DNA of 64,000 nt from assembly GCF_029760955.1 (NCBI RefSeq), contig NZ_CP121682.1, forward strand, positions 7,086,501-7,150,500. The letters run 5' to 3'. The translations under genes were made by a program, and so were the position numbers. Shown one piece after another: positions 1-64,000 of this stretch. The DNA comes from Streptomyces cathayae. GTDB lineage: Bacteria > Actinomycetota > Actinomycetes > Streptomycetales > Streptomycetaceae. A model generated the notes under the pieces. The model saw only the letters and a program-made list of their open reading frames with translations, made no database searches and was not told where the DNA came from. How positions within the stretch are numbered: position 1 is the first letter of the stretch; each line of letters begins with the position of its first letter.

Positions 1-2289
1 CATGGTCCCGACGGGGCAGGTGACGGGGACGCCGGACGCCTCGGAGACCTCGGCGAGCACCCGCTGCACCTCCTCGCGCACGATCCGCAGTTCCCGCACG
101 TCCCCGACGAGCGGGACCATGATCTCCGCCTGGGGAGCGCCGTCGGCCCGGGTGCGTTCGGCGACGGCCTCGCCGATGGCCCGTACCTGCATGGCGACCA
201 GGCCGGGAACCACCAGACCGAGGCGCACACCCCGCAGCCCGAGCATCGGGTTCTCCTCGTGCATCCGGTTCACCGCGGCCAGCAGTTCGACGTCGCGCGC
301 GACCGGCAGGTCGCCGCGCGCCTCGGCCGCGGCGATCCGCACCGCGAGTTCTGTCCGGTCGGGCAGGAACTCGTGCAGCGGCGGGTCCAGCAGGCGAATG
401 GTGACCGGAAGGCCGTCCATCGCCTCGAGGATGCCGACGAAGTCCTGACGCTGGAGCGGCAGCAACGCCGCCAGAGCCCCGTGGCGTTCGGTGTCCGAGC
501 GCGCCAGGATCATCTCCTCGACAAGCTTGCGGCGCTCGCCGAGGAACATGTGCTCGGTGCGGCACAGCCCGATGCCCTGAGCACCGAACCGGCGGGCTCG
601 CACGGCGTCCTCAGGGGTGTCGGCGTTGGCCCGCACCTCCAGCCGCCGGACGGTGTCGGCCCGGGCCAGGGCTCGCGCCACCGCGTCGACCACCCCGGCT
701 GATCCCTCGCCGGTGTCGCCGGTGTCGCCGGTCTCCAGGAACCGCATGACCGCCGAGTCGACGAGGGGCACCGACCCCGGATACACGGCACCGGCGGAGC
801 CGTCCACGGAGATGACCGTGCCCTCTTCGACGACGGTGCCGTCAGGGGCGGTGAAGCGCTGGGCCTCCGTGTCCACCTCGAGATCCTCGGCGCCGCACAC
901 GCAGACTTTGCCCATGCCGCGGGCGACCACGGCCGCATGGCTGGTCTTGCCGCCGCGGCTGGTGAGTACGGCCTGGGCGGCGATCATGCCGGGCAGGTCG
1001 TCGGGGGTCGTCTCCCGGCGGACCAGGATCACCTTCTCGCTGGCCGCGGCACGTCGTACGGCCTCCGCCGAGTGGAAGACGGCCGCTCCGACCGCGGCAC
1101 CCGGAGACGCCGGGAGGCCGCGGGCGAGCGGATCTCCGTTCCCCGAGGTGTCGAAGCGTGGGAACATGAGCCGGGTCAGTCCCTCGCCGCTCACCCGGGC
1201 AAGGCTCTCGTCCGGGGTGATGAGTCCCTCGTCGGCGAGGGCGGCGGTAAGGGCGAAGGCCGCCTCGGCGGTGCGCTTGCCGACCCGGGTCTGGAGCATC
1301 CACAGCGTGCCGCGCTCGATGGTGAACTCGATGTCGCACAGATCGCGGTAGTGCCGCTCCAGCGTCCGCATGTGGGCGCACAGCCGGGCGTACGACGTGG
1401 GGTCCAGCCGCTCCAGCTCGCTCAGGGGCACGGTGTTGCGGATGCCGGCGACGACATCCTCACCCTGGGCGTTGGGCAGGTAGTCGCCGTACGGTCCGGG
1501 GTGCCCGGTGGCCGGGTCACGGGTGAAGGCGACGCCGCTGCCGGAGTCGGAGCCGAGGTTGCCGAAGACCATGCGCTGCACGCTGACGGCGGTGCCCAGA
1601 TCGTCGGGGATGTGCTCGCGCCGGCGGTACAGGCGTGCCCGCTCCCCGTTCCAGGACTCGAAGACGGCCAGGATCGCCCGGTGCAGTTGCTCGGCGGGAG
1701 ACTGCGGGAAGCTCTCACCGGTTTCCCGACGGATCACGGTCTTGTACGTCTCCACCAGCTCGGCGAGGTCACCGGCATCCAGGTGCATGTCGTCCGGGGC
1801 GCCACGCAGGTCCTTGAGCTCGGCCATGGCCTGCTCGAACAGGGCGGCGTCGACACCCATGACCGTGCTGCCGAACATCTGGACGAGGCGGCGGTAGGAG
1901 TCCCAGGCGAAGCGTTCGCTGCCGGAGACCTTGGCCAGGCCCAGGACGGAGTCGTCGTTCAGCCCGATGTCGAGGATCGTCTCCATCATGCCGGGCATGG
2001 AGAAGCGGGCCCCTGAGCGGACGGACAGCAGCAGCGGGTCGTCCCGCTGTCCCAGCCGTCGGCCTGCGGCCTTCTCGACGGCCTTCAAGTGGTCGGAGAC
2101 CTCCCGCGACATGCCCATGGGCTCGCCCCCGGTGGTGAGGAAGGCCCGGCAGGCCTCGGTGGTGATGACGAAACCCGGCGGGACCGGCAGCCCGAGCCGT
2201 GTCATCTCGGCCAGGTTCGAGCCCTTGCCGCCGAGCAGGCCGACCATCTCACGACCGCCCTCGGTGAAGTCGTACACGTAACGGACCAT
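1..2289 (-). CDS. ppdK: Pyruvate, phosphate dikinase, C-terminus cut by window edge
   Basis: Interconverts pyruvate, ATP and Pi with PEP, AMP and PPi. 763 codons are visible with no stop, so roughly the last 110-140 residues of the usual 870-900 lie outside, including the PEP-site Cys. The start ATG (2287-2289) follows a GGAGGAGG ribosome site. The N-terminus MVRYVYDFTEGG...LLGGKGSNLAEM is the nucleotide-binding domain; GGKTSHAAVVARGMG carries the phospho-His at about residue 451; the TIM barrel begins after a short TGDTGDTG repeat at about residue 520. It lies head-to-head with a universal stress protein and near a GH65 enzyme, a grouping seen in hypoxia/dormancy regulons (family knowledge). 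A role in PEP supply or PPi use under energy stress is inferred. Confidence 0.95.
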   Translation of the reverse strand, partial: MVRYVYDFTEGGREMVGLLGGKGSNLAEMTRLGLPVPPGFVITTEACRAFLTTGGEPMGMSREVSDHLKAVEKAAGRRLGQRDDPLLLSVRSGARFSMPGMMETILDIGLNDDSVLGLAKVSGSERFAWDSYRRLVQMFGSTVMGVDAALFEQAMAELKDLRGAPDDMHLDAGDLAELVETYKTVIRRETGESFPQSPAEQLHRAILAVFESWNGERARLYRRREHIPDDLGTAVSVQRMVFGNLGSDSGSGVAFTRDPATGHPGPYGDYLPNAQGEDVVAGIRNTVPLSELERLDPTSYARLCAHMRTLERHYRDLCDIEFTIERGTLWMLQTRVGKRTAEAAFALTAALADEGLITPDESLARVSGEGLTRLMFPRFDTSGNGDPLARGLPASPGAAVGAAVFHSAEAVRRAAASEKVILVRRETTPDDLPGMIAAQAVLTSRGGKTSHAAVVARGMGKVCVCGAEDLEVDTEAQRFTAPDGTVVEEGTVISVDGSAGAVYPGSVPLVDSAVMRFLETGDTGDTGEGSAGVVDAVARALARADTVRRLEVRANADTPEDAVRARRFGAQGIGLCRTEHMFLGERRKLVEEMILARSDTERHGALAALLPLQRQDFVGILEAMDGLPVTIRLLDPPLHEFLPDRTELAVRIAAAEARGDLPVARDVELLAAVNRMHEENPMLGLRGVRLGLVVPGLVAMQVRAIGEAVAERTRADGAPQAEIMVPLVGDVRELRIVREEVQRVLAEVSEASGVPVTCPVGTM

Positions 2290-3059
2290 GACACCGTCCT
2301 CCTCCGTCAGGGGCCTGATGTGTCCAGCGTCCGACCGCGGGGCCCCTGGTGGGAGGTGCCGGCAGGCCCGGGCAAGGGGGGCCGTTGGGCCCCGACATCG
2401 CCCGCTGACGGTGCTCCCTGACGAAAAGGAGGGGGCGGGCGAAGATCCGTGCAAGGGCTGTGCGGCCTCTGGGCATCCACCTCGGTGGGGAAGAGGTTCG
2501 AGGGCGTCAGGAGCACCGGAAGCGATCCGGGGCCGAGAGGGATGCACGATGCCTCGCAACCTGGGGAGGGGGAGTCGCCGGATCCTCCGGGAATCCGGCG
2601 GCCGCACACCGGGCGGCCCGGGAGGCTTTGCGCCGTGCACCGGGCACGACTGGGCCGAGCAGACCGTCCGGGGGTCGTCCACAGCGGCTGCGCAACCCGT
2701 CCCGGGCCACGGATCGCCGCCCCCCTCGGGTACGACCAGCCGGTCGCCGCCGCAGAGGACAGTACTCAGGAGAGGGCCGTCGCTCCCGGCGAGGAACGGG
2801 TCGCCTCGGGGCTCGCATCGTGCGGATCGTCGCGGCCACCATCTCGCCGGAGTCCTTCGGGATCACCGCGAAGACATCGCGCAGGAAGTCAGGAAGTCAG
2901 GAAGTGAACGCGACACCGCCGGTGGGCGGCGCCGAGCACGACCTCGCGGACGGCCTGATTCCCCGGGTGCCGGGTCCGGAGGTCGCGGCGGGCCGTGGGC
3001 AGTGCGACGGTATGGGCAGGGAGTCTCGTGAGCGGCAGGACGGGAAGGCGGTGGTGACC
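2290..3059. other. Long divergent intergenic region before ppdK and usp
   Basis: About 770 bases without a convincing gene; the open frames here have no good ribosome site and no recognisable protein. It must hold the promoters for ppdK (leftward) and the usp gene (rightward). It contains a 16-base dyad at 2378-2393, a GGGGCCCC palindrome at 2339-2346, and an 8-base direct repeat (CAGGAAGT, three copies) near 2881-2905. The length is unusual for this compact region and suggests complex regulation. Confidence 0.5.
2378..2393. promoter_or_regulatory. DevR/DosR-like dyad upstream of ppdK
   Basis: GGGGCC-GTTG-GGCCCC is a perfect 6-base inverted repeat with a 4-base centre, about 90 bases upstream of the ppdK start. 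The layout (5 + 4 + 5 core, GGG...CCC ends) matches the dormancy regulator DevR/DosR box GGGACnnnnGTCCC except for one symmetric change per arm. PPDK and universal stress proteins are classic DosR-type targets. Sequence similarity is partial, so this is a candidate only. Confidence 0.35.
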
Positions 3060-3932
3060 ATGGAACTCTCGCTGGTGGTGGGGGTCGACGGTTCGGATCC
3101 CAGCCTGGAGGCGGTGGACTGGGCGGTGGAGGAGGCGGCGCGGCACAAGCTTCCTCTGCGGTTGGTCCATGCCTCGCTGTGGGAGCGGTACGAAGGAGGC
3201 GTCCCGTCCTTCGGACGGGAGCGTCCCGCCGAAGCCGTCCTTGCCCAGCACATCGTCGCCTCCGGAGCGGAACGGGCCCGGCAGCGCCGCCCGGAGGTCA
3301 AGGTGTCGAGCGATGTGCTCCCCGACGACCCCGTGTCGGCGCTGCTGGCGGCCGGACAGGAGGCGTGGTCCCTGGTCACGGGCTCCCGCGGGCGCGGTGA
3401 GTTGGCCGGGCTGACGCTGGGGTCGGTCGGTCTCGCGGTGGCCGCTCGCGCGATGTGCCCGGTCATCGTGGTCCGTGGCGGGGAACGGAACCGGCAGGGA
3501 GCCTTCGGACGGGTGGTGGTCGGGGTGGGCGACCTGCCCCACGGTCCGGGTGCGGTGCGGTTCGCCTTCCGTGAGGCCGAGGTGCGCGGCTCGGCCCTGG
3601 AGGCCGTGCGGGCCTGGCGCAGTCCGGCTCCTGAGCACGCGGACCCCCACCGCGCGGACGACGGCAGGCCCGCGCCCGAGGAACGGGCGTCGGCCGGCCT
3701 CGCCGAGGCGTTGAGTGAAGTGGCACGGGAACACCCGGACGTCGACGTACGCCGCACACCGGTCGAAGGTCCCGCCCACAAGGTCCTCCTGGAGGCATCG
3801 GCCGATGCCGACCTGATCGTCGTCGGAGCCCTGCGGCGGCACGGCCACTTCGGTCTCCAGCTCGGCAGGGTCGCCCACACCTTGCTGCACCACGCCGAGT
3901 GCCCGGTCGTCGTCGTTCCGCAACGGGGCTGA
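3060..3932 (+). CDS. Tandem-domain universal stress protein
   Basis: 290 residues with two Usp (alpha/beta, ATP-binding) domains, about residues 1-140 and 150-290. The first starts LSLVVGVDGSDPSLEAVDWA and carries the nucleotide motif GSRGRGELAGLTLGS; the second has VVGALRRHGHFGLQLG, a weaker version, and ends CPVVVVPQRG. The ATG at 3060 fits the domain start; there is a weak GGCGGTGG ribosome site. The GH65 gene follows after 57 bases, so the two are probably cotranscribed. Such proteins act in dormancy and stress resistance in actinomycetes; the exact ligand or partner is unknown. Confidence 0.9.
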   Translation: MELSLVVGVDGSDPSLEAVDWAVEEAARHKLPLRLVHASLWERYEGGVPSFGRERPAEAVLAQHIVASGAERARQRRPEVKVSSDVLPDDPVSALLAAGQEAWSLVTGSRGRGELAGLTLGSVGLAVAARAMCPVIVVRGGERNRQGAFGRVVVGVGDLPHGPGAVRFAFREAEVRGSALEAVRAWRSPAPEHADPHRADDGRPAPEERASAGLAEALSEVAREHPDVDVRRTPVEGPAHKVLLEASADADLIVVGALRRHGHFGLQLGRVAHTLLHHAECPVVVVPQRG

Positions 3933-3989
3933 GCCCGAGGGGCGTCGTACTCCTGCACGGTCCGGCAAGGAGAGATGCGAGGGCGGCCG

Positions 3990-6389
3990 ATGTCGGAGTG
4001 GACGTGGGAGTACGAGGGGTACGACCCCGCCGCCGAGCGGTTGCGGGAATCGCTCTGCACGCTCGGCAACGGCTACTTCGCCACCCGTGGCGCGGTGCCC
4101 GAGTGCAGGGCGGGCCTGGTGCACTGCCCGGGGACCTACGCGGCCGGGTGTTACAACTGCCTCGAGTCGACCGTGGCGGGGCGCCAGGTCGCCAACGAGG
4201 ACATGGTCAACCTCCCGAACTGGCTGCCGCTGCGTTTTCGTCTGCGTTCCCGGGGAGGGACATGGGGGCCGTGGCTCACCCCGGACTCCACAGCCCTGCT
4301 CGACCACCGGCAGGTCCTGGATCTGCGCAGGGCCGTGCTCATCCGTACCTCGCGCTACCGGGACGACGCCGCGAGAGCGCTCCGGGTGGAACAGATCCGC
4401 CTGGTGCACATGGGGGACCCGCATCTGGCGGCGCTGCGGACGGTACTCACCGCCGAGGACTGGACGGGAGACGTCGAGGTCGAGTCCGCCCTCGACGGCG
4501 ATGTGATCAACGCCAACGTCCACCGTTACCGGTCTCTCAACCGGCACCACCTGGCCCGCGTACGGACCGGCGTGCGGGAGCCCGGGACGGTGTGGCTGCG
4601 CTGCCGGACCAGCACCTCGGACATCGGGATCGCCATGGCCGCCCGGAGTGCCGTCGTGGGGCTGCCCGCGTCCTCCTCACAGCTGCGTCCCGACCGGCAC
4701 CGCGCGGTCCACCGCCTGGTGATCCCGATCGGTCCGGGCCGGCCCGTCGAGGTCGAGAAGACCGTGGCGCTGCACACCTCACGCGACACGGCGATCGCCG
4801 ACCCGCTCGAGGCTGCCGTCGACCGGGTGACCGAGGCATCGGACTTCGCCGCCCTGCTGCACTCCCACGTCGCCGCCTGGAAGCGGCTGTGGCGGCGCGC
4901 GGAGGTCCGGGTGCCCGGCGAGGCGGGCCGCATCCTGCGCCTGCACCTGTTCCACGTGCTGCAGACGCTGTCACCGCACACCGCGGACCTGGACGTGGGA
5001 GTGCCGGCCCGGGGACTGCACGGCGAGGCCTACCGCGGGCACGTCTTCTGGGACGAACTGTTCGTGCTGCCGTATCTGAACCTGCACTTCCCGGAGGTCT
5101 CCCGGGCACTGCTGACCTACCGCCACCGGCGCCTGCCGCAGGCGTGCCGGGCGGCGGCCGCGGCCGGCCGGACGGGGGCGATGTACCCGTGGCAGAGCGG
5201 CAGCGACGGCCGTGAGGAGACCCAGGAGCTGCATCTGAACCCCCGCTCGGGCCGCTGGCTGCCGGATCACTCCCGGCTCCAGCACCATGTGGGCTCGGCG
5301 ATCGCGTACAACGTGTGGCAGTACTGCGAGGCCAGCGGCGACACGGAGTTCCTGCACACCAAGGGCGCGGAGATGCTGCTGCAGATCGCCCGCTTCTGGG
5401 CGGACACGGCGGTCCACGACCCGGAGTCGAACCGTTATCGCATTCGTGGGGTGGTCGGCCCCGACGAGTACCACGACGGTTACCCGGGCTCCTCCCGGCC
5501 CGGCCTGGACGACAACACCTACACCAATGTCACCGCCGCCTGGGTCATCACCCGCGCCCTGGACCTCGTACGGCGGCTTCCCGCGTGGCGCAGGGAGGAG
5601 CTGTTCGAGCACGTGTGCCTGGACCGTGACCAGCTCCCCAGGTGGGAGGAGGTGTCCCGGCGGTTGCGGGTGCCCTACCACCAGGGCGTGATCAGCCAGT
5701 TCGAGGGCTACGGCGACCTCGCCGAGCTGGACTGGGACGGCTACCGCGCCCGGTACGACAGCATCCGCAGACTGGACCGGATCCTCGAGGCCGAGGGAGA
5801 CTCGGCCAACCGCTACAAGGCCTCCAAACAGGCCGACGTCCTCATGCTCGGCTATCTCTTCTCGCCCACGGAACTGCAGCGGTTGTTCCGGCGGCTGGGG
5901 TACGCGATGGACGACGCGATCTGGCGCGGGACCGTCGACTACTACCTCCGGCGCACCAGCCACGGCTCCACCCTCAGCGAACTCGTCCACGGCTGGGTCC
6001 TCGCCCGGGCCAGACGGGCGGAGGCGTGGCAGTACTTCCATGAGGCCCTCGAGTCGGACGTCGCCGACGTCCAGGGCGGCACGACCGGCGAAGGCGTCCA
6101 CCTCGGCGCCATGGCGGGGACCCTCGACCTCGTCCAGCGCTGCCTGACCGGACTGGAGACCCGCGAGGACGCCCTGTGGCTCGACCCGGTGCCGCTTCCG
6201 GCGCTGTCCGAGTACGGGTTCTCCCTGCGCTACCGCGGTCACTGGGGCATCAGCCTGCGGCGCCACAGCGGGCAGCTGGAACTCGGCGTACCGGACTCGG
6301 AGGAATCGCCGGTCCGCGTGGTGCTCGCCGACCGAGCCGTCACCATCGCTCCCGGAGAGACCTGCACGCTCCAGCTGCCGCCGAGCTGA
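3990..6389 (+). CDS. Glycoside hydrolase family 65 (disaccharide phosphorylase/hydrolase)
   Basis: 799 residues with the full GH65 layout: N-terminal beta-sandwich (LGNGYFATRGAVPE), linker, and (alpha/alpha)6 barrel. Visible motifs are GHVFWDELFVLPYL, MYPWQSGSDGREETQ, VVGPDEYHDGYPG with the general acid Glu at about 493, KASKQADVLML, and HGSTLS, which in phosphorylases helps bind phosphate. It is thus a maltose/trehalose/kojibiose-type phosphorylase or the related hydrolase; substrate cannot be read from sequence. Start at 3990 is chosen because GAGGGCGG sits 5 bases upstream; an in-frame ATG at 3975 is also possible. Likely operon with the upstream usp gene. Confidence 0.88.
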   Translation: MSEWTWEYEGYDPAAERLRESLCTLGNGYFATRGAVPECRAGLVHCPGTYAAGCYNCLESTVAGRQVANEDMVNLPNWLPLRFRLRSRGGTWGPWLTPDSTALLDHRQVLDLRRAVLIRTSRYRDDAARALRVEQIRLVHMGDPHLAALRTVLTAEDWTGDVEVESALDGDVINANVHRYRSLNRHHLARVRTGVREPGTVWLRCRTSTSDIGIAMAARSAVVGLPASSSQLRPDRHRAVHRLVIPIGPGRPVEVEKTVALHTSRDTAIADPLEAAVDRVTEASDFAALLHSHVAAWKRLWRRAEVRVPGEAGRILRLHLFHVLQTLSPHTADLDVGVPARGLHGEAYRGHVFWDELFVLPYLNLHFPEVSRALLTYRHRRLPQACRAAAAAGRTGAMYPWQSGSDGREETQELHLNPRSGRWLPDHSRLQHHVGSAIAYNVWQYCEASGDTEFLHTKGAEMLLQIARFWADTAVHDPESNRYRIRGVVGPDEYHDGYPGSSRPGLDDNTYTNVTAAWVITRALDLVRRLPAWRREELFEHVCLDRDQLPRWEEVSRRLRVPYHQGVISQFEGYGDLAELDWDGYRARYDSIRRLDRILEAEGDSANRYKASKQADVLMLGYLFSPTELQRLFRRLGYAMDDAIWRGTVDYYLRRTSHGSTLSELVHGWVLARARRAEAWQYFHEALESDVADVQGGTTGEGVHLGAMAGTLDLVQRCLTGLETREDALWLDPVPLPALSEYGFSLRYRGHWGISLRRHSGQLELGVPDSEESPVRVVLADRAVTIAPGETCTLQLPPS

Positions 6390-6824
6390 TCGGTGCCGCC
6401 GACGGGAGAAGCCCGAGGTGCCCTCACGAGCCGCCGGAGCCCACGCCGCCGGCCGGGCGGCAGGGGCGCGGCGTACTCGGACGGACGCGACGCCGACCAC
6501 GCCGATCACGGGGCGGACACCGTGGGTACGGAGCCCCGCACCGCGGACCGACACGGACACCCCGCCGGGCCGGGACAGCGCGAACGCTTCTTTGTGGGAA
6601 GGCGTACCGGTCAGGGAGCCAGGGAGAAACAGTCCTCCTCCAGGGTTCGCAGAACCGCCCGGTGCCCCAGCGGTCCTTCGCTGTCGGAGCCGCCGAACAG
6701 GCGGAGAGCCAGAACGAAGCAGACCACCGCGCGGGCCGGGAGAAGCCTGCGGCGGCGCCCGCTCTTCCGGTCGACTCCAGTACTTCGTCGACCCGTGGAC
6801 GGCCCGCCGCGTGAAAGCGCGAGG
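6390..6824. other. Convergent intergenic region, no gene seen
   Basis: About 435 bases between the GH65 stop and the stop of the WYL regulator. Frames here are open only because of GC bias; none has a ribosome site with a plausible protein, and I see no strong hairpin. Confidence 0.4.
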
Positions 6825-7766
6825 CTAGTCGTACCGGCGAAGGGTCCGTGTCGCGAGCTCGCGGATCCGGTCACGGGCTTCGGGGGGATCGGTCACGGTG
6901 AGGTCGTCCGCGAAGGGCAGCAACTGGCGCACGTCCTCGATCTCCCGGCATGCCACCGTGATCGTGGCTTCCTCGCCTTCGTGGGACCGCACGGTCAGAC
7001 GGGAACCGAGGATGCGCCTGGCGCGATCGAGCTGGCGGGCGGCGAGTCGTGCGTGTATCCGGACGGCATCGCTCGTCTCCCAGCGCGAGGTCAGTTCCGT
7101 CACCACGTCGGCGAGGGCCGTTCCGGGGCGCAACCGGCGCGGGGCGCGCATCGGTCGCCATTCGACAAGCCGTTCAAGGGCGTACAGCCGGGGAACTCCC
7201 GAGCGATCGGCGACGAGGTACCACCGGCCCGCTTTGGCCAGCAGGCCGTACGGATCGACGACCTGCCAGGCCGGCTCGACGTCCTCGGAACGCCGGTAGC
7301 GGATGCGCAGCCGCACACCGCGGCGTACGTCACCGACGACGGCGCTCGGATCGGCCCCCTCGGCGTCCCGGCCGAACCAGGGCCTGTTGTCGGTGGTGAC
7401 GACAGCGCTGATCGGCAGTCGAGACGACGCCGGATGTCGCCGTGCCGCGACCTTCGCTCGGGCCCGGCGGCTCTCGGTACCGGCGCCCAGCTGGTGGCGC
7501 TGCTCGTCGTCCAGACCGTGGAGCACGAGATGGTCGCGCTCGGTCGGGGTGAGCCGCGAGGTGTCGAGCGCGCCACCGGGCAGCAGCGTCACCCCGCCCC
7601 AGCGGCCGCGCTCGACCAGTATCGGAAAGCCCGCCTCCTGCAGCCATCGCAGGTCCCGCAGCACGGTGCGCACCGAGACCCCGACCCGCTCCGCGAGAAC
7701 GGCCGTGGTGATGACCTCGCGGGTCTGGAGGGCCAGCAACAGGGAGAAGAAGCGATCCGGGGTCAT
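6825..7766 (-). CDS. HTH-WYL transcriptional regulator
   Basis: 313 residues. Residues 1-60 form a DeoR/HTH_11-type winged helix (LAERVGVSVRTVLRDLRWLQEAG); a WYL domain follows with RIRYRR and PYGLLAKAGRWYLVADR, and a C-terminal WCX-like extension. WYL domains sense ligands, often nucleic-acid fragments or small molecules. Divergent from the VOC gene at 7900, with an inverted-repeat cluster between them, so it probably regulates that gene and itself. The start lacks a clear ribosome site and may be leaderless. Confidence 0.87.
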   Translation of the reverse strand: MTPDRFFSLLLALQTREVITTAVLAERVGVSVRTVLRDLRWLQEAGFPILVERGRWGGVTLLPGGALDTSRLTPTERDHLVLHGLDDEQRHQLGAGTESRRARAKVAARRHPASSRLPISAVVTTDNRPWFGRDAEGADPSAVVGDVRRGVRLRIRYRRSEDVEPAWQVVDPYGLLAKAGRWYLVADRSGVPRLYALERLVEWRPMRAPRRLRPGTALADVVTELTSRWETSDAVRIHARLAARQLDRARRILGSRLTVRSHEGEEATITVACREIEDVRQLLPFADDLTVTDPPEARDRIRELATRTLRRYD

Positions 7767-7791
7767 GACGCCGAGGTTCTCACGGGAACAC

Positions 7792-7813
7792 GACAGGATC
7801 TGTCATGTATGAC
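7792..7813. promoter_or_regulatory. Overlapping inverted repeats, candidate WYL-regulator operator
   Basis: Two interlocked dyads lie 26-47 bases upstream of the regulator start: GACAG-GAT-CTGTC (7792-7804) and GTCAT-GT-ATGAC (7802-7813). They sit in the divergent region between the WYL regulator and the VOC gene, where an autoregulatory site is expected. Function is inferred from position. Confidence 0.4.
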
Positions 7814-7831
7814 CGGCAGGCTCCTCTCGCC

Positions 7832-7876
7832 CGGACCGACCGGACCGACCGGACCGACCGGACCGACCGGATCGAC
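7832..7876 (+). repeat. 9-base tandem repeat upstream of VOC gene
   Basis: Four exact copies of CGGACCGAC followed by one with a single change, ending 23 bases before the VOC start. It separates the putative operator from the ribosome site, so copy-number change could alter promoter or leader spacing. Confidence 0.85.
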
Positions 7877-7899
7877 CGGCAGAACCGAAGGAGCCACTC

Positions 7900-8259
7900 A
7901 TGGCAGTCCCGAACATGGTCATCGTCCACGTCTCCGACGCACCGGCGTCCGCCCGCTTCTACGCGGAACTGTTCGACATCGAGCCGAGCTTCGAAACGCC
8001 CAGGTTCATCTCGTTCCCCCTCACCGACGGGTTCGACCTGGCCCTGTGGAGCGGGGTCTCGGGCCATCTGACGGCGCCGCGCACCAGTGAACTGTGCGTG
8101 ACCGTGAACGGCGGTCCCGAACAGATCGACCAGCAGTTCCGGGACTGGACGGCGAAGGGCGTCAAGACGGTGGAGGAACCCCACGACGAGGTGTTCGGCC
8201 GTACATTCGTCGTCGCCGACCCCGACGGCAACCTGATCCGGGTGGCACCCGTCGACTGA
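7900..8259 (+). CDS. VOC-superfamily protein (glyoxalase/bleomycin-resistance fold)
   Basis: 119 residues forming one paired beta-alpha-beta-beta-beta unit: MVIVHVSDAPASARFYAELF at the start and FVVADPDGNLIRVAPVD at the end. The terminal DPDGN motif is typical of the VOC superfamily; metal ligands are incomplete, so it may bind rather than convert its substrate. AAGGAG lies 6 bases before the ATG. Divergent from a WYL regulator that probably controls it. Confidence 0.85.
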   Translation: MAVPNMVIVHVSDAPASARFYAELFDIEPSFETPRFISFPLTDGFDLALWSGVSGHLTAPRTSELCVTVNGGPEQIDQQFRDWTAKGVKTVEEPHDEVFGRTFVVADPDGNLIRVAPVD

Positions 8260-8682
8260 CGCCCCCTGCCGGCGGCACGCGGCTCCGCGGTCCCCGACCG
8301 TCCCGGGGTTCGGCCGCGCACCCTGGCGGGCGCATTCGCCTGCACCGAGGCCGGGGGGACCACGCTGCGGATCGACGGAGCCGAGACCAGGCCCACCGAC
8401 CCCGGGCCGACCGGCCCGGACGGGGGTGAGGACATCCCGCTTCCGGCTGCCGCCCGGGGGAGCGACCTTCCTTCACCCGGGCCAGGCCGGTGGGGGCGTG
8501 GTTGAGCCGGGCTTTCCTCCAGACCGGCAGGGTCGGCCGGACCAGGGTCCTGCGCGGGTGTCTCTCGCCCGCACGGAGGAGGGCGACGGGCAGGTCGCCC
8601 GCGTACGCGACCGCCCGGGCCGGGCGGGACCGACTGCCGGTCGCCCGGGTGCCTCCGTGGGACCACCGAGCGGCGGGGCGGG
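8260..8682. other. Intergenic region, no gene seen
   Basis: About 420 bases between the VOC stop and the methyltransferase stop (convergent genes). Frames are open on both strands, but none shows a plausible start or known protein. No strong terminator hairpin was found. Confidence 0.4.
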
Positions 8683-9486
8683 TCACCTCTTGACCGCGAC
8701 ACCGCACACGGAGACGTCGGCCGTGTCCTCCTCGGCCCGGTCGGCGTCCGGGCGCCAGGCGGTCGTGGACACGACCCCCGGCTCCACCGGATCCAGACCG
8801 GCGAAGAAGGAGGCGATCTTCTGCGGCGAGCGCAGGTGGTAGGTGTTGGCCGACTGCCCGTTGTAGACCCCGACCGCGGTGTTGAGCGCCTCGTTGGTGT
8901 TCGTGCCGTCGCTCAGGGCCAGGTAGCTGCCCGGGGGCAGGGCCGACATCAGCGTGCTCACCAGATCGGCGGGGCGCTCGGCGTCGGAGAGCTGCCCCAT
9001 GACGCCCAGCATGGTCAGGGCGACCGGGCGGCTGAGGTCCAGGGTCTTCGCCGCCTCGGCGAGGATGTGTTCCGGGTCCCTGGCGTCGGCGTCGATGTAG
9101 GCGCAGGCGCCCTCGGTGCTGCTGGTGAGCAGGGCGTGGGCGTGCACCAGGACGAGGGGGTCGTTGTCGACGTACACGATGCGGCTCTCCGGCGCGATGC
9201 GCTGGGCCAGTTCGTGGGTGTTGTCGGCGGTGGGCAGTCCGCTCCCGATGTCGAGGAACTGGCGGACACCGGCCTCGCCCGCGAGGAAGCGCACGGCGCG
9301 CGCGAGGAACCTCCGCTGCAGCCGTGCGACGGCGGCGAACTCCGGAAAGGTCTTCAGGATGACCTCACCGGCCTCGCTGTCGACGGGGTAGTTGTCCTTG
9401 CCTCCCAGCAGGTAGTTCCAGACACGGGCGGAGTGCGGACGATCGGTCTGCAGCCTGTCCCTGACTTCTTCACGCGGGTGAGTCAT
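8683..9486 (-). CDS. SAM-dependent methyltransferase, PF04672 type
   Basis: 267 residues. The start DRPHSARVWNYLLGGKDNYPVD and VRQFLDIGSGLPTADNTHE (SAM-binding loop) are diagnostic of the actinobacterial PF04672 family; IVYVDNDPLVLVHA gives the acidic ribose-binding residue. Members are numerous in Streptomyces and often lie near XRE/DUF397 regulators; substrates are mostly unknown. The ATG at 9486 gives the conserved family start; an upstream in-frame TTG adds an unconserved extension. No clear ribosome site is visible. Confidence 0.87.
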   Translation of the reverse strand: MTHPREEVRDRLQTDRPHSARVWNYLLGGKDNYPVDSEAGEVILKTFPEFAAVARLQRRFLARAVRFLAGEAGVRQFLDIGSGLPTADNTHELAQRIAPESRIVYVDNDPLVLVHAHALLTSSTEGACAYIDADARDPEHILAEAAKTLDLSRPVALTMLGVMGQLSDAERPADLVSTLMSALPPGSYLALSDGTNTNEALNTAVGVYNGQSANTYHLRSPQKIASFFAGLDPVEPGVVSTTAWRPDADRAEEDTADVSVCGVAVKR

Positions 9487-9812
9487 GGGGAAAGCTTCAC
9501 ACAGAGCTGTGCATCCGTAGGTCAACTACCGTGATACCGGCTTGACTTCGCTCGGGCTGAGGAACGTCGCCAGGGCCGCGACGGCCCGCTGGTGGCCGGA
9601 CATCCACAGCACCGTCAAAAGATACGGAACCCTTGGCGCAGCCAACCGGGGAAGGGGCGGGCATGGCGCGGACGAGGACCCGACGGGGCGCGGCCACGTC
9701 CAGCGAGCCATGGCCAAGCTGCATGCCCGGGACCGCGCCCGTGTCCCTCTGTACGAAACCGGAGCACTCCATGCGGCGCGAAGCGGCGGAGAACTGCTGC
9801 GGATGTGCTGTT
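9487..9812. other. Intergenic region upstream of the methyltransferase
   Basis: About 325 bases between two leftward genes. The promoter for the methyltransferase should be here; on the minus strand a TTGACC hexamer lies within an imperfect CGTAG/CTACC dyad at about 9514-9530. I see no gene. Confidence 0.4.
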
Positions 9813-10574
9813 TCAGACGGCGGACCAGCCGTCGTCGACCGGAAGGATCGCGCCGTTGACGTTGCTCGCGGCATCCGAGGCGAGGAACAGGATCACCGCC
9901 GCCTGCTCCTCGGGCTGCGAGACACGGCCGAGGTTGACGAAGTGCGGGCCCAGTGCCGCCGGACCGTGTGCCGTTCGATCGGCGTCCACCGTGATGGCGG
10001 TCGCGGTGCCGCCCGGGCAGATCGCGTTGGCACGGATGCCGTTCTTGCGGTACATCACCGCCAGCGACTTCGTCAGCCCCACCACACCGTGCTTGGCGGC
10101 CGTGTACGCGGCGCCCGCCGCGCTGCCGCGCAGGGAGGCCTCGGAGGCGGTGTTCACGATGGCGCCGCGTCTGGCGGCCAGCATGAGCGGCAGCACGGCA
10201 CGGGTCAGCATGAAGGGCGCGGTGAGGTTGACCCGGATGAGCCGTTCCCATTCGGCGTCGCTCACGTCGGCCAGTGCCGACATGCCGTCCATGATCCCGG
10301 CGTTGTTGACCAGGACGTCGACGCCGCCGAACCGTTCCGCGGCCGTCGCCGTCACCCGATCGACGACGGTCTGTTCGCTCAGATCACCCGTGACGGCCAC
10401 CGCCGTGCGGCCGGCCTTCTCGATCTCCTCGACGACCGCGGCGGCCCCCTCGGCATTGAGGTCCGCCACCACGACGCGGTCCCCCTGAGCGGCGAACGCG
10501 AGCGCGGCCGCACGTCCTATGCCGGATCCCGCTCCGGTGACGATCACGCTGCGTCCGTTCCGCTCGCCGGTCAT
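9813..10574 (-). CDS. Short-chain dehydrogenase/reductase (SDR)
   Basis: 253 residues, classical SDR. TGAGSGIGRAAAL is the NAD(P) glycine motif, VLVNNAGIMDG follows, NTASEAS contains the catalytic Ser and YTAAKHGVVGLTKSLA the Tyr-x3-Lys. The acidic residue after beta-2 (VVVADLNAE) favours NAD. GGAG precedes the ATG by 7 bases. Divergent from the TetR gene and separated by a strong operator, so it is the probable TetR target; substrate unknown. Confidence 0.92.
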   Translation of the reverse strand: MTGERNGRSVIVTGAGSGIGRAAALAFAAQGDRVVVADLNAEGAAAVVEEIEKAGRTAVAVTGDLSEQTVVDRVTATAAERFGGVDVLVNNAGIMDGMSALADVSDAEWERLIRVNLTAPFMLTRAVLPLMLAARRGAIVNTASEASLRGSAAGAAYTAAKHGVVGLTKSLAVMYRKNGIRANAICPGGTATAITVDADRTAHGPAALGPHFVNLGRVSQPEEQAAVILFLASDAASNVNGAILPVDDGWSAV

Positions 10575-10640
10575 GAAGTGCTCCGTCCAGTGAAGTGCCG
10601 ACGCGGTGGACCGGTGTCGCACCGCGGCAGCAGCCTACTT

Positions 10641-10665
10641 CTTTATGTCTCTAAGTGACATAAAG
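10641..10665. promoter_or_regulatory. TetR-type operator between SDR and TetR genes
   Basis: CTTTATGTC and GACATAAAG are perfect 9-base inverted arms around a 7-base centre, itself partly palindromic (CTAAG). This AT-rich 25-base dyad stands out sharply from the surrounding GC-rich DNA and lies 67 bases before the SDR start and 50 before the TetR start. It is the expected site for autoregulation and SDR repression by the adjacent TetR protein. Confidence 0.75.
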
Positions 10666-10714
10666 TCTGTGTGGAGAATGGACGCACCATGGACCACCGC
10701 AGCCGGAGGGACGG

Positions 10715-11341
10715 ATGACCGCATCCCGTGGACGGACGGGGCGCCCCCCGTTGACCGAGGAACGCAAGGCCGCCATCCGGCTGGAGATCGCCGGTGCCGC
10801 GGTCGACCTGTTCATCACCCAGGGCGTCGCCGCGACCACGGGTGAGCAGATCGGGCAGGCGGTCGGCGTCTCGGCGCGGACCGTCTGGCGCTACTTCCCC
10901 ACCAAGGAGAGCTGCGTACGGCCGCTGCTGACGACCGGTGTCGACACGATCGCCACCGCCCTGCGGCGGTGGAGCCCCGGCAGGCCTCTGCAGGACGCCT
11001 TCGACCACCTGTGGACCACCGACGTGCTTCTGCCCGGACCGGACGTCGGCGCCCTGCTGCGCCTGGCCCGGACCGAACCGGGTCTGCGCGCCGTCTGGCT
11101 GCAGACGCACGACGAGGCGGAACCCGTCTTCTCGCGCGCCCTCGCCGAGCGGGCCGGACTGCCCGCCGATGACGTGCGGCCGGCCGTGTGGGCCGCGATG
11201 CTCAATGCCGCCCTGCGCGCGGCCGTCGAACACCACGCCTACCGAACGGCAGGGCCCGACACCGGTTCCGCGGCCGCCCGGGCCGACCTCGTGTCGACCG
11301 TACGGACCGCTCTGGCCGTCGCGGCGACCGGCATCGCCTGA
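10715..11341 (+). CDS. TetR-family transcriptional regulator
   Basis: 208 residues. The N-terminal HTH reads AAVDLFITQGVAATTGEQIGQAVGVSARTVWRYFPTKES, including the family-typical T-VWRYFPTKE end of the recognition helix. The C-terminal half is the variable ligand domain. GGAGGGACGG precedes the ATG. Divergent from the SDR gene with a 25-base operator between. Ligand unknown. Confidence 0.93.
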   Translation: MTASRGRTGRPPLTEERKAAIRLEIAGAAVDLFITQGVAATTGEQIGQAVGVSARTVWRYFPTKESCVRPLLTTGVDTIATALRRWSPGRPLQDAFDHLWTTDVLLPGPDVGALLRLARTEPGLRAVWLQTHDEAEPVFSRALAERAGLPADDVRPAVWAAMLNAALRAAVEHHAYRTAGPDTGSAAARADLVSTVRTALAVAATGIA

Positions 11342-11526
11342 CCTCGTCAGGTACGCACTCCTTCCGTCCGTACGCGGGGGCATCGGGTCATGTCCACCGG
11401 AGCGGCCGTCGAAGACACCGCTCCAGCGGACGTGACCACCGCGTTCCGCGCGGGGCGCGGTCACGGCGGTTGCCGCAGGGGCACCCTTTCCCGTGAGCAC
11501 GGGGAGCCGTTCTGTGGGGAGCCGTG

Positions 11527-13119
11527 CTATGCCGTCTCCCGGTAGGCCGCCGCCTCCTCCAGGTCCAGCCGCCGCAGCAGGGTGCGCAGCATCTCGTCGT
11601 CGAGGTAGCGGGCGTCGCGGAGTCTGACGAACACGTCACGCTCCGCGCTGATCATCTCCCGCGACAGCCGCCGGTAGGTGTCGTCCACGGACTCCCCGGT
11701 GACCGGGTTGGTCTGGCCCAGACGTTCCCAGACGGCGTTGCGGCGGCGCTCCAGGACGGTGCGCAGCCGGTCGGCGAGCGGGGCCGGAAGGGCGTTGCGC
11801 TCGTCGGACAGGAGCTCGTCCAGCCGCTGCTCGGCGATCCGCGAGGCCTGCGCCTGGGCGTTGGCCTCCGCGAGGGTCTCGGCCTGGACGTCGCGCCCGG
11901 GGAGCTTCAGCAGGCGGATCAGCGGGGGCAGCGTCAGCCCCTGCACCACCAGCGTGCCGATGACCGTGGTGAAGGTCAGGAAGAGCAGCAGGTTGCGCTG
12001 CGGGAAGCCGGTGCCGCCGGCGGTGAGCGGGATCGAGAAGGCGATGGCCAGCGAGACCACGCCGCGCATGCCGGCCCAGGCGATGACGAACGGCGACTTC
12101 CAGCCGGGTCTCCCCTCGCGTTCCCGGATCCGGGCCGACAGCAGCGGTGGCAGAAAGGTGGCCGGGTACACCCACACGAACCGCGCGACGACGACCACTG
12201 CGAAGACGGCCAGCGCGTACCAGAGGGCCTCGGCGCCCGCGTACTCCCCGAGTCCCCTGAGGACGATCGGCAGTTGCAGCCCGATGAGCGCGAACACGGC
12301 GGCCTCCAGGACGAACGCCACCATCTTCCACACCGCCTCCTCCTGGAGCCGGGTGGCGAAATCGACCTCCCACGCACGGTGTCCCAGGTAGAGCGCGACG
12401 ACCACGACCGCGATGACCCCGGAGGCGTGCACCTGCTCGGCGGCGGCGTAGGCGACGAACGGGATCAGCAGGGAGAGCGTGTTCTGCAGCAGCGCCTCCT
12501 TCACATGGGTGCGCAGCCAGTGCAGCGGAACCATCAGCAGCAGACCGACCACGAGGCCGCCGAACGCCGCGAGCAGGAACTCGCCGATCCCCCCGGCCCA
12601 GGTCGTGCCCTCGCCGATGGCCGCCGCCAGGGCCACCCGGAACGCGGTGATCGCGGTGGCGTCGTTCAGCAGGGACTCGCCCTGGAGGATCGTGGTGATC
12701 CGGGACGGCAGTCCGACCCGGCGCGCCACCGCCGTCGCCGCGACCGCGTCCGGCGGGGCCACCACGGCACCGAACACCAGAGCCGCGGTGAGCGGCAGAC
12801 CCGGCACGAGCAGGTACAGGGCCCAGCCGACGACGAGGGTCGCGAACAGCACGTACCCCACCGACAGCAGCGCGACCGGCCGCAACTGCGCCCGCAGACC
12901 GAGGTAGGAGCTGTCGGTGGCAGCCGTGTACAGCAGCGGGGGCAGGATGAGCGGAAGGACGATGTGCGGGTCGAGCGTGTAGACGGGCACACCGGGCACG
13001 TAGCTGACCGCGAGGCCGGCGGCGACCACCAGCAGCGGGGCCGGCACCGGAGTGCGTCTGGCGGCGGCGGAGAGCGTGGCACTGCCCGCCACCAGCAGCA
13101 ACAGCGGCATCACGTCCAT
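11527..13119 (-). CDS. CPA1-family Na+/H+ antiporter
   Basis: 530 residues, mostly hydrophobic, about 12 membrane segments, followed by a charged cytoplasmic tail from about residue 400 (AETLAEANAQAQ...RRLSREMI). VVAPPDAVAATAVARRVGLP and GESLLNDATAI carry the Asp and Asn-Asp residues conserved in the NhaP/NHE ion path. It exchanges cations for protons for pH and salt balance. ATG at 13119 follows GGAGGTGG. Divergent from a UBP zinc-finger protein only 60 bases away, a pairing I recognise as common in Streptomyces. Confidence 0.92.
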   Translation of the reverse strand: MDVMPLLLLVAGSATLSAAARRTPVPAPLLVVAAGLAVSYVPGVPVYTLDPHIVLPLILPPLLYTAATDSSYLGLRAQLRPVALLSVGYVLFATLVVGWALYLLVPGLPLTAALVFGAVVAPPDAVAATAVARRVGLPSRITTILQGESLLNDATAITAFRVALAAAIGEGTTWAGGIGEFLLAAFGGLVVGLLLMVPLHWLRTHVKEALLQNTLSLLIPFVAYAAAEQVHASGVIAVVVVALYLGHRAWEVDFATRLQEEAVWKMVAFVLEAAVFALIGLQLPIVLRGLGEYAGAEALWYALAVFAVVVVARFVWVYPATFLPPLLSARIREREGRPGWKSPFVIAWAGMRGVVSLAIAFSIPLTAGGTGFPQRNLLLFLTFTTVIGTLVVQGLTLPPLIRLLKLPGRDVQAETLAEANAQAQASRIAEQRLDELLSDERNALPAPLADRLRTVLERRRNAVWERLGQTNPVTGESVDDTYRRLSREMISAERDVFVRLRDARYLDDEMLRTLLRRLDLEEAAAYRETA

Positions 13120-13179
13120 GCCGTGCCCACCTCCGAATCTCCGCGCAGCGATCCGTGCAACCGTCGTAATCTGGCCATC

Positions 13180-13440
13180 ATGAAACAGTGCACGCACGCC
13201 GACGCGCTGCCGCTCCCGGAACCCGCCCCGCTCACCGAGACGTGTCCGGAGTGTCTGCGGGACGGCACGGATCCGGTGCAGTTGCGCCTGTGTCTCAGCT
13301 GCGGTCACATCGGCTGCTGCGACTCGTCGCTGGGACGGCACGCGACGGGGCACCACCGGGCGACGGGTCACCCCGTGATACGGACCCACGAGCCCGGAGA
13401 GAACTGGCGCTGGTGCTTCGTCGACCAGGTGCTCGTGTGA
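13180..13440 (+). CDS. UBP-type zinc-finger protein
   Basis: 86 residues that are essentially one ZnF-UBP domain: CTHADALP, CPECLRDG, LRLCLSCGHIGCCDSS, GRHATGHHRATGHPV, WRWCFVDQ. The Cys/His ligand order is that of the ubiquitin-hydrolase zinc finger, here in a bacterium without ubiquitin. Function unknown; divergent pairing with the antiporter suggests a linked or regulatory role. No clear ribosome site is visible before the ATG. Confidence 0.88.
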   Translation: MKQCTHADALPLPEPAPLTETCPECLRDGTDPVQLRLCLSCGHIGCCDSSLGRHATGHHRATGHPVIRTHEPGENWRWCFVDQVLV

Positions 13441-13519
13441 CCGGAGGGTTCGACCGTCCGGTGTCCGGGTACGCCGATCCGGCGCACGCTCTTCCCGATG
13501 ATCGTCAGCGGGAAGAGCG

Positions 13520-14383
13520 TCACGCCAGGGGATAGGGCGGCGGGGTGCCGCCGAACGCCGGGCAGAAGCTCTGATAGCCGCACCAGTCGCAGAGCCGACT
13601 CGGGCTGGGCTGCCACTCGCCCGTCGCCACCGCCTGCTGGATCGCCGCCCACAGCGCCTGCAGCTTCCGCTCCACCGCCCGCAGGTCCGCCTCGTCCGGG
13701 TCGTACGTCACCACGTCGCCGCTGCCCAGGTAGACCAACTGGAGGCGGCGCGGTACCACCCCGCGCCGCCTCCACAGGACCAGGGCGTAGAACTTCATCT
13801 GGAACATGGCCCGGTACTCGAAGTCCGGTGGGGGCGCCCGGCCGGTCTTGTAGTCCACCACGCGGATCTCACCGGTCGGGGCGACGTCCACCCGGTCGAT
13901 GATCCCGCGCAGTTCGAGACCCGACTCCAGCACCGTCTCCACGTGCAGTTCGCGCCCGGCGGGCTCCAACCGGTTCGGGTCCTCCATCCGGAAGTACCGG
14001 TCGAGCAGCTGTTCCGCCTCGGCCAGCCAGGCGGCCAGCGACGCGCCGTCCGCGTCCTCCGGGAAGAGGCCGGCCAGCTCGGGCCGTCTGCTCAGCAGCC
14101 GCTCCCACTCCGGACGCAGCAACGCGCGGGCGCGGCCCGGGGTGCGCTGCCCGGCCGGCACGTCGAAGAGCCGCTCCAGCACCGCGTGCACCACGGCGCC
14201 CCGGGCCGCCGCCTCGTTCGGTGGCTCCGGCAGCTTGTCGATCACCCGGAGCCGGTAGCGCAGCGGGCAGGTCATGAAGTCGTCCGCACGCGAGGGCGAC
14301 AGCGACGACGGCCTCCTCGGGGCGGACCGAGGTGTCGGGGGCGGGGCCGCGTCCGATGCGGCGGAACTCTCGGACGGAGGCAT
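13520..14383 (-). CDS. RecB-family PD-(D/E)XK exonuclease with Fe-S cluster
   Basis: 287 residues. [26 protein letters not shown] at the start supplies the first cluster Cys; [13 protein letters not shown] the conserved His; [23 protein letters not shown] the active-site Asp and Asp-x-Lys; [13 protein letters not shown] the last three Cys of an AddB/Cas4-like 4Fe-4S site. It is a DNA end-processing nuclease. A LexA-like box lies about 90 bases upstream, shared with the rightward ruvA paralog, so SOS control and a link to the recombination genes are plausible. Confidence 0.9.
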
Positions 14384-14473
14384 ACTCCGACCCTACGCCG
14401 GGCCCTTCCCGAGTCCACCGGACCGGTTCCGAGGCGATCGGTCCGGACGGTTCCTGGCGGCCACGACCTTTCC

Positions 14474-14489
14474 TCGTACACCTGTTCGA
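14474..14489. promoter_or_regulatory. LexA (SOS) box between RecB-like nuclease and ruvA
   Basis: TCGTACACCTGTTCGA matches the actinobacterial LexA palindrome TCGAAC-N4-GTTCGA at 11 of 12 fixed positions (A to T in the left arm). It sits 91 bases upstream of the nuclease start and 179 bases upstream of ruvA, so it could control both directions. Confidence 0.65.
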
Positions 14490-14573
14490 GTTACCATGAA
14501 ATCCTGGCCAGAGTGGACATATGGGGAAATGTGCACTTCATGGGCCGGGGCCCGCGGAAGATCTTCCCGTGTC

Positions 14574-14618
14574 CGCATCGGGCTCCGCAGACGGGGTCCG
14601 TCTGCGGAGCCCGATGCG
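14574..14618 (+). promoter_or_regulatory. 21-bp perfect hairpin in the ruvA leader
   Basis: Positions 14574-14594 and 14598-14618 are perfect complements with a GGT loop; no T tract follows. It lies between the SOS box and ruvA (50 bases before the start). In RNA this would be a very strong stem, able to terminate or pause transcription or hide the ribosome site. A second palindrome, GGAAGATCTTCC (14556-14567), lies just upstream. An attenuator or protein-binding role is inference. Confidence 0.7.
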
Positions 14619-14667
14619 CCCGGAGGGCCCGTCCCGCACCCGCACGACTTCAAAGGGGCACGATCCG

Positions 14668-15294
14668 ATGATCGCCTTCGTCAGCGGCACGGTCGCCGCG
14701 CTCGCCCCCGACGCCGCGGTCGTCGAGGTCGGCGGCGTCGGCATGGCCGTCCAATGCACGCCCAACACGCTGTCCGCGTTCCGCATCGGCAGGCAGGCCA
14801 GGCTGGCCGTCTCCCTGGTGGTGCGCGAGGACTCGCTCACCCTGTACGGCTTCGCGGACGACGACGAGCGGCAGGTCTTCGAGCTGCTGCAGACCGCCAG
14901 CAGCGTGGGCCCGCGCCTGGCCCAGGCCATGCTCGCCGTGCACACCCCGGACGCGCTGCGCCGGGCGGTCGCCCAAGGCGACGAGAAGACGCTCACCGCC
15001 GTGCCCGGCATCGGCAAGAGGGGTGCCCAGCGGCTGCTGCTGGAGCTCGCCGGCCGGCTCGGCGAGCCGGCCGGGGCCGCCGAGACCGGCCACCCGGCCG
15101 GCGCCGCCGCTCCCGCGCCCTGGAGCGAACAGCTGCGCGCGGCGCTCGTCGGCCTCGGGTACTCCGCGCACGAGGCCGAGGAGGCGATCGCGGCCGTCAC
15201 CCCCGCCGCCGAGGCCGCCGCGGCCGACGGTGCCGCCCCGAGGGTGTCGCAGCTGCTGCGTGCCGCCCTGCGCACCCTGAACCGCGCCCGCTGA
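14668..15294 (+). CDS. ruvA: RuvA paralog, Holliday-junction recognition subunit
   Basis: 208 residues, full length. Domain I (OB fold) [26 protein letters not shown]; domain II helix-hairpin-helix motifs [13 protein letters not shown] and [16 protein letters not shown]; domain III (RuvB-binding) [26 protein letters not shown]. It binds four-way junctions and loads RuvB. It is very like the core Streptomyces RuvA as I know it, but the usual yebC-ruvC-ruvA-ruvB-yajC-secD context is absent, so I take it as a second copy. AAAGGGG precedes the ATG; ruvB follows after 14 bases. Confidence 0.92.
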
Positions 15295-15308
15295 GAGGAG
15301 TGGACCGC

Positions 15309-16364
15309 ATGACCCGGGACGAAGCCGAAACCGCCGCCCTCATCGGACGGCTCGTCAGCCCCGCCGCGGAGCGGTTGGTGGGGTCTGTCGCCGACGGGGA
15401 GGACCAGGCCGTCGAGGCCGCCCTGCGGCCCAAGGACCTGGACGAGTTCATCGGCCAGGAGAAGGTCCGCGAGCAGCTCGACCTGGTGCTGCGCGCCGCC
15501 CGCGCGCGGGGTGCCACCGCCGACCACGTGCTGCTGTCCGGCGCCCCCGGTCTCGGCAAGACCACCCTCTCCATGATCATCGCGGCCGAGATGGAAGCCC
15601 CCATCCGCATCACCTCCGGCCCGGCCATCCAGCACGCCGGCGACCTCGCGGCGATCCTGTCCTCCCTCCAGGAGGGTGAGGTCCTCTTCCTCGACGAGAT
15701 CCACCGGATGTCCCGGCCCGCCGAGGAGATGCTGTACATGGCGATGGAGGACTTCCGCGTCGACGTCATCGTCGGCAAGGGGCTGGGTGCGACCGCCATC
15801 CCCCTCGAACTGCCCCCGTTCACCCTGGTCGGCGCCACCGTGCGGGCGGGTCTGCTGCCGCCCCCGCTGCGCGACCGCTTCGGCTTCACCGCGCACATGG
15901 AGTTCTACGAGCCCACCGAGCTGGAGCGGGTGATCCACCGCTCGGCCCGGCTGCTGGAGGTGGAGACGACGCCCGAGGGGGTTGCCGAGATCGCCGGCCG
16001 TTCGCGCGGCACCCCCCGCATCGCCAACCGCCTCCTGCGCCGGGTCCGGGACTACGCCCAGGTCAGGGCCGACGGCGTGGTCACCCGCGAGATCGCCACG
16101 GCGGCCCTGGCGGTCTACGAGGTCGACGGCCGCGGCCTGGACCGGCTCGACCGGGCGGTGCTGGAGGCCCTGATCAAGCTGTTCGGCGGGGGACCGGTCG
16201 GCCTGTCCACGCTCGCGGTCGCGGTGGGGGAGGAACGGGAGACCGTCGCGGAGGTGGCCGAGCCGTTCCTGGTCCGGGAGGGCCTGCTGGCCCGCACCCT
16301 GCGCGGCCGGATCGCCACGCCCGCCGCGTGGGAGCACTTCGGTCTCGTGCCACCGGGGCGCTGA
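15309..16364 (+). CDS. ruvB: RuvB paralog, branch-migration ATPase
   Basis: 351 residues. [20 protein letters not shown] start of the AAA+ core, Walker [10 protein letters not shown], Walker [10 protein letters not shown], arginine-finger region LRDRFGF, then the small and winged-helix domains ending [22 protein letters not shown]. The sensor-1 region reads GATVRAG where RuvB proteins normally have GATTRAG. The N-terminal extension ([13 protein letters not shown]) differs from the usual start. GAGAGGAG lies 8 bases before ATG; a GTG 9 bases earlier is an alternative. Operon with ruvA. Confidence 0.92.
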
Positions 16365-16433
16365 CGCGGGCGCGCTCATTCCGGCACTTGAAGACGATAG
16401 ATGACCTTCTGTCCACTTTTTCTGAGGAAAGTG

Positions 16434-16463
16434 TTGATTTCACCCCCTGTTCGCGCCTAGCGT
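16434..16463 (+). promoter_or_regulatory. Candidate promoter for the ATPase-ssb-recA operon
   Basis: TTGATT (16434-16439) and TAGCGT (16458-16463) with an 18-base spacer resemble a housekeeping Streptomyces promoter. The predicted start, about 16470, lies just before the LexA box at 16480, so LexA bound there would block initiation or escape. Confidence 0.5.
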
Positions 16464-16479
16464 GGGATTCCCATCGGTT

Positions 16480-16495
16480 TCGAACAGGTATTCGA
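16480..16495. promoter_or_regulatory. LexA (SOS) box before the Sak4-like ATPase operon
   Basis: TCGAACAGGTATTCGA matches TCGAAC-N4-GTTCGA at 11 of 12 fixed positions (G to A). It lies about 107 bases upstream of the GTG start and directly downstream of a plausible -10. A near-consensus SOS box also precedes the ruvA paralog 2 kb upstream. Confidence 0.7.
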
Positions 16496-16602
16496 ACTGA
16501 GGCGTCGGCCGTGTGGGTGCACGTCTTGCCGGGTGAGGACCGTGTTCCGTCCCTCCCCAAGCCCACCCCGAACCGCCGTCGGATGCGCCAGAGGAGAACG
16601 GC

Positions 16603-17564
<962 letters not shown>

Positions 17565-17568
<4 letters not shown>

Positions 17569-18077
17569 ACCTCCGGGACCGCGCCACCCGGGTCGTCGTG
17601 CTCAGGGTGCTGCGCGACGCGGTGGAGGCCGAGTACCGGGCCGAGCGCCGCGCGGTCCTCGACGGGCTGCGCGCGGCTCGCGCCGAGCTCGCCCTCAAGT
17701 CGATGCGGGTGACCCTGCCGGACGACATCCCGATCGCCACCCTCACGCTCATCGACCCCCAGCCGACGGTCGTGGTCGCCGACGAGGACGCCTTCACCGC
17801 CTGGGTGGCCGTGAACCACCCCGGCGAGGTGGAGACCCTGGTCCGGGTGCGCCCCGCCTGGAGGCGGGAGTTCTTCGGCCGGCTCGCCTGCTTCGACCCG
17901 GTCGCCGACCCGCACACCGGCGAGGTGATCCCGGGACTGGCGGTGGAGCCGGCCTCCGAACCGCGTTCGTTCAGCCTGCGGCCCGTGCCCGGCGGAGTGG
18001 AACGGGTCGCCCGTGCCTGGCACACCGGCGAGATCGACCTGCGCTGGCTGCTCGCCCTCGGCGGTGGCGAGACGTGA
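17565..18077 (+). CDS. Uncharacterised protein of the recombination operon
   Basis: 170 residues, not recognised. The N-terminal half is a charged helix (VLRVLRDAVEAEYRAERRAVLDGLRAARAEL); the rest is mixed alpha/beta with a conserved-looking core ITLIDPQP-like segment (TLTLIDPQPTVVVADEDAFTAWV) and ends LRWLLALGGGET. No signal peptide, membrane segment or metal motif. GTG start overlaps the upstream ATPase stop by 4 bases, and the stop overlaps the next ATG (TGATG), so translation is coupled on both sides. Proteins of this shape follow Sak4-like ATPases in actinophages (weak recollection). Confidence 0.7.
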
Positions 18078-18988
18078 TGACCACCGCCACGGCGCGCTCC
18101 GACAGGGACCTGCCCGCCACTCTGTGGTTCCTGATCTCACAAGCCGGTCACCTCGGCTGCGGCCGCTGGAGTCTCGAGAGCGACGGGCGGCTGCGCTGCG
18201 CCTGCGGGACCGTCCTGTACCTGTACCGGCAGGCGGCGGACGGGGCGGGAGACGGGGCACCGGCACCCACCGGGACGCGACCCCGCGGAAGGGAGGAACA
18301 GATGACGCCGACCGAGACCGCGGAACTCGCCGCCCTGGTCGCGGCGATGTGCCCGTCGATGCATCTGGAGGAGACCGCGACGGACGCCTGGCACCTCCTG
18401 CTCGCCGACCTGGACATCGCCGACACGCGGGAAGCCGTGATCCGGCTGGGCCGCAGACAGTCCCCCATCGACGCCGCCGACATCCGTGCCGAGGTGCACG
18501 CGATCCGGGAGGAGCGGCTCGCCCGCGACCCACTGCCGCTCCCGGACGCCGACCCGGACGACCCGCACCGCTACCGCGCGGAACTCCTCGCGATCGTGAC
18601 CGCGATCGCCTCGGGACAGCGTGTCAAGCGGGCACCCGCCGTCCCGGCCCAGTCGTCGCCCGCCCCCGTCGGACGCTCGAGGCGCGACCTCCGTGCCCAC
18701 GCCCTTCGCGTGCCCTGCCCCTGGTGCCGGGCCGCCGCCGGCCGCCCCTGTACCGTCCCCCGGCTCGGCATCCCGATGAAGAACGCTCCGGCCCATGCGT
18801 CGAGGCTCATCGCGGCGGGGCCTGACGAACGAGAAGAGCGAGAAGAGCGAGGAGAACCAGAGGAACCAGAGGAACCAGAGGGACAAGGAGAGCGAGGCGA
18901 GAAGGGGCCGGGCAGTGCGCCCGGGGAGCCCCCGGAACGGCAGCGTTGTCGTCGGACAGTCAACTCCCCCCGTCCGTTCGTGCGTTAG
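18077..18988 (+). CDS. Zinc-binding protein with possible internal second start
   Basis: 303 residues if read from ATG 18077. N-terminal part has [17 protein letters not shown], a likely Zn ribbon. A helical domain follows from about residue 76 ([20 protein letters not shown]...[18 protein letters not shown]), then [31 protein letters not shown], a phage-type CxxC...C...H zinc site. The tail is low-complexity [19 protein letters not shown] strong GGGAGGA stands before an in-frame ATG at 18302, so a shorter 228-residue product is likely made too, or the gene is a fusion of two. The helical part recalls replisome-loader helper proteins; function unknown. Confidence 0.68.
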
Positions 18989-18999
18989 GAGTACCTCTC

Positions 19000-19488
19000 A
19001 TGGTCGGCGAGACCGTCGTCACCGTCGTCGGCAACCTGACCGACGACCCCGAAATCCGCACCACCCCGTCCGGCGACGCGGTCACACACTTCACCGTCGC
19101 CTCCACGCCCCGCACCTTCGACCGGCAGAGCAACGAGTGGAGGGACGCCGACACGCTGTTCCTGCGCTGCTCGGCCTGGCGGCAGACGGCGGAACACGTC
19201 GCGCAGTCCCTGGCACGCGGCACCCGCGTCATCGTCCAGGGGCGGCTGCACCAGCGGACGTACGAGACCAGGGAAGGCGAGAAGCGGACCGTCATCGAAC
19301 TGGAGGCCCTGGAGATCGGCCCCTCCCTGCGCTACGCCGCCGCGACGGTCAGCAGGACTCCGCGCGTGGGCGTGCCCGACGGCACCCTCTTCGACACCGT
19401 CCCGCCCGCACCGAACGACGCGCCGGGCGCTCCCGACGGGGACGAAAGCGCCTCCCGCGAGCACCACAGCCCCACGTTCCCTTTCTGA
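19000..19488 (+). CDS. ssb: Single-stranded DNA-binding protein (SSB) paralog
   Basis: 162 residues. The OB fold is complete: [59 protein letters not shown]. The C-terminal tail is short and ends SPTFPF; the usual acidic DDxPF tip that recruits repair proteins is degraded, keeping only the final PF. AGGAG lies 8 bases before the ATG. Starts 11 bases after the zinc protein. It probably coats ssDNA for the adjacent RecA and Sak4-like proteins. Confidence 0.93.
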
Positions 19489-19517
19489 CCCGGGTGAAGC
19501 CCCGCCGGGTGATCGTC

Positions 19518-19766
19518 ATGAAGGACCTTCCGCCAAACGGCCAGGCACGGCTCGAGAACTGGACCCCGGCCGCCGCCATCGGCCTGACCTGCACCGACTG
19601 CCATCCCGAATACCGGGAGACCGCCCCGAGGTGGGGGCGGGTCGTCGGTGCCGGCCAGGGGCTCGAAGAACTCGAAGAAGGGGACCGAGAGCTGCCGCGA
19701 TCGAAGAGCACGTATCCGACATGTGCGCAGGGAAGGCGCACAGAACCCCCAGGGTGGCGACCATGA
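19518..19766 (+). CDS. Possible small protein coupled to recA
   Basis: 82 codons, [20 protein letters not shown]...[10 protein letters not shown], not recognised; a single CxxCH is the only notable motif. Its stop overlaps the recA ATG (ATGA), as other genes in this operon do, which supports it. The ribosome site is weak and the second half has relaxed third-base GC, which argues against. It may be a leader peptide or only an untranslated spacer. Confidence 0.35.
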
Positions 19767-20893
19767 AGGAACAGGACCGCGAGCAGGCGCTCGAACTCGC
19801 CCTCGCCCAGATCGAGAAGCGGTTCGGCCAGGGCTCGGTCATGCGCCTCGGCGACGACCCCTGGACCCCCATCGAGGTCATCCCGACCGGCTCCCTCGCC
19901 CTCGACGTGGCCCTCGGCATGGGAGGCCTGCCGCGTGGGCGGGTCGTGGAGATCTACGGCCCGGAGATGAGCGGGAAAACCACCATCGCGCTGCACGCCA
20001 TAGCCAACGTGCAGCGGGCCGGCGGGACCGCGGTGTTCATCGACGCCGAGTACGGCCTCGACGTCGAATACGCGAAGAGGCTCGGCGTCGACATCGACGA
20101 CCTGATCCTGTCCCAGCCGGACACCGGCGAGCAGGCGCTGGAGATCGCCGACACGCTGATCCGCTCCGGTGCCGTCGACCTCATCGTGATCGACTCCGTG
20201 GCGGCGCTGGTGCCGCGCGCGGAGATCGAGGGCGAGATGGGCGACTCGCACGTGGGCCTGCAGGCCCGGCTGATGAGCCAGGCGCTGCGGAAGATCGCCG
20301 GCGCGCTCAGCCAGTCGAGGACCACGATGATCTTCATCAACCAGCTGCGCGAGAAGATCGGTGTGATGTTCGGCTCCCCGGAGACCACCACCGGTGGCCG
20401 GGCGCTGAAGTTCTACGCCTCGGTGCGCATCGACATCCGCCGGATCGAGACCCTCAAGAGCGGCACCGAGGCGGTCGGCAACCGCACCCGCTGCAAGATC
20501 GCCAAGAACAAGATCGCACCGCCCTTCAAGCAGGCCGAGTTCGACATCCTCTACGGCCGGGGCATCAGCCGCGAGGGCGGGCTGATCGACATGGGTATCG
20601 AACACGGCTTCGTCCGCAAGGCCGGTGCCTGGTACACCTACGAGGGCGACCAGCTCGGCCAGGGCAAGGAGAACGCCCGCGCCTTCCTCAAGGACAACCC
20701 CGACCTCGCCGACGAGATCGAGAAGAAGATCCTGGAGAAGCTCGGCATCGGGGTGCGGCCGGAGACTCCTCCGGCGGAGTCGGCGGAGTCGGCGGAGTCG
20801 GCGGAGTCAGCGGAGCCCGGCGCCGACGCCGTCCCCGCGGTCTCCATCGGCCTCACGAGGGCGCCGGCCGACCACGCGGGGCTCCACCTGTAG
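19763..20893 (+). CDS. recA: RecA recombinase paralog
   Basis: 376 residues, full Rec[21 protein letters not shown] start; Walker [10 protein letters not shown] (the usual GPESSGKTT has Ser for Met); FIDAEYGLD with the catalytic Glu (canonical DAEHALD); [24 protein letters not shown] with loop L1; [21 protein letters not shown] with loop L2; [12 protein letters not shown]. The C-terminal tail is [11 protein letters not shown] from a 9-base repeat, not the usual acidic tail. All strand-exchange residues I can identify are kept. As it lies in a phage-like operon, I take it as a second RecA; the core copy should be elsewhere. AGGGTGG precedes the ATG. Confidence 0.92.
20774..20809 (+). repeat. 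9-base tandem repeat in recA paralog tail
   Basis: Four copies of GCGGAGTCG (the last with one change) encode AES units at the RecA C-terminus. Similar 9-base repeats occur in the tail of the ATPase gene of the same operon. Confidence 0.85.
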
Positions 20894-21154
20894 GAGATCC
20901 GCGTGAGCGCCGGCGCCCTCGCGCCGACCCGTTGACTCCGCCGCGCCCGCCAGGTCCAGCGCGCTGTCCGTCGCCGTTTCGGTGGCGCGCTTCCGGCCCG
21001 CGCAACTCGCCGCCGTGTGGTCGAATCGTCCGTGGGGGGAAGAGCAAACCCTGGAGGGGCCCGGAGCCGACCGTGCACCGCGCCCGCCTCACGGTGGCCG
21101 GGTTCCGGGCGGTCGCCGGTGACAGCAGTGCCCCCCCGCGTCAAGGAGCCCCCC

Positions 21155-22402
21155 ATGAGCGACCGCGCCCCCGTCGTGCCGGACGGCCTCCGCACCCGTC
21201 TCGAGGAGGTCTACCGGGACCTGCACCGGCACCCCGAACTCGGACTGCGGGAGCACCGCACCGCGGGAAAGGTGGCCGAAGCCCTGAGGTCGTTCGGCCA
21301 CGAGGTCACCCACGGCGTCGGCGGGACCGGCGTGATCGGGGTCCTGGAGAACGGGGACGGCCCGACCGTCATGGCGCGTGCCGACATGGACGCCCTCCCG
21401 GTGCGCGAACAGACCGGCCTGCCCTACGCCTCCACCGCGACCGTGACCGCCCCGGACGGCACCGAGCAGCCCGTCATGCACGCCTGCGGACACGACATGC
21501 ACGTGACCTGCCTGCTGGGCTGCGCGCACCTGCTGGCCGAGAACCGCGACACCTGGCGGGGCACCTTCGTGGCGCTCTTCCAGCCCTCGGAGGAGAACGG
21601 CGACGGAGCCAAGGCCATGATCGCCGACGGGCTGACGTCCAGGTCGCCCCGGCCCGACGTGGTGCTGGCCCAGCACGTGCTGCCCTATCCGGCCGGATAC
21701 GTCGGCACCCGCCCCGGCCCGTTCCTGTCGGCGGCCGACAGCCTGCGCATCACCGTCCACGGACGGGGAGCGCACGGTTCCATGCCCCAGGCCGCGGTGG
21801 ACCCCGTCGTGATGGCCGCGATGATCGTCGTACGTCTGCAGACCGTCGTCTCCCGGGAACTGGCAGCCACGACCCCGGCCGTGGTCACGGTCGGCAGCAT
21901 TCACGCGGGCACCGGCCCCAACGTCATTCCCGACAGCGCCGTCATCGAACTCAACGTGCGCACCTACGACGACGCCACCCGCAGCCACGTCCTGGACGCG
22001 ATCACCCGGATCGTCCGTGCCGAGTGCGAGGCGTCCCGCTCGCCCCGGGAGCCCGAGATCGAGCGGACCACCTCCTTCCCGCCCACCGTCAACGACGAGG
22101 CGGCGACCCGACGGGTCGCCGAGGCCTTCGCCGCGCACTTCGGGGACGACGCGCACACCATCGACCTGCAGACCGCGAGCGAGGACATGAGCGAGATCCC
22201 CGGGGCGTTCGGGGTGCCGTTCACCTACTGGGGCATCGGATGCGTCGACCCCGACCGCTACGCCGAGGCCGCCCGCAGGGGCACCCTCGACCAGGACATC
22301 CCCGTCAACCACAGTCCCGCCTTCGCCCCCCTCCTCCAGCCCACCCTGGACACCGGCGTCCGCGCCCTGACCGTGGCCGCCCTCGCCTGGCTCGGCACCT
22401 GA
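21155..22402 (+). CDS. M20-family amidohydrolase (hippurate/IAA-amino-acid hydrolase type)
   Basis: 415 residues. YRDLHRHPELGLREHRTA, MARADMDALPVRE, HACGHDMHVTCLLG and FQPSEENGDGAKAMI give the Cys/His/Glu metal ligands of the M20D amidohydrolases; the dimerisation lid lies about residues 190-300. Cleaves N-acyl or aryl-amide bonds of amino acids; substrate unknown. AAGGAG precedes ATG 21155. Convergent with the DUF6479 gene, separated by only 4 bases. No signal peptide, so cytosolic. Confidence 0.9.
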   Translation: MSDRAPVVPDGLRTRLEEVYRDLHRHPELGLREHRTAGKVAEALRSFGHEVTHGVGGTGVIGVLENGDGPTVMARADMDALPVREQTGLPYASTATVTAPDGTEQPVMHACGHDMHVTCLLGCAHLLAENRDTWRGTFVALFQPSEENGDGAKAMIADGLTSRSPRPDVVLAQHVLPYPAGYVGTRPGPFLSAADSLRITVHGRGAHGSMPQAAVDPVVMAAMIVVRLQTVVSRELAATTPAVVTVGSIHAGTGPNVIPDSAVIELNVRTYDDATRSHVLDAITRIVRAECEASRSPREPEIERTTSFPPTVNDEAATRRVAEAFAAHFGDDAHTIDLQTASEDMSEIPGAFGVPFTYWGIGCVDPDRYAEAARRGTLDQDIPVNHSPAFAPLLQPTLDTGVRALTVAALAWLGT

Positions 22403-22406
22403 TCCG

Positions 22407-22808
22407 TCAGTGGCGGCCCGGCCCGCCGCTGCCGAACCCGCCGCTGCCGCCCTCCTCCCAGCGGGGCCGGTCCTGGGAGGCACCGGTGCGGCTGCCGGAG
22501 CTGCCGCCGTGCAGGTCGTGCGGCAGCAGGCGGTCGTCGCTCCGGGGCATCTCGTCGGGCTCCCGGCGTTCACGGGTCTCACGTACCGGGCCGCCCTCGG
22601 GCATCCGGGGCTGTTCATCGGGGCGCGGCCTGGGTGAGTCCCCGCGCCCGACCCGGCGGCTGCCGACCGTGAACAGGCCGATCAGCAGGCCCACGACCAG
22701 CACGGCCACCACGATCAGTCCGATGCCGATGGTGCCGCGGCTCGCGGCGAGGTCGGCCGACTCGGTCCGGGAGGCGTGCATCAGGGTGTTCACCGCAGTA
22801 CTCAGCAT
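22407..22808 (-). CDS. DUF6479-type small membrane protein
   Basis: 133 residues with one membrane helix (GTIGIGLIVVAVLVVGLLIGLFTVGSRRV, about residues 25-53) after a short N-terminus, and a long polar, Arg/Pro/Gly-rich cytoplasmic tail ending GGSGGFGSGGPGRH. This matches small Streptomyces DUF6479 proteins; function unknown. An internal ATG at 22781 is an alternative start. The tail composition suggests disorder. Confidence 0.65.
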   Translation of the reverse strand: MLSTAVNTLMHASRTESADLAASRGTIGIGLIVVAVLVVGLLIGLFTVGSRRVGRGDSPRPRPDEQPRMPEGGPVRETRERREPDEMPRSDDRLLPHDLHGGSSGSRTGASQDRPRWEEGGSGGFGSGGPGRH

Positions 22809-22952
22809 GGCTTCCGAGTGCCCGGAACACGCCCGCCGAACCCTGTGGACGGGCCACGGGACACCCCCCTGGGGGACCGGCCGTGGGGGACGGACGAGGA
22901 ACCCCGGAGTGCGGCGGGTTTGACCGCCCGCGGCCAGGGCTACCCGCGCGGC

Positions 22953-23324
22953 GTGACGACGACATCGCAGCAGGAGCTGTTCCGGTTTCTCGAGGACCGT
23001 TTCGCCTGTGCACAGGCGTGCACGGAGTGCGCACGGGCCTGCGCGGTGCGGGCGAGTCTCGTGGACCCGGACAGCGGCAGGGACCAGGAACTCGTGCGCC
23101 GCAAGGGCATCACGTGCGCGGAGGTGTGCGACGCGACGTGCCGTGTGCTGTCCGAGGACAGCCAGGTGGACGAGACGACCATCCGGCTCCAGGTGGAGTG
23201 GTGCCGGCAGGTGTGCCTGGAGGGCGCGCACGTCTTCGACGGGCACCCCGGCGCGGAGCGCACGGCCGAGGCGTGCCGGGCCTGCGCGCGCGCCTGCACG
23301 GACTTCCTCACCACGCTGAACTGA
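22953..23324 (+). CDS. Cys-rich four-helix-bundle copper-binding protein (DUF326/Csp-like)
   Basis: 123 residues with 12 Cys spaced along four predicted helices: CAQACTECARAC, CAEVCDATC, CRQVC and CRACARAC. This CxxxC pattern is that of cytosolic copper storage proteins and DUF326 proteins, which bind Cu(I) inside a four-helix bundle. No Tat or Sec signal. GTG start; the ribosome site is weak and translation could start a little upstream. Divergent from the DUF6479 gene. Copper storage or detoxification is inferred from the family. Confidence 0.8.
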   Translation: MTTTSQQELFRFLEDRFACAQACTECARACAVRASLVDPDSGRDQELVRRKGITCAEVCDATCRVLSEDSQVDETTIRLQVEWCRQVCLEGAHVFDGHPGAERTAEACRACARACTDFLTTLN

Positions 23325-24001
23325 CGGCGGGGGCACTCCTCAGGGGCACCGCTGCGCGTTTCCCCTGAGGCGGAGCTGCTCGGTGCTCCGGTCGAGGAAG
23401 CCGGCCCTCTCGACGACAACGCCTGCGGGACGTTCGCCGAGTGGGCAGGGGCTCCTGGACGGACAGGGGCTCCTGGACCGGGCCCGCCCGGTGGACCGCT
23501 GTGGGCCCGGAACCCCGAGCGGATCCGGCCGATCTCGCGGTCGGCCCGTACGTGGACGGCGAGGTGGTGGCGACCGGTTCGCCGGCCGGCATCCCCGGTC
23601 ACCCGGAACGGGAACCGGAAGCGGTCGAGCGGACGGCCCGGCCGCACGGGACCGCGCTGCCGGCGGGCGCCGTCGTGCCGGCGGGTGCGGCCACGGTGGA
23701 GGCCGTCGCCACGGTCGGCGACCCGGGCAGGATGCCGGTGCGCACCGCCGGTACGGCGCGGACGCCCTCGGACGCGGGAAGGGCGGGCCGGGACGGATGT
23801 GGACAGGGCAGGGAGCCCGGTGGCCGTGGCGGTCGCCGGGCTCCCGGTTCCCGGTGCGGCGGGACGCCGGGACCGCCGCCGCACCGGGCGTCCCGGAGGA
23901 GGGGCGCACCGCACGAGGCGGGCACCGTACAAAATCGGGCGAGACATCGCCATACTGGACGGGCCAGGGGAGGGCGCGTTGGACATCGACGGGGGCGGGA
24001 G
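23325..24001. other. Long region upstream of the kinase, no gene recognised
   Basis: About 680 bases. Several frames are open through GC bias; none has both a ribosome site and a recognisable product. One rightward frame (about 23520-23790, PADLAVGPYVDGEVVATG...) looks protein-like and may be a decayed gene, but I cannot assign it. A short duplication (GGGGCTCCTGGAC, two copies) lies near 23446-23480. Confidence 0.35.
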
Positions 24002-26296
24002 ATGGGGGACAGCAGGCTGATCCACGGCCGGTACCGGCTGCTCGATCCGATCGGGCGGGGCGGCATGGGGGAGGTGTGGCGGGCACGCGACGAGTCACTG
24101 GGCAGACAGGTCGCCGTGAAGTGCCTCAAACCACTGAACGCCCACCACGACCACGCCTTCAGCGGGGTACTGCGTGAGCGGTTCCGGCGGGAGGCCCGGG
24201 TGGCGGCGTCCCTGCAGCACCGCGGGATCACCGTCGTGCACGACTTCGGCGAGTCCGACGGAGTGCTGTATCTGGTGATGGAGCTGCTGCAGGGACGTGA
24301 CCTCAGCCGGCTCCTGGAGGACAACAAGCAGCATCCGCTGCCGGTCGACGAGGTCGTGGAGATCGCCGAGCAGGTCGCCGCCGCCCTCGCGTACACCCAT
24401 GACCAGGGCATCGTGCACCGGGACCTGAAGCCCGCCAACATCGTGCGGCTCGCCGACGGCACCGTGAAGATCTGCGACTTCGGCATAGCCCACCTCGGCC
24501 ACGACATCGGATTCACGTCCCGGCTGACCGGCACCGGTGTCGCGATGGGCACGCCGCACTACATGTCACCGGAGCAGATCAGCGGCACTGAGGTCGACCG
24601 GCGCAGCGACCTGTACTCCTTCGGCTGCGTGCTCTACGAGATCGCCACCGGGGTGCCCCCGTTCGACCTCGACGACGCGTGGGCGATCCTCGTCGGCCAC
24701 CGTGACACCCCGCCCCGGCCGCCGCGCGGCCACCGCGCCGAACTGCCCGAGCGGCTGGAGCGGATCATCCTCGACCTGCTGGCCAAGGAACCGGGCCGAC
24801 GCCCCGACAGCGCACGCGAACTGGCCCGCCGGGTCGGCGCACTGCGGGCCGCGCCGGCCCGGCTGCCGGTACCGGCCGCGGTGACGGCCTGGCCGGAGCC
24901 CGCGGGCCCGACCGGTGCGGGCGGACAGGTGGCCCTGCCGCCTCCGGCGGTCCAGGCGCCCGAGCCGGCGGCGGGCGCGCCCCGGCTGCCGTCCTGGACC
25001 AGCGGCATGACCAGCGGCCGCAAGGCGGTCGTCGCCGGAGCGCGCACCACGCCCCCGGGCCCGGCGGCCGGGCTGTCCGGCGAGTGGATCGCCCGCCCCG
25101 CGACCGGCCGTGCCGAGCCGTCCCCGCAGGAGGAGCGGCCCACCCCGTCGCCGGGAGCCCTGACCACCCTGGCCGGACGGCACAACGCGGGCCTGAGCCT
25201 GGGCCGCCTCGGCCGCTGGACGGAGGCGGGGGAGGTGCACCGCGCGGTCGCCGCGGAGCGCGAACACCTCCTCGGCCCGGACCACCCCGACACCCTCGCC
25301 AGCCGCTACGAGGTCGCCTTCACCCTCAGCCGCACCGGCCGCGCCGCCGACGCGCTGCGCGCGTACAAGCACGTGGCCGAGGCCCGTATCCGCGCGCTCG
25401 GGTCCGACCACCCCGACACCCTGGCCGCCCGTCAGGAAATGGCGTACGTCATGGCCCAGTTGGGCCGGCCCTTCGACGCCCACCAGGTCTATCTGTCGGT
25501 GCTCTCGGCCCGCGAGCGCACCATGGGGGCCGAACATCCCGACACCCTGCGCTGCCGGCACAACCTTGCCTTCAACCTCTCCAGGCTCGGCCGTCTGGAG
25601 GACTCGTACAGCATGGCGTGCGAAGTGGCCGCCGCCCGCGCCCGGGTGCTCGGCCCCGACCATCCGGACACCCTGGTCACCCGCTACGAGGTCGCCTACA
25701 CGCTCGGGCAGCTGGGCCGGTGGACGGAGGCCCTGGAGGCCTACCGCGAGGTCGCCGGGGCCCGCGCGCGGGTCCTCGGACCGGACCACCCCGACACGCT
25801 CGCCGCCCGCTACGAGACCGGCATCGGCCTGGGCCGGCTCGGCCACACCGCACAGGCCCTCGACCTCTACCGCGGCCTGGTCGACGACCGCACCCGGGTC
25901 CAGGGCCCCGCCCACCCCGAGACGCTGCGCGCCCGGCACGGTCTGGGCGTCAACCTCGGCCGGCTCGGCCGCTGGGCGGAGGCCCTCGCCGAGTCCCGCG
26001 CGGTGTGCGCCCTGCGTGAGGGGGCGCTCGGCGCCGACCACACGGACACCCTGGTCAGCCGCCGCGAGGTCGCCGTCGGTCTGGGCTGGCTGGGCCGCTG
26101 GGCGGAAGCGCTCACCGAGTACCGCAAGGTGGCCGCCGGCCGGGAACGCGTCCTCGGCGCGGACCACCCCGACACCCTCACCGCCCGCGACGACGAGGCC
26201 CGCTGTCTGGAGCGGCTCGGCCACGGCGCCGCGGCCGCCGCGCTGCACCGCGAGGTGGCGGGACTGCGACGGCGGCGGACCGCGGGCGGAGCCTGA
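24002..26296 (+). CDS. Soluble Ser/Thr protein kinase with C-terminal TPR array
   Basis: 764 residues. Kinase domain about 8-280: glycine loop IGRGGMGEVW, VAVKCLKP Lys, IVHRDLKPANIV catalytic loop, ICDFGIAHL, GTPHYMSPEQ, RRSDLYSFG. A Pro/Ala-rich linker follows, then about eight 42-residue TPR_10/12-like repeats, each with the phrase GxDHPDTLxxRxExAxxLGxLGRWxEA. There is no transmembrane helix or PASTA domain, unlike PknB. The TPR tail probably recruits substrates or partners. Start ATG is preceded by GGGGGCGGGAG. Confidence 0.92.
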   Translation: MGDSRLIHGRYRLLDPIGRGGMGEVWRARDESLGRQVAVKCLKPLNAHHDHAFSGVLRERFRREARVAASLQHRGITVVHDFGESDGVLYLVMELLQGRDLSRLLEDNKQHPLPVDEVVEIAEQVAAALAYTHDQGIVHRDLKPANIVRLADGTVKICDFGIAHLGHDIGFTSRLTGTGVAMGTPHYMSPEQISGTEVDRRSDLYSFGCVLYEIATGVPPFDLDDAWAILVGHRDTPPRPPRGHRAELPERLERIILDLLAKEPGRRPDSARELARRVGALRAAPARLPVPAAVTAWPEPAGPTGAGGQVALPPPAVQAPEPAAGAPRLPSWTSGMTSGRKAVVAGARTTPPGPAAGLSGEWIARPATGRAEPSPQEERPTPSPGALTTLAGRHNAGLSLGRLGRWTEAGEVHRAVAAEREHLLGPDHPDTLASRYEVAFTLSRTGRAADALRAYKHVAEARIRALGSDHPDTLAARQEMAYVMAQLGRPFDAHQVYLSVLSARERTMGAEHPDTLRCRHNLAFNLSRLGRLEDSYSMACEVAAARARVLGPDHPDTLVTRYEVAYTLGQLGRWTEALEAYREVAGARARVLGPDHPDTLAARYETGIGLGRLGHTAQALDLYRGLVDDRTRVQGPAHPETLRARHGLGVNLGRLGRWAEALAESRAVCALREGALGADHTDTLVSRREVAVGLGWLGRWAEALTEYRKVAAGRERVLGADHPDTLTARDDEARCLERLGHGAAAAALHREVAGLRRRRTAGGA

Positions 26297-26399
26297 CGGC
26301 AGGTACGGCACGGCACGGCGGGGCAGGGCGGAGCGGCGCCGTGGCCGACGAGGCCCGCTGCCTGGTCGGCGCGGAGCCGCACGTGCTACGAAGAACCAC

Positions 26400-27962
26400 A
26401 TGAGCGCAGACGAGGGAACCCGGACGTACGACGCCGTCATCGTCGGTGGAGGCCACAACGGTCTCGTCGCCGCCGCCTACCTGGCCCGGGCGGGACGCTC
26501 CGTCCTGGTGCTGGAGCGGCTGGACCGTACGGGCGGGGCGGCGGTGTCCACCCGGCCGTTCGCCGGTGTCGACGCACGGCTGTCCCGGTACTCGTACCTG
26601 GTCAGCCTGCTGCCCCGGAAGATCGTCCGGGACCTGGGGCTCGACTTCCGGGTACGCGCCCGCACCATCTCCTCCTACACCCCGGTCGAACGCGACGGGC
26701 GGCCCACCGGGCTGCTCGTCGGCGGCGGCGAGCGGCGTACCCGCGAGGCGTTCGCCCGCCTGACCGGATCCGACCGCGAGTACCGGGCCTGGCAGCGTTT
26801 CTACGGCATGACCGGCCGCGTCGCCGAGCGGGTCTTCCCCACCCTCACCGGACCGCTGCCCACCCGCGAGGAGCTGCGTGACGCGATCGACGACGAGGAG
26901 GCCTGGCGGACCCTGTTCGAAGAACCGATCGGGGTCGCCGTCGAGGAGCGCTTCACCGACGACCTCGTGCGGGGCGTGGTCCTCACCGACGCCCTCATCG
27001 GCACCTTCGCCGACGCCCACGACCCCACACTCCAGCAGAACCGCTGCTTCCTCTACCACGTCATCGGCGGCGGCACCGGCGACTGGGACGTGCCGGTCGG
27101 CGGCATGGGCGCCCTCACCGACGCGCTGGCCGCCGCCGCGCGCGAGGCGGGCGCCGTCATCGCCACCGGTCACGAGGTGGTACGGATCGACACGGACGGC
27201 CGCACGGCCGAGGTCACCCACCGCACGGCCGACGGCGAGGGGGTCGCCGCCGCCCGGCACGTCCTGGTGAACGCCTCCCCGCGGGAGCTGGCGGCGCTGA
27301 CCGGCGACACACCCCCCGCCCCGGCCGAGGGCGCTCAGCTCAAGGTGAACATGCTGCTCAAGCGGCTGCCCAGGCTGCGCGACAGCTCCGTCGACCCGCG
27401 CGAGGCGTTCGCCGGGACCTTCCACATCGCCGAGGGATACGGGCAACTGGCCGCCGCACACGCGCAGGCCGCCGCCGGTAAACTGCCCGCCGCGCCGCCC
27501 TCCGAGATCTACTGCCACTCGCTCACCGACCCGACGATCCTCGGCCCGGACCTCGCCGCACAGGGCTACCAGACGCTCACGCTCTTCGGCCTGCACACCC
27601 CGGCCCGGCTGTTCGAACGGGACAACGACGCCGTGCGGGAGGAGCTGCTGAAGTCGACGCTCGCCCAGCTCGACGCCCAGCTGGCCGAACCGCTCGCCGA
27701 CTGCCTGGCGACCGACGCGGACGGGCGGCCGTGTCTGGAGGCGAAGACCCCGCTGGACCTGGACCGCGAACTCGGGCTGCCCGGCGGGAACATCTTCCAC
27801 CGCACGCTGTCCTGGCCCTATGCCCAGGACGGCACCGGCCGGTGGGGCGTGGAGACCCGGCACGCCAACGTCCTGCTGTGCGGTGCGGGCGCGGTGCGCG
27901 GCGGCGGGGTGAGCGGGGTGCCGGGGCACAACGCGGCCATGGCGGTCCTGGAGGCGGGCTGA
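26400..27962 (+). CDS. FAD-dependent oxidoreductase, phytoene-dehydrogenase-like
   Basis: 520 residues. YDAVIVGGGHNGLVAAAYLARAGRSVLVLE is the FAD Rossmann motif; GGTGDWDVPVGGMGALTDAL and the C-terminal VLLCGAGAVRGGGVSGVPGHNAAMAVL match the NAD(P)/FAD oxidoreductase family related to carotenoid desaturases and human PYROXD2. No carotenoid genes lie nearby, so a role in carotenoid synthesis is unlikely. Substrate unknown. Weak ribosome site (GAAG). Confidence 0.85.
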   Translation: MSADEGTRTYDAVIVGGGHNGLVAAAYLARAGRSVLVLERLDRTGGAAVSTRPFAGVDARLSRYSYLVSLLPRKIVRDLGLDFRVRARTISSYTPVERDGRPTGLLVGGGERRTREAFARLTGSDREYRAWQRFYGMTGRVAERVFPTLTGPLPTREELRDAIDDEEAWRTLFEEPIGVAVEERFTDDLVRGVVLTDALIGTFADAHDPTLQQNRCFLYHVIGGGTGDWDVPVGGMGALTDALAAAAREAGAVIATGHEVVRIDTDGRTAEVTHRTADGEGVAAARHVLVNASPRELAALTGDTPPAPAEGAQLKVNMLLKRLPRLRDSSVDPREAFAGTFHIAEGYGQLAAAHAQAAAGKLPAAPPSEIYCHSLTDPTILGPDLAAQGYQTLTLFGLHTPARLFERDNDAVREELLKSTLAQLDAQLAEPLADCLATDADGRPCLEAKTPLDLDRELGLPGGNIFHRTLSWPYAQDGTGRWGVETRHANVLLCGAGAVRGGGVSGVPGHNAAMAVLEAG

Positions 27963-28024
27963 CGGGACAGGCTTGAGGGGAGGGCCGGCGGAGGAGGGAA
28001 GGACCGGCGGAGGGCGGCCGGGTG

Positions 28025-29812
28025 TCAGTCGGCCGACCGGCTCCACCCCACGGCCCGGACGCGTGCCGCGTCCGCCGGGCGGGCCTCGTCGAACAGCACG
28101 CCGTCACCGGTCGCGACGCGCATCCCGTCGACGTACGCACCGCGTCCGACGTACAGCCGGTCCGTCGCGTAACGCCAGCGCAGGGTGAGGCTCCGTGCGG
28201 CGGGCAGGCCGGCGGTGAGTGCGTGCCAGACACGGCCCGACCAGCCGGTGACGGTGCCCGAGGGATGCCGCTGCGGCTCCCCGCCCCGGCGTTGCGTGGT
28301 GAACGGCACCGGCTGCCAGGTCGCGCCGCCGTCCGCCGTGGCCTCCAGGGTGAGGACGTCGGAGCGCGGCTCGGTGTCCCACCACAGGGCGCAGCGCAGC
28401 CGCGCGCCGCCGGACGAGGTGTCCACCGCGGGCAGGGTGAGGGCCGCCGTCGCCGAACCGGCCATCCCGGAGAACCAGGCCGTGCGTCCCCGCGCCGGAC
28501 GGACCGGGACCGCGCGGGCCAACCGGTTCGCGGCGGCCACGCGGGGAGCCGACCCCGAACGCCAACTGCGTACGGGGTGCACCGAGTTGCCGAGCACGAC
28601 GAGGAAGGAGTCGGTGGTCGGATCGAGCACCAGCGCGGTGCCGGTGAAGCCGGTGTGGCCCGCCGTGCGCGGGGTGGCCATCGCCCCCATGTACCAGTGC
28701 TGGTACAGCTCGAAGCCCAGTCCGTGCTCGTCCCCGGGGAAGTCGGTGTTGAAGTCGGTGAACATCAGGTCCACCGACTCCGGTCTCAGCACGCGGGCCC
28801 GGCCGTAGCGGCCGCCGTTGAGCAGGGTCCGCCCGAGTACGGCCAGGTCCCAGGCGCACGAGAACACGCCCGCGTGGCCCGCGACCCCGCCCAGGCTGTG
28901 GGCGTTCTCGTCGTGCACCTCGCCCCACACCAGCCCCCGGTCGAGACCGGACCAGGGCAGGCGGGCGTCCTCGGTGGCGGCGATCCGCGGCTTCCAGGAG
29001 GCGGGCGGGTTGTAGCGGGTGCGCCGCATGCCCAGCGGGCCGGTGATGTCGTCATGGAGCAGGACGTCCAGGGTGCGGCCCGTGACCTGCTCCAGCACCA
29101 GCTGGAGCGAGATCAGGTTCAGGTCCGAGTACGCGTACGCCGTGCCCGGAGGGCTGACCGGCGCCTCGTCGAGGACGAGCCGGATGCGCTCCTCGTACGT
29201 GGGTGCGCCGTAGAGCGGGATCCAGGGGCGGAAACCCGAGGTGTGCGTGAGCAGTTGACGGACCGTCACCTCCGTCTTGCCGGCGCGGCCGAAGTCCGGC
29301 AGGTACGAGGCGACGGCCGCCTCCAGTTCCAGGGTGCCCCGTTCGATCTGCTGCACGGCGAGGACGGAGGTGAACAGCTTCGACACCGAGGCCAGATCGA
29401 AGACGGTGTCCTCGGCCATGGGGATCTGCCGGTCCGCCGGGAACTCGACGCCGGTGTCGGTCTTCTCGTCGTACGCCTGGTAGCGCACGGCCATGCCGAT
29501 GGGCCGGTGGAGTGCGACGGTGCCGCCGCGTCCGGCGAGCAGCACGGCGCCCGCGTACCAGGGGTGTTCGGGGGACGGACCGAGGAACGCCTCGGCGTCG
29601 GTGACGAGTCGGTCCAGATGCTCCGTGAGCAGGCCGGCCTGCCGGGCCGATCCGTGCCGCAGGGTCGGGCGCCCGCTGCCCGACGCCGCCGGCGGTGAGG
29701 CCGCCGCCGCGGGGCCGGCCGGGAGGGAGGCGAAGGCCAGGGCGCCGCCCAGAGCCATTGCGCGCCCGCCGAGTTGCCGGCGAGTGAGACCGCTCGACCC
29801 TGCGTCCGTCAT
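28025..29812 (-). CDS. Tat-exported serine hydrolase (beta-lactamase/DD-peptidase family)
   Basis: 595 residues. Twin-arginine signal TRRQLGGRAMALGGALAF ending about AAAA. The class C/S12 fold shows FDLASVSKLFTS (Ser-x-x-Lys nucleophile), YAYSDLN in place of YxN, and GHTGFTGTALVLDP near the third motif. A C-terminal beta domain of about 150 residues follows. GGGAGGAAC precedes the ATG. Divergent from an acyl-CoA ligase with two GAAA...TTTC dyads between. Cell-wall peptide or ester hydrolysis is inferred. Confidence 0.87.
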   Translation of the reverse strand: MTDAGSSGLTRRQLGGRAMALGGALAFASLPAGPAAAASPPAASGSGRPTLRHGSARQAGLLTEHLDRLVTDAEAFLGPSPEHPWYAGAVLLAGRGGTVALHRPIGMAVRYQAYDEKTDTGVEFPADRQIPMAEDTVFDLASVSKLFTSVLAVQQIERGTLELEAAVASYLPDFGRAGKTEVTVRQLLTHTSGFRPWIPLYGAPTYEERIRLVLDEAPVSPPGTAYAYSDLNLISLQLVLEQVTGRTLDVLLHDDITGPLGMRRTRYNPPASWKPRIAATEDARLPWSGLDRGLVWGEVHDENAHSLGGVAGHAGVFSCAWDLAVLGRTLLNGGRYGRARVLRPESVDLMFTDFNTDFPGDEHGLGFELYQHWYMGAMATPRTAGHTGFTGTALVLDPTTDSFLVVLGNSVHPVRSWRSGSAPRVAAANRLARAVPVRPARGRTAWFSGMAGSATAALTLPAVDTSSGGARLRCALWWDTEPRSDVLTLEATADGGATWQPVPFTTQRRGGEPQRHPSGTVTGWSGRVWHALTAGLPAARSLTLRWRYATDRLYVGRGAYVDGMRVATGDGVLFDEARPADAARVRAVGWSRSAD

Positions 29813-29847
29813 GGGGGTTCCTCCCGTGTCGTGGCCGCGGGCGGCCT

Positions 29848-29888
29848 GAAAGAATCTTTCGGGGATCGCCTTGCGGGGTGAAACTTTC
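29848..29888. promoter_or_regulatory. Paired GAAA...TTTC dyads upstream of the serine hydrolase
   Basis: GAAAGA-A-TCTTTC (29848-29860) and GAAACTTTC (29880-29888) are centred 30 bases apart, about three helical turns. They lie 36-76 bases upstream of the hydrolase start in the divergent promoter region, and their AT-rich arms stand out from the background. Two sites on the same DNA face suggest cooperative repressor binding. RpiR/MurR-type regulators use GAAA/TTTC sites in some Streptomyces wall-recycling genes; that link is tentative. Confidence 0.55.
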
Positions 29889-29983
29889 CTGTCAGGTGCG
29901 GGATGTGTCAATGGGGCGTACGCGGTCGCGGGAGAAGCCGGAGTCCTTGACCTCCCCGGCCGGTCGGCCGAGGATCGTCTGTC

Positions 29984-31480
29984 ATGACGCCCGGACACGG
30001 AAGCACGGTCGACGGACTCCTGCGGCGCAGCGCCCGGCGCACTCCGGCGCGTACCGCCGTCGAGTACGGCGACCGCACCTGGACCTACGACGCGCTCGAC
30101 ACCGCCGTCTCGGCGGCGGCGAGCGTCCTGCTGGCGAAGGGGCTGTCCCCCGGGGACCGGGTCGGCGCCTACGGCCACAACTCCGACGCCTACCTGATCG
30201 GCTTCCTCGCCTGCGCCCGCGCGGGCCTGGTGCACGTACCGGTCAACCAGAACCTGACCGGCGACGACCTCGCCTACCTGATCGGCCAGTCGGGCAGCAC
30301 ACTCGTCCTCACCGACCCCGACCTCGCCGGACGGCTCCCGGACGGGGTACGGGCGCTGCCCCTGCGCGACGCCGACGGTTCACTGCTCGACCTGCTGGCC
30401 GGGGCGCCCGCGTACGACGGCCCCGGGCCGCGCTCCGAGGACCTGGTGCAGCTGCTGTACACCTCCGGCACCACCGCCCGCCCCAAGGGCGCGATGATGA
30501 CGCACCGCGCCCTGGTGCACGAGTACCTGAGCGCCATCGCCGCCCTCGACTTCCTGGCGGGCGACCTCCCCGTGCACGCGCTCCCGCTCTACCACTCGGC
30601 ACAGATGCACGTCTTCCTGCTGCCCTACCTCGCGGTCGGCGCGACCAACGTCATTCTCGACGCGCCCGACGGCGACCGGATCCTCGACCTGATCGAGGCG
30701 GGCCGCGCGGACAGCCTGTTCGCCCCGCCCACGGTCTGGATCGCCCTGTCCGACCGCCCCGACTTCGCCACCCGCGACCTGAGCGGACTGCGCAAGGCGT
30801 ACTACGGGGCGTCCGTCATGCCGGTGCCGGTCCTGGAGCGGCTGACGCGGCGGCTGCCGGACCTGGCGGTCTACAACTGTTTCGGGCAGAGCGAGATCGG
30901 CCCGCTGGCCACCGTCCTGGGCCCCGACGAGCACAAGGGGCGCATGGACTCCTGCGGGCGGCCCGTCCTGTTCGTGGACGCACGGGTGGTCGACGAGGAC
31001 GGCAAGGAGGTGCCCGACGGGACACCCGGTGAGATCGTCTACCGGTCGCCGCAGCTGTGCGAGGGGTACTGGGACAAGCCCGAGGAGACCGCCGAGGCCT
31101 TCCGCGACGGCTGGTTCCACTCCGGGGACCTCGCGGTGCGCGACGCCCACGGCTACTTCACCATCGTCGACCGGGTGAAGGACGTCATCAACTCCGGTGG
31201 CGTCCTGGTCGCCTCACGGCAGGTCGAGGACGCGCTGTACACGCACGAGGCGGTCGCCGAGGCCGCAGTGATCGGCCTCCCCGACGACCGCTGGGTGGAG
31301 GCCGTCACGGCGGTCGTCGTCGCGCGCGGCGAGACGACCGAGGAGGAACTGATCGCGCACACGCGCGAACGGCTCTCGTCCTTCAAGGCGCCGAAGAGGG
31401 TCCTGTTCGTGGACGAACTGCCGCGCAACGCCAGCGGGAAGATCCTCAAACGGGAGCTGCGCCACCGCTTCACCGGATGA
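29984..31480 (+). CDS. AMP-forming acyl-CoA synthetase
   Basis: 498 residues. LLYTSGTTARPKGAMMTH is the ATP loop, YNCFGQSEIGPLATV the adenylate motif, GWFHSGDLAVRDAHGYFTIVDRVKDVINSGG the hinge region, and LPRNASGKILKRELR carries the catalytic Lys. It activates a fatty or aromatic acid as acyl-AMP then acyl-CoA. Starts at ATG 29984 after AGGAT. Divergent from the serine hydrolase. Substrate unknown. Confidence 0.92.
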   Translation: MTPGHGSTVDGLLRRSARRTPARTAVEYGDRTWTYDALDTAVSAAASVLLAKGLSPGDRVGAYGHNSDAYLIGFLACARAGLVHVPVNQNLTGDDLAYLIGQSGSTLVLTDPDLAGRLPDGVRALPLRDADGSLLDLLAGAPAYDGPGPRSEDLVQLLYTSGTTARPKGAMMTHRALVHEYLSAIAALDFLAGDLPVHALPLYHSAQMHVFLLPYLAVGATNVILDAPDGDRILDLIEAGRADSLFAPPTVWIALSDRPDFATRDLSGLRKAYYGASVMPVPVLERLTRRLPDLAVYNCFGQSEIGPLATVLGPDEHKGRMDSCGRPVLFVDARVVDEDGKEVPDGTPGEIVYRSPQLCEGYWDKPEETAEAFRDGWFHSGDLAVRDAHGYFTIVDRVKDVINSGGVLVASRQVEDALYTHEAVAEAAVIGLPDDRWVEAVTAVVVARGETTEEELIAHTRERLSSFKAPKRVLFVDELPRNASGKILKRELRHRFTG

Positions 31481-31486
31481 GCGTGG

Positions 31487-31512
31487 CACGGCCCGCGCCG
31501 GCGCGGGCCGTG
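31487..31512. terminator. Bidirectional GC hairpin between convergent genes
   Basis: A perfect 26-base palindrome (CACGGCCCGCGCC and its complement) lies 6 bases after the acyl-CoA synthetase stop and 17 before the sulfatase stop. No T tract, as is usual in Streptomyces. Confidence 0.75.
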
Positions 31513-31528
31513 AACCGGAGAGGTCCGC

Positions 31529-33349
31529 TCAGCCGGTGGGGCGCGGCGCGGTGCCGCTTTTGGCGCCGGCACCACTGCCGCCGCCCTGGGGCCCGTACGC
31601 CGTCATGAAACGGTCCCGGAAGGTGTCCATGCCCCAACGCGGTGCGTCCGGGGCGGGTTTGAGGCCCTCGGTCCAGTTCCAGTCGGCCACCCGGTCCAGG
31701 ACCTCCGGATCCTTGGCGACGATGCTGATCGGCACGTCCTTGCCGGTGTCCCCGGCGGTGACGGTCGGGACCGGCTGGTGGTCGCCGAGGAAGACCAGGA
31801 CCGTGTCCTCGTCGCCGTACCGCTCCATCCACTCGATCAGGCTCCGCAGCGAGTACTCGATGGACTTGCGGTACTCGGTGCGTACCCTCTCCGGGTCCTG
31901 CCAGACCTCCTTGGGATCGGTGCCCTCCTTCTTGATCCGGTGGAACACGGAGCCGTCGCCGAGGTCGTCCCAGTCGATCATGCGGGCGTTGGGGGACCAC
32001 GGGTTGTGGCTGGAGGCGAGGATGATCTCCGCCATGATCGGCTCGCGGTCCTTCTTACCGTGCTCCAGGCGCTCGAAGGCCTCCATGCTGAACTGGTCGG
32101 GCACCGGCGTCCAGCTGAAGTACGGCCCCTGGTAGCCGAGGTGCTCGGAGTCGTAGATGTGGTCCAGGCCGAAGTACTTGCCCTCCGGCCAGGCCCGCCG
32201 CACCCCGGGCACGATGCCGACGGTGCGCCAGTCACCGGTCTTGCGGAAGTAGCTGGTGAGGGTCATGCGGTCGCTGGTGGTGAGGCTGCGGTAGCGCTGC
32301 TGGTTCTTGATCCACAGGCCGGACAGGAAGGTGGAGTGGGCGAGCCAGCTGCCCGCACCCGTCACCGGTGACGTGAGCCAGCCGCTGCGCGACGCGAAAC
32401 CGGCGGCCTCCAGGGTGCCGGTGCCCTCCTTCAGTACCGCGTCGATCGGCTCCGCCATCGCCGGGTCGTCGATCGCGACCCGGCCGTAGCTCTCGATGAA
32501 CGTGAACAGGACGTCCTTGCCGCGCAGTCCCGTGAACAGCTGGTCGGGCGGAGTGTCGGCGAAGGCGTCGGCCGCGGCCTGCTCTCTGAAGACCCGCCCG
32601 TCCTTGATGCCCGCACGCGTCTGCTCCACCCGGTTGCCCAGCATCTCCGCGGTGCCCTTGGTGGCCAGCGGGACGCCGGTGATCTGCACGCCCAGAGTGA
32701 CGCAGGTGATCCACGCGACGCCGAGGACCAGCGTGGTGCGGACGGCGGCGGGACGGTGGCGCGCCATCAGGTCCGTGATCCGCACCGCTGCCAGTGTCAT
32801 CAGCACCAGCAGGATGATGAACAGGACGATCAGCCCGATCACGGCGAGGATCTGCCCGCCCCGGCCGAACGACTCCCGGACGAACTCCGCCGCGTGCTCG
32901 AGCAGGATCCAGTCGAGCACCAGGTCGAACGGCCGGGCCAGTACCTGGTAGAAGCCCATGTCCACCATCTTCAGGACGGTGAGCAGCCCGAGGAGGACAC
33001 CCGAGACCACCGCGGCGATCCGCCGGGGCTTCGGCGGCAGCGCGAGCAGCAGGGTCGCCAGCAGGATCCCCTCGGCCGGGAGACGGAGGAACGCCTCGAA
33101 CGTGAGCCGCTCCACGCGGTTCGGCACGAGGAGGGCGAAGACCAGCAGCGCCCCGGCCAGCACGGTCGTCCCGACCGCGATACCGCGGGCCGCACGCGGG
33201 TGACGCCCGCGCAGGCGCTCCCACCGGGAGGGAGCCGCGCCCTCGGGCGCCTCCCCGGCCGCCTCGCCGGAGGCGGTGGGGCCGTCGTCCGGGTCCGCCC
33301 CGCTCCCGGTGGTCTCCGACAGCTGACGGGAGCGAGTGAAGAGCTGCAC
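31529..33349 (-). CDS. Membrane sulfatase / LTA-synthase-like phosphotransferase
   Basis: 606 residues. A charged N-terminus is followed by five hydrophobic segments (about residues 57-235), then an extracellular alkaline-phosphatase-fold domain: DVLFTFIESYGR, HSTFLSGLW (Thr nucleophile region), LDHIYDSEHLG, VLVFLGDHQPVPTV (metal-binding DH). This is the layout of LTA synthase and phosphoglycerol/phosphoethanolamine transferases and related sulfatases. GTG start after GAAGGA. A role in decorating wall polymers is inferred. Confidence 0.82.
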   Translation of the reverse strand: MQLFTRSRQLSETTGSGADPDDGPTASGEAAGEAPEGAAPSRWERLRGRHPRAARGIAVGTTVLAGALLVFALLVPNRVERLTFEAFLRLPAEGILLATLLLALPPKPRRIAAVVSGVLLGLLTVLKMVDMGFYQVLARPFDLVLDWILLEHAAEFVRESFGRGGQILAVIGLIVLFIILLVLMTLAAVRITDLMARHRPAAVRTTLVLGVAWITCVTLGVQITGVPLATKGTAEMLGNRVEQTRAGIKDGRVFREQAAADAFADTPPDQLFTGLRGKDVLFTFIESYGRVAIDDPAMAEPIDAVLKEGTGTLEAAGFASRSGWLTSPVTGAGSWLAHSTFLSGLWIKNQQRYRSLTTSDRMTLTSYFRKTGDWRTVGIVPGVRRAWPEGKYFGLDHIYDSEHLGYQGPYFSWTPVPDQFSMEAFERLEHGKKDREPIMAEIILASSHNPWSPNARMIDWDDLGDGSVFHRIKKEGTDPKEVWQDPERVRTEYRKSIEYSLRSLIEWMERYGDEDTVLVFLGDHQPVPTVTAGDTGKDVPISIVAKDPEVLDRVADWNWTEGLKPAPDAPRWGMDTFRDRFMTAYGPQGGGSGAGAKSGTAPRPTG

Positions 33350-33570
33350 CCGGGGGTCCTTCCGTGCGGTACTGCGATGGCATGGCAAGCCGGGCCCGGT
33401 GAACGGGCCTGCCGCCATCAGTACGTTCGCACGTCACCCCGCGTTCAACCGCGCCGCGTGCATGCACCGGCCCGGATCCACGCGCTCGGCTCCGCCCGCT
33501 CGGCCCCACCCGTCCGCCGCGCCCCGGAAACGGACGCCGACGTGACCTGTCGGGGGCCGGAACCGGTCGC

Positions 33571-33576
33571 TAGGCT
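33571..33576 (+). promoter_or_regulatory. Probable -10 element for the DUF397 gene
   Basis: TAGGCT lies 36 bases before the GTG start. It fits the Streptomyces vegetative -10 (TAGRRT); a clear -35 is not visible. Confidence 0.35.
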
Positions 33577-33611
33577 GGCCGCGGACGACGGACATCGGGA
33601 GGAGCACGGAC

Positions 33612-33854
33612 GTGGCCGACAGCACCACCCAGCAGCGACCGCTCACCGGCTGGGACAAGCCCGACCTGGACCTCAGCAACGCGCAGTGGCAGCCCGGCAG
33701 CCGAGGCCTGGGGGATGTCCAGATCGCCTTCGTGGAGGGTTTCATCGCCCTGCGCAACAGCGGCCGCCCGCAGAGTCCTTCACTGATCTTCACCCCGGCC
33801 GAGTGGGGTGCGTTCGTGTCGGGGGCCCGGGAGGGGGAGTTCGACCTGACGTGA
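33612..33854 (+). CDS. DUF397 small protein
   Basis: 80 residues ending SPSLIFTPAEWGAFVSGAREGEFDL, the DUF397 signature. Such proteins usually partner an adjacent XRE (DUF5753) regulator, as in the bldB/whiJ-type systems of Streptomyces. No XRE gene lies next to this one, so it is an orphan copy. GTG start after GGGAGGA. It probably acts by protein contact with a distant regulator. Confidence 0.87.
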   Translation: MADSTTQQRPLTGWDKPDLDLSNAQWQPGSRGLGDVQIAFVEGFIALRNSGRPQSPSLIFTPAEWGAFVSGAREGEFDLT

Positions 33855-34011
33855 GCAGGGCGCGCACGCCCCGCCGCGGAGCGGAACGACCGCGGGCCGG
33901 GTGGGGCCGTCGGTCCTTCCGGACGGACGGCCGGGGGTACCCTTCCGGGACCGGGCCCGAGCCAGGCCGGCCCGGGAACATGCGGGTCGTGGTCCGGAAG
34001 TGAGGAACCCC

Positions 34012-34947
34012 ATGAGCACCCAGCCGGTCGTCGCGGCGGTCGACGGTTCGGACGACAGTCTGCGCGCCCTGGAGTGGGCCGTCGACGCCGCGCGCCGGCG
34101 TGCGGCCCCGCTGAGGGTGGTGCACGTCCGTCAGTACGCCGCCTGGGGCCAGCCCGAGGTGCTGGCCGCCGGACCGCCCGCCCCCGAGGAGGACCCGGTC
34201 CTCGATCTGGTCCGCGCACGGCTGGCGGGACGGACCGGGCTCCCCGCCGTCGAGTTCGTCGCCCTGGACGGGGCTCCCGGCGCCCTCCTCCCCGAACTCG
34301 GCACCACCGCGCAGCTGCTGGTGCTCGGCTCCCGGGGCCGCGGCGGGTTCGCCAGTCTGCTGCTCGGCTCCAACTCCCTGGCCGCGGCCCGGGACGCCGA
34401 ATGCCCCGTCGTCGTGGTGCCCCGGCCCGGACGGGGGGCCGGGACCGGAACCGACACGCCCGCCGTCACCGACAGGCCCGCCGGCACCGACGAGGCCGGC
34501 CCGTTCGTGGTCGTCGGACTGAACGTCGACAGCCCCGACGAGGCCACCCTCGCCCACGCCTTCGACGAAGCCGCCCTGCGCGACGCCCGGCTCCGGATCG
34601 TCGCCGCCTACCCGTGGCCCCCGCAGACCTGGATGCTGCCCGGGGAGATGCCGGCGCCGCAGATCGACCAGGGCGCCGTCGAGCACGAGTCCCGGACCCT
34701 CGCCCGCGGATGCCTCGCCCCGCACCGCGAACGGCACCCCGAAGTCGTCACCGAGCTCCTGGTACTGCCCGGTGACGCCGCCGGACACCTGGTCGCGGCC
34801 TCCGAGAACGCCGAACTGGTCGTCGTGGGGCGCCACCGGCGACGCCTGCTGGCACCGGCCCGCATGATGGGTTCCGTCACCCAGGCCGTCCTGCTGCACG
34901 CGGCCGGCCCCGTGGCGGTCGTGCCGCCGGCACCCCCGGAGGAGTAG
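34012..34947 (+). CDS. Tandem-domain universal stress protein
   Basis: 311 residues with two Usp domains. Domain 1: VVAAVDGSDDSLRALEWAVD and VLGSRGRGGFASLLLGSNSLAAARDAECPVVVVP, an intact ATP motif. Domain 2, from about residue 160: FVVVGLNVDSPDEATLAHAF and VVGRHRRRLLAPARMMGSVTQAVL, less canonical. GAGGAA lies 6 bases before the ATG. Second such gene in the window (other at 3060). Stress or dormancy role is inferred. Confidence 0.9.
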   Translation: MSTQPVVAAVDGSDDSLRALEWAVDAARRRAAPLRVVHVRQYAAWGQPEVLAAGPPAPEEDPVLDLVRARLAGRTGLPAVEFVALDGAPGALLPELGTTAQLLVLGSRGRGGFASLLLGSNSLAAARDAECPVVVVPRPGRGAGTGTDTPAVTDRPAGTDEAGPFVVVGLNVDSPDEATLAHAFDEAALRDARLRIVAAYPWPPQTWMLPGEMPAPQIDQGAVEHESRTLARGCLAPHRERHPEVVTELLVLPGDAAGHLVAASENAELVVVGRHRRRLLAPARMMGSVTQAVLLHAAGPVAVVPPAPPEE

Positions 34948-35016
34948 CTCCCGGGGCGTGCCCGCCCGGGGGAGTGGCGGGCGTCGCCCGGCCGCCCGTC
35001 GGCGGGTGCGGGCACG

Positions 35017-35022
35017 TACCAT
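35017..35022 (+). promoter_or_regulatory. Probable -10 element for a leaderless transcript
   Basis: TACCAT ends 6 bases before the ATG at 35029 and no ribosome site is present, the arrangement expected for a leaderless mRNA. Confidence 0.4.
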
Positions 35023-35028
35023 TGCGGC

Positions 35029-35526
35029 ATGTCGTTCCTCCGCCGCCGCAGCGCCACTCCCGCCGGGCCCGACTTCGACGTACTGGCCATGGACCCGGGC
35101 GACTGGCCCGGGAACCTGGGCGCCGGCCTGCTGCCCGCCCCCGACGGTACCTGCCAGGGCGTCTTCCTGCGCTACGACCTGTTCGGCGGTCGTGGCCCCG
35201 CCATGATCATCGGAAATCTGCCGGAGGGCTCCGCTGCCCGGGAGGTCGCCGAGGACGAGGTCCCCTTCGAGGTGGCACAGCTGCTGCTGGCGCTGGAGAA
35301 CGACGAGGAGGTGACCGTCGTCGGCACCGAGGACGTGCCCGTCATGCAGGGCGACAACCTGCTGATCGTGCGCCGCGTGAAGCTCTCCGAGAGCCGGATC
35401 TCCTGCGTGCAGTTCGACCGCAGCGACAACGTCCTGGTCACCATCGCCGCCTGGGACCGTCCCATCACCGACGACCTGTACACCCTCCTCAAGCCGCTGC
35501 CCGCGGAACTGTTCCAGCAGGGCTGA
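35029..35526 (+). CDS. Conserved Streptomyces protein of unknown function
   Basis: 165 residues, acidic, soluble, no signal peptide. MSFLRRRSATPAGPDFDVLAMDPGDWPGN start and a well-formed alpha/beta body (MIIGNLPEGSAAREVAEDEVPFEVAQLLLALENDEEVTVV). I do not recognise a catalytic motif. The codon use is fully Streptomyces-like. Probably leaderless. Convergent with the amidase gene. Confidence 0.75.
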   Translation: MSFLRRRSATPAGPDFDVLAMDPGDWPGNLGAGLLPAPDGTCQGVFLRYDLFGGRGPAMIIGNLPEGSAAREVAEDEVPFEVAQLLLALENDEEVTVVGTEDVPVMQGDNLLIVRRVKLSESRISCVQFDRSDNVLVTIAAWDRPITDDLYTLLKPLPAELFQQG

Positions 35527-35601
35527 CCCGGACCGGCTGATGCGTTTTCGCCCCGGTCCCGGCCCTTCCCCGGCCGGGGAAGAGGCCAGGACCGGCCGGT
35601 G

Positions 35602-37617
35602 CTACGAGGACTTCACCGTCACGTCCGCCGCCCGTACGAAGGCGATCCGGTGGCCGTACTGGATCTGGTGGTACAGATCCTCGCCCCGGACCACCCGGTG
35701 CGAGGCCTCGTCGAAGGTCACCGCGTACAGGTACTCGCCGGGCACCTCGCCCGCGGTGACGTACTCCTGGCCCTTCGGCAGCCGGTACGGCAGCGGGGAC
35801 ACCTTCTGCACGGGCACCTCCGCCGGATAGGCGGCCTCCTCCGGGTAGGCACGCCCGTACACCGGCACGGAGTCCAGCCCCTGCCTCGGGGTCACGACCC
35901 GGCCCGCGGCGGGCACCGCGGTGGGCCGCTCCCGAGGGTTGCTGAACCAGGCCTTCTGCCCCAGGTACCAGATGGCGGTCCACTCGCCCCACCGGTCGGC
36001 CACCGCGTACTGCTGGCCGGTCGACACCCGTGAGGACAGGTCGTTCACCCCGGTCGTCGGGGTCGAACCCAGAGCGCCGTCCCTGATCAGGGCGGACTTC
36101 TCGTCGTGGTCGGAGTACAGGCGCACCGCGCTGGACCCGTGCGCCGCGCACGGCTCGCCGGCGCTCCCGCAGCCCGTGAACACCGGGCCGTGGGCGGCGT
36201 GGTCGGGACGGATCGTCACCAGTGCGCCGTCCTCGCCGGCGGTGGCCCCGAAGGGCCGGCCCAGCAGCGCGAAGTAGTGCGCCCAGTCCCAGTAGGGCCC
36301 CGGATCGGTGTGCATGCCGGACACGGCCTCCGTGGTCGGGCCGGGCACGGTGTCGTGACCCAGGATGTGCTGCCGGTCCAGGGGGATGTCGTACTTCTCG
36401 GCGAGATACCGCACCAGGCGGGCCGAGGAACGGTACATCGCCTCGGTGTACCAGGCGTCGGGCTCCGCCAGGAAGCCCTCGTGCTCCAGCCCGATCGACC
36501 CGGCGTTGACGTACCAGTTGCCCGCGTGCCAGGCGATGTCCTCGGCCTTCACATGCTGGGCGATGTGACCGTCGGTCGAGCGCAGACTGTAGTTCCACGA
36601 CACATAGGTGGGATCCCGCACCATATCGAGTACGCCTTCCCAGGCACCCTCGGTGTCATGGACGACGATGTACCGGACAGGGTGCGAGACAGGCCGGTTC
36701 CCCCGGTCGTGGTTGCCGTAGTCGCCGTCCCCGAACTGCTCGTACGGTGCCGGGACCCACTCGCAGGACACCGCCTCGGGACACTCCGTCGCGGTGGTGG
36801 AGGCGGTACGCAGACCGGCGCGGGCCAGTACGGACCGGTCCGGGACGAGGCCCGCGCGGGCGGCCAGGGAGACCTCTTGTCCCGCGTCCGTGACGCGCCG
36901 CGCACCGGCGCGGATCACCTCGTAGACGTCGTTCGCGTACGCCGCCGCCGACGCCGTGTCGTCCGCGCCGGAGAAACGGGCCACCGCGCCGTACCAGTCG
37001 GCCGGGTCCTCGCTCGGCGGCCGGCCCAGCTCCCGCTGGGCCTCGGCCAGCAGCGCGGCGCCGCCCGCCACGTTCGCGGCCGGGTCCGCACGCAGCCGCG
37101 CGGCGCTCAGCCCGGTCAGCCCGGCCGCCCTCGGCAGGGTGGCCAGACGGTCCGGGACCGCACCGGCGCGCGACAGCCGCGCGTCGAGGCGCAGCGCCTC
37201 GGCACGCCGTTTCCCGGGCCGCAGCACGGGGCGGACGTCGTCAGCCCGGGGATCCCCCGCCCCCTCGTCGTGCTGTGATGTCGCCGCCGCCAGCGCGGTA
37301 CGCGCGTCCGTGAGGTGCATCGGGCCGTAGCCGCCGGTCACACTCGGCGCTCCGGTGTGCGTGTCCCAGCGGGACTGGAGGTAGGAGACGCCCAGCAGCA
37401 CGCTCCGCGGCACCTCGTACGCGGCGGCCGCGGCACTGAACGCCTGCTGCAGCCGGGTCGCGTCCGGTGGGGCCGGGCCGGGCCGGGCCCCGGACGGGGC
37501 CGCGCCGAGCAGCGGCAGCATGAGCGCGGCGGCGGCCAGGGCGCCGGTGGTACGACGGGAACGGCGATGCCCGGCCGCCGCACGGCCGGGTTCGGTGGGG
37601 GGAGAGCCTCGCAACAC
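35602..37617 (-). CDS. Secreted N-acetylmuramoyl-L-alanine amidase
   Basis: 671 residues. Sec-type signal (RRTTGALAAAALMLPLLGAAPSGA). An N-terminal helical domain with a lytic-transglycosylase-like start (YEVPRSVLLGVSYLQSRWDTH) precedes the amidase_2 domain: VRYIVVHDTEGAWEG, WNYSLRSTDGHIAQHV, AWHAGNWYVNAGSIGLEHEG, HILGHDTVPGPTT, with the Zn His residues and the catalytic Glu. A C-terminal SH3-like wall-binding region follows (VYGRAYPEEAAYP...). It cleaves muramyl-peptide bonds outside the cell. GTG start after AGGAGACT. Confidence 0.9.
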   Translation of the reverse strand: MLRGSPPTEPGRAAAGHRRSRRTTGALAAAALMLPLLGAAPSGARPGPAPPDATRLQQAFSAAAAAYEVPRSVLLGVSYLQSRWDTHTGAPSVTGGYGPMHLTDARTALAAATSQHDEGAGDPRADDVRPVLRPGKRRAEALRLDARLSRAGAVPDRLATLPRAAGLTGLSAARLRADPAANVAGGAALLAEAQRELGRPPSEDPADWYGAVARFSGADDTASAAAYANDVYEVIRAGARRVTDAGQEVSLAARAGLVPDRSVLARAGLRTASTTATECPEAVSCEWVPAPYEQFGDGDYGNHDRGNRPVSHPVRYIVVHDTEGAWEGVLDMVRDPTYVSWNYSLRSTDGHIAQHVKAEDIAWHAGNWYVNAGSIGLEHEGFLAEPDAWYTEAMYRSSARLVRYLAEKYDIPLDRQHILGHDTVPGPTTEAVSGMHTDPGPYWDWAHYFALLGRPFGATAGEDGALVTIRPDHAAHGPVFTGCGSAGEPCAAHGSSAVRLYSDHDEKSALIRDGALGSTPTTGVNDLSSRVSTGQQYAVADRWGEWTAIWYLGQKAWFSNPRERPTAVPAAGRVVTPRQGLDSVPVYGRAYPEEAAYPAEVPVQKVSPLPYRLPKGQEYVTAGEVPGEYLYAVTFDEASHRVVRGEDLYHQIQYGHRIAFVRAADVTVKSS

Positions 37618-37796
37618 AGTCTCCTGGGGACGATCGGTCGGGACGAACCGTGCGGGGTCGGCGGTCGGATGGTGTTACCGGCCTGCCGATGATCCGTCAA
37701 TCATGCCCAGAAGAAGCGATATTCCCCGGCAATCCGGGCCGCGGGTCGTGGCGGCGAGCCAGGGCCGCGGCGCGCTCGGAACGCGGGGAACGCGCG

Positions 37797-37859
37797 GGGA
37801 CGGGTGAGAGGTCCGCGGCGTCTTCCGAAGGGGAGCGCCGCGGACCTCTCACCCGTCCC
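37797..37859 (-). terminator. 24-bp perfect hairpin after the APH-type gene
   Basis: 37797-37820 and 37836-37859 are perfect complements with a 15-base loop. The structure starts 3 bases after the APH stop (gene reads leftward), so it terminates that unit and insulates the amidase promoter. Confidence 0.85.
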
Positions 37860-37861
37860 GG

Positions 37862-39001
37862 TCAGCGAGTGCCGACCGCCGCGCGCACGGCCCGGCGGGC
37901 CAGCTGGCAGTCGTCGTGCAGGCGCCGCAGCAGCAGCCGCTGCTCCTCGCCGGACGGCAGAACGCCCTGCTGGGCCGGGCCCGGCCCCACCGGGCCCCCC
38001 TCGCGCATCGAACGCTGCACGGCCGTCTCGTAGGTACGGATCTCACGCGTCAGCACCAGCATCAGGTTCACCAGGAACGCGTCGCGCGAGGCGTGGCCCG
38101 CCGACTGCGCGATCTGGCTGATCTGCCGCCGGGCCCCCGGCGCGTCCCCGAGCACCGCCCACAGGGTCGCCAGGTCGTAGCCCGGCAGGTACCAGCCCGC
38201 GTGCTCCCAGTCCACCAGCACGGGACCGGACGGTGAGATCAGGATGTTGGAGAGCAGCGCGTCGCCGTGGCAGAACTGGCCCATGCCCTGGCGCCCGGCC
38301 GCGTGCGCGATGCCGTGCAGCAGTTTCTGCAGATCGCCCATGTCCCGGTCGGTGAGCAGGCCCAGCTCGTGGTAGCGGGCGATCCGCGCCGCGTAGTCCA
38401 GCGGGGCGTCGAAGGTCCCGGCCGGCGGGCGCCATCCGTTCAGCCGGCAGATCGCGCCGAGTGCCGCCTTGATGTCCGCTCGCGGTGGTGCCTCCACCGG
38501 GTGCCGCTGGAGGGCTGCCACCCGGCCGGGCATCCGCTCGATCACCAGGGTGCAGTTGTCCGGGTCCGCCGCGATCAACCGGGGCGCCCGCACGGGGGGG
38601 CGGTGCCGGACGAACGAGCGGTATGCCGCTATCTCGTGCCGGAACCGCTCGGACCAGACGGGGGAGTGGTCCGTTAAGCACTTGGCCACCGCGGTGCTCC
38701 GGCCGGTCGTCCCGACCAGGAGGATGGACCGGCCGCTGCGGCGCAGCACCTGCACCGGTGCGAACTCCGGACAGATGCGGTGCACCGACGCGATCGCCGT
38801 GCGCAACTGGGCGCCCTGGGGACCGGACAGGTCGAGCCTGCCGCTGAGCGGCTGGGGTCCGGCGCCCGGAGCGCGCCGCACCGCGCCCGGCCCCGGCACG
38901 GTGGCCGCCGGGCGCGCGGGGGAGAGGTAGGGGCCGTTGTCCGACGGACGCGGACGCAGTGGCCTGGGCGGTGCGGACACGGAGGACGATGCTGCGTACA
39001 T
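37862..39001 (-). CDS. Aminoglycoside-phosphotransferase-fold kinase
   Basis: 379 residues. [36 protein letters not shown] holds the catalytic HGD and the Mg-binding D of the APH family; LVIERMPG is the hinge. The N-terminal 60 residues are Pro-rich and probably disordered. APH-like kinases phosphorylate antibiotics or metabolites; nothing points to a specific substrate. Divergent from an NsdA-like regulator, 236 bases apart. Confidence 0.83.
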
Positions 39002-39148
39002 GGGCGATACAGATCCCTTCGTGTGCCTGCGACGTCATCGCGCCACCCGGCCCGGCCGGCCCAGGCGCACCCTGGGGAATGCCCCCGGCGGAGACCGGGT
39101 CGTGGTGGCGCGTTCCTACTCGACACCCGATGCCCCCTGGCACACCAT

Positions 39149-39178
39149 CTGGCGAACCCTGGCGAACCCTGGCGAATA
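39149..39178 (+). repeat. Three 10-base direct repeats upstream of NsdA-like gene
   Basis: CTGGCGAACC twice and then CTGGCGAATA, directly adjacent, 60-90 bases before the GTG start. A 10-base period places each copy on the same DNA face, which suits a regulator binding in tandem. Confidence 0.7.
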
Positions 39179-39237
39179 GTCGCCCGGCAACTCGCCCGGG
39201 GCTACTGTCAACTCAGCCGAGAACCTGGGGGCTTGAC

Positions 39238-40734
39238 GTGAGCGGACAACCCAACACCCGGCTCTCGGACCTGTTCGGCCTGGCCGGCTGGTCCAAGGGC
39301 GAACTCGCGAGGCTGGTCAACCGGCAGGCGGCGGCCATGGGCCACCCCCAGCTGGCGACCGACACCTCCCGGGTGCGGCGGTGGATCGACATGGGAGAGA
39401 TCCCGCGCGATCCCGTGCCGCGGGTGCTGGCGGCCCTGTTCACCGAGCGTCTCGGCCGTGTCGTGACCATCGAGGATCTCGGTCTGGTCCGGCACGGGCG
39501 TGCGGGGAAACGGCCACGCGGCGGGAGTGCGGAACATCCCGACGGAGTGCCGTGGGCGCCCGAGCGGACAGCCGAGGTCCTCACCGAATTCACGGGAATG
39601 GACCTCATGCTCAACCGACGCGGCTTGGTGGGCGCGGGCGCCGCGCTCTCCGCCGGATCCGCACTCAGCAGCGCCATGCACGACTGGCTGCACACCGATC
39701 CGGCACTGACCACCGACGCTCCCCGAATCGACCATCCGCTGCACGCCGACTCCGTCGGGTTCGACCGCTACGAGGCCGCTCCCATCGGGTCTCAGGAGAT
39801 CGAGGAACTCGAGCGCTCCGTGGAGGTGTTCCGCGCCTGGGACGCCGCCCGGGGCGGCGGCCTCCAGCGCAAGGCGGTGGTCGGCCAGCTCAACGAGGTG
39901 GGCGGCATGCTTGCCTACCACCACCCGCCCCATCTCCAGCGGCGCCTGTGGGGCGTCGCCGCCAACCTCGCCGTCCTGGCGGGCTGGATGTCGCACGACG
40001 TGGGCCTGGAACCCACGGCCCAGAAGTACTTCGTCATCGCGGCGCACGCCGCCAGGGAGGGCGGTGACCGGCCGCGCGCGGGTGAGGCGCTGTCCCGTGC
40101 GGCCCGCCAGATGGTGCACCTGGGCCGGCCCGACGACGCCCTGGACCTGCTCAAGCTCGCCCAGTCCGGGTCGGGTGAGGAACTGCTGCCGCGCACCCGC
40201 GCGATGTTCCACACCATCGAGGCCTGGGCACAGGCGTCCCTGGGCAAAGGACAGGCGATGCGCCGCACCCTGGGCCGGGCCGAGGACCTGTTCGTCTCCG
40301 ACCGGGGGGCGGATCTGGAACAGCCGGACTGGATGCAGACCTTCAAGGACGAGGATCTGTACGGCATGCAGGCCCTGGCCTACCGCACGCTGGCCGAGTT
40401 CGAGCCGGGCGCGGCCGCGCACGCCCAGCACTACGCGGAGAAGGCGCTGTCCCTGCGCGTCGACGGCCGGGAGCGGTCGAAGATCTTCGACCATCTCTCC
40501 ATGGCCTCCGCCTGCTTCATCGCGGACGACCCGGAGCAGGCCGACCGGTACGCGCGTCTAGCGCTGATGTCGATGGGCTCCAACTCCTCGCGCCGCACCT
40601 GGGAGCGGCTGCGCCAGATGTACCGGCTCACCGCCGAGTACTCCTCGTACCCGAGGATCCAGGAACTGCGGGAGGAGATCAGGCAGGCTCTGCCGAGGCC
40701 CAGGGGGAGGGGCGGCAACAGCGCGCCGGCATGA
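39238..40734 (+). CDS. NsdA-like TPR regulatory protein
   Basis: 498 residues. The start LSDLFGLAGWSKGELARLVNRQAAAMG...TDTSRVRRWIDMGEIPRDPVPRVLAALFTERLG is an XRE-like HTH; the C-terminal two thirds are TPR-type helices (AAHAAREGGDRPRAGEALSRAARQMVHLGRPDDALDLL). It resembles NsdA, a negative regulator of differentiation and antibiotic production in S. coelicolor; it is a member of that family rather than surely the orthologue. GTG start after GGGGGC. Convergent with the SpoIIE phosphatase gene. Confidence 0.8.
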   Translation: MSGQPNTRLSDLFGLAGWSKGELARLVNRQAAAMGHPQLATDTSRVRRWIDMGEIPRDPVPRVLAALFTERLGRVVTIEDLGLVRHGRAGKRPRGGSAEHPDGVPWAPERTAEVLTEFTGMDLMLNRRGLVGAGAALSAGSALSSAMHDWLHTDPALTTDAPRIDHPLHADSVGFDRYEAAPIGSQEIEELERSVEVFRAWDAARGGGLQRKAVVGQLNEVGGMLAYHHPPHLQRRLWGVAANLAVLAGWMSHDVGLEPTAQKYFVIAAHAAREGGDRPRAGEALSRAARQMVHLGRPDDALDLLKLAQSGSGEELLPRTRAMFHTIEAWAQASLGKGQAMRRTLGRAEDLFVSDRGADLEQPDWMQTFKDEDLYGMQALAYRTLAEFEPGAAAHAQHYAEKALSLRVDGRERSKIFDHLSMASACFIADDPEQADRYARLALMSMGSNSSRRTWERLRQMYRLTAEYSSYPRIQELREEIRQALPRPRGRGGNSAPA

Positions 40735-40754
40735 CGGAGTGGTGAGGGTTCTTC

Positions 40755-42173
40755 CTACGAGGTCACGCGGGCGACGAGCACGCAGGCCTCCTCCTCGCGC
40801 GGGGTGCCGCCGAACTCCCGCAGAACGACCGGCAGGCAGTCCTGCGCGGTGCGCTCCCCGGTGAACTGCGGTGCCAGCTCGAGGAGATGCCGGACGGTGG
40901 CGGCAGCGGACCGCCCGGGTGCCGGCCCGTAGGTGTGCAGCACCAGCACATCGCCGACTTCGAGGGTCTCCTCGGCCTGCCCGTAGCGGGCGGCCGGGGA
41001 GGCACCGGGCCGGTCACCCTCCGGGGCCTCCAGGGCGCGCCCCCTTCCGCCGCGGAACAGCAGCGGGACGGGGTGTCCGGCCCGCGCCCACACCAGCGAG
41101 CGGGTGTCGGGCCGGTAGTACAGGCAGAGGCCACTGCCGAGGGCCGGTTGCCCGGTGGCGTCGAGTAACCGGTCGAGGCAGGCCAGCAGCGGACCCGGTG
41201 CGGTGCCGGCCGTCGCCATGCCGCGCACCGCGCCGAGCAGCATCGTCACGCCCGACGACGGGCCGGCGCCCTGCCCGGTCAGCTCGCCGACGCTGAGCAG
41301 GGCGGTGCCGTCGGACAGTTCGAGGGCGTCGTACCAGGCACCCGCGGTCGGTGCCCCGGCAGGCGACGGGAGGTGCCGGGCGGCGAGGTCCAGGGTCCGG
41401 GGGCCCCGGTGCGGAAGGGGCAGGGATCCGTGCCACGGGGGAGGCACGGCTTCCGGCGGCTCGGTCACGGGCCGTTGCCCGGGTCGCGCCGCGGTCGGTC
41501 GCTGGTGGTGCAGCGATTCACGGGACTCGCTGACCGCCCGTCGGCAGCGGCGCAGTTCGCTGACGTCCCGCAGTACGGCCCACATCGAGGCGGTGCTGCC
41601 GTCGGCTCCGAGTACCGGTTCGCCCATCATGTGCACCGTCCGGACGCTGCCGTCGGGACGGTGCAGCCGGAACTCCCCGTCGATGGGCCGGGCGTCGACG
41701 AGACAGCCCGTGACCATCGCGGTGAGCCGCGGCCGGTCCTCGTCGTGCACGAGGGACGGCAGTTCGTCGAGGGTGAGCGGGGGAGCGGCCGGATCGCGGT
41801 CCAGGATGCGGTACAGCTCCCCGGACCAACTGGCCTCGTCCGTCAGCAGGTTCCACTCGGCGCTGCCGACCCGGCTGAGCACGGAATCGTGCGGGGGCGG
41901 TGCGGGGGGCGCGGACCGGGCCGGCGCCGGCACGGGCAGGGGGCCGTCCCGCAGCTGGGCCAGGTGCTCGTCCAGGTCGTTGAGCTGGTGCAGCGCCAGG
42001 TCGTACAGGGCGCGTTGCCAGCGGTCCTTCGGGTCCGAGACGTCGGCCGCGGTGTCGCGCCGTACGGCGTCCACGTCGCCCCTGAGCCGCCGGGTCTGCG
42101 AGATGAGCGCGTCGACCGGGCCGCGTCCTGGCGGCTGGACGGCTGAGCGGTCCGCGGAGAGGGGGGACGGCAT
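40755..42173 (-). CDS. PAS-SpoIIE (PP2C-type) serine phosphatase
   Basis: 472 residues. N-terminal coiled helix (residues 20-75), a PAS fold at about 98-205 (AEWNLLTDEASWSGELYRILDRDP...FRLHRPDGSVRTVHMMGEPV), and a SpoIIE phosphatase domain from about 250 (AGAWYDALELSDGTALLSVGELTGQGAGPSSGVTMLLGAVRGMA...LVWARAGHPVPLLF). The usual metal Asp in DVxGHG is Glu here (VGELTGQG), so activity may be altered. Such proteins dephosphorylate anti-anti-sigma factors. GGAG lies 7 bases before the ATG. Confidence 0.85.
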   Translation of the reverse strand: MPSPLSADRSAVQPPGRGPVDALISQTRRLRGDVDAVRRDTAADVSDPKDRWQRALYDLALHQLNDLDEHLAQLRDGPLPVPAPARSAPPAPPPHDSVLSRVGSAEWNLLTDEASWSGELYRILDRDPAAPPLTLDELPSLVHDEDRPRLTAMVTGCLVDARPIDGEFRLHRPDGSVRTVHMMGEPVLGADGSTASMWAVLRDVSELRRCRRAVSESRESLHHQRPTAARPGQRPVTEPPEAVPPPWHGSLPLPHRGPRTLDLAARHLPSPAGAPTAGAWYDALELSDGTALLSVGELTGQGAGPSSGVTMLLGAVRGMATAGTAPGPLLACLDRLLDATGQPALGSGLCLYYRPDTRSLVWARAGHPVPLLFRGGRGRALEAPEGDRPGASPAARYGQAEETLEVGDVLVLHTYGPAPGRSAAATVRHLLELAPQFTGERTAQDCLPVVLREFGGTPREEEACVLVARVTS

Positions 42174-42394
42174 GACGCACTCCGATGTGGGACGGTTCGG
42201 GCCAGAGACGGACGGAGGGACCGTTACGACTGTGGCACAGCACGCCACGCGCTGTAAGGGATTCGGCAAGACGCCCCAAGGCCATGACGGTGGCATATGC
42301 CACCGTCTTCGTGGAGTTACCCGGAGGTAGGTGCCGGATGCCCGTTGGTTGGATCAACTCCGTTGGTACGCAGGTTACTTGAAGGTGCGTGCGG

Positions 42395-42434
42395 CGCCCG
42401 TCCGTCGTTCACTCACCTGTTCGACGGACGGGCG
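42395..42434 (-). terminator. 13-bp hairpin after the baeRF-type gene
   Basis: CGCCCGTCCGTCG (42395-42407) and CGACGGACGGGCG (42422-42434) are perfect complements with a 14-base loop, 11 bases past the stop of the leftward gene. Confidence 0.75.
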
Positions 42435-42445
42435 TCCGTCCGTAC

Positions 42446-43540
42446 TCAGTAGCGCAGTACGCCCGCGATCCGGTCTGTGTTCCCCAGTGTCCCGTCCGGG
42501 ACGAAGCGGACCTCGGCGCCGGTCTCCAGGCACTGCTCGACGATCTCGTCCACGATGTCCTCGCGGGCGTCCAGGTCGCCGGTCTCGGCGAAGACCAGAT
42601 GCTCACCCATGTCGCGCACGGTCACCCGGAAGTTCTCCTCGACGGCCAGCAGCCGGATCCGGCCGTCCCGGGCGTTCTGCCACATCTCGTCGACGCCGGC
42701 CGCGAACTCCTTGCGCCCGCGGGCCGTCTCCAGGGCCCGGACGACCTCCTCGGTGCTCTTGCGCGCTTCGCTCTCCAGCGCCGGACGCAGGGCCTGCCAC
42801 ACCGCGTCGGGCGTGCCGTGCGCGAGCCCGCCGTGCTGGACGTGCACCGCCTCCCGGGCCACGCCGCCCACCTCGCCCAGCAGGGACAGCGCGGCCGGCT
42901 CGCCGGTGACGTACAGGGGCCGGGGATGCTCACGCAGCACCGCGCGCATCGCGGTGTCGGTCTCGCGCAGGAACCGGCGGGTGTCCTCGTCCCGGTAGGA
43001 GCTCGGCTGGTCACCGATCCGCTCCAGGCGCTCGGGGTCGAAGTTCTCCGTGCTCCGCACCAGCGGGAAGGCGCCGAGGTGCTCCTCGGTGACCCGGTCC
43101 ACGCCGCCGCTCCACAGCGTGGCCCGGTCGGGGGAGAGCGACAGCGCCCAGAAGGGGCGCTCCGCCGTGTGGGCGGACACCAGGTTGCGGGTGAGGAAGG
43201 TGTCCGAGAGCACCACGCGCTCCGGTACGGAACGGGCGAGCGACCACACCTGGTGCTCACCCGGAGCGGCGAAGATGACCAGCCCGTCCTCGGCGTGCGC
43301 CAGATCGACCTCGGCCAGCGCCCGGTCGAGCTGCAGGGTGACCTCGCTGCGCCGGTCCCGGGTGACCGCGGGATCGGCCTCCAGCTGTTTCTTGGCCTCG
43401 GCCACCATATTGCGCAGCCGTACCGGATCCTGGGCGTTGAGGGGATCGCGCCGGTGGGTCGGCGTCAGCACCGACACCGCGGGGTAGGGGCGCGGGCGAC
43501 GAAGCTCGGCAAGGGTCGCGGGACTCAGATCGTGCTCCAT
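42446..43540 (-). CDS. baeRF family-3-type protein (release-factor fold)
   Basis: 364 residues, soluble. SPATLAELRRPRPYPAVSVLTPTHRRDPLNAQDPVRLRNMVAEAKKQL and ENFDPERLERIGD match bacterial archaeo-eukaryotic-release-factor-like (baeRF) proteins, predicted to act on ribosomes or tRNA in stress. The C-terminal domain VRDMGEHLVFAETGDLDAREDIVDEIVEQCLETGAEVRFVPDGTLGNTDRIAGVLRY is eL30-like. Direct evidence of function is lacking for the family. A GTG 24 bases upstream is an alternative start. Confidence 0.7.
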   Translation of the reverse strand: MEHDLSPATLAELRRPRPYPAVSVLTPTHRRDPLNAQDPVRLRNMVAEAKKQLEADPAVTRDRRSEVTLQLDRALAEVDLAHAEDGLVIFAAPGEHQVWSLARSVPERVVLSDTFLTRNLVSAHTAERPFWALSLSPDRATLWSGGVDRVTEEHLGAFPLVRSTENFDPERLERIGDQPSSYRDEDTRRFLRETDTAMRAVLREHPRPLYVTGEPAALSLLGEVGGVAREAVHVQHGGLAHGTPDAVWQALRPALESEARKSTEEVVRALETARGRKEFAAGVDEMWQNARDGRIRLLAVEENFRVTVRDMGEHLVFAETGDLDAREDIVDEIVEQCLETGAEVRFVPDGTLGNTDRIAGVLRY

Positions 43541-43612
43541 GAGAGCACCATAGAGCCGATTCACCGAGAGGGCATTTGGGGCGATCCGGTCGTCGCCGTC
43601 CCGCGGGCGGAC

Positions 43613-45187
43613 TCACCCACGGGAGTCGTCCTCGGGGCCGCACGAGCTGCCGCTGGGCGGCAGCGAACCGTAGAGCAGGAAGTCCTCGACCTTCCGGCGC
43701 ACGCAGTCGGACGATCCGTAGCCGGTGTGGCCCTCGCCCCGGTTGTCCAGCACCACCGCCGAGGAGCCGAGCCGCTCGGCCGTCTCCACCGTCCACCGGT
43801 ACGGCGTGGCCGGGTCGCCCCGCGTGCCGACCAGCAGCATCTTCGGAGTGTCGACGTTCTTGACCTCCTCGCGGATGTAGTCGGTCCCCCGGGGGCGGCC
43901 GTGGCACATCAGCACCTGGGCGAGCCGGTAGCGGCCGAAGACCGGTGAGGCCTTCTCGTAGGCGGTGCGCAGCCGGGAGAGGTCCCGGGTCACCTGCTCG
44001 GCGGCCGGGCGGTCGGGATCGTCCGCGCAGTTCACCGCCATCAGCGCGGCGGGGAGGTTGTCCAGGGGGACGTCCTCCTCGTCGACGAGCGGGTCGTTCT
44101 CCCGCTGCGGCACGGGGAGCGTCACCCCGCCGGTGGCGAAGGCCTCCACCCCGCGTGTGTCCCCGTCCTCCATCAGCTGTGCGAGCGCCCGTTGCAGCAA
44201 CGGCCACAGTTCCCTGCTGTAGAGGCCCTGCGCCATGGCGCCCGCGAGGTCCTGCCCGGCGAACTCGTGGCCGAAGTCCGTCGGTACCGGGTCCTCGTCG
44301 AGCGAGGCGACCAGCTTCACGGCCAACTCCCGTGCTCCGCGCGGGTCCTGACCGAACGGGCAGGCGATGTCCTTGGTGCACCAGGTCAGGAAGTGATCGA
44401 GCGCGAGCTGCTGTCCCCGGACGCTCGCCAGCCCTTGCTCGGCCAGTGGTTCGGTCAGGGTGTCCACCCCGTCCAGTACCAACCGGCCCACTCTCTCGGG
44501 GAATCGGGCAGCGTACACCGAGGCCAGCCGGGTTCCGTAGGAGAACCCCAGGTAGGTGAGCTTCTTGTCGCCGAGCACCTCGCGCAGCACGTCCAGGTCC
44601 CGGGCGACGTTCACGGTGCCGATGTGCGGGAGCACCGGGCCCGAGCGCTCGGCGCACTCGGCGGCCACCACGCGCAACCGGGCGAGTACGTCCCGCGGGT
44701 CGGACACGCCCTCGCCGCCGGTCGCCTCCAGCGCCTGACCGGTGGCCTGGATGCCGCAGCTGACCGGTGAGGAGCGGCCGACACCGCGAGGGTCGAAGGA
44801 CACCACGTCGTACCCGTCGGTGAGACCCATGAACTCCTTGCCGGCATGGGCGAGTCCGAGGACGCCCGAACCCCCCGGCCCGCCGAAGTTCAGCACCACC
44901 GAGCCACGCGGGTCGCCGGTGCCCCGGTAGCGGGCGAGAGCCAGGTCGAGGGAGCCCTTGTCGGGCTCGGCGTAGTCGACGGGGACGGTGATCTTCCCGC
45001 ACTGCAGGTCCTTGGGCGTGTCCATGCTCTTGCACGCCGACCATGTGATCTTCTGGTCGTAGAACCGGTCGAGGTCCCCGTCCGCGGCAGCGGCGGCCGG
45101 GAGGCCCGCGCTCAGCAGGACCAGTCCGATTGCTCCGGTGACCGCGCGGCGCCGGACCGGGGGTCGCGTTGACGGCTTGGCCAGCAT
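43613..45187 (-). CDS. Secreted alpha/beta-hydrolase tripeptidyl aminopeptidase type
   Basis: 524 residues. Signal peptide RRRAVTGAIGLVLLSAGLPAAAAA. GGPGGSGV oxyanion region, YLGFSYGTRLASVYA nucleophile Ser, VGTRGDPATPYRWT Asp, RGEGHTGYGSSDCVRR His, with the C-terminal TAP-like domain. It matches Streptomyces secreted tripeptidyl aminopeptidases (SlpD/E/Tap). A good GGAGG precedes the ATG. Releases N-terminal peptides from extracellular proteins. Confidence 0.9.
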   Translation of the reverse strand: MLAKPSTRPPVRRRAVTGAIGLVLLSAGLPAAAAADGDLDRFYDQKITWSACKSMDTPKDLQCGKITVPVDYAEPDKGSLDLALARYRGTGDPRGSVVLNFGGPGGSGVLGLAHAGKEFMGLTDGYDVVSFDPRGVGRSSPVSCGIQATGQALEATGGEGVSDPRDVLARLRVVAAECAERSGPVLPHIGTVNVARDLDVLREVLGDKKLTYLGFSYGTRLASVYAARFPERVGRLVLDGVDTLTEPLAEQGLASVRGQQLALDHFLTWCTKDIACPFGQDPRGARELAVKLVASLDEDPVPTDFGHEFAGQDLAGAMAQGLYSRELWPLLQRALAQLMEDGDTRGVEAFATGGVTLPVPQRENDPLVDEEDVPLDNLPAALMAVNCADDPDRPAAEQVTRDLSRLRTAYEKASPVFGRYRLAQVLMCHGRPRGTDYIREEVKNVDTPKMLLVGTRGDPATPYRWTVETAERLGSSAVVLDNRGEGHTGYGSSDCVRRKVEDFLLYGSLPPSGSSCGPEDDSRG

Positions 45188-45305
45188 CGATGCCTCCAGG
45201 GACGCCCCAGAGCGGACCGGACACGGCGCCCTCGATCACCATAAGGGGACCCCGCAGGCCCCGCCTGTCGGCCGGACGGCCCTGGGCTGCGGCGGGCCCG
45301 GCCGC

Positions 45306-45791
45306 TCAGCCGCGGGCGCTGTGGAACCTCCTGTGCAGCTCCCTTACCGCCTCCGTCAGTTCGGGAACCGGGCCGTCCACGGTCACGTCCGGTGCGATCT
45401 CGGCGACGGGCAGCGGCCGCACCGGTGGAGCGGGCACGTCCAGCTCGGCGAGCCAGGTCAGCAACTGCGCCGAGGAGGCGACGTAGACGATCCGGCCGAG
45501 GCCGACCCAGGCGTGCGCCGCCGCACACATCGGACAGTGCTCGCCGGAGGTGTACACCGTGGCGGCGGCCCGTTCCCCGGGCGTCATGTGGGCGGCCGAC
45601 CAGCGCGCCAGCTCGAACTCGGGGTGCCGGGTGCGGTCCCCGGCGGCCGTCCGGTTGCGGTCCTCGGCGAGCACGGACCCGTCGCCGGCCACCAGGACCG
45701 AACCGAACGGATCGTCCCCGGCGTCCAGCGCCTCGGTCGCCAGCTCGACGCAGCGACGCAGGTGGGGCAGTTCAACATCCTCGACAGTCAC
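45306..45791 (-). CDS. Nucleoside deaminase family protein
   Basis: 161 residues with the cytidine-deaminase-like fold: DPFGSVLVAGDGSVLAEDRN, HPEFELARW (His ligand and catalytic Glu) and GEHCPMCAAAHAWVG (two Cys ligands). Likely guanine deaminase or tRNA-adenosine-deaminase-like; substrate not resolved. GTG 45791 is chosen for its AAGGGCGG ribosome site; an upstream GTG at 45833 would add 14 residues. Confidence 0.87.
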   Translation of the reverse strand: MTVEDVELPHLRRCVELATEALDAGDDPFGSVLVAGDGSVLAEDRNRTAAGDRTRHPEFELARWSAAHMTPGERAAATVYTSGEHCPMCAAAHAWVGLGRIVYVASSAQLLTWLAELDVPAPPVRPLPVAEIAPDVTVDGPVPELTEAVRELHRRFHSARG

Positions 45792-45931
45792 GGGTGCCGC
45801 CCTTCTCACGACCACGGCTCGATCACCGGTCACGGCAACCTTAGGCGCACACGATCACGGACGCGAAGCCGGTGTGCCGGTGCCCCGTAAACCCGTTGCC
45901 CGGGCGCCGGGCCGGTGCTGGAGTGGGCGGT

Positions 45932-46717
45932 ATGGACCACGCCGCGGTACTCGCCCTGTTCGACCGTGACCTGCGCGAAGGAGCGAGGCCCGACGGCCCC
46001 GGGGCCCGCGTCGAGCGCACCGGCCGTGTGGTGCGGCAGACCGCACCGCGACACGGCTGGAACGGCGTCGTCTGGTCCGCCCTGGACGACACGGACGCGG
46101 ACGCGGCGATCGCCGGACAGATCGCCCACTTCACCGGGCTGGGCCGTGGGTTCGAATGGAAGCTGTACGGCCATGACCTGCCGGTGGACCTCGGGCAGCG
46201 GCTCGTGGCGTCCGGGTTCACGCCCGGACCGGAGGAGACGCTGATGGTCGGCGAGATCGACGAGCTGCTCCTCGGCGCCGGGCAGGCTGTGCTGCCCGAG
46301 GGCGTCCGCGTCGTCCCCGTCACCGACCGGGCCGGTGTCGATCTCATGGCCGAGGTGCACGAGAAGGCCTTCCACGCCGACGCGTCCTGGCTGCGCCACC
46401 GGCTGTCGGCCCGGCTCGCCGCCGAGCCCGGCACCGTTGTCGCCGTGGTGGCCCTGGCGGGCCGGGAGCCGGTGAGCGCGGCCCGGATGGAGCTCGTGCC
46501 GGGCACCCGGTTCGCCGGGCTCTGGGGCGGCGGCACCGTCGAGGCCTGGCGGGGCAGGGGCGTCTACCGGGCGCTGGTGGCCCACCGGGCCCGCGTCGCC
46601 GCCGAGCGCGGCTGCCGTTACCTCCAGGTCGACGCGTCCGGGCAGAGCCGCCCGGTCCTCGAGCGTCTGGGCTTCGTCCCGCTGGGCACGACGACACCGT
46701 ATGCGTACGTCCCGTAG
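45932..46717 (+). CDS. GNAT-family N-acetyltransferase
   Basis: 261 residues. A degenerate N-terminal half is followed by a GNAT domain: AGVDLMAEVHEKAFHAD, GTVVAVVALAGREPVSAARMEL, WGGGTVEAWRGRGVYRALVAHRARVAAERGCRYLQVDASGQSRPVLERLGFVPL, with the acetyl-CoA RGRGVYRAL loop. Two-domain GNATs of this kind acetylate small molecules or proteins. GGAG precedes the ATG by 9 bases. Confidence 0.88.
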   Translation: MDHAAVLALFDRDLREGARPDGPGARVERTGRVVRQTAPRHGWNGVVWSALDDTDADAAIAGQIAHFTGLGRGFEWKLYGHDLPVDLGQRLVASGFTPGPEETLMVGEIDELLLGAGQAVLPEGVRVVPVTDRAGVDLMAEVHEKAFHADASWLRHRLSARLAAEPGTVVAVVALAGREPVSAARMELVPGTRFAGLWGGGTVEAWRGRGVYRALVAHRARVAAERGCRYLQVDASGQSRPVLERLGFVPLGTTTPYAYVP

Positions 46718-46778
46718 GGCCGTCGGGCTCACGGGTTCTCCGTACCGCCATCCGGCCGGGGACCTTCGCCGGGAGGAC

Positions 46779-46829
46779 GGACGGGTCCGGCGGGCCGCAC
46801 CCCTGGGGTGCGGCCCGCCGGACCCGTCC
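46779..46829. terminator. Bidirectional 25-bp hairpin between GNAT and GlsB-like genes
   Basis: 46779-46803 and 46805-46829 are perfect complements around a single T. It lies between convergent genes, 61 bases after the GNAT stop and 38 before the next stop, so it can end both transcripts. Confidence 0.85.
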
Positions 46830-46867
46830 TGTGCCCGTACGCCGTCCCGGGCCGCCGCACCGGCCGG

Positions 46868-47131
46868 TCAGCGCGGGGCTTTCGCACGGTCCAGCGCGGC
46901 CACCCCGAGTGCGGCGAGGCCGATCTGGATGAGCCACTCGATCCAGTCGACGCCCTTGGTGTCGGCCACTCCGAGCGCCGTGGCGAGCGCCGAGCCGATC
47001 AGTGCGGCGACGATGCCGACGAGGATCGTCCACAGCACCCCGATGCGCTGACGCCCGGGGACCACGAGCCGGCCCAGGACGCCGATGACGATACCGATGA
47101 CGATGGCACTGATGATGCCGCCGATCTCCAT
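46868..47131 (-). CDS. GlsB/YeaQ/YmgE-type stress membrane protein
   Basis: 87 residues with three membrane segments: MEIGGIISAIVIGIVIGVLGRLVVPGRQRIGVLWTILVGIVAALIGSALATALG and a third near the C-terminus. The Gly-rich, transglycosylase-associated (YeaQ) pattern and small size are typical. Induced by envelope or general stress in many bacteria; mechanism unknown. AAGGAGGGG precedes the ATG. Not an operon with the SPW gene, as a hairpin lies between. Confidence 0.87.
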   Translation of the reverse strand: MEIGGIISAIVIGIVIGVLGRLVVPGRQRIGVLWTILVGIVAALIGSALATALGVADTKGVDWIEWLIQIGLAALGVAALDRAKAPR

Positions 47132-47222
47132 TTCGCCCCTCCTTCTCAAAACCCCCGCTGAAGGACGTGTGCCCCCGCTCGGCGGCGGCAGTCGCCCGTG
47201 CCGGGGAGGGCCGGTACGGGCA

Positions 47223-47265
47223 GGGCGGGGCCCGGCCCGCACAGGACGCGGACCGGGCCCCGCCC
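47223..47265 (-). terminator. 13-bp hairpin after the SPW-repeat gene
   Basis: GGGCGGGGCCCGG (47223-47235) pairs with CCGGGCCCCGCCC (47253-47265), loop 17 bases, 22 bases past the stop of the leftward SPW gene. Confidence 0.7.
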
Positions 47266-47286
47266 TCGGTCCCTTTCCGGCCGCGA

Positions 47287-47727
47287 TCAGGTCCTGGAGG
47301 TGCTCCTGGCCGCCGTGGCGACGCACATGACGCCGAGCAGCAGGGTCAGCGCGCCGATGACGACGTTGTTCCAGATGACGCCTGCGTCCGGACCGGTGCC
47401 GACGATCCACGGCGAGATGATCATCCACATGCCGAGGGCGCACATGGCTCCGCTGAGGCCGTACATGCGCGCCGGGGCGGCGGCGAACCCGATGCCGAGC
47501 AGGCTGATCGCGATGCCGACGATCAGGTTGTGGGGCACGAGCGCGGGCTGGCTCGTCGTGTAGTGGAGTATCCAGGGGGACACCGCGCAGTAGAGGCCGA
47601 GCAGGAACACCGGTCCGTCGACCAGCACCACGTCACGACCGCCGAGCATGCGGTCGTACCGCGCCCGCATTTCTGGAGCATCGGGGTGGCTGGTGATGTC
47701 ACCGCGGGGATGCGAGACGTTGGCCAT
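47287..47727 (-). CDS. SPW-repeat membrane protein
   Basis: 146 residues. Two copies of the SPW motif, AVSPWILHY and IISPWIVGT, each at the end of a membrane helix, with four hydrophobic segments in all. The family is common in actinobacteria and its role is unknown. An excellent GGAGG ribosome site precedes the ATG. Stress-linked neighbour (GlsB-like) suggests envelope stress. Confidence 0.87.
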   Translation of the reverse strand: MANVSHPRGDITSHPDAPEMRARYDRMLGGRDVVLVDGPVFLLGLYCAVSPWILHYTTSQPALVPHNLIVGIAISLLGIGFAAAPARMYGLSGAMCALGMWMIISPWIVGTGPDAGVIWNNVVIGALTLLLGVMCVATAARSTSRT

Positions 47728-47984
47728 GAGTCGCCTCCTTCGACTAGCAGGATCGGCCGCTTACGGGTGGTATGCGGCAAACCTCGCTTGAGGTCATTCT
47801 GCTCTTATTTTTCCTTTATGTGTAGAGGTCGGGGCGGGGTGGTCCCCCCCCGGCCTGTCCCGACCCCCTCCGCGCCGCGGGCCCGGCCGGTGCCGCCGCC
47901 CGGCAGCCGGGCCCGGCCCGCGAAGGCGTCGTGCAGGGCCCGGGCCGCCGGCGGCGCATGCTCGCCCTGGGCGGAGGCGGCCGG

Positions 47985-48140
47985 GACGGGCTGGAGGTCC
48001 ACCCCGGCCTCTGGGGCGGAGGAGTTCGTCCTCTCCGGCCACCCGCACCTGGAGGAGGCGTACTGGTTCGGCGAGGGCGTCCTGCCCCGCCTCGCCGCGC
48101 AGGGGCTGGGGCGGCACCCCTCCCGGGAGGAGGGGGGCGG
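47985..48140 (+). pseudogene. Remnant of LLM-class flavin monooxygenase (SsuD-like), C-terminus
   Basis: Two fragments of an alkanesulfonate-monooxygenase-like protein are fused. LEVHPGLWGG (about 47991-48019) is directly followed, in another frame, by EEFVLSGHPHLEEAYWFGEGVLPRLAAQGL (about 48019-48110). In intact family members I know, about 35-40 residues separate these two stretches. The remnant therefore carries an internal deletion with frameshift and has lost its N-terminal two thirds. No start or ribosome site fits. It is a genuine decayed gene rather than a functional one. Confidence 0.62.
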
Positions 48141-48260
48141 AATCCGCAGTGTCCGCTCAAGTCACCTGCATGGGATGGGAGTTGACGCACAGTGCGGATG
48201 TGACGGAGACCGATGGGCCTCCCTGGGCAGGGGTAAAAGGGCTGGCCCGACTGCGGCTTG

Positions 48261-48276
48261 ACTGGTACAGACCAAT
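48261..48276 (+). promoter_or_regulatory. DasR-responsive element (dre) upstream of chitinase
   Basis: ACTGGTACAGACCAAT closely matches the DasR site ACTGGTCTAGACCAnT (palindromic ACTGGT...ACCA). It lies about 140 bases before the chitinase start. DasR represses chitin-utilisation genes and is released by glucosamine-6-phosphate, so this gene is expected in that regulon. Confidence 0.8.
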
Positions 48277-48414
48277 GCGGTTAAGTGTGCCCGACACCCC
48301 CCACCACGGCCGCCCCCCACACCGTGGCCGGCTCAACCGGCGTGCGTGCGGCGACAGTTCGCTCAAGCGTGTCCCCGCCCGGGAGCGGCCGTGTTTCGCA
48401 GAGGAGTTGATCCC

Positions 48415-49323
48415 TTGTCGAGACGCCGCATGTCCGCCGTGCTGGCCGCAGTCGTCATCGCCGGCAGCGCGCCGGTGCTGCTCCCGGCCGCGACCGCTTC
48501 CGCCGCTCCGGTGTCGGCCGCCGCCGCGTGCTCCAGCTATCCGAACTGGGTGGCCGGGCAGTGGTACAACGCCGGTGACATCGTCCGCTACAGCGACGGC
48601 CGCACCTACATCGCCGAGCACGCCAACCCGGGCTACGACCCGATCATCAGTACCTGGTACTGGGAGCCGTACTCCTGTGACAACGGCCCCGGAACGCCGG
48701 TCGGGAACTTCGTCGTGTCCGAGGCGCAGTTCAACCAGATGTTCCCGAACCGGAACTCCTTCTACACCTACAGCGGGCTGAAGGCGGCCCTGAGCGCCTA
48801 CCCCGGCTTCGCCAACACGGGCAGCGACACGGTGAAGAAGCAGGAGGCCGCCGCCTTCCTGGCCAACGTCAGCCACGAGACCGGTGGTCTGGTGCACGTG
48901 GTCGAGCAGAACACGGCCAACTACTCGCACTACTGCGACTGGGGACAGCCGTACGGCTGCCCGGCCGGTCAGTCCGGCTACTACGGGCGCGGGCCGATCC
49001 AGCTGAGCTGGAACTTCAACTACAAGGCCGCGGGTGACGCGCTCGGCATCGATCTGCTGAACAACCCCTGGCTGGTGCAGAACGACGCGTCCGTCGCCTG
49101 GAAGACGGCCCTGTGGTACTGGAACACCCAGTCGGGTCCCGGCAGCATGACGGGGCACAACGCCATGGTCAACCAGGCCGGTTTCGGCCAGACGATCCGC
49201 AGCATCAACGGCTCCCTGGAGTGCGACGGCCGCAACCCGGCGCAGGTGCAGAGCAGGGTGACCACGTATCAGCAGTTCACCCAGATCCTCGGAACGTCAC
49301 CCGGCGGCAACCTGTACTGCTGA
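48415..49323 (+). CDS. Secreted GH19 chitinase with N-terminal chitin-binding domain
   Basis: 302 residues. Signal peptide RRRMSAVLAAVVIAGSAPVLLPAATASA; CBM5/12-type domain YPNWVAGQWYNAGDIVRYSDGRTYIAEHANPGYDP...YWEPYSC; GH19 catalytic domain with ANVSHETGGLVHVVEQNT (catalytic Glu residues), YYGRGPIQLSWNFNYKAAG and RSINGSLECDGRNP. Cleaves chitin with inversion; members inhibit fungi. Start TTG 48415 is chosen because GAGGAG is 8 bases upstream; ATG 48430 is the alternative. A dre site precedes it. Confidence 0.92.
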   Translation: MSRRRMSAVLAAVVIAGSAPVLLPAATASAAPVSAAAACSSYPNWVAGQWYNAGDIVRYSDGRTYIAEHANPGYDPIISTWYWEPYSCDNGPGTPVGNFVVSEAQFNQMFPNRNSFYTYSGLKAALSAYPGFANTGSDTVKKQEAAAFLANVSHETGGLVHVVEQNTANYSHYCDWGQPYGCPAGQSGYYGRGPIQLSWNFNYKAAGDALGIDLLNNPWLVQNDASVAWKTALWYWNTQSGPGSMTGHNAMVNQAGFGQTIRSINGSLECDGRNPAQVQSRVTTYQQFTQILGTSPGGNLYC

Positions 49324-49420
49324 CGCAGGACCGCGGGGCGTGGTGTCATGCTCCTGACCATCCGTGACCGGCCGTGTGCCCTCGCGCACGCGGCCGTCCT
49401 TCGGACGAAGGGCACCCACC

Positions 49421-50803
49421 ATGCGCACCCCCCACGCCCTGCTCGCCACGGCCGTCACGACCACCGCGCTGGTCGCGGCGGTCGTGGCGCCGACGCCCGC
49501 GGCGGGCGCCGACGCGGTTCCGCCGCCCGGCACCACCCACTACGTGCAGAGCGCCACCACCGGACTCAACGCGGCCGACAGCGCCGGAGCGGTCGAGCAG
49601 CACCGGCCGCGCGGCAACGAGGACCGCCAGCAGTGGACACTGCGGGTGAACGGCGCCTCCCACCTCCTGGAGAACACCGACACCCCCGGCAGTTGCCTCG
49701 GCCGTGCCGGCGACCTGGCCGGGACCGTTCCCTGCACGAGCGCGGACGCGGCCTGGGAGATCACCCCCGTCGGCGCCGACCGGTACACCCTCGGCGTCCC
49801 CGGCACCGACCGCCGCCTCACCGTCGCCCCCAGACCCGCGGGGGCCGACCACCCCGCCCGGCTCGCCGTCGCCGGCGGCTCCGGGGACCTCACCCACTGG
49901 TATCTCACCCCGGTCGCTCCCGCCACCCGGCCCATGCCGCCCCAGGACACCCGCACCCTGGACCAGGTCACCTTCCTCACCTCGCACAACGCGTACGCCA
50001 ACGGGGTCGACGGCGGCTTCGCCCCGCCGTTCGTCAACCTCTTCCCCAACCAGACGCGCGGCATCGAACGCCAACTCGCCGACGGCGTACGCGGATTCAT
50101 GCTGGACATCCACCAGACCCCGGACGGCGCGATCCTCTGCCACAACAGCTGCACCCTGGTCAGCAGGCCCGTCGCCCTGTGGGTGGACCTCCAGCGCATG
50201 GTGGACTTCCTCAAGGCCCACCCCGACCAGGTCGTCACCGTGTTCCTCGAGGACTACGTCGACCCGGGCGTACTGCGCGCCGAACTCGCCCGCGTCACCG
50301 GCCTGTCGGACGTCCTCCACCGGCCGGACCGCGCCGGGGTGCGCGAGCACGGCTGGCCGACGATGGCGGAGCTGACCGCCACCGGGAAGCGGCTGCTGAT
50401 CTTCAGCGACCACAGCCGCTCCGCCGACCAGGCCGCGGGGCTGACCCGGGACGGCTTCGGCGTCATGTACCAGCGGGAGTGGACCGTCGAGAACCACTGG
50501 TCCATGGGCTCCGGGGTCGGCACCTCCGACTGGTCCTGCTACAGCCGCTGGTACGGCGCCGGCGCCGACATCCCGCTCACCCGCACCGAGCCGGGCTTTC
50601 GGCCCCTCTTCGTCATGAACCACTTCCGGGACACCGCGATCGCGGACACGGCCGGCACGGACAACGCCAAACTCGCCGACCGCGCCCGCCGGTTCTGCCA
50701 GCCGGCCGCCCGCAAGAAGCCCAACTTCCTGGCCGTGGACCGCTACGACCTCGGCAACCCGGCAGCGGCCGTCGCCGCCCTCAACACGTACACGTATCCG
50801 TAG
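49421..50803 (+). CDS. Secreted PI-PLC X-domain phosphodiesterase
   Basis: 460 residues. Signal peptide MRTPHALLATAVTTTALVAAVVAPTPAAGA. A ricin/beta-trefoil-like region (TTHYVQSATTGLNAADSAG...WEITPVGADRYTLGVPG) precedes the PI-PLC X domain: QVTFLTSHNAYANG with the first His, GVRGFMLDIHQTPDGAILCHNSC with the second, FLEDYVD, and a C-terminal YDLGNPAAAVAALN. Likely cleaves phosphatidylinositol or related glycerophosphodiesters outside the cell. GAAGGGCA precedes ATG 49421. Confidence 0.87.
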   Translation: MRTPHALLATAVTTTALVAAVVAPTPAAGADAVPPPGTTHYVQSATTGLNAADSAGAVEQHRPRGNEDRQQWTLRVNGASHLLENTDTPGSCLGRAGDLAGTVPCTSADAAWEITPVGADRYTLGVPGTDRRLTVAPRPAGADHPARLAVAGGSGDLTHWYLTPVAPATRPMPPQDTRTLDQVTFLTSHNAYANGVDGGFAPPFVNLFPNQTRGIERQLADGVRGFMLDIHQTPDGAILCHNSCTLVSRPVALWVDLQRMVDFLKAHPDQVVTVFLEDYVDPGVLRAELARVTGLSDVLHRPDRAGVREHGWPTMAELTATGKRLLIFSDHSRSADQAAGLTRDGFGVMYQREWTVENHWSMGSGVGTSDWSCYSRWYGAGADIPLTRTEPGFRPLFVMNHFRDTAIADTAGTDNAKLADRARRFCQPAARKKPNFLAVDRYDLGNPAAAVAALNTYTYP

Positions 50804-50837
50804 CCCCGTGCGGGACGGGAAGGGGCGATGCGGGTCC

Positions 50838-50853
50838 GGCGCCGTGAGGCGCC
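50838..50853. terminator. Short hairpin between convergent genes
   Basis: GGCGCC-GTGA-GGCGCC, a 6-bp stem with a GNRA-type loop, directly before the stop of the leftward FMN gene and 34 bases after the PLC stop. Small but well placed. Confidence 0.4.
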
Positions 50854-51315
50854 CTACATCAGCCAGATCCCGTCCCGCATGAGATGCCGCTCCGGCATCT
50901 CGCGCACCCCGTGCCAGGCCTGCACCGCCCGGGGGCGTACCCGGAAGAACGCGTGGACGGCCCGCTCCGCGCGCGGATCCCAGCCGGTCTTCTCCCGGAA
51001 CGCCTCCGCCGCCGGCGGCGGCACCTCCCGCGCGCCGTACGTCTCCACCTCGCCGTCGATCAGGACGACGTCCCGCGTGTCGCCGAGCGCCAGCCGGGTC
51101 CGGCCGCCCTCCCGCAGGTTGCGGCCGGTGGGGTTGGCCGGCCGGGTCGCCAGCCAGACGGCCTCGCCGTCCCACACGAACGACAACGGCACCAGGCAGG
51201 GCAGCCCCTCGGCGTCCGCCGAGGCCACCCAGACGTCCATCTCCCGCTCCAGCCGGTCCAGGAGATCCCTTCTGCGCTGCTCCCGGCTCCGCTGCGGTAA
51301 CTCGGTGATCTTCAT
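50854..51315 (-). CDS. Pyridoxamine-5-phosphate-oxidase-fold FMN protein
   Basis: 153 residues, one split-barrel domain: [68 protein letters not shown]. This is the FMN/F420-binding PNPOx-like group; F420-dependent reductases of actinomycetes have similar length. Reaction unknown. Divergent from adenosine deaminase. Confidence 0.82.
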
Positions 51316-51420
51316 ACGCGGACGGTAGCCGCACGCCCCGCCCGGGCGCCTCGGTCTTCCGTCGTAGGCCCTCGGGACCAGGCCCGGGCGCCGCCGGGAG
51401 CGGGACTGGCGCGCACTGAA

Positions 51421-51434
51421 GTTTTACGTATAAC
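51421..51434. promoter_or_regulatory. AT-rich dyad upstream of adenosine deaminase
   Basis: GTTTTACGTATAAC is a near-perfect 14-base palindrome (one mismatched pair) centred on ACGT, 74-87 bases before the start and in the divergent region with the FMN gene. It stands out from the GC-rich surroundings and may be an operator. Confidence 0.4.
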
Positions 51435-51507
51435 CTCTGCCGATCGGTCCCACCCCCGCAGGGTGACCGCGCACTTCACCACAGAACAGCTGAGGAACGC
51501 ACCGCTC

Positions 51508-52587
51508 ATGACCACGCCCCGCCTCGACACCGAGACCCTCCGCCGGCTGCCCAAGGCCGTCCTGCACGACCACCTCGACGGCGCCCTGCGCCCCGCCACC
51601 CTGGTGGAGCTGGCGGACACGGTCGGCCACGCCCTGCCCACCACCGACGCCGACGAGCTCGCCGCCTGGTACGTCGAGGCCGCCGGCTCCGGTGACCTGG
51701 TGCGGTACATAGCCACCTTCGAGCACACCCTCGCCGTCATGCAGAGCCGCGAGGGACTGCTGCGCACCGCCGAGGAGTACGTGCTCGACCTCGCCGCCGA
51801 CGGTGTCGTCTACGGCGAGGTCCGCTACGCCCCCGAGCTGATGACCAAGGGCGGGCTGACCCTGCCCGAGGTGGTCGAGGCCGTGCAGGAGGGGCTCGCC
51901 GCCGGCATGGCCAAGGCCGCCGCCGGGGGGACGCCGGTGCGGGTCGGGACGCTGCTGTGCGGCATGCGGATGTTCGACCGGACGCGGGAGATCGCCGACC
52001 TGGTGGTGGCGTTCCGGGACGCGGGCGTCGTCGGCTTCGACATCGCCGGCGCCGAGGACGGCTTCCCCGCCGCCGATCACCTGGACGCCTTCGAGCACCT
52101 GCGCCGCGAGAGCGTGCCGTTCACCATCCACGCCGGTGAGGCCCACGGCCTGCCCAGCATCCACCAGGCCCTCCAGGTGTGCGGCGCGCAGCGTCTCGGC
52201 CACGGTGTGCGGATCACCGAGGACATCCCCGACCTCGAGGCCGGCAAGCTCGGCCGGCTCGCGGGCTGGGTCCGTGACCGCCGGGTCGCGCTGGAGATGT
52301 GCCCCACCTCCAACATCCAGACCGGCGCCGCCGACTCGATCGCCACGCACCCCATCACCGCGCTGAAGGACCTCGGCTTCCGGGTCACCCTCAACACCGA
52401 CAACCGGCTGGTGTCCGGCACCACCATGACCCGCGAGATGTCCCTGCTGGTGGAGCAGGCGGGGTGGACCGCCCGGGACCTGCGGACCGTCACGGTCAAC
52501 GCGGTCAAGAGCGCGTTCCTCCCGTTCGACGAGCGCAACGCCCTCCTGCGGGACGTGGTGCTGCCAGGTTACGCGTCCGTGCTCTGA
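51508..52587 (+). CDS. Adenosine deaminase
   Basis: 359 residues. [12 protein letters not shown] gives the two metal His, [13 protein letters not shown] the His and catalytic Glu, RLGHGVRI the catalytic His, [14 protein letters not shown] the metal Asp. Converts adenosine or deoxyadenosine to the inosine form in purine salvage. ATG 51508 follows GAGGAACG; an in-frame GTG at 51463 is possible. Its last 19 bases overlap the 3' end of the convergent DinB-like gene. Confidence 0.93.
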
Positions 52588-53084
52588 AGGAGCCCGCGCA
52601 CATAGGCCGCCTGTCCGGCGTGCTGGAGGTCGTCGGACAGGACGCTGACCAGCCGCACCCCGAGGCTCACCGGCGGATCCCAGCGCTCGTCCACGATGCG
52701 CTCCAGGTCCTGGGCCCGCAGCGCGCGCAGCGCCTCCAGGCTCTGCGCGTGCACCGCGTCGTAGTAGCCGGTCAGCAGGTCGGCCGAGCCGACCCGCACC
52801 TCGGCGACCTGCGCCGGAGTGTGGCCGTACCCGGTGTCGCGGCGGGGCAGACCGAGCGCGAACCGCTTCTCGAAGTCCTGGGCGAGCCACACCTGGTCGA
52901 GCCCGAAGGCGTCCGCGACGTGGTCGTCCTGGATCCGGGTGAGGTGCCAGACCAGCCAGGCGACGGAGTTGGCGCCGGGCGCGGGCCGGGCGTTGAGGAC
53001 GTCGGGGCCGAGCCCGGCCACCGCGGCGTGTACTTCTTCGCGGATCCTGCCGAAGCCGTCGATGAGGATGTCCTTGGCATGCAT
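52569..53084 (-). CDS. DinB/mycothiol-transferase superfamily protein
   Basis: 171 residues. Four-helix DinB fold: [42 protein letters not shown] (first metal His), [40 protein letters not shown] (second His). DUF664-type members use mycothiol in actinomycetes for thiol transfer. GAGGGTGGA precedes the ATG. Overlaps adenosine deaminase tail-to-tail by 19 bases. Confidence 0.83.
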
Positions 53085-53148
53085 GGGTCCACCCTCGCGC
53101 ATCCCGCCCCCGCCCGCGCCCCGTTCTCCCCCGGGAGTCCGGCCGGGC

Positions 53149-54033
53149 TCACGCGTCCGCGTCGTCCCGCAGGGCCATCAGCGCCCGCGCGGCGGGGCTG
53201 ACGGCCTCGGCCGGCGGGAGCAGCGCCACGGTCTCGTACACCGGCTCACCTGTGCCTTCGAGCGGCAGCGCGGTCAGCGCCGCACGCTTGTGCCGGAAGT
53301 GCTGGGGGACGACGGCGATGCCGAGGTTCTCGTCGACCAGGTCCAGGAGGCTGTGCACGTCGTTCACCTCCAGCGCGACCGTGCGCCGTACCCCCGCGGC
53401 GGCGAAGGCGGTGTCGGTGGCCCGGCGCGGCCCCCAGTCGGGATGGAAGTCCACGAACACCTCGCCGCCCAGGTCGTGCGGGGCCGGCGGCGTCCCGGCC
53501 CGCGCGAGCCGGTGCCCGGGATGGCACAGCACGGTCATCGGCTCACCGGCCAGCGCCACCGGCCGCAGCCGGTCCGGGTCCGCCTGGGTCCGGTAGGCGA
53601 AGGCCAGGTCGAGGCGTCCCGCCGCGACCTCCTCGGCCAGCGCCGCCGAGCCCCACTGCCGCAGCCGGATCTCCACGTCCGGATGGCGCCGCCGGAACGC
53701 GGCCAGCAGCTTCGCCACATGCACCCCGGCGATGCACTGCTCGGTGCCCACCGCGAGCGTGCCGCGCAACACCCCCTGCACCGCGGCCACCGCCTCGTGC
53801 GCGGCCCGCACCTGGGCCAGGACACGCTCGGCCTCCACCAGCAGGGCCCGTCCGGCCTCCGTCAGCGTCACCCGCCGGGTCGTCCGTACGAACAGCGGCG
53901 CCCGCAGCTCGCGCTCCAGCGCGCGGATCGACGCCGACAGGCCCGACTGGGAGACCAGCAGCCGCTCCGCCGCCCGGGTGAAGTGCTGGTCCTCGGCGAC
54001 GGCGACGAAATGCTGAAGGTGGCGCAGTTCCAT
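53149..54033 (-). CDS. LysR-family transcriptional regulator
   Basis: 294 residues. HTH at 1-60: MELRHLQHFVAVAEDQHFTRAAERLLVSQSGLSASIRALERELRAPLFVRTTRRVTLTEAG. Substrate-binding domain from about 90. Divergent from an aldo-keto reductase 122 bases away, the usual LysR-target arrangement, with a GAAT/ATTC dyad between. Ligand unknown. Confidence 0.92.
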   Translation of the reverse strand: MELRHLQHFVAVAEDQHFTRAAERLLVSQSGLSASIRALERELRAPLFVRTTRRVTLTEAGRALLVEAERVLAQVRAAHEAVAAVQGVLRGTLAVGTEQCIAGVHVAKLLAAFRRRHPDVEIRLRQWGSAALAEEVAAGRLDLAFAYRTQADPDRLRPVALAGEPMTVLCHPGHRLARAGTPPAPHDLGGEVFVDFHPDWGPRRATDTAFAAAGVRRTVALEVNDVHSLLDLVDENLGIAVVPQHFRHKRAALTALPLEGTGEPVYETVALLPPAEAVSPAARALMALRDDADA

Positions 54034-54053
54034 GATTGAGAAGCGTATCCGCT

Positions 54054-54069
54054 GAATTCCATCGGATTC
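54054..54069. promoter_or_regulatory. GAAT-N8-ATTC dyad in LysR/AKR promoter region
   Basis: GAATTCCATCGGATTC, an imperfect palindrome 21-36 bases upstream of the LysR start. Position and T-rich arms fit a LysR autoregulation site; not a proven match to a known box. Confidence 0.3.
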
Positions 54070-54155
54070 TCCTGTTGGACCGCTGCCCGCGGTGCGCGAC
54101 AGAGTGGAGTCCGGTTCGACGGAACCGGACACCCCTGTGCCGACCCCCTGGAGTC

Positions 54156-55151
<996 letters not shown>

Positions 55152-55170
55152 GCCCCTCACCCGGGCAGGT

Positions 55171-55220
55171 CGCCCACCCGGCCGCGTCGCACTCCTCGGC
55201 GCGACACCGCCGGGTGGGCG
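55171..55220 (+). terminator. Hairpin after the aldo/keto reductase gene
   Basis: CGCCCACCCGGC (55171-55182) pairs perfectly with GCCGGGTGGGCG (55209-55220); a nested GTCGC/GCGAC stem shortens the loop. It starts 19 bases past the stop. Confidence 0.75.
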
Positions 55221-55439
55221 TCGTGCCTCCGGCTGCCGTGCGCGCCGCATTCCGGCCAACGAAAGGGGCGAATATGCCAAGAGAGTGGCCGGAAAGGCAT
55301 GGTGACAGTGATTCAGCGGTGAACATACTCGACAACGAGAGCGCTTCACCCCGCGCGACGGCGCCCTCACACACAGCACGCGACCCACCGGAGAGCGAGC
55401 GCGGTCGGCCGCCGGGCAACGCAACGGGGGGAGAGGACC

Positions 55440-55850
55440 GTGCACGACGAGTTCCTGTGCCACGTCACGGCGTACGGGGTCTGCGACGGCCGCCGCATCG
55501 GCGTACCCCTCGGGACCTATCGCGCACCCACCCTGGCCCTGGCCCTCTGGTGGCTGCGCGATCGCGCCTCGTGGATCGCCGAGCGCCTCGACCCGCAGCC
55601 CGAGGCCGAACACTTACCCCCGGGCGCGCTCGTCCCCGTCGCTGACGGTGTGCCCGACGTGCCCGCCGTGCTGCGTGCCTGGTGCGGTGACGACGCCCGG
55701 CAGGAGGAGATGGCGGAGGCGCTGGCCGCCGGACAGCTGGTGCGCCTCGCCACCAGCGACGACACCACCGAGTACGAACTGTTGGCCGAATCCGTGGACG
55801 CCCTGCGGATGCAGCGCGCCGCCCCGGTGCTGGGCGTCCAGGTCGCCTGA
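55440..55850 (+). CDS. Conserved actinobacterial protein of unknown function
   Basis: 136 residues, not recognised. MHDEFLCHVTAYGVCDGRRIGVPLGTYRAPTLALALWWLRDRASWIAERLDPQPE then an acidic C-terminal half with LATSDDTTEYELLAESVDALR. No membrane segment or metal site. GTG start after GGAGAGGA. Its stop lies inside a 16-base tandem duplication. Confidence 0.68.
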   Translation: MHDEFLCHVTAYGVCDGRRIGVPLGTYRAPTLALALWWLRDRASWIAERLDPQPEAEHLPPGALVPVADGVPDVPAVLRAWCGDDARQEEMAEALAAGQLVRLATSDDTTEYELLAESVDALRMQRAAPVLGVQVA

Positions 55851-55876
55851 CCGACCGGCCGCCTGACCGACCGGCC
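55845..55876 (+). repeat. 16-base perfect tandem duplication across a stop codon
   Basis: GCCTGACCGACCGGCC occurs twice back to back. The first copy includes the TGA stop of the upstream gene. A recent slippage or duplication event. Confidence 0.9.
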
Positions 55877-56196
55877 GTTGCCCGTCCCCGAACACCTCTC
55901 CGCCGGGCCGGTCCCCCGCCCTGACCGGATTCACCGCCGCCGGCCGGCCCGTCGGCACCCTCGACCACGTGGCCCCGGAACGGATCCCCGGTCTCCGGGC
56001 GGCCGGTCGACGCCCGCTGCGACCTCCCGCCGCAGGCCGACGCCGTCCTCGACGAGGCACCGGCGAAGAGCGGAGCACGCCGGCGAGGGGAGCACGGACG
56101 GGCAGCCGCCCGAACCGGCGAAACCGCCGCAGGCCTGGGCGGAACCGGTGTGCGGACCGCGGACGCAGAGCACCGCCGGCGGTCCGGCGCGTCCCG
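55851..56196. other. Intergenic region, no gene recognised
   Basis: About 345 bases between convergent genes. One rightward frame (about 55920-56000, LTGFTAAGRPVGTLDHVAPERIPGL) looks like coding sequence but has no start and no match I know; it may be a remnant. Confidence 0.3.
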
Positions 56197-57465
56197 TCAG
56201 CGGTCCGGTCCGCCCGTGCCGCGCCACCTCCCCCGGGCCGGCAGCGCGCCCGCGAAACCGGTGACCAGGCCCCACAGGAAGGCCAGCCCCAGGGCGCCCG
56301 CCAGACGCGGTGCGAGCAGCACCTGACCGGAGAGTCCGGTACCGAGGTCGCCGATGCCGAGCACGGAGAGGCCGAGCCGGGCGGAGATCCGGCCGACCAG
56401 GCAGATCATCAGAACCGTCAGCGTGAGCGCCACCGCCAGGTGCACGGCGTGCTGCCAGGCCCGGACCCGGGCCGGTGACAGGGCCGCCATCACGAACGCG
56501 ACGGCCAGCAGCAGCACCGCGTCGGCCACCAGCAGCCACCACACCCTGCCGTCGTGCTCGGCGAGCGTGCTCAGGTTCAGCGCCGAGACGTCCTCGGTGC
56601 GCAGCACCTCGTCGAGCACATGCGGCAGGGGCAGCCCGAAGGGCCCCTCCACCCTGCCGTCCCAGGTGGCGCCGAGCCCGATGGTCAACGCGAGCCAGGT
56701 CACGTTGGGCAGACCCAGCAGGATCACGGCGAACGTATCCGCCGGGTGCCCCCGCGTCGCGGCGACGACCAGCGCGGTCACGGCACCGATGACGACGGAG
56801 GCGAGCAGCAGCCACAGCATCGCGCGCGCCGCGGGCCGCACCGCCGTCTGGAACCGGAGCAGCCGGCCCGGAAGGGGGGCGCCCCGCGACACCAGCAGGG
56901 CCAGCACCAGCACACCCGCCAGCCAGAGCAGGCCGACGAGGACGGTCAACGGCACATCGGCGGCGAAACCGACCTCGGGGGAGATCCCGAACAGATCCCC
57001 GAGGTTGTCCAGGGGCCCGTCCCCGAGCGAGACCTCGAAGGTGTGCCGGGCGGCGAACGCCGGCCCGAGCAGGGCGAGCAGCCACAGGGCGGCGATCCGC
57101 GCGGCCCACCCGATCAGCTCGGGCGCCCCCGCGACGGCCCGGTGGCGCAACGGACGCAGAAAGCCCCGCCCGACGACCAGGGCCCCGGTGAGCGTGACGG
57201 ACAGCGGCATGACCGTCAGACCGCCCTCCGCGCCGGCCAGCCGGCCCGCGTCCCCGGACAGCCGCACCGAGCCGCCCACGGCGGTGACCACCGTCGCCGC
57301 GACCACCTGGGGGAAGGACCCGCCGGGGAGGTCCGCGGCACCGGCCGCCCACAGCCCGAGCGCGGCCACGACGCTCATGGCGAGCAGCCCGCCCACCACC
57401 GTGACCAGGGCCTGCGTCCAGCCGTGGCGGGCGGTCACCCGGTCAAAGGCGGTACGTGAGCTCAC
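56197..57465 (-). CDS. Streptophobe-family membrane protein
   Basis: 422 residues, very hydrophobic, about ten membrane segments, with the family order MSVVAALGLWAAGAADLPGGSFPQ at the start, SLGDGPLDNLGDLFGISPEVGFAADVPLT in a loop, LGLPNVTWLALTIGLGATW in the middle. The family is Streptomyces-specific with no known role. GTG start, weak ribosome site. Confidence 0.82.
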   Translation of the reverse strand: MSSRTAFDRVTARHGWTQALVTVVGGLLAMSVVAALGLWAAGAADLPGGSFPQVVAATVVTAVGGSVRLSGDAGRLAGAEGGLTVMPLSVTLTGALVVGRGFLRPLRHRAVAGAPELIGWAARIAALWLLALLGPAFAARHTFEVSLGDGPLDNLGDLFGISPEVGFAADVPLTVLVGLLWLAGVLVLALLVSRGAPLPGRLLRFQTAVRPAARAMLWLLLASVVIGAVTALVVAATRGHPADTFAVILLGLPNVTWLALTIGLGATWDGRVEGPFGLPLPHVLDEVLRTEDVSALNLSTLAEHDGRVWWLLVADAVLLLAVAFVMAALSPARVRAWQHAVHLAVALTLTVLMICLVGRISARLGLSVLGIGDLGTGLSGQVLLAPRLAGALGLAFLWGLVTGFAGALPARGRWRGTGGPDR

Positions 57466-57563
57466 CCCTGCACGCTAAGCGTGCTTTCGCACCGGGCGCC
57501 TGCCGAAAGGTCCGTCCGCGTCGGCTTGCGACCGGCGCGCCACCGGAACACACATGGACATCC

Positions 57564-57585
57564 TCCCCCGCCTGAAGGCGGGGGA
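57564..57585. mobile_element. Isolated IS200/IS605-type end hairpin
   Basis: TCCCCCGCC-TGAA-GGCGGGGGA, a 9-bp stem with TGAA loop followed by TCC, is the sequence commonly found at the end of IS200/IS605 (TnpB) elements in Streptomyces. No tnpA or tnpB remains nearby, so it is a scar or solo end. Confidence 0.55.
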
Positions 57586-57659
57586 TCCACGAAAGGAATC
57601 AGATGAACGACGCCCCGGCCACCGCCGCCGCTGCCGGCGGCGCCCAGCAGGTCGCCCGG

Positions 57660-58110
57660 TCAGACGTGCGGTGCCGGTGTCCTGGGCCCGGCGCCCCGGG
57701 CGCGGATCACCAGAGCGTGGTCACCCAGCCCCAGGAGGCGGTCGGCCGGGAGTTCGCCACGTGTGGTGAGGACCGCCTCGATGCGTGCGGTGAGCGGGTC
57801 GAAGGCCGCGTCGAGCACGGTGCCGCGCTCCTCGCCGTCCTCGGTGAGCACCTTGCTGCCGAGCAGATCGTGATGCGGTGGAGGCTCGGCCGAGGTGGAG
57901 GACGGCGGGCGGGCGATCAGCATGTCCGGGCCTGCGGCGTCCAGGTCGGCCCAGGCCGGCACGGTCTCCCTGCGCAGGCGCCCGCTCCGTGTCCGCACGT
58001 GGGTGACCGTGCCGGACGCCGGGTCGACCGTCAGCGCCCGCACGATGCCGAGCCGGTTCCCGTCCCCCCGGGGCCGGCACCGGCAGCCCTCGCACCCGGG
58101 AGAACAGCAT
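57660..58110 (-). pseudogene. PRC-barrel domain protein, frame-disrupted (second copy)
   Basis: The ATG at 58110 (overlapping the upstream stop as TGATG) gives MLFSRVRGLPVPAP, then the frame is lost in a run of six G at about 58066-58071. The continuation GNRLGIVRALTVDPASGTVTHVRTRSGRLRRETVPAWADL...LLGSKVLTEDGEERGTVLDAAFDPLTARIEAVL lies in the next frame and ends at 57660. Two PRC-barrel units can be read when joined. A one-base change in the G run would restore it, so this is either decay, slippage or a sequencing error. Confidence 0.65.
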
Positions 58111-58699
58111 CACGGCAGTGCGCCCGTCCGCCGGGCACGGGACGCGCCGACCCGCGCCACGAAGTCCGGCAGATCGCCGGTGACGTGGGTGGTGGCGTGA
58201 GCGGGGACGACCAGCGACCGGCCGGAGACGGAGACGGACACCGCCTCGCCCCGCGGCACGTACACCCGGTGCCGACGGTGTCTGGAGCCCGGTGCCGACT
58301 CCCGGTGCGCGGCCGAGCCGGAAGGCGACGATCCGGCACTGGTGCCGCCCTCGACCAGGACGTCGAGCACCGTGCCGACCGCGTCGCCCTCGTCGGTGAG
58401 GACCTGCGCGCTGAGCAGCCGCCCGTGCGGGGCGACGCGGCGGGCCACCGACAGGGGCACGCCGCACAGCGCCCCTCGTCGCGGACCATGACCGCGTGCC
58501 GGCCAAGGGAGTGCACCGCCGGCCAGGGCGGCTCCTGGGGAAGGGGGCCCGACAGCAGGGTTCGGCCGGTGAGCGTGAAGCCGGTGACGCGCCCGGCCGT
58601 GGCGTCGAGGACCGTGTCCTTGACGTGGGCCACCGCATCGCCGCCCAGCGTCACCACGGGCAGCGTCCGCAGGCATCGCACCGCCAACAGTTCGTTCAT
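58110..58699 (-). pseudogene. PRC-barrel domain protein, frame-disrupted (first copy)
   Basis: MNELLAVRCLRTLPVVTLGGDAVAHVKDTVLDATAGRVTGFTLTGRTLLSGPLP...HAVMVRDEG starts at ATG 58699 after GGGAAGGG. The frame breaks in a G run at about 58471, and continues as ALCGVPLSVARRVAPHGRLLSAQVLTDEGDAVGTVLDVLVEGG in the next frame. The middle part reads better in a third frame (IVAFRLGRAPGVG) before returning to VYVPRGEAVSVSVSGRSLVVP. So up to three small indels are present. PRC barrels are small beta domains in RNA-processing and photosynthetic proteins; role here unknown. Confidence 0.65.
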
Positions 58700-58786
58700 G
58701 GCTCGCCCTTCCCGCCGGAGGCGGCCCTCGCTCCGCACCCGTGTGTCCGGGTGCCTGCCGTGTGTCACGACGAACACCGATCAGGG

Positions 58787-58811
58787 GACTGTGTCGCCCG
58801 ACTCGGGGTAG
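58787..58811 (+). promoter_or_regulatory. SigB-type promoter candidate for the RsbW-like gene
   Basis: GACT-N15-GGGTAG fits the S. coelicolor stress-sigma consensus GNNT-N14-16-GGGTAY except for the last base. It ends about 50 bases upstream of the ATG. Confidence 0.4.
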
Positions 58812-58861
58812 GTGGACCGGTGCAGATCGTCCGGCCAGTCCGGCTTCCCAGAGAGAAACCC

Positions 58862-59317
58862 ATGATCGATCACCTGGACGGGGCAGTGATACCGAGCGGT
58901 TTCGACGTGCCCGTGGAACCGCTGCGGCGGGCGGCACACTTCACCGGCGAGCCGGGATGCATCGCCGAGGCGCGCGACTTCGCCACGCGCTTCCTGGAAC
59001 AGCTGAGGACCGAGTGGTGCGCCACGATCGGCCGGCGGACCGACGGCGCGGCACTCCTGGTGGTGAGCGAACTCGTCACCAACGCCGACCGGCACAGCGG
59101 CGGCCCATACATCCTGGAGCTGGAGGGCACGGACGAAGCGATCACGGTCGCCGTGTACGACAGCAGCGGCACCCTGCCCCGGGTCTTCCCCCGCGATCCC
59201 CAGCGCATCGGCTGCCACGGACTGGAGATAGTCCGGGCCCTGGCGCGGGACCTCTTCGTGGAGCGGGTACCGGTCGGCAAGCGCGTCGGCGCGGTGCTGA
59301 GCCTCGACGCCGGCTGA
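58862..59317 (+). CDS. RsbW-like ATP-binding anti-sigma factor
   Basis: 151 residues with a GHKL ATPase domain: ALLVVSELVTNADRHSGGPYILELEGT (N box), VAVYDSSGTLPRVFPRDPQRIGCHGLEIVRALARDLFVE (G1 and G2 boxes), GAVLSL. Such short proteins bind or phosphorylate anti-anti-sigma factors. The gene faces a SigB-class sigma gene, a plausible partner. Weak ribosome site (AGAGA). Confidence 0.8.
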   Translation: MIDHLDGAVIPSGFDVPVEPLRRAAHFTGEPGCIAEARDFATRFLEQLRTEWCATIGRRTDGAALLVVSELVTNADRHSGGPYILELEGTDEAITVAVYDSSGTLPRVFPRDPQRIGCHGLEIVRALARDLFVERVPVGKRVGAVLSLDAG

Positions 59318-59320
59318 GAC

Positions 59321-59340
59321 ACCGGCCGGCGCCGGCCGGT
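59321..59340. terminator. 20-base palindrome after the RsbW-like gene
   Basis: ACCGGCCGGCGCCGGCCGGT is a perfect palindrome 3 bases past the stop. Confidence 0.6.
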
Positions 59341-59430
59341 CACGCCTGGCTCAGAACACCTGCCGGCGGAGTCCCCATGTCCCGAGGGCGTCTTCGGACG
59401 GTCCCGCGCCCACCGGGAGACGAGAAACCG

Positions 59431-59480
59431 CGTACGCGGCGGCCGGCCCACCTGTGAGGGTGGGCCGGCCGCCGCGTACG
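59431..59480 (-). terminator. 22-bp hairpin after the sigma factor gene
   Basis: 59431-59452 and 59459-59480 are perfect complements with a TGTGAG loop, 19 bases past the sigma gene stop. Confidence 0.85.
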
Positions 59481-59499
59481 GTGTGCGCCCTCCGGGGCG

Positions 59500-60387
59500 T
59501 CAGGCGCAGCCCAGCTCGCCCAGCATGCCCTTGCGCAGACGGCCGATGATCCGCTTGATCAGCCGGGAGACGTGCATCTGCGAGCACCCGAGCCGCTCGC
59601 CTATCTCCGCCTGGGTGGCCTCCTCCACGAACCGCATGCGGATGATCTCGCGGTCGCGGTCGCTCAGCTCGGCCATGAGCGGCGCGAGCGCGTGGAAGTC
59701 CTCGACGAGCCGCAGCCCCTCCTCCTCCATACCGATGAAGTCGGCGAGGACGGCCTCGCCGTTCTCCGGGCCGTCACCGGTGAGGGCGGCGTCCAGTGAG
59801 GAGGAGTTGTAGCCGTTCGCGGCGAGCTGTCCCTCGTTGACCTGCTCCTCGGTGATGTTCATCAGCGTGGCGAGCTCGGCGACCGTGGGGTCGCGGTCCA
59901 GACGGCTGGAGAGCTCCTCGCGGGCCTTGGCCAGTTCCACCCGCAGCTCCTGGAGCCGCCGCGGCACATGCACCGCCCACGTGGTGTCACGGAAGAAGCG
60001 CTTGATCTCGCCGACGATGTACGGCAGCGCGAAGGAGGTGAACTCGACCTCGCGCGACAGCTCGAACCGGTCGATCGCCTTGATCAGACCGATCATGCCG
60101 GTCTGGACGATGTCTTCCATGTCGTCGCCACGGCCGCGGAACCGTCCGGCCGCGAACCGCACCAGCGACATGTTCATCTCGATCAGAGTGTTGCGCGCGT
60201 ACTGGTACTCGTGTGTGCCCTCCTCCAGCTCCGCCAGACGACGGAAGAACTGGCGGGACAGTTCCTTGGCATCGCGCGGAGCGACGGTTCGGGGATCCAC
60301 CACCCCCGGCAGGCTCCCGTCACCCGTCCCGGCCTCGGCGTTCTCCTCGACGACCTGTGCCTGCGGCCGGATCACGGCGGTCTCCAT
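59500..60387 (-). CDS. sigL: SigB/SigF-class RNA polymerase sigma factor
   Basis: 295 residues. Region 2 LIEMNMSLVRFAAGRFRGRGDDMEDIVQTGMIGLIKAIDRFELSREVEFTSFALPYIVGEIKRFFRD; region 3 VPRRLQELRVELAKAREEL...PTVAELATLMNITEEQV; region 4 LSDRDREIIRMRFVEEATQAEIGERLGCSQMHVSRLIKRIIGRLR. This is the stress/sporulation SigB-F-G-L group. I recall sigL of S. coelicolor lying beside popR-clpP3-clpP4, as here, so the symbol rests on context. GGAGAGGTAGAGG precedes ATG 60387. A good SigB-type promoter precedes it, so it may be self-regulated. Confidence 0.88.
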   Translation of the reverse strand: METAVIRPQAQVVEENAEAGTGDGSLPGVVDPRTVAPRDAKELSRQFFRRLAELEEGTHEYQYARNTLIEMNMSLVRFAAGRFRGRGDDMEDIVQTGMIGLIKAIDRFELSREVEFTSFALPYIVGEIKRFFRDTTWAVHVPRRLQELRVELAKAREELSSRLDRDPTVAELATLMNITEEQVNEGQLAANGYNSSSLDAALTGDGPENGEAVLADFIGMEEEGLRLVEDFHALAPLMAELSDRDREIIRMRFVEEATQAEIGERLGCSQMHVSRLIKRIIGRLRKGMLGELGCA

Positions 60388-60448
60388 ACCTCTACCTCTC
60401 CCCACGAACGTGCACGGGCGGATGTGCGTCGGTCCTTCGGAGGTGCTG

Positions 60449-60473
60449 GTACCCAGCCTGTCCCCGAACACTC
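60449..60473 (-). promoter_or_regulatory. SigB-type promoter for the sigma factor gene
   Basis: On the minus strand, GAGT-N15-GGGTAC matches GNNT-N14-16-GGGTAY in full. The predicted start lies about 50 bases before the ATG. Autoregulation or control by a sister stress sigma factor is inferred. Confidence 0.65.
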
Positions 60474-60504
60474 CCCCCGACTTTTCGAGGGGCCCGCAGA
60501 AGCC

Positions 60505-60539
60505 CGGCGTCCCGCCCCTTCACTCAGGGCGGAACGCCG
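60505..60539. promoter_or_regulatory. Inverted repeat between sigma gene and popR
   Basis: CGGCGTCCCGCCC and GGGCGGAACGCCG are 13-base arms with one mismatch and a 9-base loop, immediately upstream of the popR promoter. It could be an operator or an insulating hairpin between divergent units. Confidence 0.45.
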
Positions 60540-60565
60540 CTCCCTTCCCCTCGGAGCGGGGATTC

Positions 60566-60571
60566 CTAGGC
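60566..60571 (+). promoter_or_regulatory. Probable -10 element for leaderless popR
   Basis: TAGGCT ends 7 bases before the GTG start at 60579. The spacing leaves no room for a normal leader, so popR is probably leaderless. Confidence 0.4.
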
Positions 60572-60578
60572 TGAGGGA

Positions 60579-61046
60579 GTGAGCAATCAAGCGCCCCTCG
60601 ACGTCCGTGTCCTTCCCCTGCGGCCCGCGGCCCCGCGTCCGGAGCCCGCGCGCCGGGCCGCGGCCCCGCCGGGTCCGGCCCCCACCGCCCCCGCTCCCGC
60701 TCCGCCCCCCAGGGAGCCGCTCTGGCGCGACCTGGTCGGCGACGTGCTGCGGCGTGAGCGGCTCGCCCAGGAACGGACGCTGAAGGACGTCGCCGACACG
60801 GCCCGGATCTCCATGCCGTACCTGTCGGAGGTGGAGCGGGGCCGCAAGGAGGCCTCGTCGGAGGTCCTCGCGGCCGCCGCCCAGGCCCTCGGTCTGGGCC
60901 TGGGCGACCTGCTGTCGCGGGCGCAGGGAGAACTCGTCCGCGTCACCGGCCTGCGGACTCCCACCGGCCTGCGGGCTCCCACCGGCCGGGGGACGAACCG
61001 GGGCACCCCCCGCGCCTCCTACGACGGGCTGTGCCTGGCCGCCTGA
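60579..61046 (+). CDS. popR: PopR, ClgR-family activator of clpP3-clpP4
   Basis: 155 residues. A Pro/Ala-rich N-terminus is followed by an XRE HTH at about 48-110: DLVGDVLRRERLAQERTLKDVADTARISMPYLSEVERGRKEASSEVLAAAAQALGLGLGDLL, as in ClgR/PopR. The protein ends LCLAA; in S. lividans the two terminal Ala of PopR are the ClpP degradation signal. The matching TCTGCC-N3-GGCAGA operator lies before clpP3. It activates clpP3-clpP4 and is removed by ClpP1P2 in the known system. Confidence 0.85.
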   Translation: MSNQAPLDVRVLPLRPAAPRPEPARRAAAPPGPAPTAPAPAPPPREPLWRDLVGDVLRRERLAQERTLKDVADTARISMPYLSEVERGRKEASSEVLAAAAQALGLGLGDLLSRAQGELVRVTGLRTPTGLRAPTGRGTNRGTPRASYDGLCLAA

Positions 61047-61055
61047 CGCGACCGT

Positions 61056-61092
61056 GCCGGGCCCGGCGCCTCACCCACCCACGAGGCGCCGG
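61056..61092. terminator. Overlapping hairpins between popR and clpP4
   Basis: GCCGGGCCCGGC (61056-61067) is a perfect palindrome; CCGGCGCC (61064-61071) also pairs with GGCGCCGG (61085-61092) inside the clpP4 end. Placed between convergent genes. Confidence 0.5.
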
Positions 61093-61673
61093 CTCAGCAC
61101 CTCGTCGGCCAGGCCGTAGGACACGGCCTCCTGTGCGGTGAACACCTTGTCGCGGTCCATGTCCGCGCGCAGCGTCGCCACGTCGTGGTGCGTGTGCCGG
61201 GACAGCACCTCCTCCACCTGCGCACGGATCCGCAGCATCTCCTTGGCCTGCAGCGACAGATCGGAGACCGTGCCCCGCCGGCCGCCCGTGGCCGGCTGGC
61301 CCAGCAGCACCCGCGCGTGCTCCAGCACGAACCGGCGCCCCGGGTCCCCGCCGGCCAGCAGCACCGCCGCCGTGGACGCCGCCTGACCGACGCAGTACGT
61401 CGAGATCGGCGCCTGTACGAACGCCATGGTGTCGTAGATCGCCATGAGCGAGGTGAACGAGCCGCCGGGGGAGTTGATGTAGACCGCGATCTCGCTCTCC
61501 GGCGCCGACGACTCCAGATGGAGGAGCTGCGCGATGACCACGTTGGCCACCCCGTCGTCGATCTCGGTGCCCAGGAAGATGATCCGCTCGGACAGCAGCC
61601 GGCTGAACACGTCGTAGGACCGCTCACCCTGCGGGGTGCGCTCGACGACGTGCGGAATCGTGTACGTACCCAT
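61071..61673 (-). CDS. clpP4: ClpP4, ClpP-family subunit lacking the catalytic His
   Basis: 200 residues, full ClpP fold: [68 protein letters not shown] (nucleophile Ser present), and [22 protein letters not shown] (Asp present). At the active-site His, where ClpP has ARxMIHQP, this protein reads [12 protein letters not shown], so His is replaced by Gly. Alone it is probably inactive and works as a partner in a mixed ClpP3-ClpP4 complex. ATG starts 2 bases after the clpP3 stop. Confidence 0.88.
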
Positions 61674-61675
61674 CG

Positions 61676-62329
61676 TCACAGCCCCATCCGGCGTCGCGTC
61701 GCGGCCGGCCGGACATCGTCCAGCGACTCCACCACCCGGTCCACCATTCCGTACTCCCTGGCCTCCTCGGCCGTGAACCAGCGGTCGCGGTCGCCGTCCC
61801 GGGAGATCGTCTCCGCCGACTGGCCGGTGTGCTCGGCGGTGATCCGCTCGATGGTCCGCTTGGTGAACTCCAGGTTCTCCGCCTGGATCTCGATGTCGGC
61901 GGTGGTGCCGCCGATCCCGGCGGACGGCTGGTGCATCATGATCCGCGCGTGGGGCAGGGCGTACCGCTTGCCCGGTGCGCCGACGCTCAGCAGGAACTGG
62001 CCCATGCTGGCCGCGAATCCCATGGCGAGCGTCGAGACGTCGTTGGGGACCAGCCGCATCGTGTCGTAGATCGCCAGGCCCGCGTGCACGGAGCCGCCGG
62101 GGCTGTTGACGTACAGGCTGATGTCGGTGCGCGGGTCCTCGGCGGACAGGATCAGCAGCTGCGCGCACACCCGGTTGGCGGAGACCTCGTCGACCTGGGT
62201 CCCGAGCAGCACGATCCGCTGCGCGAGGAGTTGCGCGGCCAGATGGTCGTCGAACCGGGTCGAAGGGGTGTCGCCCTCCTCGGCCCGGGGCAGCGGAGCC
62301 GGCGGCCGGCCGGCGGTGAGTGGAGACAT
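61676..62329 (-). CDS. clpP3: ClpP3, ATP-dependent protease subunit
   Basis: 217 residues. [71 protein letters not shown] (Ser), [15 protein letters not shown] (His), [18 protein letters not shown] (Asp): the complete triad. First gene of the PopR-controlled clpP3-clpP4 operon; it substitutes for ClpP1P2 when that is lost. GGGAGCGCCG precedes ATG 62329. The PopR box is about 108 bases upstream. Confidence 0.9.
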
Positions 62330-62436
62330 CGGCGCTCCCGTGGTGTCGGTGTCGGTGCGGTGTTGCTCTTCGGCGCACGGCCGGTGCGACCGTGTGTCCT
62401 CACTCTCGACCGGCTGCGGCGGCCCGCGGGGATTTC

Positions 62437-62451
62437 TCTGCCCGCGGCAGA
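62437..62451. promoter_or_regulatory. PopR operator upstream of clpP3
   Basis: TCTGCC-CGC-GGCAGA matches the reported PopR site TTCTGCC-N3-GGCAGAA at 6 of 7 positions in each arm, including a perfect inner palindrome. It lies in the divergent region between clpP3 and the VOC gene. Confidence 0.75.
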
Positions 62452-62555
62452 TTCGCCAGGGGCAGAGCGCCGCCGACCGATGAGTTCCGAGGGGCGGGCC
62501 GGTCGACACCCACAGACCGCGTTCCACGCCCTTTCCCCACTCCGGGAGGTATTCC

Positions 62556-63038
62556 ATGACCACCGACGGATTCACCACGTGTCTCTGGTTCGACGGCCGG
62601 GCCGAAGAGGCCGCGGACTTCTACGTCTCCGTGTTCAAGAACTCGAGCGTCGGCCGGGTCCTGCGGTACACCGAGTCCGGGTACGGCACGACGGGCTCCG
62701 TCCTCACCGTGGAGTTCACGGCCGCCGGACAGAAGTTCGTCGCGCTGAACGGCGGACCCGAGTTCACGTTCAGCGAGGCGATCTCCTTCCAGATCGACTG
62801 CGCCGACCAGGCGGAGGTCGACCACTACTGGGACAAGCTCGTCGAGGGCGGCGGGGAGCACGGCCCCTGCGGCTGGCTCAAGGACCGGTTCGGCGTCTCC
62901 TGGCAGGTCACCCCGGTGCGGCTGACCGAGCTGATCAGCGACCCGGACCAGGAGAAGGCGGACCGCGTCATGAAGGCCATGCTGTCGATGGGCAAGCTCG
63001 ACATCGCCGCCCTGGAGAAGGCGTACGCGGGCGAGTGA
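62556..63038 (+). CDS. PhnB-like VOC-superfamily protein
   Basis: 160 residues: TTCLWFDGRAEEAADFYVSVFKNSSVGRVLRYTESGYGTTGSVLTVEFTAAGQKFVALNGGPEFTFSEAISFQIDCADQAEVDHYWDKLVEGGGEHGPCGWLKDRFGVSWQVTP. This matches the PhnB/3-demethylubiquinone-methyltransferase-like group, which lacks true methyltransferase activity; role unknown. GGGAGG precedes the ATG. Divergent from clpP3, so the PopR box could affect it. Confidence 0.87.
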   Translation: MTTDGFTTCLWFDGRAEEAADFYVSVFKNSSVGRVLRYTESGYGTTGSVLTVEFTAAGQKFVALNGGPEFTFSEAISFQIDCADQAEVDHYWDKLVEGGGEHGPCGWLKDRFGVSWQVTPVRLTELISDPDQEKADRVMKAMLSMGKLDIAALEKAYAGE

Positions 63039-63047
63039 CACCGGCGC

Positions 63048-63071
63048 GGCGGGGGCGGGCCCGCCCCCGCC
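63048..63071. terminator. 24-base GC palindrome between convergent genes
   Basis: GGCGGGGGCGGG and CCCGCCCCCGCC are directly adjacent perfect complements, 10 bases after the VOC stop and 69 before the stop of the SGNH gene. Confidence 0.6.
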
Positions 63072-63139
63072 CACGGGCCCGCACGCCGTGCGTCCCAGCG
63101 GTGAACGCGCCTGATGCCGAACGGTTCTGGCGCATCACG

Positions 63140-64000
63140 TCAGCGGGAGCGGACATGCTCCCCGAGCACCCGGGTGATCTCCCGCGCGATGCGCAGGATG
63201 CCGGGGGAGCGGACCGGGCAGGGTTTCGGCGTCGACGTCGTGGGCGCCAGGCAGAAGTGCAGGTAGTCCTTGTCCAGGTGCAGGGCGGTGCGGCCCCGGT
63301 CCTGCTGGGTGCAGTACTCGGGATGGGCTTGCTCGTAGGCGTCGCACGGCAGGTACTGCGACCAGGTGTAGCGCGCCCCGGCCGGACTCACCGCGCCGCC
63401 CGCGTCGGCCACCAGGCCGCCGGAGGCTGCGGCGTGCTCCTCGTAGAGCGTGTTCACCCGGCGGACCCGGTCGGGGGTGATCGGGTCGGGGCCCTGCAAC
63501 ACCCAGACGAGCCGGGGCGGTCGGGCCGCACCGGCCGCGCGGATCTGCTCGGTGAGCCGGCGCGCGGCGGCCGCGTACCGCTCGAAGTACTCCTCCGGCG
63601 CGGCGTCGTAGGTGATGCCGTCCATGCAGGGGGTGTAGTCCCAGGCGTTGCCCCAGAACTGCAGCACCACGTAGTCCGGCCGCAGCGAGCGCACCAGCGC
63701 CGCCGCCTTGTCCGCCGCCGGGACCAGGGACCGTTGTGCGGAACCCTCCAGGTAGTCGCACAGGGTGGTACCCGAGTAGGGCGCGCTCGTGTACCGCGCG
63801 CGCAGCTCCTTGCGCAGTTCCCGCCCGAGAACCTTCTGGTTCTCCATCGCGAGTGAGTCCCCGAGGTACAGCACGGTGGGCGGCTCGGACGGCTCGGACG
63901 GCTCGGGCGGCTCGCCGGACGCGGCGCCGGGGGAGACCTCCCCGGAGCCGCCCGCACCGGACGAAGGGGTGTGGGGCGTGGCCGCGGCCCGTTGGTGCGT
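63140..64000 (-). CDS. SGNH/GDSL-type hydrolase, N-terminus cut by window edge
   Basis: 286 codons visible with no stop to the right edge. PPTVLYLGDSLAMENQKVLGRELRKEL carries the GDS Ser block; YVVLQFWGNAWDYTPC the Asn block; LHLDKDYLHFCLAP has the likely C-terminal Asp/His. Before the domain is a Ser/Glu/Pro linker (SEPSEPSEP) from a 9-base repeat, which suggests a secreted or membrane-tethered protein with an unseen signal region. Such enzymes are esterases or acetyl-hydrolases acting on polysaccharides. Four Cys may form disulfides outside the cell. Confidence 0.75.
   Translation of the reverse strand, partial: THQRAAATPHTPSSGAGGSGEVSPGAASGEPPEPSEPSEPPTVLYLGDSLAMENQKVLGRELRKELRARYTSAPYSGTTLCDYLEGSAQRSLVPAADKAAALVRSLRPDYVVLQFWGNAWDYTPCMDGITYDAAPEEYFERYAAAARRLTEQIRAAGAARPPRLVWVLQGPDPITPDRVRRVNTLYEEHAAASGGLVADAGGAVSPAGARYTWSQYLPCDAYEQAHPEYCTQQDRGRTALHLDKDYLHFCLAPTTSTPKPCPVRSPGILRIAREITRVLGEHVRSR

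Follow-up and report, generated by a model that had tools for sequence, protein, structure and literature searches.

What use might a Streptomyces chromosome have for a second RecA, RuvA, RuvB, and SSB encoded beside genes of phage type? The question is raised by positions 13520 to 20893 of the stretch of Streptomyces cathayae DNA that we analyzed (64,000 nucleotides, here called the window), where an eight-protein block encodes a RecB/Cas4-like nuclease, RuvA, RuvB, a phage-type RecA-core ATPase, a protein that we call ORFx, a zinc protein, SSB, and RecA. From sequence comparison, we propose that these genes form an accessory set for homologous recombination that is under SOS control and acts on DNA double-strand breaks, a reading to which we give a probability of about one-half; the makeup of the block is best read as a chromosomal hybrid in which a phage annealing module is joined to paralogs of host recombination genes. 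The features of the block, by position in the window, are as follows.

13520..14383, minus strand: RecB/AddB/Cas4-like PD-(D/E)XK nuclease (PF12705, 3.7e-44).
14474..14489: LexA-like box 1, TCGTACACCTGTTCGA, ahead of the ruv unit.
14490..14667, plus strand: leader and scar at the site of the kin's ruvC (blastn against loci L044 and L076).
14668..15294 (corrected coordinates), plus strand: RuvA paralog (TIGR00084, 179 bits, cut-off 85).
15309..16364 (start reassigned to 15309), plus strand: RuvB paralog (NF000868, 484 bits, cut-off 282).
16434..16463, plus strand: promoter-like TTGATT-N18-TAGCGT, which recurs in similar form in most loci when 29 upstream regions are aligned.
16480..16495: LexA-like box 2, TCGAACAGGTATTCGA, before the ATPase unit.
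16603..17568, plus strand: phage-type, RecA-core-only P-loop ATPase (PF13479 [AAA_24], phrog_1366, weak phrog_124).
17565..18077, plus strand: ORFx, a phage-recombination-module protein; GTGA overlap with the ATPase gene.
18077..18988, plus strand: phage-like zinc-type protein, corrected to a single 303-aa frame; TGATG overlap with ORFx.
19000..19488 (start reassigned to 19000), plus strand: SSB paralog (NF005851, 223 bits, cut-off 194).
19518..19766, plus strand: small Cys-motif frame of 82 aa; ATGA overlap with the recA start.
19763..20893, plus strand: second RecA (TIGR02012, 559 bits, cut-off 325).

Matches to family models bore out the gene calls of the initial annotation for the nuclease, RuvA, RuvB, the AAA_24 ATPase, SSB, and RecA. 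The nuclease scored below the respective cut-offs of both the cas4 and the AddB models, and the second RecA has both the core and the C-terminal domains (PF00154 and PF21096). The zinc-type protein matches phrog_8924, phrog_22143, and other families without annotated function.

The recA, ssb, ruv, and nuclease genes of the cassette all have core paralogs in the same genome. The core recA, at 2.16 Mb, is 79% identical to the cassette recA, and the core ruvB, at 6.52 Mb and preceded by ruvC and ruvA, is 94% identical to the cassette ruvB (95% in DNA). Other ssb genes lie at 4.02 Mb and 5.21 Mb (68% and 41% identical, respectively), and a nuclease paralog that is 67% identical lies at 6.38 Mb. 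Since these core copies are present elsewhere in the genome, the block is a true second set, as had been claimed. In another genome, G561, the cassette and core copies of recA share 97.8% identity over 1029 bases, which shows that a specialised RecA is not always required. The trees also give a hint of exchange between the cassette and core copies of recA and of ruvB.

The presence of the block in other genomes was analyzed through its ATPase gene, and 29 of the 45 loci found with this gene carry versions of the block. Among these 29 loci, SSB and ORFx are each present in 27, and RecA is present in 22 of the 26 that are informative; its absence from the other 4 means that the set can manage without RecA. 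Variants, some of them longer, carry additional ruvC, Ku, SbcCD, or RadA genes, whose products all act on breaks or junctions, and since other lineages pair these genes with SbcCD, Ku, or RadA, the set is modular around ATPase, ORFx, and SSB. The block is thus co-conserved across genomes, and it does not hold the only recA, ruvAB, and ssb genes of its genome; two of the three outcomes named by the initial annotation as refuting its view are thereby contradicted, which supports that view, namely that this may be an inducible back-up or specialized recombination machine. Carriers are mostly Streptomyces, with others in Streptacidiphilus and Streptosporangium and partial versions in Thermomonospora and Pseudonocardia. 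The cassette is rare, being found in 8 of 295 Streptomyces genomes at an identity of at least 76%, and in the tree the cassette RecA was transferred into Streptosporangium.

These data also bear on a simpler arrangement, in which extra RecA, SSB, and RuvAB are supplied under damage control as a back-up or dosage increase, no separate pathway exists, and the phage-type genes are passengers. The near-core sequence of the G561 cassette recA, the similarity of the window ruvB to its core copy at the DNA level, and the retention of family-level scores by RecA and RuvB would all fit this arrangement. However, the ATPase and ORFx are retained in 29 and 27 of the 29 loci, respectively, against 22 for RecA, and comparison of the window with L044 gave dN/dS values of 0.14 for the ATPase and 0.45 for ORFx, showing few amino acid changes between near kin. 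We consider this arrangement unlikely.

The window itself has no ruvC, with approximately 0.6 kb deleted relative to its kin (blastn against L044 and L076), and ruvC is present in the cassettes of L042, L043, L044, and L076. Thus, the statement that ruvA and ruvB occur without ruvC is true of the window but does not describe the design of the cassette, since its kin keep the gene and the loss is local.

Each of the two rightward units is preceded by a LexA-like box, as originally noted, and each box differs from TCGAACN4GTTCGA at one position. In a scan of the genome (7.6 Mb) allowing at most one mismatch to this pattern, we found 24 places, none of them perfect, compared to 10 for a reversed-pattern control; boxes 1 and 2, which are 2 kb apart, are two of the 24. 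The window boxes share their form with the core recA box of the same genome and match that of the Streptomyces venezuelae LexA target sites given in PMC9380542, such as those of recA (TCGAACATCCATTC) and dnaE2-1 (TCGTACGTACGTTC). The equivalent of box 1 stands before ruvC in L043, L044, and L076, and a LexA-like palindrome lies 5' of the ATPase gene in 28 of 29 informative cases. Because of this conservation and the match to the S. venezuelae site form, the link to LexA is stronger than first claimed, and these putative operators are best read as placing the cassette under SOS control.

The ATPase has a RecA/Rad51/KaiC fold, with a RecA core and no RecA C-terminal domain. Its best family is phrog_1366 (2.4e-90), which has no annotated function, and its match to the Sak4 family, phrog_124, is far weaker (4.6e-7). 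We therefore rejected the ATPase as a true member of the Sak4 family and describe it as Sak4-like. Phage Sak4, according to PMC5928155, is an ATP-dependent annealase on which its cognate SSB has a stimulating effect; as many as 80% of sak4 genes adjoin an ssb gene. An ssb gene lies within 2.6 kb of the ATPase gene in 27 of the 29 cassette loci.

ORFx is possibly a DNA-end binder, and it was compared with end-protection proteins of the Mu Gam and Ku kind. The weak matches behind this reading are to phrog_2205, in 3 of 53 rows (best value, 3e-4), the row of the window not being one of them. No Gam or Ku model was among the Pfam matches of ORFx, and an hhalign comparison with a narrow Mu Gam alignment lent no support (probability, 0.3%).

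Relatives of the ATPase and ORFx occur in phages (409 and 43 records, respectively) and in the prophage-like loci L070 to L079. Along with the patchy distribution and transfer of the cassette, this would be consistent with an integrative element or prophage remnant, or part of one, whose recombination module acquired host genes and serves the element rather than the host. Nonetheless, no integrase or phage structural gene was recognized by eye among the called neighbors, no tRNA lies within the window, plasmids gave just three ORFx hits, all weak, and the companion genes for RecA, Ruv, Ku, and SbcCD are of host type. We regard an element as a quite unlikely explanation.

In the double-strand-break reading that we prefer, DNA damage would remove LexA and switch the cassette on. 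ORFx would then occupy DNA ends and shield them from housekeeping end-processing enzymes, the RecB/Cas4-like nuclease would produce single strands, and the paralogous SSB would coat them. The RecA-core ATPase, with the cassette SSB, might act as an annealase or a loader, like phage Sak4 or Rad51 paralogs. The second RecA would carry out strand exchange, and the junctions would be moved and resolved by RuvAB, assisted by the RuvC of the core set wherever the cassette has lost its own. In favor of this reading are the core copies elsewhere, the co-conservation of the block, the conserved LexA-like boxes, the strong family scores that RecA retains, the pairing of phage Sak4 with SSB, the break- and junction-acting partners in the variants, and the tree, in which the cassette ATPases form one clade separate from the prophage ATPases. 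Weighing against it are the 4 loci that lack RecA, the near-core recA of G561, the better match of the ATPase to phrog_1366 than to Sak4, the weakness of the matches behind ORFx as an end binder, and the rarity of the cassette.

The same activities might instead serve recombination of diverged or incoming DNA, as in gene capture or arm exchange. Phage annealing proteins are reported to tolerate diverged DNA, roughly 0.36 Mb separates the cassette from the end of its chromosome-sized contig, and the traces of exchange between the copies of recA and of ruvB would also fit; LexA-like control and the Ku and SbcCD partners nevertheless indicate breaks first, making this use improbable. A role in anti-phage or anti-plasmid defence, to which the patchy distribution and the Cas4-like nuclease match might point, appears very improbable, as the PADLOC matches are generic only (nuclease and P-loop) and the partner genes encode repair proteins.

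Damage-inducible cassettes with a RecA-like member include the ImuA'-ImuB-DnaE2 mutasome, which acts in translesion synthesis; among the genes of the present cassette, we noticed no polymerase. The core actinobacterial recA-recX, ruvCAB, and ssb genes differ from their cassette paralogs, which stand in one block with phage-type genes, without recX and, in the window, with ruvC lost. Phage Sak4-SSB modules (HK620 and others; PMC5928155) place a RecA-core ATPase beside a cognate ssb in the company of phage recombination genes, whereas the cassette is chromosomal, lies behind LexA-like boxes, includes host-type RecA, Ruv, and nuclease genes, and has phrog_1366 as the best family of its ATPase. 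Myxococcus xanthus also has two recA genes, RecA1 and RecA2, both UV induced, but belongs to another phylum, and the accessible text of that report (PMC7029660) mentions no comparable operon. The accessory Ku genes among the variable nonhomologous end-joining genes of Streptomyces are similarly patchy, but RecA, SSB, and ATPase neighbors are not described in the accessible text (PMC5124664), and Ku is merely optional in the cassette.

Among the literature matches listed, whose scope leaves subscription papers and preprints outside, there was no description of a LexA-boxed chromosomal set combining phage annealing with RecA, SSB, Ruv, and end-processing genes. Every part is of a known kind, and what is new may tentatively be placed in their conserved combination behind LexA-like boxes. 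A bolder reading, which we rate as slightly less likely than not, is that Actinomycetota have a second pathway of double-strand-break repair, not described before, that is controlled by LexA, has spread horizontally, and runs beside the housekeeping RecA pathway. It would be built on a Rad51-paralog-like ATPase of phage origin, an end-binding protein of phage type, and a private SSB, with repeated recruitment of host paralogs (RecA, RuvB or RuvCAB, RecB-like nuclease, SbcCD, Ku, and RadA). If the set works as proposed, it would offer a bacterial example from nature of an operon shared by a recombinase and a Rad51-paralog-like helper, and it might help to cause differences between Streptomyces strains in damage resistance and chromosome-arm change.

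The C-terminal tip of the SSB paralog is Pro-Phe, and the Cys motif of the small frame before recA is found in 8 of the 31 loci examined.

The window spans 7,086,501-7,150,500 of a contig of 7,464,554 bases, which puts the second homologous-recombination cassette about 0.36 Mb from the right end, and profile matches of the window proteins to family models confirm the named gene identities. The initial annotation had proposed that these genes are a second set, and this holds: core recA, ruvCAB and ssb copies lie elsewhere in the same genome. The core RecA is 79% identical to the cassette RecA, RuvB of a core ruvC-ruvA-ruvB is 94% identical to its cassette counterpart, one ssb product is 68% and a further SSB 41% identical to the cassette SSB, and a nuclease paralog is 67% identical to the cassette nuclease. 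From protein starts read by eye, the neighbors of these copies look like recX (3' of core recA), yajC and secDF (3' of core ruvC-ruvA-ruvB), rpsF (adjoining the 68%-identical ssb) and genes for TrmI and a proteasome ATPase (near the nuclease paralog).

Beside the leftward RecB/Cas4-like nuclease gene, the cassette has two rightward units, each preceded by a LexA-like box:

Rightward unit one, + strand, 3' of box one (14474-14489): RuvA-RuvB
Rightward unit two, + strand, 3' of box two (16480-16495): Sak4-like ATPase-ORFx (a phage-recombination-module protein)-zinc protein, SSB, small Cys-motif frame, RecA

In unit two, start/stop overlaps (GTGA and TGATG) occur within the ATPase-ORFx-zinc protein run, and the small frame overlaps the RecA start by ATGA. 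This frame (19518-19766), with a CxxCHP motif, lies between ssb and recA, and 8 of the 31 loci examined have it. Four close kin (L042, L043, L044, and L076) have a RuvC frame in the ruv unit (the Pfam scan covered the L044 frame only), with RuvA detected in all but L043. Compared with L044 and L076, the window has lost approximately 0.6 kb that includes ruvC and retains box one. Short tandem repeats lie at the 3' ends of the ATPase gene (17505-17553) and recA (20775-20815), with TER and AES peptide repeats across the two, and ATPase tails vary among kin.

We searched up to 600 bp 5' of the ATPase in 30 cases, window included, for palindromes with at most two mismatches to TCGAACN4GTTCGA. L061 had too little upstream DNA to be informative; of the other 29, 28 have such a palindrome, which in 25 lies between -121 and -126. 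In L062 the standard palindrome was not found in this region, and the one that is there has a 3-base spacer. The background is 0.17 to 0.19 per kb, or about 0.1 per 600 bp, and the loci are kin and so not independent events. Many cassette boxes of the L051-L060 group depart from the consensus at two positions (TCGAAT-N4-ATTCGA), which speaks against LexA control. A promoter-like TTGATT-N18-TAGCGT lies 5' of the box in the window, with like letters in most aligned rows. The core recA and ruvC promoters (L010 and L009) have TGTCAGTGGC then TAGC, presumably a PafBC-type damage promoter, a form not seen in the cassette promoter in the aligned upstream regions. The core recA of this genome carries TCGAACATCTATTCTT and its lexA TCGAACGTGTGTTTGG. 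The S. venezuelae LexA sites include TCGAACATCCATTC (recA) and TCGTACGTACGTTC (dnaE2-1), with a ChIP consensus of tCGAAC-N4-GNNCGa (PMC9380542). The window boxes, candidate operators, fit the form of these sites and of the genome's own core recA and lexA boxes. Near 853.5 kb of contig 1 (L143), the same genome encodes another protein that weakly matches a LexA-type DNA-binding domain (25.4 bits; cut-off, 23.7).

An ATPase search of genome contigs gave 45 loci, 29 of them (L042-L069 and L076) with cassette versions. In the locus DNA examined for the other 16 (L070-L075 and L077-L086), no RecA relative was found, and several of L070-L079 resemble prophages in their runs of short genes. With an E threshold of 1e-15 and a distance limit of 9 kb, which excludes an SbcC-like frame farther away in L068, the 29 cassette loci contained SSB and ORFx (27 each), RecA (22), zinc protein (19), RuvB (16), nuclease (15), RuvC, SbcD, SbcC, and Ku (4 each), and RuvA and RadA (3 each). 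Pfam confirms representatives of the RuvC, Ku, SbcC/SMC-like, SbcD-like, and RadA-like partners. Three of the seven RecA-less loci end too soon (L047, L067, and L076), and RecA is absent though the DNA continues in L042, L043, L062, and L068. A longer stretch from Streptosporangium subroseum reads nuclease-ATPase-ORFx-SSB-RecA-x-SbcD-SbcC, with Ku nearby. Thermomonospora contributes two contigs, of which one reads ATPase-SSB-SbcD-SbcC and the other SbcC(end)-RecA-RuvB, with its RecA split into two frames (L163, 929-2097). In Ku/SbcCD-type variants, a protein of about 320 to 350 amino acids is encoded 3' of RecA (L066, 14536-15504; homologs in L061, L063, L064, and L065), and the single member scanned had no Pfam match. 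Among 295 Streptomyces genomes, 34 encode the ATPase (at least 76% identity in 8, this one included), as do 7 of 394 genomes drawn from the class (at least 82% in 2, one being this genome), so the cassette is rare and patchy.

Among the matches listed for literature on second recA genes in Streptomyces, recA paralogs, domesticated phage recombinases, and repair-gene islands, no description of the cassette was found, and the portions consulted of a Streptomyces NHEJ paper (PMC5124664) and a recombination survey (PMC1193525) do not mention it. Its parts are known, in a conserved, LexA-boxed combination not found described there. The presence, order, boxes, and history of its genes are observed; each biochemical step is predicted from protein families and the Sak4 work (PMC5928155). 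After release of LexA, ORFx would capture DNA ends, the nuclease or SbcCD would resect them, the private SSB would coat the DNA, the ATPase would anneal it or load RecA, the cassette RecA would perform strand exchange, and RuvAB would drive branch migration. More of the loci retain ATPase, ORFx, and SSB than retain RecA, so these three would form the heart of the set, to which RecA, Ruv, Ku, and SbcCD would have been added as modules.

In the ATPase tree, the 28 cassette-labelled rows form one clade (98/86); L067 and, after it, L068 are the nearest branches (100/97), and all of these lie apart from other ATPases. In the RecA tree, 23 of 27 cassette RecAs form one clade (100/99) that includes the two from Streptosporangium, and since the core RecAs of these two fall outside it, cassette RecA was transferred to this genus. 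The other four (L045, L046, L049, and L050) adjoin Streptomyces core RecA, and an AU test did not reject a single clade for all 27 (p 0.18). In genome G561, outside the tree set, the ATPase shares 82% identity with that of the window, and over 1029 bases the cassette and core recA (L182 and L183) match at 97.8%, which points to recent conversion or replacement. Cassette RuvBs occupy more than one tree position; a single clade is not rejected by the protein test (p 0.12) and is rejected by the DNA test (p 0.0012). The ruv genes lie 5' of the ATPase, or ruvB lies 3' of recA, and these differing positions also point to separate recruitment of ruv genes, with conversion with core ruvB as another possible source of the RuvB pattern. 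Streptomyces genome G005 has a second recA outside any such cassette (L162, 10306-11391), which groups with its own core recA.
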